Below, piece by piece: positions 1-64,000 of a stretch of 64,000 nucleotides of DNA. The notes under the pieces are model-generated. The model was not told where the DNA came from and made no database searches. It saw nothing but the letters and a program-made list of their open reading frames with translations. Source of the DNA: Styela clava (Eukaryota; Chordata; Ascidiacea; Stolidobranchia; Styelidae); assembly GCF_964204865.1 (NCBI RefSeq), contig NC_135250.1, forward strand, positions 19,397,395 through 19,461,394, read 5' to 3'. The position numbers and the translations under genes are program-made. The stretch's first letter is position 1, and the number at the start of each line of letters is the position of its first letter.

Positions 1-2586
1 TTAGTAAGTGGATCACTCAACCATTAAACAATGAAACGTGGGAATGTATTTTTATTGATCTTCAACCGTTACTAGATTTGCAATTTCACTATATTTTTTT
101 GAGAAAAAAAATTAATTTAATTTAAAAAAAAATGACTACATTTTGCATCTACAGTTAGCTTTATGTTTAAATTAAATGCAAAGTGTATTTTTTAATAAAA
201 TCGTTTTTGTCCACAACTTGTCTAACAATTTATTACAAAATGTTAACACGTAAAGTTAGAAGAAGTATCTGGAGCATTTTTCCTTTTTATTCTTTCTGAT
301 TCTGTGTATTCGCTATTGCAACTACTCCGTTTTATACTATATTTTTATTATTATTTTCATCGGGGTAGTCATTTGACCGCCATGTCCATATATTTGAGCA
401 TTGTCCTATCGGTCATTGTATACTTAAAACCTTCAGTGTGCTTGAAAATTCGAAAACAACATTGAAATGAAACATGCTTATATTAGCAAATTGGACAACA
501 AAACCGGAATTGAATTTTGGATTCGGAACAGGATGGCAAAAATTTCGACTTTCCGACCCGGAATATTTATTTTCTTTTATACAAGCCAAAAGTTTCATGC
601 CATTAAATATGAATTAAAGTGTAAACCATTGTTGCCTATATTGAAATCAGCCCTTATTCGAGTCCAAGAAATACAATTCCGGGTCCCGTCTATTATTTCC
701 AGGTTTAAATTGGGGTAAACTTGCAAGAAATAAGGCTGTTCGTATAATCCAAATAGGACACGCGTAGGGTTTTTTGACGTGGAGATGAAGCAAACTTTCT
801 GATAATATCCTGAATGATAAATACAATTTTATGATTTCTCATTTGATATGCTCGTAGAAATCGGCTCAAAAAGCATATAAAGCTATTTAAAATAATTGAA
901 CAGTCGGTAAACAATGAAGATGGTGTTATTTTTGGCTTACAAGTGCGATTACAGTCGTATTTTATTATGTAAACATGGATTATCCTGCCTGTCAAAATAT
1001 ATCATTCGTTTTTAGCTTCAAGAAGCATGTTGTATTGATATTCCGTACATAATTAGCAGATATATATTCTAAGCCACGTGCGATTTAAACTTAAGACTAA
1101 TCGCTTTTGAAAAGTACAAAAATCTTCTATTTTAAAAATCAATTTAAAGATTAAAGAGCATGCCGCAGATGCAGCAAAGGATATGCGGTATGTTTGGCAA
1201 ATTTTACTCGATACACATTGTAATTAATTTTATTACAAAATTACAAAACATATGTTAAACAATAAGATGAGTGGTTGAAAGGTGGTCATTTTTATGGAGA
1301 AAATATTCTTGACAGGAAATACGAAATCAACAATTGGATTGTTATTTCAAAATAATGGACAAAAGTTAGAAAAAAGATGTACAGTATATATTAAAAACAT
1401 TACGATTACAAGTTGTTGGTAGTATAAGTACTTAGCAGTAGTAACGTAGCGTGGTAACGTGTATATAAGAATCACCGTATTAGTATATGAACGGTGGACA
1501 CAAGAAGTTCAATCGTCAAATTTTGAAAATTGAAATTAAACACTCAGCAGAATAATTGCGCATTTTATTACCTTGAAATATCGACCAATTTTGTACAAAA
1601 GATCATAATGACAGCCAAAATTTTGATTGATTGTCGATCTCTTCCTATGAGATTTCAAATCGGGAGCATAAATAAAAAATTCGACTGGTGACGTGAAATT
1701 ATTCCCATCTCCTCATTTTTATTTTATTTATACTACACCAAAGATTATTTAGGAAAGCTTTCATAATTATTTCATAACTGCTGTGATATCAAAACACCAC
1801 AAATCATTCAGGGGTTAAAGTTCAAGCGAGCGTATAAATTGGAAAAACTTCAAACAAATGGCGTGGCTTACCGTATCGAATATATCTGCTACGCCATAAT
1901 GACCGTATCCTTCAATCATATAAAAAAGATATTGATTTCAAAAGTGAAATAAATTATAGTTCTGTAAATTTTCCCAAAATTGTTCTATATATCCCATTTT
2001 TCGCCAAGTTTTGCCAAAAAAATAGCCTGCTTAAATATATCATTTATTTAACAACAACTGAGTGAAAGTATTTTTGTGTAATCAACGAATTTAATTCAAC
2101 GAAAATTTTTGAACACATTCAAACGAGTGAGCCAGCGTGTTTGGCATGTCTGTTACTGATATACGCCTGCTAAACTTTCTCATTAAGACAATGTGGCTAC
2201 AATTACCAGTCAATTCATGAACAATTTGCTTACATTTTTGACATTACATTTGGCGAAGTGCATTCTAATTACGCTATTTAGAAAGAAGTTAGCTTTCATA
2301 ATTGGATGCACATTAACCGCTGAAATGATAGAAAAATTTGAAACGTATATAAAACACGCTCGACTACCTACAAAAATAACACAAAAATATAAATTGGTCA
2401 AATGGATACTTCCCACAACCTTTTTGGAGTGAATCCAAATGACATGTAACGAAAATATGCCTAACGATGCTGGGTCTGAAGGGGGATTTGACCCAGTCCC
2501 AAATCGGTAGCATAAATGGCCAAGTATAGGCTAGTGATCCGCGGACTGAGAACCGACTTTTTAGCATATTTTAACGTAACACGATA
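1..2586. other. AT-rich intergenic stretch, nothing recognised
   Basis: I see no conserved protein, RNA gene or clear repeat here. The short open frames (for example around 467-718 and 2193-2432) have AT-driven composition, no recognisable domain and no convincing splice context. Confidence 0.5.
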
Positions 2587-2727
2587 TCCCAGCTAGCACT
2601 TTTTGGCGGCATTTCAATTCAATATAGCCAAAACATTGTTGAGCGTCAGAAGTGTCTTGACACCGAGCTGCCAGAAAGCGTGACAATCACTGTCACTGTG
2701 CAACCTGAATTTAATGTTTAGCTGGGA
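2587..2727. mobile_element. Possible small MITE-like inverted-repeat element
   Basis: A 9-bp perfect inverted repeat, TCCCAGCTA at 2587-2595 and TAGCTGGGA at 2719-2727, bounds about 140 bp of slightly more GC-rich sequence. This is the size and shape of a MITE. No convincing target-site duplication is visible, so it may be chance. Confidence 0.25.
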
Positions 2728-3010
2728 ATTTTATCTTATCGTAAAAGAGCAAAATGGGGAAGACGTGACGTAATGTTCTCACGATAGGTTGAACTTTTAA
2801 ATGAAGGGGGCACATCATCTTCGAATTATGCTGGGTTTTGCATTATCTAAATAATTTTTGACAGATGCGCAAATACAACAGAAAATATTTAATACGCTTT
2901 ACTAAGCAATAATAAAATCATCTAAAAAGGTGTTTGCGGACAGATAGCGTTGTCGCGGAAATTCCCAGTGGCAGCCCTAGTTATATGTCGGCCTATTATA
3001 GATTCTAAGT

Positions 3011-3225
3011 GGGTACTCCCGTAGTTTGTGTACCAGGTTAGGGTTAGGCCAAAATTTTATTCCGATTTTCATTATTTTAGTTCTATTACGAGTTCATTCT
3101 GTTCACGAGGACAATCTGTGTTCGCCAAGCGAATATACCCCCTGCCCATAACTTTCAGTCCCTATACACACAACTTGATGTAAAATGGGCAAACAAAATT
3201 AGTTACCACCATTCTGGAGCGCCCT
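3011..3225 (+). repeat. SINE-like dispersed repeat, family A, copy 1
   Basis: The segment begins with GGTACTCCCGTAGT, continues through TGTACCAGG and TTTTATTCCGATTTT, and ends in a block containing CAACTTGATGT, GGGCAAACAAAATTA and TTCTGGAGCGCCC. The same blocks in the same order recur at 14971-15150 and, inverted, at 59365-59660, which defines a dispersed family. No coding capacity is visible. I call it SINE-like from size and dispersal; no tRNA or 5S head was identified. Confidence 0.6.
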
Positions 3226-3599
3226 AAATTGACACACAGAGTCGACATTTTGGGTCTGGAACTTGAGTCCAGAATAAACTAATCGTAATTTTGATAATAT
3301 TTACACATTTACAATCCAATCTTTATCTTATAGTACAAACCTTGAATATATAAGAAAAAAAAAATGAAATTAGGTAAAATTTTATACCAACACAATTTAC
3401 CTCAGTAAAACCAATTCGCTTTGCCAAGAAAAATTTTGCAGCTATCTTTTCGACTAGTGACGTATTTTGATCAAACAGACCACACGGGCATGTTTGTTAT
3501 ACTATTTTCTTGTTTTGATATAAACTAACCCGACCTCTCGTTTCCGTTAATTGTACACGATCTGGATGAAGGGAATGAAAGGTATATCATATAGATATC

Positions 3600-4035
3600 A
3601 TGCCAAAAGAGAGAAAGAAGCAAGGGATACCTGACTGCAAAAAAGAGAAGTAAAAGATGGAGGGGTAGAAGTAGGAGAATGAGAGATGGAAGAAAGAGTG
3701 TGAGGGCTATAATAAACTCTATGGAAGATGGCGCTGGTAGAGCGACAGATAAACTGTGCAAAAAATAGCGTATGAGTGGGGTGAGAAAGAGAGAAAGACA
3801 AAATAAAGGTATATATAGACTCTATACTATAGAAGCTGAAAGGTATAGGGCGAAATATGAATATAATGAGAAGAAAATAATAAGAGAGATGATGACTAAA
3901 TGAAAAGAAAGTGGTAGAAAACGTACGGAAAGATGCAAAAATATAAAAAGAGGTAGAATGAGAGATGGGTGTGGACACGGAGTGAGGGGGAGGTAGAGGA
4001 AAAAAAGACAAAGATCGTCAAATAGAAAGCAAAGG
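3600..4035 (+). repeat. Polypurine (GA-rich) low-complexity tract
   Basis: About 430 bp of strongly purine-biased + strand built from words such as GAGAGAAAG, GGAGGGGTAGAAGTAGGAG and GAGAGATGG, without a strict period. The reverse strand is therefore open over long distances with Ser/Phe/His-rich nonsense translation (for example 3598-4011), which I do not regard as coding. It resembles the G-rich part of the satellite array at 38-57 kb in texture. Confidence 0.7.
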
Positions 4036-6630
4036 CTGAAATCCGTAGAAGTGGTGACAGCACTATATCAAATGCATTTCTGAAACAATTTTGCCAATAA
4101 ATTCACAATATCACCCACGTCAAGTTAATTTTCTAACTATTGACAATAGTACTTACAGTACAGCGGTTGATGCATCGCATCTTACAATCATTACGTGCAA
4201 ACAATTCGCACAATTTTTCTTCGTCAAGATTAGATCAAGTTATATTTTTTCTAGATTGTGAAAATATAATGATTTCATAGCGTTCCAACGAATGCCACGA
4301 TCATTTTGATAACTTTGAAAACAGTCTCGTATCAAGATATCATTTATTTTTGCACCGAAAAGGAGAAAATTTTCGTGTTCAGTTCGGTAAAGAACAATCG
4401 TTTGATAACATCTGCGCCTTTTAAATTTGTTCGCTAAGAAAACAATGTTCGAGTTGATTGCCGATTTCACCCAGAGCGCAACGTCTCTAAGTAAATAAGC
4501 AAACGGGTTTCACTATCTGGCTGTTCGATCGTAAAGCTGGTTTACCAGTTAACTGAATATCAATAAATTTTGATTTTTAAGGAATTTTCAGTTTTAACAA
4601 ATTGAAAGAATATCTAAATTTTTGTCTTTAAAAGTTTCTACGCAAGTAAATTTCTCGAAACAATACCAGATCCTATTATTTCTGGTGGTCATAGTTGAAA
4701 AACGAAATCGTCAAATTTACCAATCAAAGTAAAGTATAATACAAAGTTTGAAAAGAGAAAATTTGATTGTCATAGGAAAACGTGAAATTATTGTCGTTAG
4801 GGATGTATCTATGAACATAAATCATCTACGACTTAAAATTCTTTTTACAACAAAGCCGATGTAGTCACAATGAACCAAATATGCGCCAAATAAAATGTAT
4901 ACATATATATCTTGTCTCGTTATTATAATCATTGTTGGAAACCGACGGTACATGTCATGATGCAGTGATGATGAACAAATATAAAAAAAGCTGTAACACT
5001 CGGTTGCTCGTATGTATGAAGACCTAAATTAGCAGTAAATTTATCTTGTAATATTGAATTCCTCGTCGGTTCACATTCTATGTGATGAATCAGCAAACGA
5101 TCTGGAACTTTAATTTCTTTGTGTGAGGTAGAATCTCTGCTGAAAACTTTTTATTGGGTGTATTGTCTAGAACTGGTTGTTTATCTGTGGCTAGATCATA
5201 ATTGAACACAGTCAAAGCGGTCACAAATTTATTCGCCAAACATTGAAACGACCATGCCATATGCCCTACAACAGCCAGGTAACAATTAGATTTTATTACA
5301 ATGGCTTACGGCCTTTAAAGTTTAAAAGGCCGCTTAACAACTCAAACAAGAAATAGCAAGGAATGAACTGTGACATTTTGAGATTGCGTCAAATTTTGAT
5401 AACTTTAAGAGTAAAGAATTTCTTATATTTACCGTGGTTTCTATAATTAAAGACTTATTAGGTTATTTGATTAAATCCATAAATATCTGCTTGAATGAAT
5501 GTCATAACAGAGAATTATATAGGATAGATGTACTAAAAGACATTTTGTTTTTTATTAAGCCAAGGCAGGGAGGGGTAACTTTCTGCTTTCCCTATAAATT
5601 GGGCTATTGCTTATTTCTATTGATTACTGAAAAGGTCTTCCACGTTTTGGAGCATAATCATTTTAATTTTCGTCGTTCTTTCTGGTTTAGTAAAGCATTA
5701 AACAATGTGTGACATGATGATGCAAAATTGATAATCTGTGAGTTTTCGAGGATATTAAAATGTTCTTATAAGCAATCTACACCGAAAAACTGAAAATATA
5801 CACCTGTTTCATATTTAAAAGATTTGTTTTCTTATTTGCTGTGACATTTGTCACGGTGCTATCAATTTTATATTTGAAACCTTTTCTGTGTGTTTCAAAT
5901 ATCTTATCATAAGCAAAATAAATAAAAAATGTTCAGATTATAATCAAAATCATCTCATTCGTGGTAACATTACAAACCATTATATATATCCCCAAATAAA
6001 AAGAGAATAAAAAAATTATTGAAAATAAAATAGATTGACATTTATGCGACCAACCAGATTTTAATCGACCAATACCGTGCGGTATTGTATATTACTTTTT
6101 TATAGAGCTAAATAATGATGATTATCTCAATTCCTCAATTGTACTGTTGGGCCTGAGAAATATGTTCCAAAAGCTTTCTATGGCGTCTGCATATTATATA
6201 ATATCCCTCTATGGTCTTGGCCGAAGTAGACTTGAACTTGGAAGCTCAAAAACTCCCTTACAATAGGCTGAAAGACCGAAATAACTTTGGCAAAACTCAA
6301 CGGCGTTAATCATATGTGTGTAGAAATGCTAGAAAATGATTTTCTTTTTAATTTTAACGCTAATTCAAACATGGGCTACTCCGTACTGAAACTGCAAGGC
6401 AAATCGGCCTGCCAATCTCATGACTCGTTTTGCCACAATGCTCAACCGCTTCCTTTCAGCGTACGCCACACAAAAGTTACTTTACGTATTCACGTATTTT
6501 ACGTCAAAAATTCGTATATAGCCGTTTATGCAACGCGGTCAATGAAATATGATCGCACAATATGAAAAATTTTTGACTTGAAATGCGAGAGAGAAGAGAC
6601 GTAATTACGAGAACGTTATTTCCATTTCAG
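4036..6630. other. Intergenic stretch, nothing recognised
   Basis: AT-rich sequence with short open frames only (the longest are around 5434-5712 and 6287-6565). None shows a domain, a signal peptide or a paired splice-site context that I can support. Confidence 0.5.
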
Positions 6631-6724
6631 TGTTTGCAGATGCCGGTAGAGATCAAAAGGCGGCATATCTTCTACAAATAGTTCTCTTCCCACAGACGGA
6701 AAGACACTGCTCGAGTTACCTAAC
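6631..6724 (+). other. Exon-like 94-nt segment of unknown gene
   Basis: The segment follows a good acceptor (TTATTTCCATTTCAG) and is followed by a good donor (GTGAGTAA). One frame is open through all 94 nt. No family is recognised. It could be an untranslated first exon of the TSPEAR-like gene, which starts 1.9 kb downstream, an exon of another gene, or chance. Transcript evidence is needed to decide. Confidence 0.2.
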
Positions 6725-6978
6725 GTGAGTAATAAGCTGGCGGTTACCTAGAAATCCAAGTTTAGAAATCAAGGGCTGTTTGATACTGAAAATTACATTT
6801 ACGTGAAATACGAATAGTGTAAAACTATTTTATTTTACAAAATAACAACGATGAAGCAATGCTAGTTGAATAAGGTCGCATGATACCCGTGGATATTATA
6901 AATTAATATTTAATATTTCGAAAGCCCTTTAAAATGGGGAAGAAACGAATGCAGTTGCTACCGTAACACAGCTGACAA

Positions 6979-7003
6979 AGTGACGTCACTTCGCTGACGT
7001 CAC
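6979..7003. promoter_or_regulatory. Pair of CRE (TGACGTCA) palindromes
   Basis: Two perfect TGACGTCA octamers lie at 6981-6988 and 6995-7002, with starts 14 bp apart. The first is embedded in the 12-bp palindrome AGTGACGTCACT. TGACGTCA is the consensus site for CREB/ATF bZIP factors. The pair lies about 1.7 kb upstream of the TSPEAR-like start codon, so a role as promoter or enhancer of that gene is possible but inferred. Confidence 0.45.
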
Positions 7004-8665
7004 TAGTTGGTTGAATAGGGTATTTATGAATGTTGTTGTATTTATTTGTATTGAGTGTATTGTGTTGACTTTTCAGCAAGGGGGTGTCTCGAATAACATA
7101 AAATAAGAAGTGCCCCTTAAGTAAAGTAACGCAAAGATTTTTTAGTAATCAGTACTATTATTGCATTGCAAATATTGAAGTTAGATGGCGTTTCATTGGC
7201 AGATTTTCAGGACAGAACTCAAGACAGAGGGCATTTTGAAGTTCAATTTGCCGTAATTTAGGCTATTTCAAATAGGCGGGAATCAAAAAAATTTCCCTTT
7301 AAACTTACGAAAATATAAGAAAGAGTAAATTTAGTTCTTACGATGCTATGAAGTCTGGAAGTGTTGCTTTTAGTTGAATAAATAATAACAATACATCTTT
7401 GTTACGTTGTTTGTAAGCGCTTAACCAATCATACATGGAAATTTGACCCCGATTAATGAGGCGGTTGATAAACCCAGATAGAGTAATTTCGAAAACAAGC
7501 CCCTGTTTATGGTCCCTCAATGTTGATTTGTTTATGGTTATCTCGAAAACATAATAGAGAAGAACAATAGCACATATTGTGATTACGTCACGAGTGACGC
7601 TTTTTCGCATGTATTTCGTATGCATTGAATTTTTGGGGCACAGTTTTAATTTTTTTGGCTTACGAAGCGCTGTTGTATATTGTATGTATATTAGAAACAA
7701 TGCGGTGTCAAAGGGGACGCGAGATACATTCAGACATATACAAACAAATAATGCGTACGAAAGTGGCGCCGCTTATCTGCCTTACGCATTCAGGCGTACG
7801 CGTTTTGTTGCTTTTTTATTCCCACGTTCGGGCTAAGAGCAATTTAATCAAGGGTACATTGGCCCACATATGATTTGGACTTATTACAAGAAATCACTTT
7901 CAGGTCTGGTTTACTCGGAAAGTTCACAGAAAGGTATTAATATTCAGAGTTTTACGAGGGAAAATAAAATATCTCAGAAACCTGTCCAACCATCGCATTC
8001 CCGACTGACAGGCGATAGCTGATATTTGGTTTGTGTGGGGCAGGCCAGAAACGGAAATTTAAACTTATATATGGTCTAAAAACCATATTGATCTAGATTA
8101 ATACCGGCGGTTGAACGCCTAAATTGTTAGAGTTCTACGAAGCAATATATGTGAGAGGCAGTCGGTATCCGATTGCCAAGAATATATGTTGCCAGATTTT
8201 GGAAGCGATTTCAACGAACGATGCTTTGAAATTGAAAATTCAGCCTCTTGTTCAGCCCCAACCTGACTATGGACAATATTTTACCTGCAAATATATTTCT
8301 GCAATCACTTTCTGCTTTAATAACGCAGTTTTGTGGTTCTTCGAAATAAAATACTATTCTTTAACGTGAGGTTGTCTTTACAGATTGTATATTTCATTAC
8401 AGTATCATTTATAGTCTTTTAAATTGATCAAAATCTCTCAGATGACGAATTTTTGAACCAATTGACCGAGGTCTAAGATCAATGTTTCGATAAACTGAAA
8501 ACTATATTGTTCGACGTCACACATGCCTTACGTACGAAGAGGCCGATTAAAGATCAGAAAAGGGACCGGTAAAGGTCAAAAGATTTAATACACAAACAAC
8601 AGTAGAAAAGAACGAACAGAAATAGATAAGTGTGGCTCGAAGGATACAGTCGCCGCTTCGCAGGG

Positions 8666-8735
8666 ATGTTATGTTTTATTAGTATGCTCTCAATTTTTCT
8701 CTCGGTATCATCAGCTTATCCACGGATCTGTTCAG
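8666..8735 (+). CDS. tspear: TSPEAR-like exon 1: signal peptide
   Basis: ATG 8666 starts a 23-codon run with a hydrophobic core (FISMLSIFLSVSSA) and ends with one base before donor GTAATTG (phase 1). That base combines with AC of exon 2 to make GAC (Asp). An in-frame GTG-led extension upstream adds no plausible signal sequence, so ATG 8666 is preferred. Confidence 0.75.
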
Positions 8736-11700
8736 GTAATTGTATTCCATTTAATGCTTCTGAATGGCTTTTGCTCATAAAATATATATTAATTGCTTTC
8801 TCCAACTTAAAATATAAAAACCTGATCGTGTTGAAAAAATGACTTAATCTATAACACGGAGAAATGAAAAATGCATTAATTTATTTAATTATACTCGAGG
8901 ATTCAAATTCAATGTGTTATCGTATCATAACGATGTCAGACTTCTAAGTGAATAACGTAACTCACGTAACTTTCAAATTGCAAAAATTGTCAACGTCCAA
9001 CAAGCTGCAGTTATACTTTTCCTTGTCCAAAATGTTACCCGTTAATACTCCACTTTCTGATGGTCGTTTTGTATAATCACACCTCAGTATTCGCAGGCAC
9101 TTTCAAATTATGACTTTATGCTGGATTGCTAATCTTGTATCAAATTTAGCTATAAAGCTGAAAAATCATTTATCTTCATTGCTAATGGCGCGCCTTTCAC
9201 TTAATTGAATTTTAAAGCCCACGCTTCTGTTTACTTTGTCGTATTAGCGTTTTGTCAAATGCCGACAAGTAGAGATATTCTCTGTTTATGTTAATCTGAC
9301 ATCCTACTTGAGAGGTTATTTTAGTTATAAGCGCATAATAGGATGATACGGCTTGTAAATTGCCCTCGTCAGAATGGAGAATAGGCTTCGGCATAAATTG
9401 GCAAAGATAAGCATCTACAACTCATATTCAACTCAGGTTATCTTGCGTGTAACCTGCATTTGAAGTATATTATGCAATGCCTAAACGATTTAACCTAAAC
9501 TAGTTGAAGTAATCTTTACGCAGACGCCATATAGATATTAGTGTATGTAGATATTCTTTTCAGCTGGGGCTATGGGAATCTTTCATTTTTAGCACTTTTG
9601 TCGTCTTGCTAGATTGATGTTCTGCTCAACATGTTGTCGAACACTTTAAAGTTAGCCATTCACTTCGTGGCGACTGATCGATGGCGTCATGCCAGAAAAT
9701 TTAACAGGCTAGAAATTCCTTAGTTTTTGGCGGTTTGGCTATAACCCGCCGTGCGGAAAATTTGCTTTTGATGTGACGCTAAATTGAGAGCTCGAATAAT
9801 GCGTATCGGCTTTTGCAAACAGATGATAATAATATGACAAAAGGACTGAAAGTAACCAAGACCAAAACGACCTGTATTACACAGATGTCAGGCGCGCTTT
9901 GTTTATAAGCTCTTTGCAAATAAATTTTATTTCACGTGAAAAGCGGTTCGTCATAGATTGATCTTTTATGTGAAAAATTACGCCAGTAAAAGCAAACTCG
10001 AGTCAAAAACGTTTTGTCCTGAACGTAAACCAATATATTATTCCATTTTCTCGGCGTAACTTTTGTTCGTTGTGAGTCACGCTGCGCCAGGTCAGACCTT
10101 GACCTTTAGTGTCATCGACCGGGTTGAATATTCCAAAATCTATAAAAAAAAGACGTGATAAAGCTGCTCACAGTTTACAACGTTTTGTATAATAATCTTT
10201 AGTATCGGATTTAATGTCGTGTCAATATGCGATCAGCCAGAAATGTTCAACATTTTGACTATAATAACCAAATCTACCGGTGCGATCCAGCGCTCGCTCG
10301 GGAAATTTACACCCGCACCCGAGTCATCTGAAAAGCGACCCCGGTTCCGCATCGAAAATATATTTGACTCTATCCCAAGCTCCAGAATCTATGTTGAGGA
10401 AAATATCCGCTCCGACTCTAGGTATTGAATCTGATAAAATCAAAAACTTTAGCGTATACAATCCTTCTTCAAAGAACTTTTCATAATACTGAGTCAACAT
10501 ATTCTTTCCTGCGTTTCTATCGGAAGTTTCGACTTCGATTATTATCAATTAGTCAGAGAGCCGCTATCTATCGATCATTCTATCAGACATTGTTTCAATA
10601 TTTTTGTATTTTCTAGTTTATGTTCCTGATATAATTATCATGTGCAATCATTACAGACAATTTGACAGAAATATTCATTGTTTATCAATTATTATAAGGC
10701 AGAAATTTTTCTTATACTGTGAAAAATATCTATGGTAATTTATCATGTTTTTCTATATGTTCATTTTATATATTTTTGTCCATGATGTAATTAACAAGTA
10801 AAGTAACCCGAATACAGTTTCCAAACATTATTGTTCATACCAGTTAATCCCCAGAAACTTAATTAGGGAAGTTAGCATTGAATCAAAGATGATCCCATAT
10901 TGTTCAAATGGAAAATTATTCTATTTTGAGGGAAATTGTACTTCTAGTTGAAACCACACACTAATTTTGAGATTTTGATCTCGCTAAAAAGTCAATTATC
11001 ATATTCTGCTAATCAGTTGATGGATGACTGATTCCCTATATGATTTTAGTGGTGTCAAGTTATATTTGAAAGTAATTATAGTTTAATTTTGCGTTACTTT
11101 TGGTCATGGATTTACTTAAAAATGCAGGTAAACTTCACGTAGTATACTCTGCAAATAGACGTGGACTGCTATTGAGAAAATTTTCCTTGTTTCTGATTTG
11201 CTAGCAGTATGCCGCAACTTAAGATCCTCAAACTAATTGTGTTGGCAATACCTACTCCACCGCAACTCTTTCATTCCATGTATGCTGAACAATTTCTTAC
11301 AACTTTAAAATTTTTATTGAATATTCAAAGTGTTTGTTTGCACTCGATAAAGCAAAGTCAATAATTCAAGCAATACTTCAAAGCTAATTTTTATCTTCAA
11401 ATTGGTATTGGAAATGCAACTTCATGACTATAATAGATTTAGATAGTCAATGGCGAACTAGAAAGAATCTGTCTCTTTTAAAAATAATAGCTGCTTGCAT
11501 AACAGCGCAGTGCTTTAGGGAACTTCAGAATTGATCTGTCAATAGCACTCTCTTTTCCTAAATTAGAATGGGTTATACCATGTACAGGTTCGAACTTTTC
11601 TCGGCTCATTGTGCAAACTTTCTTCATGCAATATTGCAAGCAATTCGTACGGCGCCACAGCTTTCACGCCGTTAAAGGCGATTAATACAATTTAATTGAT

Positions 11701-14700
11701 TTGAGTATTTGAATTTGAACTTCAAGAGTTTTACATTTTCAGATTTGAACCCAGTTCAGGCGTCGAAAATATAATTCCCTCCGTCTGCAATTATATTATC
11801 CAGTGATTCACTGAGGACAATGATCCTAGCCTGTGATTAGGCTAATCTGAGTAGATCCAATGGCCGAATTGGTTGTAAATGTCAGTCAGAAATTGAAGAT
11901 TTCTTTCTTGCCTTTTTTCAATTCCTGAAGAATAATTTTTCAAAGTCTATTTATTCGAACAAAGCACAGTTCAGTACAGACCGTACCGTATATTGCGTTT
12001 TTATTTCACCTAATTTAGTGGCCGAGTGCAAACAAAATACTATTATGAGCGTCAAATAATATCGGTATCTAGAGTTTGATATACTGGGGTTCGCTTTTGA
12101 AACTTCCTAATATTTACGATCATTATTGTCGGTGCAAATACCCGACGGCGATACTCCTTTGATCTGTATGTGTTATTAGAAGGGGCTTGCACAGGATATG
12201 TAAATATGCATAACTTTACCCACTATTTGCGTAAAGATATATGTAATAAAAGCGGTAGTAACCTACCTATGTCGTTTCAATTAAATCCCGCAATGTCTTA
12301 CAAAAAATGGTGTATCGGCCAAGCATAATCCTAAGATAAATCGAGTTTTTGTTGAGCTCGTTATATCCGTCAGACGACTGATCAAAGGTGGATTTTAACG
12401 ACAAAAATGTTAAATTTCGGAACGTTTGATGACAAAAATCGACAAAAAGACGCCACAATGACAGGTTTTTGGACATTGACGAAAAATAACAACGTCGTAG
12501 ACGATAATTTTCGTTGCTAAGCAACATATGACGTAAACTACGACGGTTTCCGAATTATGCCCAGCTCAATCTTTGATTTTCATTTTTTATTGTTCAAGAG
12601 CGATTTAAACCGCCTCAATCAGCGATAAAAAAATAAATTTTGTGTGAACTAACCTTGAAGTCAACCCGGAAACAGTCGCCTTCTCACAAATACAATCTCT
12701 CGCCTGACTGAAATATATTCCAATGCAAATCACACAGTACATCAGTCAAAAAGTAAATTGCTGACGCGGCAATAATTCCTATAGGCATACCAGCCTACGT
12801 CAATGTAGAAATTTTTAATATTTTAGAATAAGTTCTGGACATTATTTCAAAATGCGAATGCATTAGTTCAACTATAAGAATATCAAAATTTTCCGCCTTT
12901 GATTGTAAATCTTTCATTGAAGATGGGTAAGTCGTAGACAAATGGGAGTGTACCGGCAGCCATGAGATGATAGACAGGCATTTTATATCAATTTTCCCGC
13001 AGATTTTGACATAATATAACTTTTAGTTTGATTATGAAAGACTAAAATTCGTGAATAAAAAACATCCACGGGAGGGTGAAAAAATCCATTCAAGAGTTGT
13101 AAGAAATTTGAACTGTACAGCTGGCCACCTGCGTTTTACACATTTGGTGTTAACGTTACTCTTCTCACACATATCAAACTATTTGCAGTATACTCTCCTT
13201 TTGAGACTGAGGGCGCTGACGAACTTGGCCTGTATTTCCAAATAGAATATTATAAGGAACACACTTGTTCACATATAAGTAGTGGACATTTTCTGAAGGG
13301 TTTTCGTTGACTTCATTTTTGAAACGAGAGTTGTATCGGAAAAAGCTGTCAAATTGCGGTATTCGATATCACACATTTTACACGCATTGTTCGCAATTGA
13401 TATTATCTACAAAGTTCAGTGAAAAAGAATATTTTGATATTTCTCAGTTACGTGTCTCATATTTCTCAACGAGTGAATAATTTTCCTTGCTAATTTACAA
13501 TATCAAAAAGACCGTTTATGAATGTTTGAGGAATTAGTAGATCTAACTTTTAAGGATTATATTGCAAATAATAGCAAACTCAAATATCTTTCCGCCTCAT
13601 TATATTCAATTAGCTATGCGTATGATATAGGGATCAAATCGTCTGCAAAGACACAATATACCCAGATGATGTATTTGAATTCGTCTTTTTTCTAACTTTT
13701 AAATGATGTGTGAATGCTCAAAACAACTGAATGGTATATAACACGCGAAATTTTATTATCTTCAAAGGTTCCTGCCATATATTTATTATTGTAGCAATTA
13801 GTGTCACAAGTCTGTAATTTATTATCGTTTTAAATAGGAATATCTAATATGAGCAACTTTTAATCCTAATACCTTTGATTTTATCCAAAATCAAGTAAAA
13901 TTTTTTTATTGTTATTGTTATTCAGACGCAAAACCTGTCGATATTCTCGGAGAGGCGTTGACTGAAAAATCATCTTTGCCCATCGGTGTTGAAGTCGTGA
14001 AAGCAGACGGTGTGAAAGGTTACAGGTAAAACAATAAAAAGTATACTAATGTCCATTCATCCGAGGATGTAAAATAATTTGATAAAAAATTGAACTAGAT
14101 ACGATTCGAAAATTATGCTTATATATGAAAAATTGTAAAAAAAAAAATTAGTCAAATTCTACGAAATGAATTCGTTCCGATTATCTGCAACGACAAAAAA
14201 ATATCTGTGAGCATCGGAACAAAATTAAATTGCACGCAATACATTTGCCTAATCAAATACACACCCTTTACACCATGTTATGGAATAATCGTGTTTTTTT
14301 CCATACAATAGATCTTTCATTATCAATGACTATAGAATGAATTGCGAACAATGTTTCCAGAATTACAATCTTTTTGAATACAAAAATCATTTGCTTAATT
14401 TTTGATACAAAGATTTCTCTTATTCTTTATTTATATCTCATTGTTTTCAAATTTTCTGCTACGATCGTTTGAACTAATGTCATATCTCTTCAGATTCAAC
14501 TCAGATTCTGTGACGTTCGGTGTCAACAGTGAAAAAGTATTCAAAAGGTGTCCATCGTTGCCTACAGAATTTTCAATTCAGATTAACTACCGACATCCAG
14601 TACCTAGGAATACATACGAATACATGCTCACCCTGCTTGCCCCGGTAGGACTAAATTTATATTGTTAGAATATAGGGATGTCTTAAAAATTGAATATGAA

Positions 14701-17700
14701 GGATGTTCACGCTGTTTGTAACAATTCTATAATATTATTTAATTTAATTATTATTAAAATAACTGTTATTTCATAAAATTTGATATTTTTGGGTGGAATT
14801 GAGATTTGTTTCAAAATTGCGTATTCAAATCATTGGTTTTTGTTTTAGAATATTTTACATTTTCCAATCTTGAATACTTGTGTAGTCAATGTTTTATCAT
14901 TTCAGAATAAAAGTATTACCAAAAGGTTTTGAATGATTTCATTTATTCATTAAATTTTTACTACAAATAAGGTACTCCCGTGATATATGTACCAGGGAGT
15001 AGGCCATAATTTTATTCCGATTTTCCTTAAGCTTTCTGGTTGAACTGAGAATATAGGTTTTAATCCCTTTATACAACTTGATGTGAAGTAGGCGAACAAA
15101 ATTATCCATATAATCCTCCATATTGATACATCCACTTCTGGGGCGCCCGAATAAATCGGTTAAGTGTAGTTTTATCACAGTATCAACTTTAGATCCATAC
15201 ACATTGGTTCAGATTATGATGATTTATGAATGGTGTATGCTTAGTAAGCAAACCTTTTTAGAATAAATTTCTAAAAAAATATTTTAGGACCGCAGCACGA
15301 TCCTCTTTGCAGTACGGTTGCGAAACAATTCACTTTTGCTGGAATTTGTACAAGATATTGATCATAGTGTTCAAACAGTACAATTTAAAAACATCCAACT
15401 CACAGACGGAGAATGGCATAACCTCGTTATTTCTGTCACAGAGAGAGAAATCAAGTTTACACTTGATTGTGAGGAATATACAAGGTAAGAATTGTAAGTT
15501 AGTACGTTGGATTAACTGTATTGTCATTTCGGGTTAGTTATATGTTATATCGGATTAAAGGTCTGCTGAGGTCAGTGGTAAATCTCAGCAATTGTAACAA
15601 ACTTGAAATATATGCATAAGGATCTACCCCTCAAGAATGGTACGTAGTTGGTCCAAATGAACCCCAATTTATAACATATACCAGGGGCGTAGCCAGTAAG
15701 AATCATCACGCCTCCAGCCGGATCCGCTATACATTACAGTCTAACTTAGCAATTAGAAATTGCAGAACTCTCATCCCGTCACCTTTGAAAGATCCTGAGC
15801 TCATTTGTAAAACACTTCATATCAAGAAGTTTAGGACTCAGCTGAGGAGCAAAAACATTTTCAACATTGCTTGATTGAGTTTTCCGCATTCGAAATCATA
15901 TTTGTAGAAGTAGTTTGAATGGACAGTCTGATGGAATTGTTTCTGAGAAACGCTAGACTATTTTTTACCGAAAAAAGTTCATGACGATATTTTTGGCGAT
16001 GTCGTTGTTATCTTGAACAAAAAATGAACAATTTTTCACGAATTTTATTTTTCTTTCGATTTTGAACTTTTCATTCATTTCATTTCACCGTGAAATTCTC
16101 ATGTGATCTTTATATCCTTCATGTGGCTCTTGGTATACTAAAAAGATCTTCCGCTAGATGAAATTAAACAATGGGTGTTTCCGAATGCTATAAATTGAGC
16201 GAAACAAAACATGCAGCGGACCTACAGCTTTCTAAATAAATGTCTTTTGTTTGACAGTAAAATAAAAAAAAATAGACATTTTGTAAAATATTTGAAGATT
16301 TAGTTCTTGTACATACAAGCATGAACCGTGGATGAAGTGCTTACAATGCGCCTGGGTTATCCATGGCCCGAAATAAAAACTTCGGTATGCTTCGAGTTTT
16401 ATGCTATGCTTATTTTTTCTTCGATTTATCCTTGGCCGGTTACAATTATGATTAGGAAAAGAGATGCTATTCCGTATCAAAACAAAGATATTGGAGTCCA
16501 AAGTTTTGATTTTATTTTGATAGTGACTAAAATGTAACATTTAAACTGTTTTAACATAAACCAAAATATGAGATCATTTTACCACTAAAAATATTTGAAA
16601 ACTTTCCAAATTGAACAAAAATTTGAAATTGAATGAAAACAAAAAAATAAACAAATAAAAATTCGAGACGAAACTAAAAGTTCAATTTTGTCCTGTTTCA
16701 GACAGGAAATCCTGGATTTTTATGAATCAAAACATAATTGGAAAACAAAAATTAGAATAAAAGGTGCGTGTGGTCTTCAACTACAAGCATTGTTTTAACA
16801 ATGGAATATCAGTAATTTTACTTTTATTGCTATGAGATTTTTACATGTCTACACAGAACATGACATGTCATAGGTAGTCTGTTACCGATTCCCATAAAAT
16901 GAAAGACAATAATACTCTCAAATTTCACGTAATGCAGTAAGGGTCAATTTAACGAGTTTTTGAACTAGACCAGAGTCTGGACGGACTTCCACTTTTCAGA
17001 CTAAACCAGATTCAAAAATTCAATTGAAAGTTGAAAATTGAATTCACTTCTTCACTATATTATTTGACCGTGATACGCCCTTATTTAATGTGTTGCGACA
17101 AGATAAAATTAAGCTGTTTCGACCCAAACTCGAAAATACACAAGACCGAATTCCACCCAACGATAATAAATATTCAAAACCTCGCAGCCAGTATGTTCCT
17201 GAAGTGTCAAAATTCTCCGATTTGTGATAAGCCCAGACCTTTCATTCTAATCTAAGCGAGTTGGTTGCACGTTTTTTTTTAAACTTGAGATTGACCTTAC
17301 AAGTCAACGTATACCCAAATCCAGACCGACAATATGGTTCGAATTACCCAAGCTTTTTGAGTAACGTTCGCTAACGTATTGCTGATATCGTCTAACACGT
17401 TATACGTTTCTTGTGATGACGCTTTTTGTTTATTTAAGTTTATTACATCCTTCCCACATGATATTATGACACCTGCGGATTTGTTATCACAATAATAGTC
17501 ACGCAACCTTTATTTTCGTAGGAAATGACGTTTAATGAAACTCTATGCTACCTTATCCAACGTTACGCCTCACAAAAAGTAGGTACCACCTGCTTCCTTA
17601 AGACCTTTGTACGAGTGTTGTGAATAATCGAACATAGCTATTCTTCATTTTGATGATACCTGGTATTATTGTACAAGTTTCTCAAAGTAATGACTATGAG

Positions 17701-20700
17701 GGCCGAGGGGAAAGAGTGGCGATAAAAGAGCTGCGAGAAATCTATAACATATCGATTGATACTTGTGTGACATAAATCACTAGAATATGTCCAGAATTGT
17801 AATATTCAAGGAATGCATCGCTTCACCAGATATCAATAAAATATCCACAAAATCCGGTTTCAAAGTCGCCGAGATTTGATCGCGTTTGAGGCTTTCAGTT
17901 TGCAAAGATTTTGAAAGAAGATTATAATTTTCAACGGGTTACCAACAGCATTCTACAAATCGCACAACAAGGATAAACTATAATTTATATTCGATTTCAT
18001 TTTTGAATAACTTAGTATTATGCAAACTGTGTTAAAGTCAACCGCGCATATGTTCATATATAATTTTTATGCGTTATCATTATGTGTTTAAGACAACTTG
18101 AAAAATTCGACGCGCTAAATAAGAATAATTTGGTTTGATTAGGGCTTGCAACTGAGTGGGGGGATTGGATAGGAAAGAACGAGCGGTGATCAAAAATACT
18201 AAATCATACACATCATTCACGTATCGTCAAGAAAGATTTGAGGATAATTTAGATTGTAATCACAAAATAAAAATACGAAACGTGAAGTGTTTTTATCACG
18301 TTACTCAGAGCAAGGCTCTATGTATAAGCTGAATTTGAAAAAGAACAAAATGCGATTGCGCAAAGATTATTTTTACACAAAAAGCGCATTTTGACCGACT
18401 CACGAACTTTCACGTCTTTTAAAATACCTTATGTCATAATTAGATGATCTTACAAGAAATTATAAACATTCTATAGAGGAATGCTCGTCATTACTGATCA
18501 TATCATAGCGTTCTAACATGATCGTAAAGAATTTACGTTTTTTCACAATGAAACAAAAATAAAGTCATGCGTTTGGTTTATTTTTTTATGACATTTTTTT
18601 ATATAATACCAATCGACTTACATAAATATAACACAAATCCGATTTTATTCACATTCATAAATATAATATAAGTTTATTTTTTGCCAATCATTCATTTTTG
18701 CCTAGAATTTTCACAAAACTAGTTTATCAAACAAAAAAGCCCTTTTTTCAACAGAATTGAAAATGAAAATCTTGTTCGATTTACGCTGGGGTTTATACAC
18801 CTTCGTCAATGTCGATGCTTTTTCAAGAATGAGTCTCACTCTCATAAATGAATGTTCATTTTGGTCAAACAATAAACCTTGCCACGCACCTTATTTCTAA
18901 TTTCAATTTCAATCCTAAAGTCACGTGCCAAGCCTCTTGTTTTTATAATGAACATTGATCCACTGCCAATTGTGACAACTTTCAGCTCTCGGTTTGATAT
19001 GTTACTTATCGCGGGGGTTTCGAATTCATTGTATATACCACCCAAGCAAGACAACTGGGATATATGACCATAACTGCGTCACTAACTCGAGTATATTAAA
19101 CTGAATAGACTCGTCTATACAGGCAAGATTACGACCAAGTTTCTCACGTATACAAGTAATTCCTGTCTGAAAAAAATTCTATCTACAGACTTGTTCGGGC
19201 GAATGTCTGTGAATGCTATGACCCATTGGTTAGGCAAGTGGTTCTCAAACTTTTTAAACCACGCCCTCTTATTTGTCAAGTCCCACCCCACTCGCTAACA
19301 ATAAGCAACAAATAACAGATAGCGAGGCGGAAGTAACATTGAAAATACGTGGATGAAACGTGGATATTCAAAATAAAGAAATGTAAATATCCCTCGTGGG
19401 ATATGATTTTATTATATTGGCATTGTAAGGTTGGAAATCTCGGGTTCAAGTCCAATGTGGCTCTTTTTACCCAAGTGTAGCATGTCATAATCACTTTCGC
19501 GCCAAAAAAAATCCGGTCCTTTCGAAAAAAGTGGTTGCTTGTCTGCACCCATGTTTAAATTGAAAATTACCCCATAAAAAGCCTCAAAAAAGTTCCAGAT
19601 TTTATGAGGGTCCCATCATACGAATTAAAAAATGGTTGAACTTTGTATTTTTTAATTACAATATAAAGTATTATATCAATTTTAACAGTTAAATAAACTT
19701 TATTCGTGATGGAAACAGAACATTTTCTTAACGCCATTCGCAGTTCGACAGCCGCAATTTTGCATTTTATGTGCTCAATACTACCTTCGAAATTTCTTCG
19801 AAATCGCCTATTTATTTTCAATATTTTTTCATTTACAAAACAGAACAATTAATACGTCCTTGCCTTGATCAGAGATTATTTACCAATTGGATCATGGTAT
19901 TAAAATGTAACATGTAGTTCATGTCCGACAATTGAACCAAAATGCTGACAGATGGTCTATAAGAATTAGTATTTGTTTTTGAAAATGGTCAGAATATATT
20001 GGTTATATCCATAAGTGCCCGTCCAGAAGGATTATTGGAGATTTTTGGATTAGTCGATTTTTTTCTTTGTACTGAATTTAACCAAAAAAGACCACCGTCG
20101 TAGAAACTTATATCTTCGTTATTTTTGCAATAAATATTTTATATTTGGCCAATCGTGAAATAAATATAAGTTAGCGATTCATCTATAAATTATAATTGAT
20201 CCGATGATAACTTTTATGGAAAAAAAAATGTGAAAGATTTATTAAATCTGACGTTACAAACATGAGGTTAATACGAGTCTGACTGAACACAAATTCGTAA
20301 AATCCGGAAATGTAAACAGTATTTCAAAGTTATAAATCTTTTCAAAGTATTTATAAGCTATTTTAGCAATTCTATTCACGGCAAATTCGGTTCTGGTTTT
20401 CATAAACAAGTTACTCAAAATTTAAACTCAAATTTACTATACACTTTCAGTTATAGAAGTCATCGAGAGTTCACTCAGGTTGCTAGTTTTAAGTCTTTAA
20501 GTAAGCAGACAGCGACTACCCAGGAGTTTTAGTAATTTTAACAACATACAACAATAGTATATAATATTCACCGTGGAAAATATTCCAGTTATAATTCCAT
20601 AAATATATCTCCATTTTTCAAACTTGTCTCTACAATGATTCCATATTACAATTAGTAAAATCTTCGCGAATTTTATTGCCGTATAATTAGTTTTATATAT

Positions 20701-23700
20701 TTGTAAAACTGAAAAATACAAGAAAATTTGGAATATATATATATATATTTTTTTATGAAAATTTTCCCGAAACAATGTCACTCGCACTCACTCAAAAGTA
20801 AAAGAGACAAGAAAAACTGAAATTATACATTTATGGGGATGCATTACGCCCCACTGATTCCGATTGGCGGCCAGGAAAACAGCTGTGAAGTGATGAATTT
20901 AATAAAATTTCGTCTTGCACTATTGTTATTATAATATTCTCTTATGGAGTATTTTATGAATGGCACTACAGGCACTCCGCTGCCACCAAGTGGGAAATGC
21001 AAGTTCAATATTTTCGCATTGAACTTATTTCCTAGTTAGTTAGTTAGTACCATTACGCAATGTGTATTCAGAAAAATTGTAATTTCAAAGTTTTAATAAT
21101 GAATGTATTCATGGAACGCTTTCTGCGTGACATGGTTTATGGAAGGAAGTATATCTAAATATTAAAATTTGTATTTACAGAATAATTGACCAGCCCATAG
21201 CTACAGATTTGAATATCAGGAAAACTAGATTTTACATTGGAAGTAGACGACAGAAAAGGAATAGGTTCACGGTAATGTGTTTTTATTGTTTTACAACGTT
21301 TTATCGATGAAGTATCAGGAAAGCAAAATAATTGTTTCCTGTCAAAGTACCGATGGAAAGAGGCGTGGCGGGGTCTGTATGTGTGTGTGAAATTCTCTGC
21401 TTCACACTGCTTTTCTGACCATAACGATATTCATTTGAGTTTTGCGTCCACCAATTTTAGCATGGCTTTTATGTTAAATATATGAATCATGTTTGTCTAA
21501 AAATTAGAAGGTTCTACAACGACAATTCGACAACTAAACCAAATTTGCTGAATATCTGGGTAAAAAATGCACTTTTGTATTAATTTTCCGAGTTATTTTA
21601 TTCATATTATTCATGATATCTTTATACTGTTGCAGGGTACGTTACGTCAGATTATATTTTTGCCTGGAGCAGATGCAACAAATCTAATATGTCCTTCACC
21701 AAATCCATCTCTTGCGACTGTGCAGCAAAATCTAAAGGCTGATCTTCGATCTGGTGAGTTTTGAACTCCTGGATAACTTTCCTTTAAATAAATTTTTAGG
21801 ATCAAATTTTTAAATAAATTTTTCCTAGGCAGCCATGTGGTTCCAGTTATTTTTCAAGAAGAACAACCCTACATCACGTGTTCAAGACGTCACAAAGGAA
21901 GACTATTATATACCTCAGATTCGACTTTGAAAGTTTGCGACGGTGAAGATTTTGCAGACATAAAGTCAAGTGAGAAATTTCTATCAGCTTCAAATGTATA
22001 TTTTGTAGTTTAGTACCGCAACTTCTAGTAATTTCTAGTGGGCGCGGCCAACAAATTTTGCTTATGTTCCACCTGACTACGTCATCATCAAATTACGCAC
22101 TAAAGTTTGCCAAATGAACAAAAACAACTTCGCTAACGACTTTCTTTCATATTTTTGACATCAATCAAACACGATTTTATTATAGCATTTTTGATAGTGA
22201 CTTTATATTCTTCTTTTGCGAGATTTTAATTCCATAGTGAGATGTAACAATCTTAATTACAGGTCCTCTGAGAATGGATTATTTAGTCGATTATGAAGAT
22301 ATTCCAACAAACAGTAGTATTGATATCGAAGCTTTCGATATTCCTGACGAAGGGCATTTTCTGGCAACTGCAAATAGAGGTGGAGAGAAAGACAGCAAAT
22401 CTGCTATATACAAATGGGATGGTGTGAAATATGTCATATTTCAAAAAGTTTCAACGAAAAATGCTCAACATTGGAAATATTTTTCAATAGGAGATGAGGT
22501 ATGGTGATTGGTTTGTATGAATTTCAATTATTCATAATAGTAATGTTTCATAACTGTATACCGTTTCTGTCCATATTGATAAATAATGAAAAGAGGGAAG
22601 AGCATATTCTCTGTCTATACTTTGTCAGTCAAAACTGGGTCAAAAGCCAAAAATCAAAAGGCATGGATGGAAAGTTTCTTGGCCCCAATGTCTAGAGTGC
22701 ACACTTTTTAAAATCTCGCTGTCTCCAATTTCTGACTTATGTTAATTTTTTATTATGAATGCCATTTTATGTAATTAGAAAAGTGTTCTATTATGTGTCC
22801 TAATAAAATTATTATAAAAATAAGATGATATTTTAAACAATATAGAAATAAGAAATATAGTCGACAACCCTTATAGCGCAACGCTCGCGGAATACTAATT
22901 CAGACATTTGTGTGTGTATTTTCAATGCATGAAATAAAGTTTTAAAGAGGCATCATTACATGATCATACAGTACAACAGTACAGTAGTATTTGGGGAAGA
23001 ATTCTGCTGTTTATAGCCGCAACGAATTCTTCCGTGTTTTCATCGTGTATTGATAATTTTCAGAAATAATTCATACATTTTCAGTTTTCAAAATTAAAGA
23101 TCCATCTAATTTCAGCATTTTTTAGCATTGGCAAACAGCGGATATCGAGGAAAAAATAATGTGAAAAGCATAATATTTCGATGGAAACAGAAAAAAAGAA
23201 AATTTGTTCGGCACCAGTTAATTTTAACCTATTCCGCGAGGCGATGGGAAACTTTCGAAATCGATGGACAGCATTACATTGCCGTTGCCAATCATGAAGA
23301 TGGTAGGTAAATATCGATTCTATTCAGTTACTATATAAAGTGTTTTCTTTCTATGTTTTTATAATAACGAGAACCAAGTTTGAAAACCATCAACCATTAT
23401 CGATTACTATTAGGCAGGTCTGCAGTATTACATATGCACAAGCCACAAATGTATATATTGATCGTTTCGTTGGATTATTTTTGCTGTGTTGTGAAAAATC
23501 GGTTTTCTTTGTAACTAGTACCTAAATATATGGCTTTTGGTCTTAGTGTCCATATATCTGAAAATTACTCTTATTTTACAAAAAATTGCACGTTGAAAAT
23601 TGTATCTTTATACATTATGGAACGACGAATTAACTCTTTGAACTCTGACATCTCTGAGCGAAGTTACACTCTCACCTTAAAAGTTCGCGGCGTCGTGTCG

Positions 23701-26277
23701 ATAGGACAATAAAAGAATTCGAAAAATTGGTTATTATCCGCGTATTGACGGACATTCCAAACAAAAATAAATTTTATCGTGCAGTTAGAAAAAATGAATT
23801 AAATTTTAAGTAAATTTTGTCAAAAAGTGAGAAATTGATTTGAAGATAACTATAATGTTTTCTGATCGTAAGTGAGCTATGACTAAAATCTTGTCTCGAA
23901 AAATATATTACCAGTTCATATAGATTTTAATGTATCCCTTTAGCGGATACTCACTTCTCTCTGTACCTATTACGAGCAGAATCATCTTAGACAATAATTG
24001 GACCACGGAATAGTTTTTGTTATTTGTGTTGTTGGACGGACAAATTTTTTCAGTTGCACTCACGATTTATTGGAAAGTTTCTCTGATTGTTATCGTTTTT
24101 CACCAAATGTTTTGCGAATTAAGGAACTCTCCTAGGTACTTTGTGTTCCTATATTTATGTGTTGCTCTGTTAATACAATATTTTCCTTACATTTAGATGC
24201 CAACAATATTTACAACTTATCAGAAATATTCATTTGGAATCCCGATGGACGAATGTTTTTACCTTATCAAAATATACCTTCAGTTGGAGCAGTTGATATT
24301 GAATTTTTTAGGATCGAACTCTCGCAAACCTTCAATTTTATTGTGGTTGCAAATGCTTTTAATGGACAAACTTCGAACATTAATTCAAGTATTTTCTTCT
24401 GGCAAAGAGGAAAGTTTCAATTTTTTCAGGATATTGAGGTGAGTTAGTTGTTATTTTCTTAAACGTTGATTCATTGTTTGAAGCAAAATAGCAATGCTGG
24501 AATTTATAGACACAAAGGGAGATTACAAATGTGGCTATCGCAGTGTCTACAAGATTCCTGACAAATGTTAAAAGAATTCCACTCAATACAGACACCTAAT
24601 TAAAAACAGCAAAATTTGGAAGAAATATTGGTCCTGATAAAACTCAGATAAAACTGTAAAAAAATATTAAGTAATCGACTTCTTCTATCTATATTAAACT
24701 GCTGATCGGTTACGACTTTGTTACCCCCCAAATTTATTACATATGGAACAATTACCTTGTAACTATACCATACGCAATCTAGGCGGGATCGTCACATGTC
24801 TAAACCGTCTTATGGGTTTTCCTCTTCCCTTGGATAGGTATAATAACCCCTCATAATTTTCATAGTTTGTATATCTTTTTAGACTATGGGAGCCTCCGAC
24901 TGGGAATTCTTTGAAATTGATGGTAGATTCTATCTCGCTGTAGCGAATACCTTTGACCTCGATACAAGAGTGAGCGGCGAACGAAATTACAGAATAAGTT
25001 CTCCGATATATGAACTCAACATATATTTGCAACGATTTGAAAAGATTCAAGACGTAATAACTTTTGGGTAAATGTATATTTAAGAAAAATATTCAAAAGG
25101 AACAATCACGGGTATCCGAAAAGCCTAATAATACAACACAGACGAGATTATCCTATAACCACTGGTCATAGAAACGACGACTTCGATGATTCACTCACCC
25201 ACCGATGAGTTCTAAATTTGACTCCGTACACCTTTGTAATACGAATAATTGACTTTAAAATTCTCAAAACCTGGGGCCTTCACTCTGTTGTACTGTGACA
25301 TATATGCTATGACATATATACATTTCTCAATTAAAATTGCATGACTAAATATATGTGAATATGTGAATTTTTTTAGTGTCAGGAATAATAATAACGAAAT
25401 TATTTGCAATTAATTGATTAATTAATTATTACAGAGCTCGTGATTGGGAATTTTTTACTGTTGGTGATAACTCCTACCTCATCGTATCAAGTATTGCAAC
25501 TTTGGATAATAAACCAGTATCAAACGTTATTTATAAGTAAGTAATTGCTTCCTATTTAAATAAAAAATTAAATTCCATTTGATAACCTAAGTCACACCCG
25601 AAAAACTCTGGAGGACGTTACAGTATTTTTTAAATTTTCCACTTGAGCTCAAATCCTATTTATAACAATGAAATATCAGTAATTTTGAGGTTGAAATAGC
25701 AGTAACCTTACCGTCAAATTTATTAATTATTTTAGATTTCATTCTTTTTATTTATAGTTTCCAAATCAAAAACATATAAAATTTTTGTTGTAATATCAGT
25801 GGAATAATTGCGGAATATCAGTAAAATCATGAATTATCAACTGAAAAGCAATATTTTGATTATCTGTGCGACTATCACATATAGAGAAAGCACTCGTGCA
25901 TATTAATATGTCCTAGTCTAGCTATCATGTTTTTCTGATTAAAGTGTAACCTTCCAATTTATAATTGTATTTTATCAGGCTTTAGCAGTTCATGTTCGAC
26001 TTTTTCATGCATAAATTGGTAATTCTGTTTCATGGATAATGTCCGAAAATATTCCCTAAATAGAGATTACTGTGGCTTTCACAAAATAAAGTATTTATTT
26101 ACATGTTTTTCTTTGTAAAACAGATGGCAAGGAGTGGAGAAATTCGTACCTGTCCATAACTTCACATCCCGCCCTTCAACGGATTTTGAGCACGTGGCAA
26201 TTGCCGGACAACAATACCTCGCTATGGCACAACCTTTTTTATTTTTTTCTAAATTATTTAAAATCGTAACGTATTGA
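8666..26277 (+). CDS. tspear: TSPEAR-like protein (thrombospondin-N/LamG domain and EAR repeats), 13 exons
   Basis: Joining 13 exons (8666-8735, 13926-14025, 14494-14644, 15288-15484, 21181-21271, 21636-21753, 21829-21969, 22263-22498, 23116-23302, 24197-24438, 24883-25067, 25435-25536, 26124-26277) gives 1,974 nt, or 657 aa plus TGA. Every intron is GT-AG and every phase matches. Human TSPEAR is about 669 aa with the same order of parts. Residues 1-17 form a signal peptide (cleavage near SSA/YP). Residues about 24-215 form a TSPN/laminin-G domain (DGEWHNLVISV, FYIGSRR, LRQIIFLPGADA). Residues about 243-290 form a Cys-containing linker. Then come EAR repeats with the pattern W-x-F-x-IDG-x-x-YLAVAN; I count six complete repeats and a seventh that stops after YLAMAQ. 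The family is secreted, and the EAR repeats are expected to form a beta-propeller. In vertebrates TSPEAR is linked to hearing and to tooth and hair development; the role here is unknown. The start ATG 8666 is the one that gives the signal peptide. Confidence 0.88.
13926..14025 (+). CDS. tspear: TSPEAR-like exon 2: start of TSPN domain
   Basis: Acceptor TTGTTATTCAG, donor GTAAAAC. Phase 1 in, phase 2 out. It encodes residues about 24-57, including VDILGEAL and VEVVKADGVKGY, the expected first strands of a thrombospondin N-terminal/LamG fold. Confidence 0.85.
14494..14644 (+). CDS. tspear: TSPEAR-like exon 3: TSPN domain
   Basis: Acceptor ATATCTCTTCAG, donor GTAGGAC. Phase 2 in, phase 0 out. 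Residues 57-107 include SVTFGVNSEKVF and CPSLPTEFSIQINYR, the typical 'lP.eFSi' strand of TSPN domains. Confidence 0.88.
14971..15150 (+). repeat. SINE-like repeat family A, copy 2 (intron 3)
   Basis: It shares GGTACTCCCG, TGTACCAGG, TTTTATTCCGATTTTC, CAACTTGATGT, GGCGAACAAAATTA and TTCTGGGGCGCCC, in the same order, with the copy at 3011. It sits in the intron between exons 3 and 4 of the TSPEAR-like gene. Confidence 0.6.
15288..15484 (+). CDS. tspear: TSPEAR-like exon 4: TSPN domain core
   Basis: Acceptor AATATTTTAG, donor GTAAGAA. Phase 0 in, phase 2 out. It carries the LamG hallmark DGEWHNLVISVTE followed by FTLDC, residues 108-173, with NNS as a possible N-glycosylation site. Confidence 0.92.
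15690..15872 (+). pseudogene. Possible retroelement ORF tail (intron 4)
   Basis: One frame from about 15739 reads to TGA 15870-15872 through LAIRNCRTLIPSP and HIKKFRTQLRSKNIFNIA, which resembles the C-terminal end of LINE or Penelope reverse-transcriptase ORFs. The preceding CAGGGGCGTAGCCAG is a word common at transposon ends. The evidence is weak and no reverse transcriptase motif is present. Confidence 0.25.
15873..19234. other. Intron 4 interior, nothing recognised
   Basis: AT-rich intronic sequence between exons 4 and 5 of the TSPEAR-like gene. The open frames at 16232-16540, 16328-16537 and 17031-17255 have no recognisable domain. Confidence 0.5.
19235..19295 (+). mobile_element. hAT-type terminal sequence (fragment, intron 4)
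   Basis: CAAGTGGTTCTCAAACTTTTT followed by AACCACGCCC is typical of a hAT non-autonomous terminus (CAGTGGTTCTCAA family). I could not find the matching right end or a target duplication. Confidence 0.4.
21181..21271 (+). CDS. tspear: TSPEAR-like exon 5: TSPN domain, basic RRQKR motif
   Basis: Acceptor TTGTATTTACAG, donor GTAATG. Phase 2 in, phase 0 out. It encodes residues 173-203 with FYIGSR, the conserved strand before the last part of TSPN. The motif RRQKR at residues 195-199 fits the furin consensus R-X-K/R-R, although it lies inside the fold. Confidence 0.88.
21636..21753 (+). CDS. tspear: TSPEAR-like exon 6: end of TSPN domain
   Basis: Acceptor ATACTGTTGCAG, donor GTGAGTT. Phase 0 in, phase 1 out. 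It encodes GTLRQIIFLPGADATNLICPS, the usual 'G.LqQL.i.PG..A....C' close of a TSPN domain, and then a polar linker (residues 204-243). Confidence 0.9.
21829..21969 (+). CDS. tspear: TSPEAR-like exon 7: cysteine-containing linker
   Basis: Acceptor TTTTTCCTAG, donor GTGAGAAA. Phase 1 in, phase 1 out. Residues 243-290 hold Cys residues in ITCSRR and LKVCDG around a GRLLYTSDSTL strand, linking TSPN to the EAR propeller. The alternative donor 4 nt upstream (AA/GTCAAG) would break the phase. Confidence 0.85.
22263..22498 (+). CDS. tspear: TSPEAR-like exon 8: EAR repeat 1 and start of repeat 2
   Basis: Acceptor TCTTAATTACAG, donor GTATGG. Phase 1 in, phase 0 out. Repeat 1 shows IDIEAFDI, HFLATAN and AIYKWDGVKYVIFQ. 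Repeat 2 begins at HWKYFSIGDE. TNSS offers an N-glycosylation site. Confidence 0.9.
23116..23302 (+). CDS. tspear: TSPEAR-like exon 9: EAR repeats 2-3
   Basis: Acceptor CATCTAATTTCAG, donor GTAGGTAA. Phase 0 in, phase 1 out. HFLALANSGYRG completes the second repeat, and RWETFEIDGQHYIAVAN is the start of the third. Of the two possible donors 4 nt apart, only GTAGGT fits the phase of exon 10. Confidence 0.9.
24197..24438 (+). CDS. tspear: TSPEAR-like exon 10: EAR repeats 3-4
   Basis: Acceptor CCTTACATTTAG, donor GTGAGTTAG. Phase 1 in, phase 0 out. It ends repeat 3 (EIFIWNPDGRMFLPYQNI) and encodes repeat 4 (VDIEFFRI, FIVVANAF, SIFFWQRGKFQFFQ). Repeat 4 has an extra LSQTF stretch in place of the usual tight IDG turn. 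Confidence 0.9.
24755..24855 (+). repeat. SINE-like repeat family B, copy 1 (intron 10)
   Basis: CTTGTAACT, AACCGTCTTATGGG, TTTTCCTCTTCCCTTGG and a following TAT run match the order of similar words at 57001-57095. It ends about 30 bp before the acceptor of exon 11, so it has contributed sequence close to the splice site. Confidence 0.4.
24883..25067 (+). CDS. tspear: TSPEAR-like exon 11: EAR repeat 5
   Basis: Acceptor ATATCTTTTTAG, donor GTAAATG. Phase 0 in, phase 2 out. DWEFFEIDGRFYLAVANTF is a textbook EAR strand pair. The segment after it is longer than in the other repeats and ends in YLQRFEKIQDV. Confidence 0.9.
25435..25536 (+). CDS. tspear: TSPEAR-like exon 12: EAR repeat 6
   Basis: Acceptor TTAATTATTACAG, donor GTAAGTAA. 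Phase 2 in, phase 2 out. It encodes DWEFFTVGDNSYLIVSS and NVIYK, the first half of the sixth repeat. Confidence 0.88.
26124..26277 (+). CDS. tspear: TSPEAR-like exon 13: end of repeat 6, partial repeat 7, stop
   Basis: Acceptor TCTTTGTAAAACAG, phase 2 in. WQGVEKFVPVHNF completes repeat 6. DFEHVAIAGQQYLAMAQ starts a seventh repeat, then the frame runs into a hydrophobic tail (PFLFFSKLFKIVTY) and TGA at 26275-26277. HNFT is a possible glycosylation site. The short ending may be the natural C-terminus or a change specific to this lineage. Confidence 0.8.
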
Positions 26278-27701
26278 TAATGTGTCCAATGAACGATATA
26301 CCTCAACCAGAAAAGAAAATGATTTTTCATGATTGTATTATATATTTTGTATAACTTGTCAAAATGTAACTTTCCTGTCCGTAAGGTTTCACCTTTATTC
26401 AGTTTAATTCTTAACTGAAAAGTCTAAAGATGTACAGTGGAAAGCTGGCAATATTGAGTCAAATTTTGCATCAACGAAAGCAGAAACCCTAACAGAACTG
26501 TAATAAACTATAAGGTTAGATTTTGATATGCCTTAGATAAATCATGGATGTGCTACAGGCTGCCCGCGCGCCACAACCCTGTTGGGTATATGGCCCTCCA
26601 ACAAAAAATCTCGCACACCCCTGTGTTAGATCTTTAAGAAAACAGGTATAGAATTTTTAAAGTGGTTTATGCTCGCTCTGCAAACAGGGCTTTTGCAAGA
26701 AGTCTGACAAATTCCATTTTGGTACTGTCTACCAAAATTATTTTACACTTAAAAGTGGTGGGTTTTGGTCGTATAATAGAATGGATACGGTTCTGAACTC
26801 GAGATATCTAACCCATAAGTCTGTTAAACGCAAGGCCACGGGCGAATCCAGTCCTGATTGTATGGGCAATAACTTTTCCCCAGTTAGGGACACAAAAGTG
26901 AATCAGTCATATTGAATTTTAAGTAGGATGGTGAGCAAAATACTCATACAAAACAAACCATAACAACTAGTCCGTCATGCTAGATATTGAAATCGAAATG
27001 TATTTTGTAAAATGAAATTGCGGCATATTTGTATGAAAACGCCTATATTCCAATTTCTATACAATGATTTACTTATATATCTGTAGTTATCCACATATAA
27101 AAATGTGCCGAGTTGTTGACCTCAAGTTCTTTTATCATATATTATGTTCCATTTTAAAAGTGGTATTTTTGTACTTTTAATATATTTTCATAATTTTTGA
27201 TCACTTTCTAGTAATTACTGTTTTTCGATATAAATATTGGTGCTATTTTATCCAAAATCTAGGACCTAGGATACCGTACATTATCCATATACCATGCACT
27301 CAATCGTTAACGAAACGGCTAACAAGCATGTTGTGCAAAAAAAGTGAATCAAGCAAACTTACATAATTCTTACACGGGAGTATGGACTCAAATTTTGAGT
27401 CGGGTATCCGGATTGTATCACGCTCTTGAGAGTCGAAACCGGAGTCAAAATTTCTAATATCCGGTGGAGTCGGATTCTCAATTTCCGACTTTTAAAACTG
27501 AGACTATTCCAATAAACACTACAGATTTCATGGTCTGTATTTTTTTGAGATAGAGAGCCGAAGTCGGAGTCATCTTTAACCCAAAGTCGGCAGCTGAAAT
27601 TAGATTAAACCTTCTCGTGTCTAAGGAGTTTAAAAGCAATATTTTTAAATACCAGCGACAATTACAAATCTTAGCCCAGCCTTTTACCTCTAAGAAATTA
27701 C
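26278..27701. other. 3' flank of the TSPEAR-like gene; repeat fragments
   Basis: An AATAAA at 26501-26506, 224 bp after the stop, could be the polyadenylation signal. GC-rich words ending in CACACCCCTG at 26556-26623 look like a transposon end. From about 27383 to 27600 the motif GAGTCGG or GGAGTC recurs irregularly, like a decayed simple repeat. No gene is seen. Confidence 0.45.
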
Positions 27702-30113
27702 AAAATTTCAATTTCAGAATGATGTAGAATTAGAAGCTTACACAGCATCGCATAAAGAAGCATATTTATTCCAGCGGCTATGCTTTTATTCCAATATTCT
27801 TTGTAATTTGTATTCCAAGCCGGATCTTGGGTTTTATACAGTTTTATATATTTTTAGAGTTGATTGATTAACTTTATACCTCTCTTGCACAAATTATTAT
27901 TTTTGCAGTATGTTTACAATTTTTTTTACCAGACTTACTCATGTCGATGTTGTACAAATGTTTACAATCGTTAGACTTAAAATTACAGCTTAGAAATGAG
28001 TATGAACAAATATATTTAGAGAGCCTTCTATTTTTCCTGCCATTTCATTTCAGTTATTCAAAATAGTCGAAACTGATGTACGAATGCTTAGTAATGACTT
28101 ATATATTTAACTAAAAAAAATCCGCATTTTTAAGTCATATTTGTACAAGCCAATTGGCCTGCATTTAAATTACGTATACCTCTTAATTTTATTCAACATC
28201 CAAAATCTAACCGCGTATACAGTATCCTCTATAAGAGTTGGCGCTCTCGGTTATCTGCTAAATATCTGCTCTTATAGATGATACAGTGTAGCAGATTTAG
28301 TGTCGTTTGGTTCATAATACTCAAGGCATTTCTGGGAACCTGATGTAAACTCCAATTACTTTGATAGTCAAGTGTTTCGATGAAACTCAAATTAAGTTTT
28401 TATAAAAAAAAATGTTTTATTTATTAAAAAAAAAAAAAAATCTTTCGAGTTCCATGAAACTCGATATTTTATCCAAATATTATTTTGACTTATGGGAACG
28501 CATTTTATGGTATATGAAAATTCTTTTCGGTGACTTTGGACTTTCGTGTACAAATATATGAGCATTAATTTTTTGTTAATACTTCAGCATAACGAGGAAA
28601 TTATGTAAATTACTATTACGTTATTCTGGTGACGGCATTGTCGGCATATACTTGGTTAAACTCGGATTCAACAAACTAAACGTACTAAAATGCGCACTTC
28701 ACTTATCATATAGTATACATGCCTGTTTCTGGTCCAAGACTACAATCGATATTAAAATGACCAATGTCGTGTTATTGTATGTCATTTTTGATGTGATATT
28801 TCCGTGCTTTTGTATTGAAATATTTTTATAAAGAATCAAAACAGGCATTGGGTTTGCATAAAAGAACTGATAAGAACTAAAAGTGTTAAACTTTCAAAGT
28901 CGTAAAATCATTTATATTAGATCTTTTTTAATAGTTTAAGAAGCCCAAATTCAACAAATAGAGTCAAAACTTTTTATTAGATTTTTCATTTTTTATAACA
29001 ATTTGTTCCCAAACGCAATCACTCAAAATAAACAAAACTGACATCAGATAGAACCCGTAACTAGCTATCACCGGAAGGCTATGAGAGACGGGGAATAGAT
29101 TTAAAAAAATGTTAATGTCTGCTATTAAATATTATGGTAATAATCTGCTAACTTGAAGCATGTCGAGTAAAATTCATAAATTTATGTTAAATTATTATCT
29201 CGAAATGTCCCCAGTTGTCGGTAAAATTATAACACTAAAAGTGTTTTTGATCGCTGAATTTGCTTTTAGAATTCCCTCACACCTAGATGTTCGCCAAACA
29301 GTTTTGACTTTGAGTATTTGGTATCTACCGACATCTTGGCAACAATAATCATGGTATATCTATATTTTTACTGCGATAGAAGCTTGCGATCATTCTTTTA
29401 TTACTTGTTTACTTCAGTTGAAGGTTTGGGACTTTGTGATGATCAAACTATACTAAATAATGATATTTTCAGCATTTCAGTTTGTATCACTTTTTTGTAA
29501 TATCATTTCATTTTTGTAATGAACGTCCTATTTTCACATCTGCATGATCCATCTTTTGCCTCAATTGTACGTGAAAGTTTATGACTTTCTGAATAATAAA
29601 ATGCAATTGTCCATTTTTTTTAAAGCAACAATTATTTTGATATTTTTTTGTTATTGTTGTTGTAACATTCTACAATGATACGCAATTCCTTTCAGTGTCT
29701 ATGAGATATTCAGCATACTTTTTACTTGCCGTATGTCTTTAACTTCTAGTAAATTTTAGAAAATAAAACAGTATTCTTACATCGGCCTTGTTTTTTTGTG
29801 ATAAAGTTGGACAAAATTGGGATAAAACATAATTTTATAGTCCAAATTTATAATATTAAATTTACCTCATTTGAATAGTAATTTAAACTTAAAACGTAAC
29901 TTATTGTATAAATTAGTCAAGTTTTATTTGAAAAGTTCGTCAGATAGGTAATGAACGACGTTTGCTTCCATTTGGGGTGCGATTAATCGTGTTGATTCAT
30001 AATATTGCGCCCTAACCAATTTATAGGCGTTCGCGTTTCAGAAATCGTGATTCAAAAATCGCTTGGACTAGATTTGGATTCACACGACAATAATTCAAGG
30101 AAACTGCTTACAG

Positions 30114-30266
30114 GTCTACTTTGTAACGTTACCGGCAGTGTATCTTGATCGTCGTAAACGTGAGCATGAGCTAGCTAGAATCGATTGGCGAAAAATATAC
30201 CTGATTTCCGCGTACAACAACTTTCCGGGCCTTAAAAAAACTTGGATAAAATATAAAACTACCTAA
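30114..30266 (+). other. Exon-like open frame in duplicated block (also 33601-33753)
   Basis: After acceptor-like ACTGCTTACAG a frame opens with VYFVTLPAVYLDRRKREHEL and continues to TAA 30264-30266. It is visibly richer in GC than its surroundings. The basic juxtamembrane-like string RRKREHELARIDWRK is suggestive of a receptor tail, but I recognise no family. The identical copy lies at 33601-33753. Confidence 0.2.
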
Positions 30267-30819
30267 ATCAGGATTAAGCAACCTTTTTTGGTTTGGGTGT
30301 CAAAATCGAATAAATTCAATTTCAATATTCAACGAAAACGAAATTTGTGAGAACATACTCTGACATTTTTAAAGATATATATATGTAAAGAGCGTTGGAA
30401 AAATGATGAATAATCCCCCAAACAGTGAAAACATAATAAACCAAAATCGAATATTTTCACCTTAAAACAATGCTTTCCTACTAAACAAAACATGAAATAT
30501 AGTAAAAAGCTAGGCTAACTTTATGAAATTAATGGAAACTTAGCGTTTGCATAAGTGTATAAAATAGAATGACAGTACGAAATGAAGAAATGAAAAATTT
30601 TAATATTATATCATAGTTCATTATAACAGTTGAGAATGCTTTGTGTCGGAACACACGATGCACTTGATTATGTAAACGTTACAAACGAATGTAAGAGTCT
30701 CATCCTTTTATCCGAGCATTCGGTACACTGACAATCTTAAAATACATTTGAATATCGATTTCGTCTAAAGTCGTCAACACAAATTAAAACGAAGAGAGAA
30801 GCTCACGTTTTCATTTTAC

Positions 30820-30924
30820 CTTGTCCAAAATGCTTTGAAAACGGCAACGAAAGGAGCCTTCGTCGGGAATGATATCTTGATACATCATGCGGATGATACT
30901 ATTGCTATCTGTTATATGTGTTGG
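30820..30924 (-). other. Exon-like 105-nt segment, minus strand (also 34307-34411)
   Basis: On the minus strand, acceptor ATGCCTATCAG precedes 35 open codons, including IIRMMYQDIIPDEGSFRCRF, ending AAG before donor GTAAAATG; the segment is phase 0 on both sides. A further in-frame start (MLEYLFKNFL, then GTAAATG) lies 45 nt upstream, but that intron would be very short. The family is not recognised. Confidence 0.25.
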
Positions 30925-31188
30925 CTGATAGGCATAATCTTAAGTTTCAATAATCTTAAGATCATTTACCAAGAAGTTTTTGAATAAATATTCAAGCATG
31001 TCGGAGCGGAATTATGCTACGACATTTGCACGGTGTTTGCGACAATGCAGTGGTGGCAATAATAAAAGCCTCTTAGCTCTGACTGTAGACGCAAATTCTC
31101 TCGCGATTTTGCATGCAATTAATACGTTGTTACTGCTCATAATTAATATGTCGAAATGAAAAAAAAAAAAAAAAGAAACTATTGCACT

Positions 31189-34100
31189 AAAATTTCAATT
31201 TCAGAATGATGTAGAATTAGAAGCTTACACAGCATCGCATAAAGAAGCATATTTATTCCAGCGGCTATGCTTTTATTCCAATATTCTTTGTAATTTGTAT
31301 TCCAAGCCGGATCTTGGGTTTTATACAGTTTTATATATTTTTAGAGTTGATTGATTAACTTTATACCTCTCTTGCACAAATTATTATTTTTGCAGTATGT
31401 TTACAATTTTTTTTACCAGACTTACTCATGTCGATGTTGTACAAATGTTTACAATCGTTAGACTTAAAATTACAGCTTAGAAATGAGTATGAACAAATAT
31501 ATTTAGAGAGCCTTCTATTTTTCCTGCCATTTCATTTCAGTTATTCAAAATAGTCGAAACTGATGTACGAATGCTTAGTAATGACTTATATATTTAACTA
31601 AAAAAAATCCGCATTTTTAAGTCATATTTGTACAAGCCAATTGGCCTGCATTTAAATTACGTATACCTCTTAATTTTATTCAACATCCAAAATCTAACCG
31701 CGTATACAGTATCCTCTATAAGAGTTGGCGCTCTCGGTTATCTGCTAAATATCTGCTCTTATAGATGATACAGTGTAGCAGATTTAGTGTCGTTTGGTTC
31801 ATAATACTCAAGGCATTTCTGGGAACCTGATGTAAACTCCAATTACTTTGATAGTCAAGTGTTTCGATGAAACTCAAATTAAGTTTTTATAAAAAAAAAT
31901 GTTTTATTTATTAAAAAAAAAAAAAAATCTTTCGAGTTCCATGAAACTCGATATTTTATCCAAATATTATTTTGACTTATGGGAACGCATTTTATGGTAT
32001 ATGAAAATTCTTTTCGGTGACTTTGGACTTTCGTGTACAAATATATGAGCATTAATTTTTTGTTAATACTTCAGCATAACGAGGAAATTATGTAAATTAC
32101 TATTACGTTATTCTGGTGACGGCATTGTCGGCATATACTTGGTTAAACTCGGATTCAACAAACTAAACGTACTAAAATGCGCACTTCACTTATCATATAG
32201 TATACATGCCTGTTTCTGGTCCAAGACTACAATCGATATTAAAATGACCAATGTCGTGTTATTGTATGTCATTTTTGATGTGATATTTCCGTGCTTTTGT
32301 ATTGAAATATTTTTATAAAGAATCAAAACAGGCATTGGGTTTGCATAAAAGAACTGATAAGAACTAAAAGTGTTAAACTTTCAAAGTCGTAAAATCATTT
32401 ATATTAGATCTTTTTTAATAGTTTAAGAAGCCCAAATTCAACAAATAGAGTCAAAACTTTTTATTAGATTTTTCATTTTTTATAACAATTTGTTCCCAAA
32501 CGCAATCACTCAAAATAAACAAAACTGACATCAGATAGAACCCGTAACTAGCTATCACCGGAAGGCTATGAGAGACGGGGAATAGATTTAAAAAAATGTT
32601 AATGTCTGCTATTAAATATTATGGTAATAATCTGCTAACTTGAAGCATGTCGAGTAAAATTCATAAATTTATGTTAAATTATTATCTCGAAATGTCCCCA
32701 GTTGTCGGTAAAATTATAACACTAAAAGTGTTTTTGATCGCTGAATTTGCTTTTAGAATTCCCTCACACCTAGATGTTCGCCAAACAGTTTTGACTTTGA
32801 GTATTTGGTATCTACCGACATCTTGGCAACAATAATCATGGTATATCTATATTTTTACTGCGATAGAAGCTTGCGATCATTCTTTTATTACTTGTTTACT
32901 TCAGTTGAAGGTTTGGGACTTTGTGATGATCAAACTATACTAAATAATGATATTTTCAGCATTTCAGTTTGTATCACTTTTTTGTAATATCATTTCATTT
33001 TTGTAATGAACGTCCTATTTTCACATCTGCATGATCCATCTTTTGCCTCAATTGTACGTGAAAGTTTATGACTTTCTGAATAATAAAATGCAATTGTCCA
33101 TTTTTTTTAAAGCAACAATTATTTTGATATTTTTTTGTTATTGTTGTTGTAACATTCTACAATGATACGCAATTCCTTTCAGTGTCTATGAGATATTCAG
33201 CATACTTTTTACTTGCCGTATGTCTTTAACTTCTAGTAAATTTTAGAAAATAAAACAGTATTCTTACATCGGCCTTGTTTTTTTGTGATAAAGTTGGACA
33301 AAATTGGGATAAAACATAATTTTATAGTCCAAATTTATAATATTAAATTTACCTCATTTGAATAGTAATTTAAACTTAAAACGTAACTTATTGTATAAAT
33401 TAGTCAAGTTTTATTTGAAAAGTTCGTCAGATAGGTAATGAACGACGTTTGCTTCCATTTGGGGTGCGATTAATCGTGTTGATTCATAATATTGCGCCCT
33501 AACCAATTTATAGGCGTTCGCGTTTCAGAAATCGTGATTCAAAAATCGCTTGGACTAGATTTGGATTCACACGACAATAATTCAAGGAAACTGCTTACAG
33601 GTCTACTTTGTAACGTTACCGGCAGTGTATCTTGATCGTCGTAAACGTGAGCATGAGCTAGCTAGAATCGATTGGCGAAAAATATACCTGATTTCCGCGT
33701 ACAACAACTTTCCGGGCCTTAAAAAAACTTGGATAAAATATAAAACTACCTAAATCAGGATTAAGCAACCTTTTTTGGTTTGGGTGTCAAAATCGAATAA
33801 ATTCAATTTCAATATTCAACGAAAACGAAATTTGTGAGAACATACTCTGACATTTTTAAAGATATATATATGTAAAGAGCGTTGGAAAAATGATGAATAA
33901 TCCCCCAAACAGTGAAAACATAATAAACCAAAATCGAATATTTTCACCTTAAAACAATGCTTTCCTACTAAACAAAACATGAAATATAGTAAAAAGCTAG
34001 GCTAACTTTATGAAATTAATGGAAACTTAGCGTTTGCATAAGTGTATAAAATAGAATGACAGTACGAAATGAAGAAATGAAAAATTTTAATATTATATCA

Positions 34101-34673
34101 TAGTTCATTATAACAGTTGAGAATGCTTTGTGTCGGAACACACGATGCACTTGATTATGTAAACGTTACAAACGAATGTAAGAGTCTCATCCTTTTATCC
34201 GAGCATTCGGTACACTGACAATCTTAAAATACATTTGAATATCGATTTCGTCTAAAGTCGTCAACACAAATTAAAACGAAGAGAGAAGCTCACGTTTTCA
34301 TTTTACCTTGTCCAAAATGCTTTGAAAACGGCAACGAAAGGAGCCTTCGTCGGGAATGATATCTTGATACATCATGCGGATGATACTATTGCTATCTGTT
34401 ATATGTGTTGGCTGATAGGCATAATCTTAAGTTTCAATAATCTTAAGATCATTTACCAAGAAGTTTTTGAATAAATATTCAAGCATGTCGGAGCGGAATT
34501 ATGCTACGACATTTGCACGGTGTTTGCGACAATGCAGTGGTGGCAATAATAAAAGCCTCTTAGCTCTGACTGTAGACGCAAATTCTCTCGCGATTTTGCA
34601 TGCAATTAATACGTTGTTACTGCTCATAATTAATATGTCGAAATGAAAAAAAAAAAAAAAGAAACTATTGCAC
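31189..34673 (+). repeat. Tandem duplication, copy 2 of the 3,487-bp block
   Basis: It follows copy 1 directly at the junction CTATTGCAC/TAAAATTTCAATTTC. Short open frames inside are identical between copies. Its right end continues into the satellite sequence (GACAGTCTAAAA), where copy 1 instead restarts the block, so copy 2 has the ancestral right flank. Confidence 0.9.
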
Positions 34674-35305
34674 GACAGTCTAAAACAGTGGTTCCCGAAC
34701 TTTTTTGACCATCGCCCCCCTAAAGTAGTTTATACAACTTCATCGCCCCCCTGTACTACAAAAAAATATAAAGTCAGAAACGAATATATTACAGACCAAA
34801 TAAGAAGACAAATCATAGTTTATAGTGTTTTTTAATGAGATAGATGAGCTTGGTGTTCTTCAGCGAGTTTTTTATTATATCTAAAATTACCCCGTTTACT
34901 GATGGAAAGGTGATTTCGTTGTTTTAATAGCAATAGTAGCACGGCTGAAAACCCCCTTTTTACCATATAATAGGTCGGAAATGAAAGAATCCAGGGTTCT
35001 ACCTCCTCAAAAACCGCCGTGTACTCTTGCCTTATAGCATTTCACTTCCTAAATTCACCCCATTTCACATTAAAATAATAAAACCAAAGTTAATTTTCCC
35101 AAACTTATAATAATGATTTTCGTACATCTCATTCATTCGTACTGCCTGATGACCTGCACCAAAAAACTTCGGAAAAATTCATCCCTGATTCCTCATCCTA
35201 TCACGGCCTCCAGTCCGATCACCAGTCCATAATTAACCAGCCATTTGTTTTTGGATTCATAGACTCGGTTGTGGAAGAAGCCGTGACTGACTATCGGCTA
35301 CGGCC

Positions 35306-35390
35306 CAGGGGTCGGCAAATTTTATGTCGCTCGCAGGACAAAATTCAGGGTTGCTAGTATTTTGCGGGTCGCATATATTTTTCGAAAGTT
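35306..35390. mobile_element. Terminus of a second, nested hAT element
   Basis: CAGGGGTCGGCAAATTTTATG followed by GTCGCTCGCAGGAC and GCGGGTCGCATAT resembles the common hAT end CAGGGGTCGGCAAA. A possible partner, inverted (TTGAACCCCTG), ends at 35801, but the flanking octamers do not match, so the nested boundaries are unproven. Confidence 0.4.
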
Positions 35391-35513
35391 AAAAACGGAA
35401 CAGCGCGCAAAAACTGCGACAATTCGTGAACTCAACTCAGTCGTCTTATTAAAAAAATATTACAAGGACATTTAATGTGACACTGTCTTGTTGCTGCATC
35501 ACGCTGGATAGCT

Positions 35514-35696
35514 TTACGACGCCAAGATTGAAACATTTTCTAAATGGGCATCACCAAACCCACTTCTTCGCTTGTTCTTTGTAATGTTCATTTTCGAAAA
35601 TAACGGTTTGCACAAATACGTACTTTCAAACATCGAAATGAATATTTCCGCATGATTTGTGAAATTTTGATAAATATTTTCTATAAGAAGATACAT
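35514..35696 (-). pseudogene. Decayed hAT transposase, C-terminal fragment
   Basis: The 60-aa frame contains MFESTYLCKPLFSKMN followed by KNKRRS and AHLENVSILAS. This matches the hAT C-terminal dimerisation region, where family members read S-T-Y-x-C-E-x-x-F-S-x-M, K-x-K-x-R-S-x-L and HL. After the first stop the translation still shows a degenerate version of the usual 'CQ.SH' tail, interrupted by stops. It is a fossil of an autonomous element. Confidence 0.65.
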
Positions 35697-36830
35697 TCTT
35701 ACAAAAATTAAGCAGTGATCAATCTCTCGAATAGGATATGAATTTTATTTCCTTATTGATTTGCAATATATTCGAATATTTACTGCGCTATTGAACCCCT
35801 GCACTCAGCATCATCTGCGTGTTTCCATTTGTCTAATTATAATTAAATTGTAGGCTCGTTAAACGAGTGACTGTTCACTAAATTGTTAGGATATAGTATA
35901 ATTCAGTATAAACGTGTCTCACCATAAATTCTGTTACGTAAAAAAATGTAATTTACTCCTCGAGCGTAGATTATAAATAAAAAAAATTTCATGGTCAAAA
36001 CCGCCGTTTGGATATTTCCCCGGGCATAGACTTCCTTGTTTACTTCGTGACATTTGCCAATCAGCAAGATGCAAAAAACGTAACAATGCCCCCTTTCGCA
36101 TCCGCTCAGACACTCTCACTCAGACAGATTTTTAGGCGTGGTCGTGAACATTACCTCATTTTCGCGTTTTTGTATTATATTCGTTAGTTTTTAGTTGTTT
36201 TTCGGAAATTTGAATATAAATCAAATAAGTCAATGATTACTTTGTCTTTCTATGAGTTTCAGTTTAAATACAGCAATAAAAAATTAGTGTAGATATAGCT
36301 GTGATAGACTAGGCTAAAATTCTTTATCGGTACTTTTAAAAAACAGATTGTTAAATGGTGTGTATTAGAATGATAGTTTGAAACAAGTACCCCATTTTAC
36401 AGGCAACAACTCGCGAAACCACTCTTAAAATAAGTACCGAAAATTTTAAAATGGTAAAGTTTGGGAAGAATTTTCCGCGGTCAAAGGTTGGGGAAAGGTC
36501 CATTCAGTGAATCGTCCCGGGCCAGATTATTATATTCCGGCCGTATTTTGCCGACCACTGGGATACGCAAACTACCTTGCCCTACTGCGAAGACGAGACC
36601 AGAAATCCTTTCGCGTGTGATAATCGCCCACGTGATTCAAGCCTGCGAATGCACACAGAGTACAGAATTAAGTGCGCCGAACATAAAACAGGTTTCGCAA
36701 AATCGCCCCCCCATCGCCCCCTTAGACTTTTTCGCCCTCCTCTGTATCGTTTTCGCCCACTGGGGGGCGATACCGCCCACTTTGGGAATCACTGGTCTAA
36801 AATACACATAGTACAATAAAAGAACTCTAT

Positions 36831-38603
36831 ACCGCGTTTACTGTGACATTGTTCTCGGCGCAACAAAAAACGGGGGTTTGTTGGTGCAACGCGGCCGGAG
36901 TGAAAAAATACAAAAATGGTACGTCGTCAGTAAAAGATTGAGAACCACTGCTCTAATGAAAGTGGCACTGGACACAAGGTTATTACCCTGCCCGATGGAA
37001 TCCAAGAGCAACGTTCACATTAACTGAATAATAAACTATTGCGTCGACATGAACATATATATAACATCTGAACAATGAGTTTTTTTTAGGTATTAAAAAT
37101 GTAGGATGGGTGGGGTGTACCAGATTTTGAGAAAGGGTTATATGAGTGTACCATTGAAAAAATATTGACCAGCACTAATTTAAAGCGTCATATTTACTGA
37201 GCTGCAAAACATCTAAAAGTAAATTAATTTTGATATAAATTAATTAAACGTAGACGACCTCTTCATTAATTCAAGTAATTTATAGGTGATCTAAAGTTCT
37301 ATCCACAGCTAGCGGCAAAAACGTGCTTTTCTAAGGATCAGTATCAAATCAAAACGTCCTGTCCGAGTCGTTATGGTATTGCGCTTCATAAGCGTATCCC
37401 TTGAAGGGTCACTTTTTTTTAAATTTCCACCTCGTTTTTTTTTATTCCTTTACTGACATGTTTGGAATCCAGCCCAATGACTTCATACCCAGATTATGTC
37501 GACGATAGCTCCATAAATAATTTTTTATTCGAAAGTCAAAAGAAGATCACTTATATCATCATTGTGTTGTAGAATTCCTCTCGTCACTTCCGCTACATGT
37601 TAGATGGTATTATCGAAACAAGGTGTTTGAGATTTCAGATATTTCAATAAAACTGACTGTAATTTGCTCAGATGGTATGCTGGTATTGCCAGAGTTCTCG
37701 CTTTTAGAAGTACTAGTGAATTTATTCAAACTTTTGTCCTCAGCAAAATCAGTGGCCTAGCGAGTAGCAAATTTTTGAGCTACCAATTATGGTGATTGCA
37801 GCATTTAGTATTGCAGCTTAAGTTTTATTAGCCTAGAAAATGGTGTAAATGAATGCCTTTCAAACTATTTTGTCATTATTTACAGTGTAAATGTCATTAA
37901 ACTCACTGAAGCTACACGTTTGTTTCATATTGAAATTAACCCATAATAATATATCACGAATACCGAAAACATTATATGCTTGTTTCGTCGACGTACGCTT
38001 CAAATTTTTCATTGGCATACTCAAGCCTAATAAAACCTGTGAGTTTGCGTAATCGCATGCATTCAAGGTGTAGTTTGACGATGAACTTTTACTTTAACTG
38101 CGAGGTAGTGTTGGGCGGTGGGTGGAGGATGGGTGAGCTGACAGATAGGTCAGGGGTTGGGAATTGGAAGGTTCAGGTAGATAGGTAGTGGGTAAAGGAT
38201 AGGAAGGCGAGGGGATAGGTAGTGAAACGTTGGTGGAGTGTAGCCAGTTGGTCGAGGAGAGAAAGTTATAGATATAGTCAGTCGGTTGGGCATAGGTCAG
38301 CTGAGAGAAATAGGGCAGTGGGTTGCAGATAGGAAGGCGAGGGAGATAGGACACGGGTACATGTAGTGAACGGTCAGGGGAGAGGTCAGTGGGTCGAGAG
38401 AGATAGAACAATGAAACGAGACTGGTGAAAGGTTGGGGAGGAAAGGGCAGAGGTAAATAGCAGTAGAAGGATGTGAAGAATAAAGGACGCAAATTCTATC
38501 GCGATTTTGCATGCAATTAATACGTTGTTGCTGCTCATAATTAATATGTTGAAACTATTGCACGACAGTCTAAAATACATATAGTACCATAAAAGAATTC
38601 TAT
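36831..38603 (+). repeat. 1.78-kb satellite, unit 1
   Basis: Counted from the landmark ACCGCGTTTACTGTGAC to the next such landmark (1,773 bp). The order inside is: a hAT-like end (GATTGAGAACCACTG at about 36940); AT-rich spacer; half-tRNA-like segment 37361-37412; spacer with conserved GTTTCGTCGACGTACGC; G-rich degenerate minisatellite about 38100-38480; GCATGCAATTAATACG. Its left neighbour is the hAT insertion at 34686-36794. Confidence 0.9.
38100..38480 (+). repeat. G-rich degenerate minisatellite (representative tract)
   Basis: Irregular repeats of about 26-30 bp built on GTGGGTTGAGGGAGATAGGAC and variants such as GGATAGGAAGGCGAGGG. The + strand has almost no C, so the minus strand is open in several frames at once with Pro/Leu/Ser/Tyr-rich translation. 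Equivalent tracts occur in every unit of the array. Confidence 0.85.
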
Positions 38604-40354
38604 ACCGCGTTTAGTGTGACATTGTTCTCGGCCCACAAAAAACGGGGGTTTGTTGGTGCAACGCGGCCGGAGTAAAAAAATACAAAAATGGTACGTCGTC
38701 AGAAAAAGATTGAGAACCACTGCTCTAATGAAAGTGGTACTGGACACAAGGTTATTACCCTGCCCGATGGAATCCAAGAGCAACATTCACATTAACTGAA
38801 TAATAAACTATTGCGTCGACATGAACATATATATAACATCTGAACAATGAGTTTTTTTAGGTATTAAAAATGTAGGATGGGTGGGGTGTACCAGATTTTG
38901 AGAAAGAGTTATATGGGTGTACCATTGAAAAAAGATTGACTAGCACTATTTTGAAGCGTCTTTTTTACTGAGCTGCAAAACATCTAAAAGTAAATTTATT
39001 TTGATATAAATTAATTAAACGTAAACGACCTCTTCATGAATTCAGGTAATTTATAGGGGATCTAAAGTTCTATCCACAGCTAGCGGCAAAAACGTGCTTT
39101 TCTAAGGATCAGTATCAAATCAAAACGTCATGTCCGAGTCGTTATGGTATCGCGCTTCATAAGCGTATCCCTTGAGGGGTCGCTCTTTTTTATATTTTCA
39201 ATTCGTTTTTTTTATCCTTTACTGACATGTCTGGAATCCAGCCCAATGACTCCATACCCAGATTATGTTGACGATAGTTCCATAAATAATTTTTTATTCG
39301 AAAGTCAAAAGAAGATCACTTATACCATCATTTTGTTGTAGAATTCTTCTTGTCACTTCCTCTGCACGTTAGATGGTATTATCGCAACGAAGTGTTTGAG
39401 GCTCCAGATATTCAAATAAAACTAACCGTAATTTGCTCAGATGGTATGTTGTTATTGCCCGAGTTTTCGCTTTTAGAAGTACTAGTGGATTTATTCAAAC
39501 TTTTGCCTTCAGCAAAATCAGTGGCCTAGCGAGTAGCAAATTTTTGAGCTACCAATTATGGTGATTGCTCATTTAGTATTGCAGCCTACGTTTTATTAGT
39601 CTGGAAAATGGTGTAAATGAATGCCTTTCAAACTATTTTGTCATCATTTACAGTATAAATGACATTTACACTCACTGAAGCTATACGTTTGTTTCATATT
39701 GAAATTAACCCATAATAATATATCACGAATACCGACAACCTTATATGCTTGTTTCGTCGACGTACGCTTCAAATTTTTCATTGGCATACTCAAGCCTAAT
39801 AAAACGTGTGAGTTTGCGTAATCGCAATCATTAAAGCTTCAGTTTGACGATGAACGATTAATTTATCTGTCAGGTAGTATTGGGCAGTGGGTAGAGGATA
39901 GGAAGGCGTAAGGACAGGTAGTGAAACGTTGGTGGAGAGTAGCCAGTTGGTCGAGGAGAGAAAGGTTATGGATATAGTCAGTGGGTTTGGCATAGGTCAG
40001 CTGAGCGAAATAGGGCAGTGGGTTGAAGATAGGACACGGGTACATGTAGTGAACGGTAAGGGGAGAGGTCAGTGGGTTGAGGGAGATAGGACAGTGAAAC
40101 GAGACTGGGTAGTTGAGGTAGATCTGACAATGAGTCGAAGATAAGACAATTGGTTGGGGGTAGAAAGTTTGGGGGGGAAAGGGCAGAGGTGAGTAGCAGT
40201 ATAAGGAGGTGAAGAATAAAGGACGCAAATTCTGTAGACGCAAATTTTCTCGCGATTTTGCATGCAATTAATACATTGTTACTGCTCATAATTAATATGT
40301 TGAAACTATTGCACGACAGTCTAAAATAAATATAGTACCATAAAAGAATTCTAT
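38604..40354 (+). repeat. 1.78-kb satellite, unit 2
   Basis: Full-length unit of 1,751 bp with the tRNA-like segment at 39132-39183 and a G-rich tract at about 39868-40225. It is the first unit with the small duplication GACGCAAATTCTGTAGACGCAAATT. Confidence 0.9.
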
Positions 40355-42137
40355 ACCGCGTTTACTGTGACATGGTTCTCGGCCCCACAAAAACGGGGGT
40401 TTGTTGGTGCAACGCGGCCGGAGTAAAAAATACAAAAATGGTACGTCGTCAGTAAAAGATTGAGAACCACTGCTCTAATGAAAGTGGCACTGGACACAAG
40501 GTTATTACCCTGCCCGATGGAATCCAAGAGCAACATTCACATTAACTGAATAATAAACTATTGCGTCGACATGAACATATATATAACATCTGAACAATGA
40601 GTTTTTTTTAGGTATTAAAAATGTAGGATGGGTGGGGTGTACCAGATTTTGAGAAAGGGTTATATGGGTGTACCATTGAAAAAATATTGACCAGCACTAA
40701 TTTAAAGCGTCATTTTTACTGAGCTGCAAAACATCTAAAAGTAAATTAATTTTGATAATTAATTGAACGTAAACGACCTCTTCATTAATTCAAGTAATTT
40801 ATAGGTGATCTAAAGTTCTATCCACAGCTAGCGGCAAAACGTGCTTTTCTAAGGATCAGTATCAAATCAAAACGTCCTGTCCGAGTCGTTATGGTATTGC
40901 ACTTCATAAGCGTATCCCTTGAGGGGTCGCTCTTTTTTTATATTTTCACCTCGTTTTTTTTATTCCTTTACTGACATGTCTGGAATCCAGCCCAATGACT
41001 TCATACCCAGATTATGTCGACGATAGTTCCATAACTTATTTTTTATTCGAAAGTCAAAAGAAGATCACTTATACCATCATTTTGTTGTAGAATTCTTCTC
41101 GTCATTTCTGCTGCATGTTAGATGGTATTATCGCAACGAAGTGTTAGAGGTTTCAGATATTTAAATAAAACTGACTGTATTTTGCTCAGATGGTATACTG
41201 GTATTGCCCGAGTACTCGCTTTTAGAAGTACTAGTGGATTTATTCAAACTCTTGCCCTCAGCAAAATCAGTGGCCTAGCGAGTAGCAAATTTTTGAGCTA
41301 CCAATTATTGTGATTGCAGCATTTAATATTGCAGCCTACGTTTTATTAGCCTGGAAAATGGTGTAAATGAATGCCTTTCAAACTATTTTGTCATCATTCA
41401 CAGTGTAAATGTCATTTACAATCACTGAAGCTATACGTTTGTTTCATATTCAAATTAACCCATAATAATATATCACGAATACCGACAACCTTATATGCTT
41501 GTTTCGTCGACGTACGCTTCAAATTTCTCATTGGCATACTCAAGCCTAATAAAACCTGTGAGTTTGCGTAATCGTCGGTGGGTGGAATATAGGTGAGCCG
41601 AGAGATAGATCAGTGGTTGGGAGTTTGAAGGTTCAAGTAGGTCGATATGTAGTGGGGTAGGGGATAGGAAGACGAGGGGATATCTGGTGAAGCGTTGGTG
41701 GAGAGTAGCCAGTGGGTCGAGGAGAGAAATGGTATGGAGTTAGTCAGTGGGTTGGGCATAGGTCAGCTGAGAGAAATGGGGGAATGGGTTGAAGATAGGA
41801 AGGCGAGGGAGATAGGACACGGTCACATGTAGTGAACGGTCAGGGGAGAGGTCAGTGGGTTGAGGGAGATAGGACAATGAAACGAAAATGGGGAATTGAG
41901 GAAGATAGGACAATGAGCCGAAGATAGGACAATGGGTCGGGGGTAGAAAGGTTGGGGAAAAAAGAGCAGACGTAAGTAGCAGTAGAAGGAGGTGAAGAAT
42001 AAAGGACGCAAATTCTGTAGACGCAAATTCTCTCGCGATTTTGCATGCAATTAATACGTTGTTACTGCTCATAATTAATATGTTGAAACTATTGCACGAC
42101 AGTCTAAAATAAATATAGTACCATAAACGAATTCTAT
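40355..42137 (+). repeat. 1.78-kb satellite, unit 3
   Basis: Full-length unit of 1,783 bp. Its G-rich tract (41575-42003) joins directly after GTTTGCGTAATCG, without the CATTCAAGGTTTAGTTTGACG block seen in other units; the same junction recurs in unit 6. Confidence 0.9.
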
Positions 42138-43389
42138 ACCGCGTTTACTGTGACATTGTTCTCGGCCCCACAAAAACGGGGGTTTGTTGGTGCAACACGG
42201 CCGGAGTAAAAAAATACAAAAATGGTACGTCGTCAGTAAAAGATTGAGAACCACTGCTCTAATGAAAGTGGCACTGGACACAAGGTTATTACCCTGCCCG
42301 ATGGAATCCAAGAGCAACGTTCACATTAACTGAATAATAAACTATTGCGTCGACATGAACATATATATAACATCTGAACAATGAGTTTTTTTTACGTATT
42401 AAAAATGTAGGATGGGTGGGGTGTACCAGATTTTGAGAAAGGTTTATATGGGTGTACCATTGAAAAAAGATTGCCAGCACTAATTTAAAGCGTCATTTTT
42501 ACTGAGCTGCAAAACATCTAAAAGTAAATTAATTTTGATATAAATTAATTAAACGTAAACGACCTCTTCATTAATTCAAGTAATTTATAGGTGATCTAAA
42601 GTTCTATCCACAGCTAGCGCCAAAAACGTGCTTTTCTAAGGATCAGTATCAAATCAAAACGTCCTGTCCGAGTCGTTATGGTATTGCACTTCATAAGCGT
42701 ATCCCTTGAGGGGTCGCTCTTTTTTTATATTTTCACCTCGTTTTTTTTTATTCCTTTACTGACATGTCTGGAATCCAGCCCAATGACTTCATACCCAGAT
42801 TATGTCGACGATAGTTCCATAAATAATTTTTTATTCGAAAGTCAAAAGAAGATCACTTATACCATCATTTTGTTGTAGAATTCCTCTCGTCACTTCTGCT
42901 GCATGTTAGATAGTATTATCGCAACGAAGTGTTTGAGGTTTCAGATATTTAAATAAAACTGACTGTAATTTGCTCAGATGGTATACTGGTATTGCCCGAG
43001 TTCTCGCTTTTAGAAGTACTAGTGGATTTATTCGAACTTTTGCCCTTGGCAAAATCGGTGGCCTAGCGAGTAGCAAATTTTTGAGCTACCAATTATGGTG
43101 ATTGCAGCATTTGATATTGCAGCCCACGTTTTCTTAGCCTTGAAAATGGTGTAAATGAATGCCTTTCAAACTATTTTATCATCATTTACAGTGTAAATGT
43201 CATATACACTCACTGAAGCTATACGTTTGTTTCATATTCAAATTAAACCATAATAATATATCACGAATACCGACAACCTTATATGCTTGTTTCGTCGACG
43301 TACGCTTCAAATTTCTCATTGGCATACTCAAGCCTAATAAAACCTGTGAGTTTGCTTTGTCGCAATCATTCAAGGTTTAGTTTGACGAT

Positions 43390-43404
43390 GAACGTTTAGT
43401 TTAG
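43390..43404 (+). repeat. LINE target-site duplication, 5' copy
   Basis: GAACGTTTAGTTTAG, identical to 48754-48768. The following TTTTAGTTTAG is a second partial echo of the same word and may be extra bases added during 5' joining. Confidence 0.9.
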
Positions 43405-43419
43405 TTTTAGTTTAGTTTT

Positions 43420-43447
43420 TTCTTCGGCTCTTCGGCTAAGATCAAGC
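43420..43447 (+). other. U2 snRNA-like head of the LINE
   Basis: TCTTCGGCTCTTCGGCTAAG continues into ATCAAG. GGCTAAGATCAAG (43434-43446) is 13 bases identical to nucleotides near 19-31 of U2 snRNA, and the bases upstream align imperfectly with the U2 stem I region. U2 similarity stops after ATCAAG. It marks the start of the LINE 5' UTR. Confidence 0.6.
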
Positions 43448-43502
43448 CTTAGGAACAAGTTATAGTTGGAATTACAAGATAGTCTAAATACCTTTGGATA
43501 TT

Positions 43503-44816
43503 ATGGCCTACGCAAAAGTCGCCGCTATACCCCCAGTAATGACCACACCAAGTAATAACAGACCGCGATCTCTGATGATCGAGACGGAGGACAACATAAA
43601 TTTTGAAGGACTGCTTGGAGTTTTAAAAACAACACCCGATGTCAACCAGTACTACAATGAAATAAAAGGATTATTTGAAGTGAGAAGAGGTCTCTGGACA
43701 ATATCCTTTAAACCTACATCAAACGAAACGTCTAGTTGCAGGGATGAGTTCCTAAGCGCAACCGGTGGCAAGTTGAATTCAATGTATGGGCCTATCCACT
43801 TCATGCTACCCGCAGGTACACCGACAAGAATTTCAATCAAAGGCATACCCGATGAAACACCGTTTGCGAGGGCCGCGGCAATCATAAACAACCTAGAATG
43901 CGGCAAAATTAAAAACGCAATGAAAAACTGGCACAAAGGCACGGAAATATATAACGGTTATACCGCTTTTTTCATCACAGACTTTAACAAGGATAAACTA
44001 CCGGACTATATCATATTCGATGGAATAAGATGCAAAACGTATCTCCCGCAAGAGTTATACACTCCGACATGCGGCAGGTGTTTACAACAGGGCCATACAT
44101 TCGTCGCATGTCAGAATACACCGGTATGTAGATACTGCAAAGAGGAAGGACACCTCGTAAAACAATGCAAAAAACGTATCGACCGACACAATCAGGAAGA
44201 ACCAACCGCTTGGAACATATCTAAAAGAACCGCTAATACTAACAACAAAACAGGGATAAATACAAACCGTCACAACGTACCACAACTTAATGCAGGCATG
44301 TGCCTTTCGCCGCTATCCTCAACATTGCTAAGAGAAGAGGCAAACACAAACAGCAAACCACAAACCGAAGAGGAGAGCACACAAGCAATAAGCGATAACG
44401 AAACCTCCTCAAACTGCGAAAACGATGACTTAAACGACGAAACAAAAGATTGGTCTCTGAGCAGAGACGACTCCCAGTTAGAGAAACCGTTGGACATACC
44501 GAGAACACCTAGAAGAAAGTTAAAACCAACTTCAACAATCGGACAGACCCCCATAGTACATGAAATGACAAGACAATCGTACGTAAAAGGAATGGTTAGA
44601 GGATACGAATCCATTGACTCTTCCTCGTTTTCTGATACGTGGATTAATAACTCAGCCCCCGCTCATTTGGGAAACAGTGACTACAATCCAATTGGACAAG
44701 CCAGTGGCGCAAATAAACGAGATAGACTTAATTTGAGCTCTGCATCATCCTCGTGCACACCGCCTAACCCCAAGAAGGAGAAAGCCTCCGCCACAACCGA
44801 GCGCCCACAGACATAA
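43503..44816 (+). CDS. LINE ORF1: zinc-knuckle nucleic-acid-binding protein
   Basis: A 437-aa protein from ATG 43503. The N-terminal two fifths look like a folded domain of unknown type (IRISIKGIP-like strands: TRISIKGIPDETPFARAAAI). Two CX2CX4HX4C knuckles follow at residues about 190-203 (CGRCLQQGHTFVAC) and 209-222 (CRYCKEEGHLVKQC), and then a long polar Ser/Thr/Asn-rich tail. Knuckle-bearing ORF1 proteins of LINEs bind element RNA in ribonucleoprotein particles. The frame differs from that of ORF2. The TTG-led extension upstream adds three codons and is not preferred. Confidence 0.85.
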   Translation: MAYAKVAAIPPVMTTPSNNRPRSLMIETEDNINFEGLLGVLKTTPDVNQYYNEIKGLFEVRRGLWTISFKPTSNETSSCRDEFLSATGGKLNSMYGPIHFMLPAGTPTRISIKGIPDETPFARAAAIINNLECGKIKNAMKNWHKGTEIYNGYTAFFITDFNKDKLPDYIIFDGIRCKTYLPQELYTPTCGRCLQQGHTFVACQNTPVCRYCKEEGHLVKQCKKRIDRHNQEEPTAWNISKRTANTNNKTGINTNRHNVPQLNAGMCLSPLSSTLLREEANTNSKPQTEEESTQAISDNETSSNCENDDLNDETKDWSLSRDDSQLEKPLDIPRTPRRKLKPTSTIGQTPIVHEMTRQSYVKGMVRGYESIDSSSFSDTWINNSAPAHLGNSDYNPIGQASGANKRDRLNLSSASSSCTPPNPKKEKASATTERPQT

Positions 44817-45006
44817 ACAATCGACTGTGGCAACCAATCCACCAATCAAAAGACACCAGGAAAGATAATTGATACAAAACAAACCACACAGACATAACTT
44901 GGATATAAATAAGGATTATAACTCGGATATAAATTATGGATGTACCTAGGATCTCGAAACAAAACAAAGGGAAGTCAAAAACGTGAGTTAAATTTAAATT
45001 ACTAAA

Positions 45007-48000
45007 ATGAGCGAAATGAAAATCATATCAATAAACGTAAACGGGCTTAACCATCATAAAACGAAACTAGCCCAATTCGTATCATATGAAAAACCTGACA
45101 TTCTATGCCTACAGGAGGTCAATAAAATCAGAAACAGCATAGTAGAAGAGTGGGCAGGAAAACTGGGTTACCACATTTTCCCTAACACGCTTACCGTATT
45201 AGATCCCGAAGACAAAACCTTCAGGAAAGGCACCGCAATAATGGTAAAGAACGCCCTGATAGAAGGCGTTCAATACTCCGTTCGCGTTAAACACAGATGT
45301 TGCAGCCTAGCGCTAGAAATCGACGGACTTCGCATAGAAATAGTAAATGTGTACGCCCCCGCAAAGAGCGGCGCACCGAAAACAGAGTTTTACAAAGAAT
45401 TGGTGCAGATCTTGGAGGACATGTATTACCTAAGCCCCTTGATAGTTCTAGGGGATTTTAATGTGATCCTAGACAACCGAAATGTTTTAAACCCTTCCAA
45501 CCAGAAACACACGGCCGCGGCCAAAATTTTCAACGCTCTCCTAACAAAGCACAAGATAAGTGACTCCTTTCGACAACGAAATAAGAATAAAAGAATTTAC
45601 ACCTTCATATCCAATGCCAACCAGCAAGCCAAGAGGATTGATAGAATTTATAACTCCCGCGAAATCGACCCCTTAATTACATACGTAGGACATGCCGTGA
45701 ACACCGTAGCCGATCACGCTCTATGCCCATATATTAAACTCAGAGTTTTGAAAAATATAAGATGGGGTCGGGGGATGTGGCGGAACAATATCTCGCTATA
45801 CAAAGAAAAAGATTACTTCGAAATTATAAAAAATACATATAATAGGGCCTTGATAAACATTGAAAGTTTTGAATCTTTACTAGATTGGTGGGACAACTTT
45901 AAACTAAACACCAAAAAACAAACTATAGCATACTCAATAAAAAAAGCAAAAGAAGACAATATAACTGAACAATTGATAAGACAAAACATTGCGAATACAG
46001 TGGCCAACAAGAATAGTACAGACGTAAGAAAACTGGAAAGACTTAGGGTACAGCTAAAAAACTTGATTGACAACAAAGCCAATTATAAAACAATCCTGGC
46101 GGGCATAGAAGATCAAGAAGAAGGAGAAGAACCAACGAAGTACTTCTATGATAGGATCAAAACACGCGCAAAACAAACATCGATGGATTCTATCCAAAAT
46201 TTAAAGGGGAAGATAGTTACAAGTGAAAACGAAGTAACTAAGGCGGTAGAGGATTTCTATAACGAGCTATGGGGCATGAAGTGTAAAATAGACGAATCTC
46301 ACCAGCACCACTATATCAATCAAATGAGCGCCACACAACTCAGCCAAGATCAAAACGAAGAGATAGAAAAACCCACAAACGAGGACGAGATATTCTCTAT
46401 TATAAAAGATATGAAAAATAATAAATCCCCCGGCCCTGACGGGCTAAGCAAAGAATTCTATACAACATTTTGGCACATGATAAAAGAAAAATTGACGAAT
46501 ATGATTAATATTATCTTGAGCTTCGGCGCTCTACCGCAAAGCTCACACTATGCCAGAGTGAAATTGATATTTAAAAAGGGAAACAAAAATCTACTAAAAA
46601 ATTGGCGACCGATCTCGAATCTCAACTTTGACTACAAACTGGTTGCAAGGCTTTTAACCAAAAGACTAGAATCTCCACTCAACACATTGGTAAGCCAACA
46701 GCAAAAGAGTACCTTACCTGGACGAAGTATATTTGATGCCCATTACAACCTAGAAGCGGTTGTCCGCTACTGTCAAACCAAGCAAATTCCAGGATATTTA
46801 GTAATGATCGACAACTTGAAAGCGTTCGACAGAATAGACCATAACTTCCTTTTTAAAGTATTACACGAAATCGGCCTCAGCCCCAAAATAACTAATATCG
46901 TCAAAAACATGTACGAAGAAATTTACAACTACATAGATATTAACGGTAAAATGAGCTCCCCAATCAAAATCAATAGGGGAATTCGACAAGGATGCCCATT
47001 GAGCATGTTGTTATACATTCTAAACGCAGAACCACTAATTAGATCAGTACAACGAAATTCCGACATACATGGCATCAAACTTGGAAAATTCACACATAAA
47101 CTGGACCAATTTGCCGATGACGCCACCTACGCAGTGAGAGATATAACTTCCATTCAACAAATCTTCTTTGAATTACAAAAATACGAAAAAGCAGCAGGAC
47201 AAAAAATTAATATAGATAAAACCCAGATATTGAGTTTCACAACTGACGCAGCACAACGTCTCCGGAAATCCAACTATAATACCCACCATAAAGATACAGC
47301 AAAAATCTTGGGGATATATTATGGATTAGGGCGGGAAACAATAACATGGGACGAAACACTTGTCAAAATAACCAGAAAATTAAACTTTTTAAAAACACGA
47401 AAACTCACCTGGATTGGAAAACTAACAGTAATAAATTCCCTGATCATGTCACTAATAATATTTCACGCGAGATTTGTAGAAATACCGCCAGTATATCTCA
47501 ACAAGGTACAACACCTAGTTGCTAAATACCTATGGTTCCCCGAGGGAATGGAGGCGATAAAGAGAACCACGCTACAACGGCCATGGTTAGAAGGCGGCAT
47601 AAATATGCCCAATATCAAAATTAAAATTTCAGCATGTATAGCAGAGCGAATAAAAATACTAAGCAATATCGATACACCTTACCTTTTTTGGCATCAGGAA
47701 GCAGTCTATGCTTTAGGATCCAAAATCATAAAAAACAACCCAAGCTTATATACAAATTCTACCCCACATCTCCCCTTCGTCCCCAAAATCTGGCAAAAAT
47801 ATTTGGATACAACAAAGGGAATACATCTTACCAAACAACAGTGGGCTGGCATGAAGCACAAAGACATATACAGAAATCTCCTATACAACCTGAAAACTGA
47901 GTCTCCATACCCAACGGGAATAGATTGGACTTGCGTTCACGTAAAGCAAAGAACTCTGAAACATAAAACAACAAACAAAGAGAAGATATGTTCGTACAGA

Positions 48001-48495
48001 ATAGTGGCTGATGGGTACATCTTTGGGAATAAAGCGCGGAAAAGATCTATGTTTAGCGATGCGCACGGCCAAAGAAAACTGCTAAAATGCAAATTCTGTG
48101 GAAGCCGTGAAGACAATACCCTACACATTTTCTTACACTGCTCTTACATTTCACGACACCTTTCCAAAACCACGGGCATACTGAACAGGACCCTTAAAAT
48201 ACCAGTACAAATATCTAAAGAAAATATCTTCTACAACTCTTACACCATGCCCAACCAGACAGTTCAGACCATAACCATAAAACTATTTTTAATATTCAAA
48301 TTAGCAATAATCAACTTCAAAATCAAGTTAGATATAGAAAATAGAACAGTCGATCCGAGCGAGGACAAAATTATCCCCAAAACAACTCGAAAATGGTCCG
48401 ATTTTATCAACCAACTTGACAAAAAATTTCCCAAGGTATACACATCCAATTTGAAACCTAATTGGAAAGAAATACTTGCGGGGTACGAACAATAA
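45007..48495 (+). CDS. LINE ORF2: endonuclease-reverse transcriptase
   Basis: 1,162 aa, intact. Residues 1-245 form an AP-type endonuclease with the expected residues: N10 (SINVNG), E37 (CLQEV), Y116 (VYAP), D150/N152 (LGDFNV), D212 (RIDRIY) and D236-H237 (ADH). Residues about 470-760 form the reverse transcriptase: KSPGPDGLSKEF, RPISNLN (534-540), catalytic D602 in MIDNLKAFDRIDH, RGIRQGCPLS (657-666) and FADD (702-705). A C-terminal CX2CX8HX4C finger lies at 1028-1045 (CKFCGSREDNTLHIFLHC). Such proteins nick the target and prime reverse transcription there. No disabling change is visible. Confidence 0.95.
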   Translation: MSEMKIISINVNGLNHHKTKLAQFVSYEKPDILCLQEVNKIRNSIVEEWAGKLGYHIFPNTLTVLDPEDKTFRKGTAIMVKNALIEGVQYSVRVKHRCCSLALEIDGLRIEIVNVYAPAKSGAPKTEFYKELVQILEDMYYLSPLIVLGDFNVILDNRNVLNPSNQKHTAAAKIFNALLTKHKISDSFRQRNKNKRIYTFISNANQQAKRIDRIYNSREIDPLITYVGHAVNTVADHALCPYIKLRVLKNIRWGRGMWRNNISLYKEKDYFEIIKNTYNRALINIESFESLLDWWDNFKLNTKKQTIAYSIKKAKEDNITEQLIRQNIANTVANKNSTDVRKLERLRVQLKNLIDNKANYKTILAGIEDQEEGEEPTKYFYDRIKTRAKQTSMDSIQNLKGKIVTSENEVTKAVEDFYNELWGMKCKIDESHQHHYINQMSATQLSQDQNEEIEKPTNEDEIFSIIKDMKNNKSPGPDGLSKEFYTTFWHMIKEKLTNMINIILSFGALPQSSHYARVKLIFKKGNKNLLKNWRPISNLNFDYKLVARLLTKRLESPLNTLVSQQQKSTLPGRSIFDAHYNLEAVVRYCQTKQIPGYLVMIDNLKAFDRIDHNFLFKVLHEIGLSPKITNIVKNMYEEIYNYIDINGKMSSPIKINRGIRQGCPLSMLLYILNAEPLIRSVQRNSDIHGIKLGKFTHKLDQFADDATYAVRDITSIQQIFFELQKYEKAAGQKINIDKTQILSFTTDAAQRLRKSNYNTHHKDTAKILGIYYGLGRETITWDETLVKITRKLNFLKTRKLTWIGKLTVINSLIMSLIIFHARFVEIPPVYLNKVQHLVAKYLWFPEGMEAIKRTTLQRPWLEGGINMPNIKIKISACIAERIKILSNIDTPYLFWHQEAVYALGSKIIKNNPSLYTNSTPHLPFVPKIWQKYLDTTKGIHLTKQQWAGMKHKDIYRNLLYNLKTESPYPTGIDWTCVHVKQRTLKHKTTNKEKICSYRIVADGYIFGNKARKRSMFSDAHGQRKLLKCKFCGSREDNTLHIFLHCSYISRHLSKTTGILNRTLKIPVQISKENIFYNSYTMPNQTVQTITIKLFLIFKLAIINFKIKLDIENRTVDPSEDKIIPKTTRKWSDFINQLDKKFPKVYTSNLKPNWKEILAGYEQ

Positions 48496-48753
48496 AATAA
48501 CGAGAAAACCAGATCCTAACAACAATAAATGTAATGAACTTTTTATCTATGCCACCCACAAATGGTAGCATACTCCTGAGAATACCATCAAACAACCCAA
48601 CGGAAGTGATGAGTGGATGTCATCTGACCGCCGCATATGCGGCAATGTGATTGCGAGGATTAATACCGATACGACTCGGGTATGACGTGTTATTATATGT
48701 AACACTGATCCGAGGCAGACCATACATACTCTGATCCGATAAAAAAAAAAAAA
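48496..48753 (+). other. LINE 3' UTR and poly(A) tail
   Basis: It contains the perfect 14-bp palindrome GCCGCATATGCGGC (48630-48643), which could form a hairpin in the RNA. LINE reverse transcriptases of some families recognise a 3' hairpin, so this is a candidate recognition element. It ends in CTGATCCGAT and 13 A. Confidence 0.7.
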
Positions 48754-48768
48754 GAACGTTTAGTTTAG
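48754..48768 (+). repeat. LINE target-site duplication, 3' copy
   Basis: GAACGTTTAGTTTAG directly after the poly(A) tail, continuing into CTGTGAGGTAGTATTGGG of the satellite. Confidence 0.9.
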
Positions 48769-49293
48769 CTGTGAGGTAGTATTGGGCGGTGGGTGGGGGA
48801 TAGGCGAGCTGAGAGATAGGTCAGGGGTTGGGAATTGGAAGGTTCAGGTAGATAGGTAGTGGGCAGAGAATAGGAAGGCGAGGGGATAGGTAGTGGAGTG
48901 TTGGTGGAGGAGAGAAAGGTTATGGAGATAGTCAGTGGGTTGGGCATAAATAGGGCAATGGCTTGAGGATAGGAAGGCGAGGGAGATAGGACACGGGTAC
49001 ATGTAGAGAATGGTCAGGGGAGAGGTCAGTGGGTTGAGGGAGATAGGACAGTGAAACGAGACTGGGTAGTTGAGGTAGATAAGACAATGGGTCGGGGGTA
49101 GAAAGGTTGGAGAGGAAAGTGCAGAGGTAAGTAGCAGTAGAAGGAGGTGAAGAATAAATGGACGCAAATTCTGTAGACGCAAATTCTCTCGCGATTTTGC
49201 ATGCAATTAATACGTTGTTACTGCTCATAATTATTATGTTGAAACTATTGCACGACAGTCTAAAATACATATAGTACCATAAAAGAATTCTAT

Positions 49294-50046
49294 ACCGCAT
49301 TTACTGTGACATTGTTCTCGGCCCCACAAAAAACGGGGGTTTGTTGGTGCAACGCGGCCGGAGTAAAAAAATACAAAAATGGTACGTCTTCAGTAAAAGA
49401 TTGAGAACCACTGCTCTAATGAAAGTAGCACTGGACACAAGGTTATTACCCTGCCCGATGGAATCCAAGAGCAACGTTCACATTAACTGAATAATAAACT
49501 ATTGCGTCGACATGTCATTTACACTCACTGAAGCTATACGTTTGTTTCATATTCAAATTAACCCATAATAATATATCACGAATACCGACAACCTTATATG
49601 CTTGTTTCGTCGACGTACGCTTCAAATTTCTCATTGGCATACTCAAGCCTAATAAAACCTGTGAGTTTGCGTAATCGCAAGCATTCAAGGTTTAGTTTGA
49701 CGATGAACGTTTAGTTTAGCTGTGAGCTGTTCAGTGGGTTGAAGATAGGAAGGCGAGGGAGATAGGACACGGGTACATGTAGTGAATGGTCAGGGGAGAG
49801 GTCAGTGAAACGAGACTGGGTAGTTGAGGTAGATATGACAATGGGTCGTTGGTAGAAAGGTTGGGGAGGAAAGTGCAGAGGTAAGTAGCAGTAGAGGGAG
49901 GTGAAGAATAAAGGTCGCAAATTCTTCGGACGCAAATTCTCTCGCGATTTTGCATGCAATTAATACGTTGTTACTGCTCATAATTAATATGTTGAAACTA
50001 TTGCACGACAGTCTAAAATACATATAGTACCATAAAAGAATTCTAT
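49294..50046 (+). repeat. Satellite unit 5, internally deleted (0.75 kb)
   Basis: The sequence jumps from TTGCGTCGACATG to TCATTTACACTCACTG at about 49514, removing roughly 0.84 kb including the tRNA-like segment. The only microhomology is ATG. The G-rich tract is also shortened (about 49725-49915). Confidence 0.9.
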
Positions 50047-52238
50047 ACCGCGTTTACTGTGACATTGTTCTCGGCCCCACAAAAAACGGGGGTTTGTTGG
50101 TGCAACGCGGTCGGAGTAAAAAAATACAAAAATGTTACGTCGTCAGTAAAAGAGAATTGAGAACCACTGCTCCAATGAAAGTGGCACTGGACACAAGATT
50201 ATTACCCTGCCCGATGGAATCCAAGAGCAACGTTCACATTAACTGAATAATAAACTATTGCGTCGACATGAACATATATATAACATCTGAACAATGAGTT
50301 TTTTTACGTATTAAAAATGTAGGATGGGTGGGGTGTACCAGATTTTGAGAAAGGTTCATATGGGTGTACCATTGAAAAAAGATTGACCAGCACTAATTTA
50401 AAGCGTCATTTTTACTGAGCTGCAAAACATCTAAAAGTAAATTAATTTTGATACAAATCAATTAAACGTAAACGACCTCTTCATTAATTCAAGTAATTTA
50501 TTCTAAAGTTCTATCCAAAGCTAGCGCCAAAAACGTGCTTTTCTAAGGATCAGTATCAAATCAAAACGTCCTGTCCGAGTCGTTATGGTATTGCGCTTCA
50601 TAAGCGTATCCCTTGAAGGGTCGCTCTTTTTTATATTTTCACCTCGTTTTTTTTTATTCCTTTACTGACATGTCTGAAATCCAGCCCAATGACTTCATAC
50701 CCAGATTATGTCGACGATAGTTCCATAAATAATTTTTTATTCGAAAGTCAAAAGAAGATCACTTATACCATCATTTTGTTGTAGAATTCCTCTCGTCACT
50801 TCTGCTGCATGTTAGATAGTATTATCGCAACGAAGTGTTTGAGGTTTCAGATATTTAAATAAAACTGACTGTAATTTCCTCAGATGGTATACTGGTATTG
50901 CCCGAGTTCTCGCTTTTAGAAGTACTAGTGGATTTATTCAAACTTTTGCCCTCGACAAAATTAGTGGCCTAGCGAGTAGCAAATTTTTGAGCTACCAATT
51001 ATGGTGATTGCAGCATTTAGTATTGCAGCCTACGTTTTATTAGCCTGGAAAATGGTGTAAATGAATGCCATTCAAACTATTTTGTCATCATTTACAGTGT
51101 AAATGTCATATACACTCACTGAAGCTACACGTTTGTTTCATATTCAAATTAACCCATAATAATATATCACGAATACCGACAACCTTATATGCTTGTTTCG
51201 TCGACGTACGCTTCAAATTTCTCATTGGCATACTCAAGCCTAATAAAACCTGTGAGTTTGCGTAATCGGCGGTGGGTGGAGGATAGGTAAGCTGAAAGAT
51301 ATATCAGGGGTTGGGAATTGGAAGGTTCAGGTAGATAGGTAGATGGTAGGGGATAGGAAGACGAGGGGATAGCAGTGGGTCGAGGAGAGAAAGGTTATGG
51401 AGATAGTCAGTGGATTGGGCATAGGTCAGCTGAGAGAAATAGGGCAATGGGTTGAAGATAGGAAGGCGAGGGAGATAGGACACGGGTACATGTAGTGAAC
51501 GGTCAGGGGAGAGGTCAGTGGGTTGAGGTAGATATGACATTGAGTCGAAGTTAGTAAGATAGGACAATGGGTCGGGGGTAGAAAGGTTGGGGGAAAAAAG
51601 AGCAGACGTAAGTAGCAGTAGAAGGAGGTGAAGAATAAAGGACGCAAATTCAAGGCATTCAATTCAAGGCAAAGCATTCAAGGTTTAGTTTGACGGTGAA
51701 CGTTTAGTTTAGCTGTGAGGTAGTATTGGGCGGTTGGTGGAGGATAGGCGAGCTGAGAGATAGGTCAGGGGTTGGGAATTGGAAGGTTCAGGTAGATAGG
51801 TAGTGGGTAGAGGATAGGAAGGCGAGGGAGATAGGTAGTGGAGTGTTGGTGGAGGAGAGAAAGGTTATGGAGATAGTCAGTGGGTTGGGCATAAATAGGG
51901 CAATGGGTTGAAGATAGGAAGGCGAGGGAGATAGGACTCGGGTACATGTAGAGAGTGGTCAGGGGAGAGGTCAGTGGGTTGAAGGAGATAGGACAGTGAA
52001 ACGAGACTGGGTAGTTGAGGTAGATATAACAATGGGTCGGGGGTAGAAAGGTTGGGGAGGAAAGTGCAGAGGTAAGTAGCAGTAGAAGGAGGTGAAGAAT
52101 AAAGGGACGCAAATTCTGTAGACGCAAATTCTCTCGCGATTTTGCATGCAATTAATACGTTGTTACTGCTCATAATTAATATGTTGAAACTATTGCACGA
52201 CAGTCTATAATACATATAGTACCATAAAAGAATTCTAT
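50047..52238 (+). repeat. Satellite unit 6, enlarged (2.19 kb, two G-rich tracts)
   Basis: It contains G-rich tracts at about 51268-51640 and 51715-52105, separated by AAGGCATTCAATTCAAGGC and TTTAGTTTGACGG. This looks like an unequal exchange that joined two tract types. The tRNA-like segment is at 50573-50624. Confidence 0.88.
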
Positions 52239-54030
52239 ACCGCGTTTACTGTGACATTGTTCTCGGCCCCACTTAAAACGGGGGTTTGTTGGTGCAACGC
52301 GGCCGGAGTAAAAAAATACAAAAATGGTACGTCGTCATAAAAGATTGAGAACCACTGCTCTAATGAAAGTGGCACTGGACACAAGGTTGTTACCCTGCCC
52401 GATGGACTCCAAGAGCAACGTTCACATTAACTGAATAATAAACTATTGCGTCGACATGAACATATATATAACATCTGAACAATGAGTTTTTTTTACGTAT
52501 TAAAAATGTAGGATGGGTGGGGTGTACCAGATTTTGAGAAAGGTTTATATGGGTGTACCATTGAAAAAAGATTGACCAGCACTAATTTAAAGCGTCATTT
52601 TACTGAGCTGCAAAACATCTAAAAGTAAATTAATTTTAATATAAATTAATTAAACGTAAACGACCTCTTCATTAATTCAAGTAATTTATAGGTGATCTAA
52701 AGTTCTATCCACAGCTAGCGCCAAAAACGTGCTTTTCTAAGGATCAGTATCAAATCAAAACGTCCTGTCCGAGTCGTTATGGTATTGCGCTTCATAAGCG
52801 TATCCCTTGAGGGGTCGCTCTTTTTTTATATTTTCACCTCGTTTTTTTTTATTCCTTTACTGACATGTCTGGAATCCAGCCCAATGACTTCATACCCAGA
52901 TTATGTCGACGATAGTTCCATAAATAATTTTTTATTCGAAAGTCAAAAGAAGATCACTTATACCATCATTTTGTTGTAGAATTCCTCTCGTCACTTCTGC
53001 TGCATGTTAGATAGTATTATCGCAACGAAGCGTTTGAGGTTTCAGATATTTAAATAAAACTGACTGTAATTTGCTCAGATGGTAAACTGGTATTGCCCGA
53101 GTTCTCGCTTTTAGAAGTACTAGTGGATTTTTTCGAACTTTTGCCCTTGGCAAAATCGGTGGTCTAGCGAGTAGCAAATTTTTGAGCTACCAATTATGGT
53201 GATTGCAGCATTTAGTATTGCAGCCCACGTTTTCTTAGCCTTGAAAATGGTGTAAATGAATGCCTTTCAAACTATTTTATCATCATTTACAGTGTAAATG
53301 TCATTTACACTCACTGAAGCTATACGTTTGTTTCATATTCAAATTAACCCATAATAATATATCACGAATACCGACAACCTTATATGCTTGTTTCGTCGAC
53401 GTACGCTTCAAATTTCTCATTGGCATACTCAAGCCTAATAAAACCTGTGAGTTTGCTTAATCGCAAGCATTCAAGGTTTAGTTTGACGATGAACGTTCAG
53501 TTTAGCTGTGAGGTAGTATTGGGCGGTTGGTGGAGGATAGGCGAGCTGAGAGATAGGTCAGGGGTTGGGAATTGGAAGGTTCAGGTAGATAGGTAGTGGG
53601 TAGAGGATAGGAAGGCGAGGGGATAGGTAGTGGAGTGTTGGTGGAGGAGAGAAAGGTTATGGAGAAAGTCAGTGGGTTGGGCATAAATGGGGCAATGGGT
53701 TGAAGATAGGAAGGCGAGGGAGATAGGACTCGGGTACATGTAGAGAATGGTCAGGGGAGAGGTCAGTGGGTTGAGGGAGATAGGACAGTGAAACGAGACT
53801 GGGTAGTTGAGGTAGATATGACAATGGGTCGGGGGTAGAAAGGTTGGGGGCGAAAGTGCAGAGGTAAGTAGCAGTAGAATGAGGTGAAGAATAAAGGGAC
53901 GCAAATTCTGTAGACGCAAATTCTCTCGCGATTTTGCATGCAATTAATACGTTGTTACTGCTCATAATTAATATGTTGAAACTATTGCACGACAGTCTAT
54001 AATACATATAGTACCATAAAAGAATTTTAT
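52239..54030 (+). repeat. 1.78-kb satellite, unit 7
   Basis: Full-length unit of 1,792 bp, very close to unit 4 (shared variants include CTTGGCAAAATCGGTGG and GCTTTTAGAAGTACTAGTGG). G-rich tract at about 53505-53897. Confidence 0.9.
52767..52818 (+). other. Half-tRNA-like segment of the satellite (7 copies)
   Basis: GTCCGAGTCGTTATGG looks like a type II tRNA D-arm (compare CCGAGTGGTTAAGG). TGCGC-TTCATAA-GCGTA then folds as a 5-bp anticodon stem with a 7-nt loop (anticodon CAT), and CCCTTGAGGG folds as a variable arm. A T-run follows instead of a T-arm, so the B box is missing. Other copies are at 37361-37412, 39132-39183, 40879-40930, 42666-42717, 50573-50624 and 55335-55386. It is probably a fossil of a tRNA-derived sequence and not a working tRNA. 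Confidence 0.4.
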
Positions 54031-54805
54031 ACCGCGTTTACTGTGACATTGTTCTCGGCCCCACTTAAAACGGGGGTTTGTTGGTGCAACGCGGCCGGAG
54101 TAAAAAAATACAAAAATGGTACGTCTTCAGTAAAAGATTGAGAACCACTGCTCTAATGAAAGTAGCACTGGACACAAGGTTATTACCCTGCCCGATGGAA
54201 TTCAAGAGCAACGTTCACATTAACTGAATAATAAACTATTGCGTCGACATGTCATTTACACTCACTGAAGCTATACGTTTGTTTCATATTCAAATTAACC
54301 CATAATAATATATCACGAATACCGACAACCTTATATGCTTGTTTCGTCGACGTACGCTTCAAATTTCTCATTGGCATACTCAAGCCTAATAAAACCTGTG
54401 AGTTTGCGTAATCGCAAGCATTCAAGGTTTAGTTTGACGATGAACGTTTAGTTTAGCTGTGAGCTGTTCAGTGGGTTGAAGATAGGAAGGCGAGGGAGAT
54501 AGGACACGGGTACATGTAGTGAATGGTCAGGGGAGAGGTCAGTGGGTTGAGGTAGATAGGACAGTGAAGCGAGACTGGGTAGTTGAGGTAGATATGACAA
54601 TGGGTCGTGGGTAGAAAGGTTGGGGAGGAAAATGCAGAGGTAAGTAGCAGTAGAGGGAGGTGAAGAATAAAGGACGCAAATTCTGTAGACGCAAATTCTC
54701 TCGCGATTTTGCATGCAAATAATACGTTGTTACTGCTCATAATTAATATGTTGAAACTATTGCACGACAGTCTAAAATACATATAGTACCATAAAAGAAT
54801 TCTAT
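54031..54805 (+). repeat. Satellite unit 8, internally deleted (0.78 kb)
   Basis: It has the same deletion junction as unit 5 (GTCGACATG/TCATTTACACTC, about 54254) and the same shortened G-rich tract beginning GCTGTGAGCTGTTCAGTGGG. Units 5 and 8 therefore descend from one deleted copy. Confidence 0.9.
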
Positions 54806-56600
54806 ACCGCGTTTACTGTGACATTGTTCTCGGCCCCACAAAAAACGGGGGTTTGTTGGTTCAACGCGGCCGGAGTAAAAAAATACAAAAATGGTACGTC
54901 GTCATTAAAAGATTGAGAACCACTGCTCTAATGAAAGTGGCACTGGACACAAGGTTATTACCCTGCCCGATGGAATCCAAGAGCAACGTTCACATTAACT
55001 GAATAATAAACTATTGCGTCGACATGAACATATATATAACATCTGAACAATGAGTTTTTTTACGTATTAAAAATGTAGGATGGGTGGGGTGTACCAGATT
55101 TTGAGAAAGGTTCATATGGGTGTACCATTGAAAAAAGATTGACCAGCACTAATTTAAAGCGTCATTTTTACTGAGCTGCAAAACATCTAAAAGTAAATTA
55201 ATTTTTATATAAATTAATTAAACGTAAACGAGCTCTTCATTAATTCAAGTAATTTATAGGTGATCTAAAGTTCTATCCACAGCTAGCGGCAAAAACGTGC
55301 TTTTTTAAGGATCAGTATCAAATCAAAACGTACTGTCCGAGTCGTTATGGTATTGCGCTTCATAAGCGTATCCCTTGAGGGGTCGCTCTTTTTTTATATT
55401 TTCACCTCGTTTTTTTTTATTCCTTTACTGACATGTCTGGAATCCAGCCCAATGACTTCATACCCAGATTATGTCGACGATAGTTCCATAAATAATTTTT
55501 TATTCGAAAGTCAAAAGAAGGTAACTTATACCATCATTTTGTTGTAGAATTCTTCTCGTCACTTCCGCTGCATGTTAGATGGTATTATCGCAACAAAGTG
55601 TTTGAGGTTTCAGATATTTGAATAAAATTGACTGTAATTTGCTCAGATGGTATGCTGGTACTGCCCGAGTTCTCGCTTTTAGAAGTACTAGTGGATTTAT
55701 TCAAACTTTTGCCCTCGACAAAATTAGTGGCCTAGCGAGTAGCAAATTTTTGAGCTACCAATTATGGTGATTGCAGCATTTAGTATTGCAGCCTACGTTT
55801 TATTAGCCTGGAAAATGGTGTAAATGAATGCCATTCAAACTATTTTGTCATCATTTACAGTGTAAATGTCATATACACTCACTGAAGCTACACGTTTGTT
55901 TCATATTCAAATTAACCCATAATAATATATCACGAAAACCGACAACCGTATATGCTTGTTTTGTCGACGTACGCTTCAAATTTCTCATTGGCATACTTAA
56001 GCCTAATAAAATCTGTGAGTTTGCGTAATCGCAAGCATTCAAGGTTTAGTTTGAAGATGAACGTTTAGTTTAGCTGTGAGATAGTATTGGGCGGTGGGTG
56101 GAGGATGAGGTGAGCTGAGAGATGAGTCAGGGGTGAAGAATTGGAAACTTCAGGTAGATAGGTAGTGGTTATAGGATAGGAAGCCGAGGGGATAGGTAGT
56201 GAAACGTTGCTGGAGAGTAGCCAGTGGGTCGAGGAAATAAAGGATATGGAGATAGTCAGTGGGTTAGGCATAGGTCAGCTGAGAGAAATAGGGCAGTGGG
56301 CTGAAGATAGAAAGGCGAGGGAATTATGACACTGGTGCATGTAGTGAACGGTCAGGGGAGAGGTCAGTGGGTTGAGGGAGATAGGACAATGAAACGAGAC
56401 TGGGGAGTTGAGGTAGATATGACAATGAGTCGAAGTAAGGAAGATAGGACAATGGGTCTGGGGAAGAAAGATCAGAGGTAAGTAGCAGTAGAACGAGGTG
56501 AAGAATAAAGGATGTAGGTCGAGGATAGAAAGATTTAGGAAGATAAGACGTGGGGAGAATGGTGGGTTGAGAGCAGGGGAAGACAAAAATGTTCAGTATA
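54806..56600 (+). repeat. 1.78-kb satellite, unit 9 (last of the array)
   Basis: Full unit with tRNA-like segment 55335-55386 and an extended, more diverged G-rich tract at about 56075-56590 that grades into single-copy DNA. A related G-rich scrap (GGGGTCGAAAATATAAAGG) lies at 57355-57470. Confidence 0.85.
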
Positions 56601-57702
56601 ATAGCCGCATGCAGAAAGACAGAAATGTGAGAGCGCCGCATAATTTTGAAGTATTAATATTAGAGCTCATTAAATCATCCACATTGTATCTGTTATATTG
56701 GCACTATTTTGGAATTGCGCATTTTATGTAGTGAGACTCGAAATTAGCGTTTGGACCATTACACGCTTCGTGTTGTTAGGATCCGACACTGCGTCAATAT
56801 CAACAATATTTTTATCACAGAATCACATTCAGAGTATGGGTGTTTAGCACGAGCAATATTCCATGATATAACAAAACTAGCTTCCGTTGTTGCATCGGAT
56901 TGCTTTGAAAATGATATCATAAATTTTGCCATGAGGGTCTAGTACAAGCATCTGAAAACAAATAACTGGCTAACTGACCCCTATATATACCCGGCATTGA
57001 CTTGTAACTGGACGAGAGGCCGTGGTTCGCCATATATATGATTGAACCGTCATATTGGCTTTCCTATCCCCTGGGATAAATATGTGAATCTTATGACTGC
57101 ATGAGGCCAACACATTCGACCATTGTGACGTTGGTTTTGTCGCTTGACTGATTTCAATTTGAAATTCCACGCAACAATGATTTCCATATACTAAAACATA
57201 ATCTGGCCAAATCATTGATGGAAACTTCCTAAACCTCTTAGTTACTTAGTAGATTAAAGTAGTAGAAGAGTACTTAGTAGAAAAACATAGCTGTTACACT
57301 ACAGTTTATTTAATGCTAGCAAGAAAATCTGCATTAAAATCTCTTGCGAACCGCGGTTTGCCGATAGAGGGACAAGAGTAAAAAGTTCGAGGAATATAGA
57401 TTATGGTAGGGGGTCGAAAATATAAAGGTTTAGGAGATAGGGCTGCGGATCGAGGTTTACAATCGCGCTTGAAGATCTTTTTGAGTAAAAAATGGATAAA
57501 TTTCAATAGTTACATAACGACGAACTGTATGAACATAGTCAGTCATTAGTTTACTTTATACATTGGACAAACATAATTAAAAAAGATAGAAAAATATTGC
57601 ATTTCATTGTGAGAGAACCCGCGATAAACCAGAGATGGCGATCGAGCAGCGTCGCCTTTAAATAACATATGCCATTTGAAAAACACAACTCGGAGAAAGC
57701 GT
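56600..57702. other. Right flank of the satellite array
   Basis: Mostly single-copy AT-rich sequence. It includes SINE-like family B copy 2 at 57001-57095 (CTTGTAACT, AACCGTCATATTGG, TTTCCTATCCCCTGGGA) and a G-rich scrap of the minisatellite at 57355-57470. No gene is recognised. Confidence 0.5.
57001..57095 (+). repeat. SINE-like repeat family B, copy 2
   Basis: It shares CTTGTAACT, AACCGTC-TAT-GG and TTTCCT-CCC-TGG in order with 24755-24855. Two diverged copies define the family only loosely. Confidence 0.4.
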
Positions 57703-58414
57703 ATGCGGATATGCTGTAAATATAATACATTTCCCGAGTTGGTTGCGTTCAGGTTGTTACTATTTTTCCAGTTTATCACTGTAGCCTACGCCCTACGTGA
57801 CAGATGGACAGTAAAACGACGGCGTGGCGATGTGCGCAAGGTGAGTTCGGTTAAGCATTTTGCTCTTTATATAAAATGTAGCAATTATGGTGGTCACGAC
57901 CCCATAACTTCGACAGCAAAGTAGGCCTGAGTCTGTAAAGAGATTCTTTATTGAAGCGCCTGAAGACAAATAATATTATGATATTTGGCCTTGGACCAAA
58001 ATAATATTTAGACAACAGTTGAATAATTATGGTTGTGTGTAAGAAGTAGCCCTATATATACCGGTTTAAAATGTTTTGGCCTTCATTCGTTGTTACACTA
58101 TACCGGTGTAATAATGGGTAGAGTCTGTAAAATGGACACTAGAGACAGCTCCAACAATACCGTTTAGAATAAACGAAGTTTCCTGGGCGTGTATTTTTTC
58201 TCTACATTGAGCTTTGAAATTTTTTCTTATGTTTAACTATATTTCATATTTATTTACATCTTTTTTGTTGTGTTACTTCCAAATTTTTGTTTATAATAAA
58301 GGATACACTTTCTTTTTTGTTGTTGAAATAAGCAGTTTACTTTTTAAACATGATCAGCGGGAGGAGCATCACCTCACCGCGAGACGCTATGACGCATTGC
58401 TGACCCGTCTCTGA
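57703..58414 (+). CDS. Candidate small secreted peptide precursor (two exons, 64 aa)
   Basis: Exon 1 (57703-57840, 46 codons) starts at ATG and has a clear signal peptide (core FRLLLFFQFITVAYA, cleavage before LRD). It ends in CGCAAG before the strong donor GTGAGT, phase 0. After a 517-bp intron, acceptor ACATGATCAG at 58357 allows an 18-codon exon 2 (58358-58414) ending in TGA. The join creates RKR, giving a basic cluster KRRRGDVRKR and then EEHHLTARRYDALLTRL. A signal peptide plus dibasic sites plus a short tail is the layout of a neuropeptide or hormone precursor. No family is recognised, there are no cysteines after the signal and no amidation glycine. Exon 1 is better supported than exon 2; a longer gene with other exons is possible. 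Confidence 0.35.
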
Positions 58415-59364
58415 GTGTTATTCCTTTCCTTTCCCCCAACTTTCTGGAAAATTAGATTCTTTATTTAGTGACCAAATTGTGTCGGCCGGCGTTAACGAAT
58501 ACAGTATTCTTCTTGAATGTGACTTTACATTATTGCTTGTAGACGTGTGATCTTGGCAGCCACCGCTAGTCACATGACTGTACAATACACACTTACAGGT
58601 ATAAATTACCAAAATGATCTGACGATGGATAGATTGTATCCAAGCTTAACACTGATTCATCATTGAAATACTCAATAATGATAATTCAGTAGTTGCTAAC
58701 GTTATGTATTTTTACAGTTTTAGTGTGTTTGGAGTGAATTTCATGTTAGCCTGATTAATTTTAAATTGAGATCTCGCTCAATCGTGACGGTAGGATTCCG
58801 AGATTTAAGATAGGCTCTTTTAATTTTAGCCATTACATAAATGCACTTCCATATTTTTAGCAGGGCACAGTTGTTCACCCATTTGGCACCAAGAGTTCGC
58901 AATTGAAATCCGAGAAAGCTGAAACCGGTAGTTCTGAATTTCCGGTTTTACGACATGCACTTTCCACTATCAGTTTACACACGAGTAAGAACACAGTTTG
59001 TTTCACCACCCCATTTCAGAGTGAAAAATACAGTTCCTACAAGGCTAAAAATAGTCAATCCGCATAGTAGTTTACCAGGAGAGCATAAAAATTTTACAGT
59101 TGTGTTTAAATGCGTTTGAAAATATTTTGTGGATAATTGTAAATTACAACAAACACGCGTTTTCTCACCGATAAAGAGGTCTATTTCGCCCATACTTTAT
59201 ATTTATTTTTGAAACCAGTCACGGGGATAAATATTTTTATATCGAAACCATGCTTGGGTATTGGCTTTATATTGTTTCTTTATCTATCATTTTGATTAAA
59301 GTTATGTTTCGGATTGTTACACACTTTCTCTTCGACCAAGCTTTTGTAGAAATCACGATTAACA
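58415..59364. other. Intergenic stretch, nothing recognised
   Basis: AT-rich sequence without a recognisable gene or repeat. The minus-strand frame at 58975-59193 has no domain. Confidence 0.45.
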
Positions 59365-59660
59365 AGGCGCTCCAGAAGTATGTGTACCAATATTGAGGTA
59401 CCTAATTTTGTTTGACTACTTTACACTAAGTTGTGTAAATGGACTGAAACCAGTGGACAGGGGCTGTGGTGGGATTCAAACTTTTTGTCAGCCGGTTCCA
59501 TCACAAAAGTCATGTTTTTCGGCCGGTTCTGTTACATGTTTTTTTTAGTGAGCTAAACGGTTTGCTGATCTCATAACATTCTGTGAGACGGTTCTATAGA
59601 ACCGGTGCGAACCGGCTGAATCCCACCACTGGACAGGGGGTATATTCACTTACCTAATAA
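59365..59660 (-). repeat. SINE-like family A, copy 3, interrupted by a MITE
   Basis: In reverse complement it reads TATACCCCCTGTC, then after the MITE CCATTTACACAACTTAGTGT, CAAACAAAATTAGGTACC and CTTCTGGAGCGCC, as in the copy at 3011. The MITE at 59464-59631 splits it, so the SINE-like copy is older. Confidence 0.65.
59464..59631. mobile_element. hAT MITE, 168 bp, with 8-bp target duplication
   Basis: Left end CTGTGGTGGGATTCAAAC and inverted right end CAGTGGTGGGATTCAGCCGG; the first ten bases differ at one position. GACAGGGG flanks both sides (59456-59463 and 59632-59639). CCGGTTC and GAACCGG words inside extend the inverted repeat. There is no coding capacity; it would need a transposase from elsewhere. 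Confidence 0.85.
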
Positions 59661-59691
59661 AGACAGACCCGATCTTGTACTAAAGCTAAAT

Positions 59692-59800
59692 TACAGTGGA
59701 AACGCTACCCACAAAATTAATTTGTTACCGAGAGCCGTTCGTAAGTAGAAAATTCCGTAAGTAGGTACGCTTTTTACCTGTAGATGCCTTAATCCGTTCC
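59692..59800. mobile_element. Possible Tc1/mariner-like fragment
   Basis: TACAGTGGAAACGCTACCC followed by TTCGTAAGTAGAAAATTCCG is reminiscent of a widespread mariner-type MITE end. No second end was found. Confidence 0.3.
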
Positions 59801-61444
59801 CAGCCCACACATAACTAGGGTATAATATTAGTATAAATTGTAATTATGGTAAAACCCGTAACAAATACACACAGGAAGAAGAAAAAACAGAGAAATAACA
59901 AATAAAAATGAATAAATACAAACGATACCGTATGTTTGTGTACCTTTGTTTACTATCGTCATAATCAAATGAGTGAACCCGATTTCCAAATTTCTACCCG
60001 CAGATGATGGAGAATTAGGACCAAAAAACTTTATTTTCTTTGAGTCGGCGCCGATTTAAATATTTCATGTCAGCTGTTATGCTTTTATTTTTGTTTATAA
60101 ATTAATAACGCGAACTTAAACGAAAGGATATTGCCGTTAACGACGCCGGGATCACGATAAAATCCGATAGATACTGGATAATATTGAGCTATTTATATTT
60201 TATACGATCTAAATTGCAAGAAATCAAAAATTCGCCTCTGCCACCATCGAAGCCAAAGATTCTTGGGTCGATTTCAGGAATACAAATACTCGTAACTCTT
60301 GGTTAAAAGAAAGAGATGTTAAAAAACCTTTCATGGGAAATAGCTGAAAACGTTACAACATTTAAATAGGTATTACGATGCAATCATTTCACAAGTACAC
60401 AGGTGGACAGCAACATTGTGAATCAAAATAGCAGAATTTAAATAAAAGTACAATGTTATGCTTAGTCTTCGACATTCAAGAAAATTTTTATAAGCGATAG
60501 CTATATATATATATATATACAGTTTTGGTGAATGTTCAAACCGGACTTTTGAATTAAAATAGCCATACATCGAAATATGAAAAAAAAAATAGGTTATTCC
60601 GTCGATTCTGACAATACATAGCACACTGTGAATGCAAAAATAGAAATAAATTTGATAATTTGCAAACCTCAAAAATACAAGAGATTGATTCAACATGACA
60701 AAGATGATATAGGTGAAACAGGTGATATAATATTTATGGTATAATATGTTTTGAGTAATACACTGCAAAATAAACGTAGTAGTCACTAAACATATTGAAT
60801 CATAAAAAAGAATTTGTGATATTTATCTCAATAATTTACCGAGCTTCCATGTGGACCCAGGGGGTGTCGGTTTACCCACTCGTTAGGACTTATTGATCGG
60901 GTTCTTCGCGCTCCAGAAAACTCTGAAACGCCCTATGCCCATATCTAATAGAGTCTATTTAAAAGAATGAATGAAAAACAGTTTGCATTCTATTTTGATA
61001 TATCAGACAATGATGCATTATCTACAATCTTGGTCTTGGTAGCCAGTGATAGTGGCACTGCAGCTCAATTCGGAAAATAAATTCTATAAAGACATCAATA
61101 GTTACTGTTACTATTCATTGTGATTTTCACAAATGGGATAGACAAGACAGTATATTACAAAACTATTATGCATTGGTGCAAAATAAATTGTAAATGTTTT
61201 AATTAGGCAATAAAATAGGAATCAAGCAGTAATACTGGCATGATTACACAAAACGAATGCATGTCACCAAATACTTGTTACACGCACACTACAAAGTTGT
61301 TAAAAGTTGGTTGTAACACAAAAAATATTATCAGGAAAGTAACAAATCAGGGGGAAAATTCAACATTTTTACCAAGTCATTAATGAATACAAACAGTACA
61401 TCATTAATAATGTATTGGGAATAACAATGTCAGAGATTTCCGAC

Positions 61445-61553
61445 AAAACAGAGGAACGCTTCACAATTGTGCGTGTCATCTTTGCGCTGGGGCCATGTTA
61501 ATCTTCTTTGTATCGTCCCAATTTTTTCATATGTACACTCGAAAGTAGTACAC
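61445..61553 (-). pseudogene. U6 snRNA copy 1, degenerate
   Basis: It is recognisable by GAAGATTAACATGGCCCC and GATGACACGCACAATTGTGA, but the ACAGAG box reads ACAAAG and the catalytic AGC triad reads AAC. Both elements are essential for splicing in U6. The 5' stem TGTAC(T)ACT-TTCG-AGT-GTACA is perfect. Upstream (higher coordinates) ACATATA lies about 28 bp from +1, as in a pol III type 3 promoter. Confidence 0.85.
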
Positions 61554-61843
61554 TCCACACAATCCCAGTGGTCGTATATGTACGTAGTAATTAGAAGTCA
61601 AATATCTATTATAGTCGCTGTAATAGTAGTAGCAGAATGTTTCACCGAAATGACCATTGGTTGAAGGTATTTAATTTAAATATGATATGTCTGTTTGGGA
61701 GGCGAAATAAACCGTTATATATGATATTACCATCGATTGAAAGTTTATAACTTAGACTTTTCACTAATCGATTCATACTTTTTAGAGAAATAGTCAAATT
61801 CACTGGTGTAATTAAACAGAGTTTGAACTGTTAGTAATATTTC

Positions 61844-61894
61844 AAAAATAGAGGAACGCTTCACGATTGTGCGTGTCATCCTCGCGCAGGGGCC

Positions 61895-61925
<31 letters not shown>

Positions 61926-61953
61926 TTCATAAGTACACTCGAAAGTAGCACAC
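61844..61953 (-). ncRNA. U6: U6 spliceosomal RNA, copy 2 (possibly functional)
   Basis: It carries intact ATTGGAACGATACAGAGAAG and AGATTAGCATGGCCCC and a TTTTT terminator at 61844-61848. There is one change in the internal stem-loop (GCGCGAGG for GCGCAAGG) and there are changes in the 5' stem (GTGTGC, GTACTTATG). U6 pairs with U2 and the 5' splice site in the spliceosome core. A TATA-like element sits at about -28. Confidence 0.85.
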
Positions 61954-62285
61954 TCCACACACACCCAGTGGTCGTATATGTACGTAGTAATTAGAAGTCT
62001 AATACCTATTATGGTGGCTGTAATAGTAGTAGCAAAATGTTTCATCCGAAATGACCATTGGTTGAAGGTATTTAATTTAAATACGGTATGTCTGTTTAAT
62101 GAGAAGAAACAAACCGTTATATATGATATTACCAACGATTGAAAGTTTATAACTTGGAATTTTCACTCATCGATTCATACTTTGTAGACAAATAGTCAAA
62201 TTAACTGGTTTAATTGAACAGAGATTGAACTGTTAGTAATATTCCGCTTTTTTCCTGAAATTGAGTGAAATTAGAAATTTCCCAC

Positions 62286-62335
62286 AAAACAGAGGAACGC
62301 TTCACGATTGTGCGTGTCATCCTTGCGCAGGGACC

Positions 62336-62366
<31 letters not shown>

Positions 62367-62394
62367 TTCCTATGTACACTCGAAAGTAGAACAC
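62286..62394 (-). ncRNA. U6: U6 spliceosomal RNA, copy 3 (best candidate)
   Basis: It has intact ACAGAGA and AGC motifs, a canonical CCCTGCGCAAGGATGACAC stem-loop and a TTTT stop. It differs from the usual GGCCCC by one base (GGTCCC) and has TTCTACTTTCGAG in the 5' stem. The 5' stem sequence is unlike the standard GTGCTCGCTTCGGCAGCAC, but it keeps a TTCG loop. Confidence 0.88.
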
Positions 62395-62726
62395 TCCACA
62401 CACTCCCAGTGGTCGTATATGCACGTAGTAATTAGAAGTCAAATATCTATTATGGTAGCTGTAATAGTAGTAGCAAAATGTTTCCTCCGAAATGACCATT
62501 GGTTGAAGGTATTTAATTTAAATACGATATGTCCGTTTAAGAGGAGAAACAAACCGTTATATATGATATTACCATCGATTAAAAGTTTATAACTTGGACT
62601 TTTCACTCATCGATTCATACTTTTTAGACAAATAGTCAAATTAACTGGTTTAATTGAACAGAGTCTGAACTGTTAGTAATATTTCACTTTTTTCGTGAAA
62701 TTTATTGAAATTAGAGATTTCCCACG

Positions 62727-62834
62727 AAATAGAGGAACGCTTTACGATTGTGCGTGTCATCCTTGCGCAGGGGCCATGCTAATCTTCTCGGTATCGTTCC
62801 AATTTTTTCATATGTACAATCGAAAGTAGTACAC
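62727..62834 (-). pseudogene. U6 snRNA copy 4, ACAGAG box altered
   Basis: GATACCGAGAAGATTAGC replaces GATACAGAGAAGATTAGC, a change in the 5' splice-site-pairing box. The 3' end has only three T (CTATTTCG), which would be a weak pol III stop. A base-pair in the 5' stem is also lost (TTCGATT). Confidence 0.85.
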
Positions 62835-63166
62835 TCCACACACTCCCAGTGGTCGTATATGTACGTAGTGATTAGAAGTCAAATATCTATTATGGTGGCT
62901 GTAATAATAGTAGCAAAATGTTTCCTCCGAAATTAACATTGGTTGAAGGTATTTAATTTAAATACGATATGTCCGTTTAAGAGGAGAAACAAACCGTTAT
63001 ATATGATATTACCATCGATTAAAAGTTTATAACTTGGACTTTTCACTCATCGATTCATACTTTTTAGACAAATAGTCAAATTAACTGGTTTAATTGAACA
63101 GAGTCTGAACTGTTAGTAATATTTCACTTTTTTCGTGAAATTTATTGAAATTAGAGATTTCCCACG

Positions 63167-63274
63167 AAATAGAGGAACGCTTTACGATTGTGCGTGTCAT
63201 CCTTGCGCAGGGGCCATGCTAATCTTCTCGGTATCGTTCCAATTTTTTCATATGTACAATCGAAAGTAGTACAC
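63167..63274 (-). pseudogene. U6 snRNA copy 5, identical to copy 4
   Basis: Its sequence is the same as copy 4, and the flanks match at a spacing of 440 bp, so it arose by the latest tandem duplication in the cluster. It has the same ACCGAG box and short T-run. Confidence 0.85.
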
Positions 63275-63440
63275 TCCACACACTCCCAGTGGTCGTATAT
63301 GTACGTAGTGATTAGAAGTCAAATATCTATTATGGTGGCTGTAATAATAGTAGCAAAATGTTTCCTCCGAAATTACCATTGGTTGAAGGTATTTAATTTA
63401 AATACGATATGTCTGTTTAAGAGGAGAAAGAAACCGGATA

Positions 63441-64000
63441 AGAGATGTTAAAAAACCTTTCATGGGAAATAGCTGAAAACGTTACAACATTTAAATAGGT
63501 ATTACGATGCAATCATTTCACAAGTACACAGGTGGACAGCAACATTGTGAATCAAAATAGCAGAATTTAAATAAAAGTACAATGTTATGCTTAGTCTTCG
63601 ACATTCAAGAAAATTTTTATAAGCGATAGCTATATATATATATATATATACAGTTTTGGTGATTGTTCAAACCGGACTTTTGAATTAAAATAGCCATACA
63701 TCGAAATATGAAAAAAAATAGGTTATTCCGTCGATTCTGACAATACATAGCACACTGTGAATGCAAAAATAGAAATAAATTTGATAATTTGCAAACCTCA
63801 AAAATACAAGAGATTGATTCAACATGACAAAGATGATATAGGTGAAACAGGTGATATAATATTTATGGTATAATATGTATTGAGTAATACACTGCAAAAT
63901 AAACGTAGTAGTCACTAAACATATTGAATCATAAAAAAGAATTTGTGATATTTATCTCAATAATTTACCGAGCTTCCATGTGGACCCAGGGGGTGTCGGT
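63441..64000. repeat. 3.13-kb U6 block, copy 2 (truncated by window end)
   Basis: It matches 60312 onward closely. Differences noticed are (TA)10 versus (TA)9, GGTGATTG versus GGTGAATG, poly(A) length and TATGTATTG versus TATGTTTTG. The break point lies inside the U6 upstream region, after GAGGAGAAAGAAACCGGATA, so another U6 group may follow beyond the window. Confidence 0.85.

Follow-up and report, generated by a model that had tools for sequence, protein, structure and literature searches.

Spliceosomal U2 snRNA sequence at the 5′ ends of LINE families in the ascidian Styela clava

The window LINE and its U2-like start

The window, meaning the whole 64,000-nucleotide stretch of S. clava DNA analysed here, carries on its forward strand a LINE flanked by a target-site duplication (Table 1). 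LINE-1 ORF2p provides the best solved matches for its ORF2 (best E 6.9e-72), and its ORF1 contains a CCHC zinc knuckle scoring 20.1, just below the Pfam cut-off of 20.8. With the ORF2 domains, an A tail and a target-site duplication all present, the element is a LINE-1-like LINE with an APE endonuclease. Its target is a repeated sequence (window 43190–43404 and 49500–49730), the uninterrupted copy of which, approximately 6.3 kb away, represents the empty site; here the target paralogue without insertion lies at 49705–49719, and comparison within the window found no counterpart in it of the 16-base filler that precedes the element. The window also holds, on the minus strand at 61445–63272, five U6 snRNA copies with starts approximately 400–440 bases apart, two of them identical and the others differing at several positions; together they make up a small array of variant U6 genes in tandem.

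Table 1. Layout of the window LINE and its insertion site (positions in the window).
Feature	Position	Strand	Detail	Basis
Target-site duplication, 5′ copy	43390–43404	+	15 bp, GAACGTTTAGTTTAG	matching copy at 48754–48768
Filler	43405–43420	+	16 bases, T and TTTAG repeats, between 5′ duplication and element	window sequence
LINE, window element	43421–48753	+		window sequence
Inner degenerate U2-like head	43421–43446	+	stem I and GGCTAAGATCAAG	U2 alignment, Rfam, siblings
ORF1	43503–44816	+	437 aa with stop	open reading frame, Pfam
ORF2	45007–48495	+	1162 aa with stop; LINE-1-like, with reverse transcriptase and an APE-type endonuclease	
3′ UTR and A tail	48496–48753	+	tail 48741–48753	common to siblings
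Target-site duplication, 3′ copy	48754–48768	+		window sequence

The original prediction held that the start of this LINE resembles U2 snRNA, and this has been borne out, with the sibling copies described below as the decisive evidence. From 43421 the element reads TCTTCGGCTCTTCGGCTAAGATCAAG, in which 21 of 26 bases are those of canonical U2 when aligned from U2 nt 6, and which includes GGCTAAGATCAAG at 43434–43446. The best local score of a 221-base region against two host U2 5′ ends was 21, compared with a maximum of 17 among 5000 first-order Markov shuffles of the same region, while no other tile of the window, on either strand, scored more than 15. The Rfam U2 model places the start on stem I and AAGAUCAAG, assigning the lone window copy, in a search of 301 bases, 13.4 bits (E 1.7), far short of the gathering score of 46, and a scan of the whole window at the gathering threshold reported no U2; taken as a single test, this covariance score would make the observation look weak. 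A conserved RNA fold was considered for the head and rejected, as stretches of 103, 70 and 35 nt were no more stable than shuffles (z −0.71, −0.21 and −0.15, respectively), even though stem I does form; the first 100 nt of host U2 gave z −5.24.

Sibling copies of the window LINE

A search with the 5′ region of the window LINE returned at least six places, the window included, and thus at least five siblings, which together are termed family A (the letters A–D are our own labels). Each sibling locus has three equivalent names: L002, L037 and L044; L003, L038 and L047; L004, L039 and L046; L005, L040 and L043; and L006, L041 and L045. The inner motif is present in all five (with one substitution in L006/L041), and in all five it is preceded by the same order of elements: an exact U2 5′ end, a linker, and the bases ATCGA. 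With ATCGA restored from the siblings, the inner head reaches U2 nt 1 and aligns to U2 nt 1–31 at 25 of 31 bases. The outer heads, compared as had been suggested with a host U2 gene (L007), are identical to it over nt 1–40, 1–40, 2–40, 4–40 and 1–38, and under the Rfam U2 model L043 reaches 48.1 bits (E 4.7e-7), above the gathering score, whereas L047, at 43.2 bits, falls below it.

These copies confirm the U2-like piece as part of the element itself, the inner motif being shared and an exact U2 head standing outside it. That the piece lies directly at the element's start is true of the window copy; its siblings, however, begin further upstream, with the second U2 head. A start elsewhere in other copies had been named as counting against the prediction, but the start that they do have is the better match to U2. 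Since the siblings continue upstream into this exact head, the window copy is a 5′-shortened member of the family, lacking 77 nt of 5′ sequence (68 relative to L047), and its own start is an older, inner U2-like relic, not the head of the full-length element.

Identity to the window element over its whole length is 99.6% for L039 and 99.1% for L041; internal deletions occur in L037 and L040, and L038 is truncated and adjoins an inverted piece of ORF2. Four A copies at unrelated sites, with different genomic flanks, have the junction U2(1–40)-AGTAGTA in common, so the head has been inherited and passed on through RNA. The junction of L047 could reflect a 9-nt deletion between AGTA repeats. A target-site duplication encloses head and LINE together in two of the five siblings, L039 (unusually long, at approximately 56 nt) and L041 (GGGATCT, only 7 nt), and flank comparison gave no clear duplication for L037, L038 and L040; for the family overall, window included, this makes three of six copies. 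The 3′ flanks of the five copies that retain a 3′ end (window, L037, L039, L040 and L041) are not U2, L038 being the truncated copy.

The two heads of family A are separated by the linker of approximately 32 nt. An origin of the linker from U2 stem IIa was rejected, as only ACCTGA matches, and an Rfam search admitting E values up to 5 placed no other family on the linker of either L043 or L047. Among separate observations on these loci, L039/L046 is inserted beside the A tail of a more distant LINE with a similar 3′ end (37% ORF2 identity, L004). A further relative, with 36.5% ORF1 identity, lies at approximately 5000–6501 of L040; its 5′ UTR has GGTTCGCTGTTTAATTA in common with family D, and contains an extra insert and no visible U2 head.

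U2 heads in four LINE families

A search with the outer head brought up further LINEs (40 of 237 candidates scored), and the phenomenon is larger than originally described. The U2 27-mer CTTCTCGGCCTTTTGGCTAAGATCAAG occurs in the genome at 17 sites when up to three mismatches are allowed, and at 13 of these exactly, compared with none for the same pattern read backwards. Eight sites correspond to places of U2 genes or to an array on contig C6 (three on C6 being assigned by position only); the other nine are all exact and are all 5′ ends of LINEs with a related ORF1 downstream. These nine heads belong to four families: A, with five copies; B (L074); C (L078); and D (L077 and L086). The elements of B to D lie on C2, C6 (near 20.26 Mb), C5 and C17. 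ORF1, present in all four, is 31–45% identical between them, and ORF2 is present in family A. In families B to D the exact U2 match extends over nt 4–50 (B), 2–36 (C), and 2–35 and 1–33 (D), where end points are limits of exact matching, to which chance agreement may contribute a base or two. The heads are therefore U2 and part of the element in four families; in every one of the nine, U2 is in the sense orientation and starts at nt 1–4, and across the families it ends at nt 33, 35, 36, 38, 40 or 50.

Under the Rfam U2 model, six head loci scored 37.3–54.1 bits (E 1.8e-8 to 1.9e-4), two of them, L074 and L043, reaching the gathering score. Past the heads, the 5′ UTRs appear by eye to be unrelated between families. 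Upstream, comparison of the nine heads with six U2 genes (up to 400 nt each) detected no U2 gene promoter sequence (best E 0.11). Mutual comparison of the upstream regions showed dispersed repeats common to L086 and L043, and to L086 and L077, which were not counted as belonging to the element. In D, one copy lacks a base that the other has at the junction, and a substitution also separates the two; as these differences are explicable by mutation, and that of L047 by deletion, variation of the junction within a family is not proven.

The array on C6 (G000:C6:17529476-17788488, L011–L036) is a large one, composed of variant U2 genes that are often in repeat units of approximately 1169 bp. Most of these genes start with TCGCTTCTTCGGCCTATTGG and not with the canonical U2 5′ end, and the array differs from the outer heads; the inner head of the window LINE has TCTTCGGC in common with it.

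In two families the heads are stacked on older snRNA-like ones, which they abut or almost abut. In family C, U2 nt 36 is followed immediately by ATACTTACCTG, the first bases of U1 from its nt 1, and a 39-nt alignment to the U1 consensus scored 20 (shuffle maximum 16, n=5000); in the Rfam model this part is weak (6.9 bits, E 7.3), and it is absent from a larger Rfam scan. The arrangement would thus be exact U2 over degenerate U2 in family A, and exact U2 over what appears to be degenerate U1 in family C. In family B it is the sequence upstream of U2, separated from it by 29 bases, that aligns to another snRNA, namely nt 4–55 of the U5 consensus, with 30 exact bases around loop I, a score of 36 (shuffle maximum 17, n=5000), and 35.4 bits in Rfam (E 0.02; gathering score 40). 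This is perhaps a U5 head stacked over exact U2, although it may also be a neighbouring U5 gene or pseudogene. Past the head of family B, the best score to U1 was 11, a value attained in 46 of 5000 shuffles; the 5′ UTRs of A and D gave no signal for U1 or U5 when alignments were compared with shuffles, and the approximately 150 nt upstream of the eight other heads yielded nothing, with best scores of 10 for U5 and 9 for U1.

Origin and significance of the snRNA heads

Template switching, suggested at the outset as a source of the U2-like piece, is the best fit among the explanations weighed, because the heads start at U2 nt 1–4, end variably by family, and sit on older U2- or U1-like heads. 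We therefore consider it probable that these LINE 5′ ends were built from spliceosomal snRNA captured by a jump of the reverse transcriptase, with some heads subsequently inherited and overlaid; the jump itself we infer from the pattern of the ends. During target-primed reverse transcription the LINE enzyme, on arriving at the 5′ end of the LINE RNA, would move to another RNA, most often U2 snRNA, which it would enter within the single-stranded stretch after stem I or shortly past it and copy to U2 nt 1, such that the new copy would begin with U2 nt 1 to about 33–50. In family A, RNA bearing the head was made again, from U2 nt 1 or from upstream, and repeated capture and inheritance would produce stacked heads. 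Such end-to-internal jumping accounts for the starts at or near snRNA nt 1 and for their sense orientation, as well as for the variable limits past U2 stem I and for stacking on earlier heads that had begun at nt 1 themselves. As the very first bases have been transmitted from differing genomic sites, the start site would seem to be set from inside the element, which suggests, short of proof, an internal promoter placing transcription start at the old U2 nt 1. A part of the U2-like piece in promoter function or RNA recognition, put forward at the outset as well, would be putative. The duplication enclosing head and LINE in two of the five A siblings speaks for jumping. Counted against it are the three A siblings with no clear duplication, the junction differences within families that mutation or deletion could explain, the linker in A, the poor Rfam score of the U1-like part, the U5 match and four of six U2 head loci below gathering, and the report that template switching in mammals mostly involves U6 or U6atac, not U2 (PMC4476161).

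The main rival route would start from a LINE copy, ancestral or active, residing inside a U2 gene: a U2-LINE co-transcript driven by the U2 promoter would be inserted at other sites, and tandem heads would result when the element went through a U2 gene again. This would provide a promoter and account for starts at nt 1, and is attractive for family A, whose head ends at U2 nt 38 or 40, beside the insertion site of the U2-targeting LINEs Keno and Utopia, Keno having an APE-like endonuclease of the same type as the window element (PMC4640811). Moreover, the 5′ junctions of U2-targeting LINEs are reported to vary (PMC4640811), and so the ends of the heads alone cannot decide against it. It fits families B to D less well, however, where heads end at 33, 35, 36 and 50; the heads are not preceded by U2 promoter sequence, the U2 loci L007–L036 with approximately 1.5 kb on each side, from a U2 gene search that scored 46 of 25574 candidates, gave no match to ORF1 or ORF2, and U1 joined at its nt 1 is left unexplained. 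On balance, a source within U2 genes appears unlikely. Fusion at the RNA level, in which LINE RNA, prior to its reverse transcription, would be ligated to a U2 5′ fragment cleaved past stem I, or would be joined to it in a splicing by-product, is improbable: pieces of 33–50 nt could be cleavage products, and RNA ligation and trans-splicing have been proposed for mammalian chimeras (PMC13174262), but the U2 fragment is hypothetical and the case here is built from sequence. That the window motif arose by chance or convergence, without derivation from U2, is very improbable. The 13.4 bits of the lone copy and the z of −0.15 for its 35-nt stretch would allow it; against this stand the clear shuffle test (21, with shuffles reaching 17 at most), the exact U2 head that shortly precedes the motif in all five siblings found, and the finding that every one of the nine 27-mer sites away from U2 gene places is a LINE head. 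For the outer heads, chance is already refuted.

SINEs with heads derived from U1 or U2 snRNA, named SINEU, were reportedly described by Kojima in 2015, and SINEU are cited in PMC4640811 and PMC13174262. They resemble the present elements in being mobile elements headed by a spliceosomal snRNA; SINEU, however, are SINEs without proteins, whereas those described here are LINEs with open reading frames and hence not members. Besides such snRNA-headed SINEs, both snRNA/LINE-1 chimeras and U2-targeting LINEs are already known. Template switching from LINE RNA onto snRNAs has been reported for several LINE clades (PMC4476161), and either switching or RNA ligation has been invoked for the mammalian chimeras (PMC4476161; PMC13174262). 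As in all nine heads here, where sense snRNA reaching nt 1–4 is joined to a LINE, the small RNA of those chimeras is in sense at the 5′ side of the LINE; they are, however, mostly of U6 or U6atac, and are drawn with 5′-truncated L1 in these two sources, while the S. clava heads are of U2 on ORF1-bearing LINEs, with an intact ORF2 in some A copies, inheritance in A, occurrence in four families, and stacking. Keno and Utopia, the latter with a restriction-like endonuclease, lie in U2 genes with a 3′ flank from U2 nt 39 (PMC4640811); they share with family A a tie to U2, and their insertion point is near the end of its head, but A copies lie outside U2 genes, half of them with target-site duplications, which sets the family apart from both as described there. 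A literature search, made without Repbase and most subscription papers, returned work on chimeras, citations of SINEU and U2-targeting LINEs; it found no LINE family with a U2 head, and nothing on U2 heads that are stacked and inherited in several families of LINEs.

It has long been asked by what means LINEs maintain or recover a functional 5′ end and promoter, a question for which exact snRNA heads over older degenerate ones would constitute a natural record of 5′-end renewal. The families point to a preference for U2, unlike the preference for U6 reported for mammals (PMC4476161). As a tentative extension of the template-jumping model, the 5′ ends of spliceosomal snRNAs may be for this whole LINE group a 5′ module that can be renewed. 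Each lineage would re-cap itself with U2, and also U1 and U5, and the next generation would use the captured head to start transcription or as an RNP signal, before that head is replaced, or degrades and is overlaid again. Such LINE families would make both the mechanism, end-to-internal jumping, and its use, in start-site placement and RNP handling, testable.
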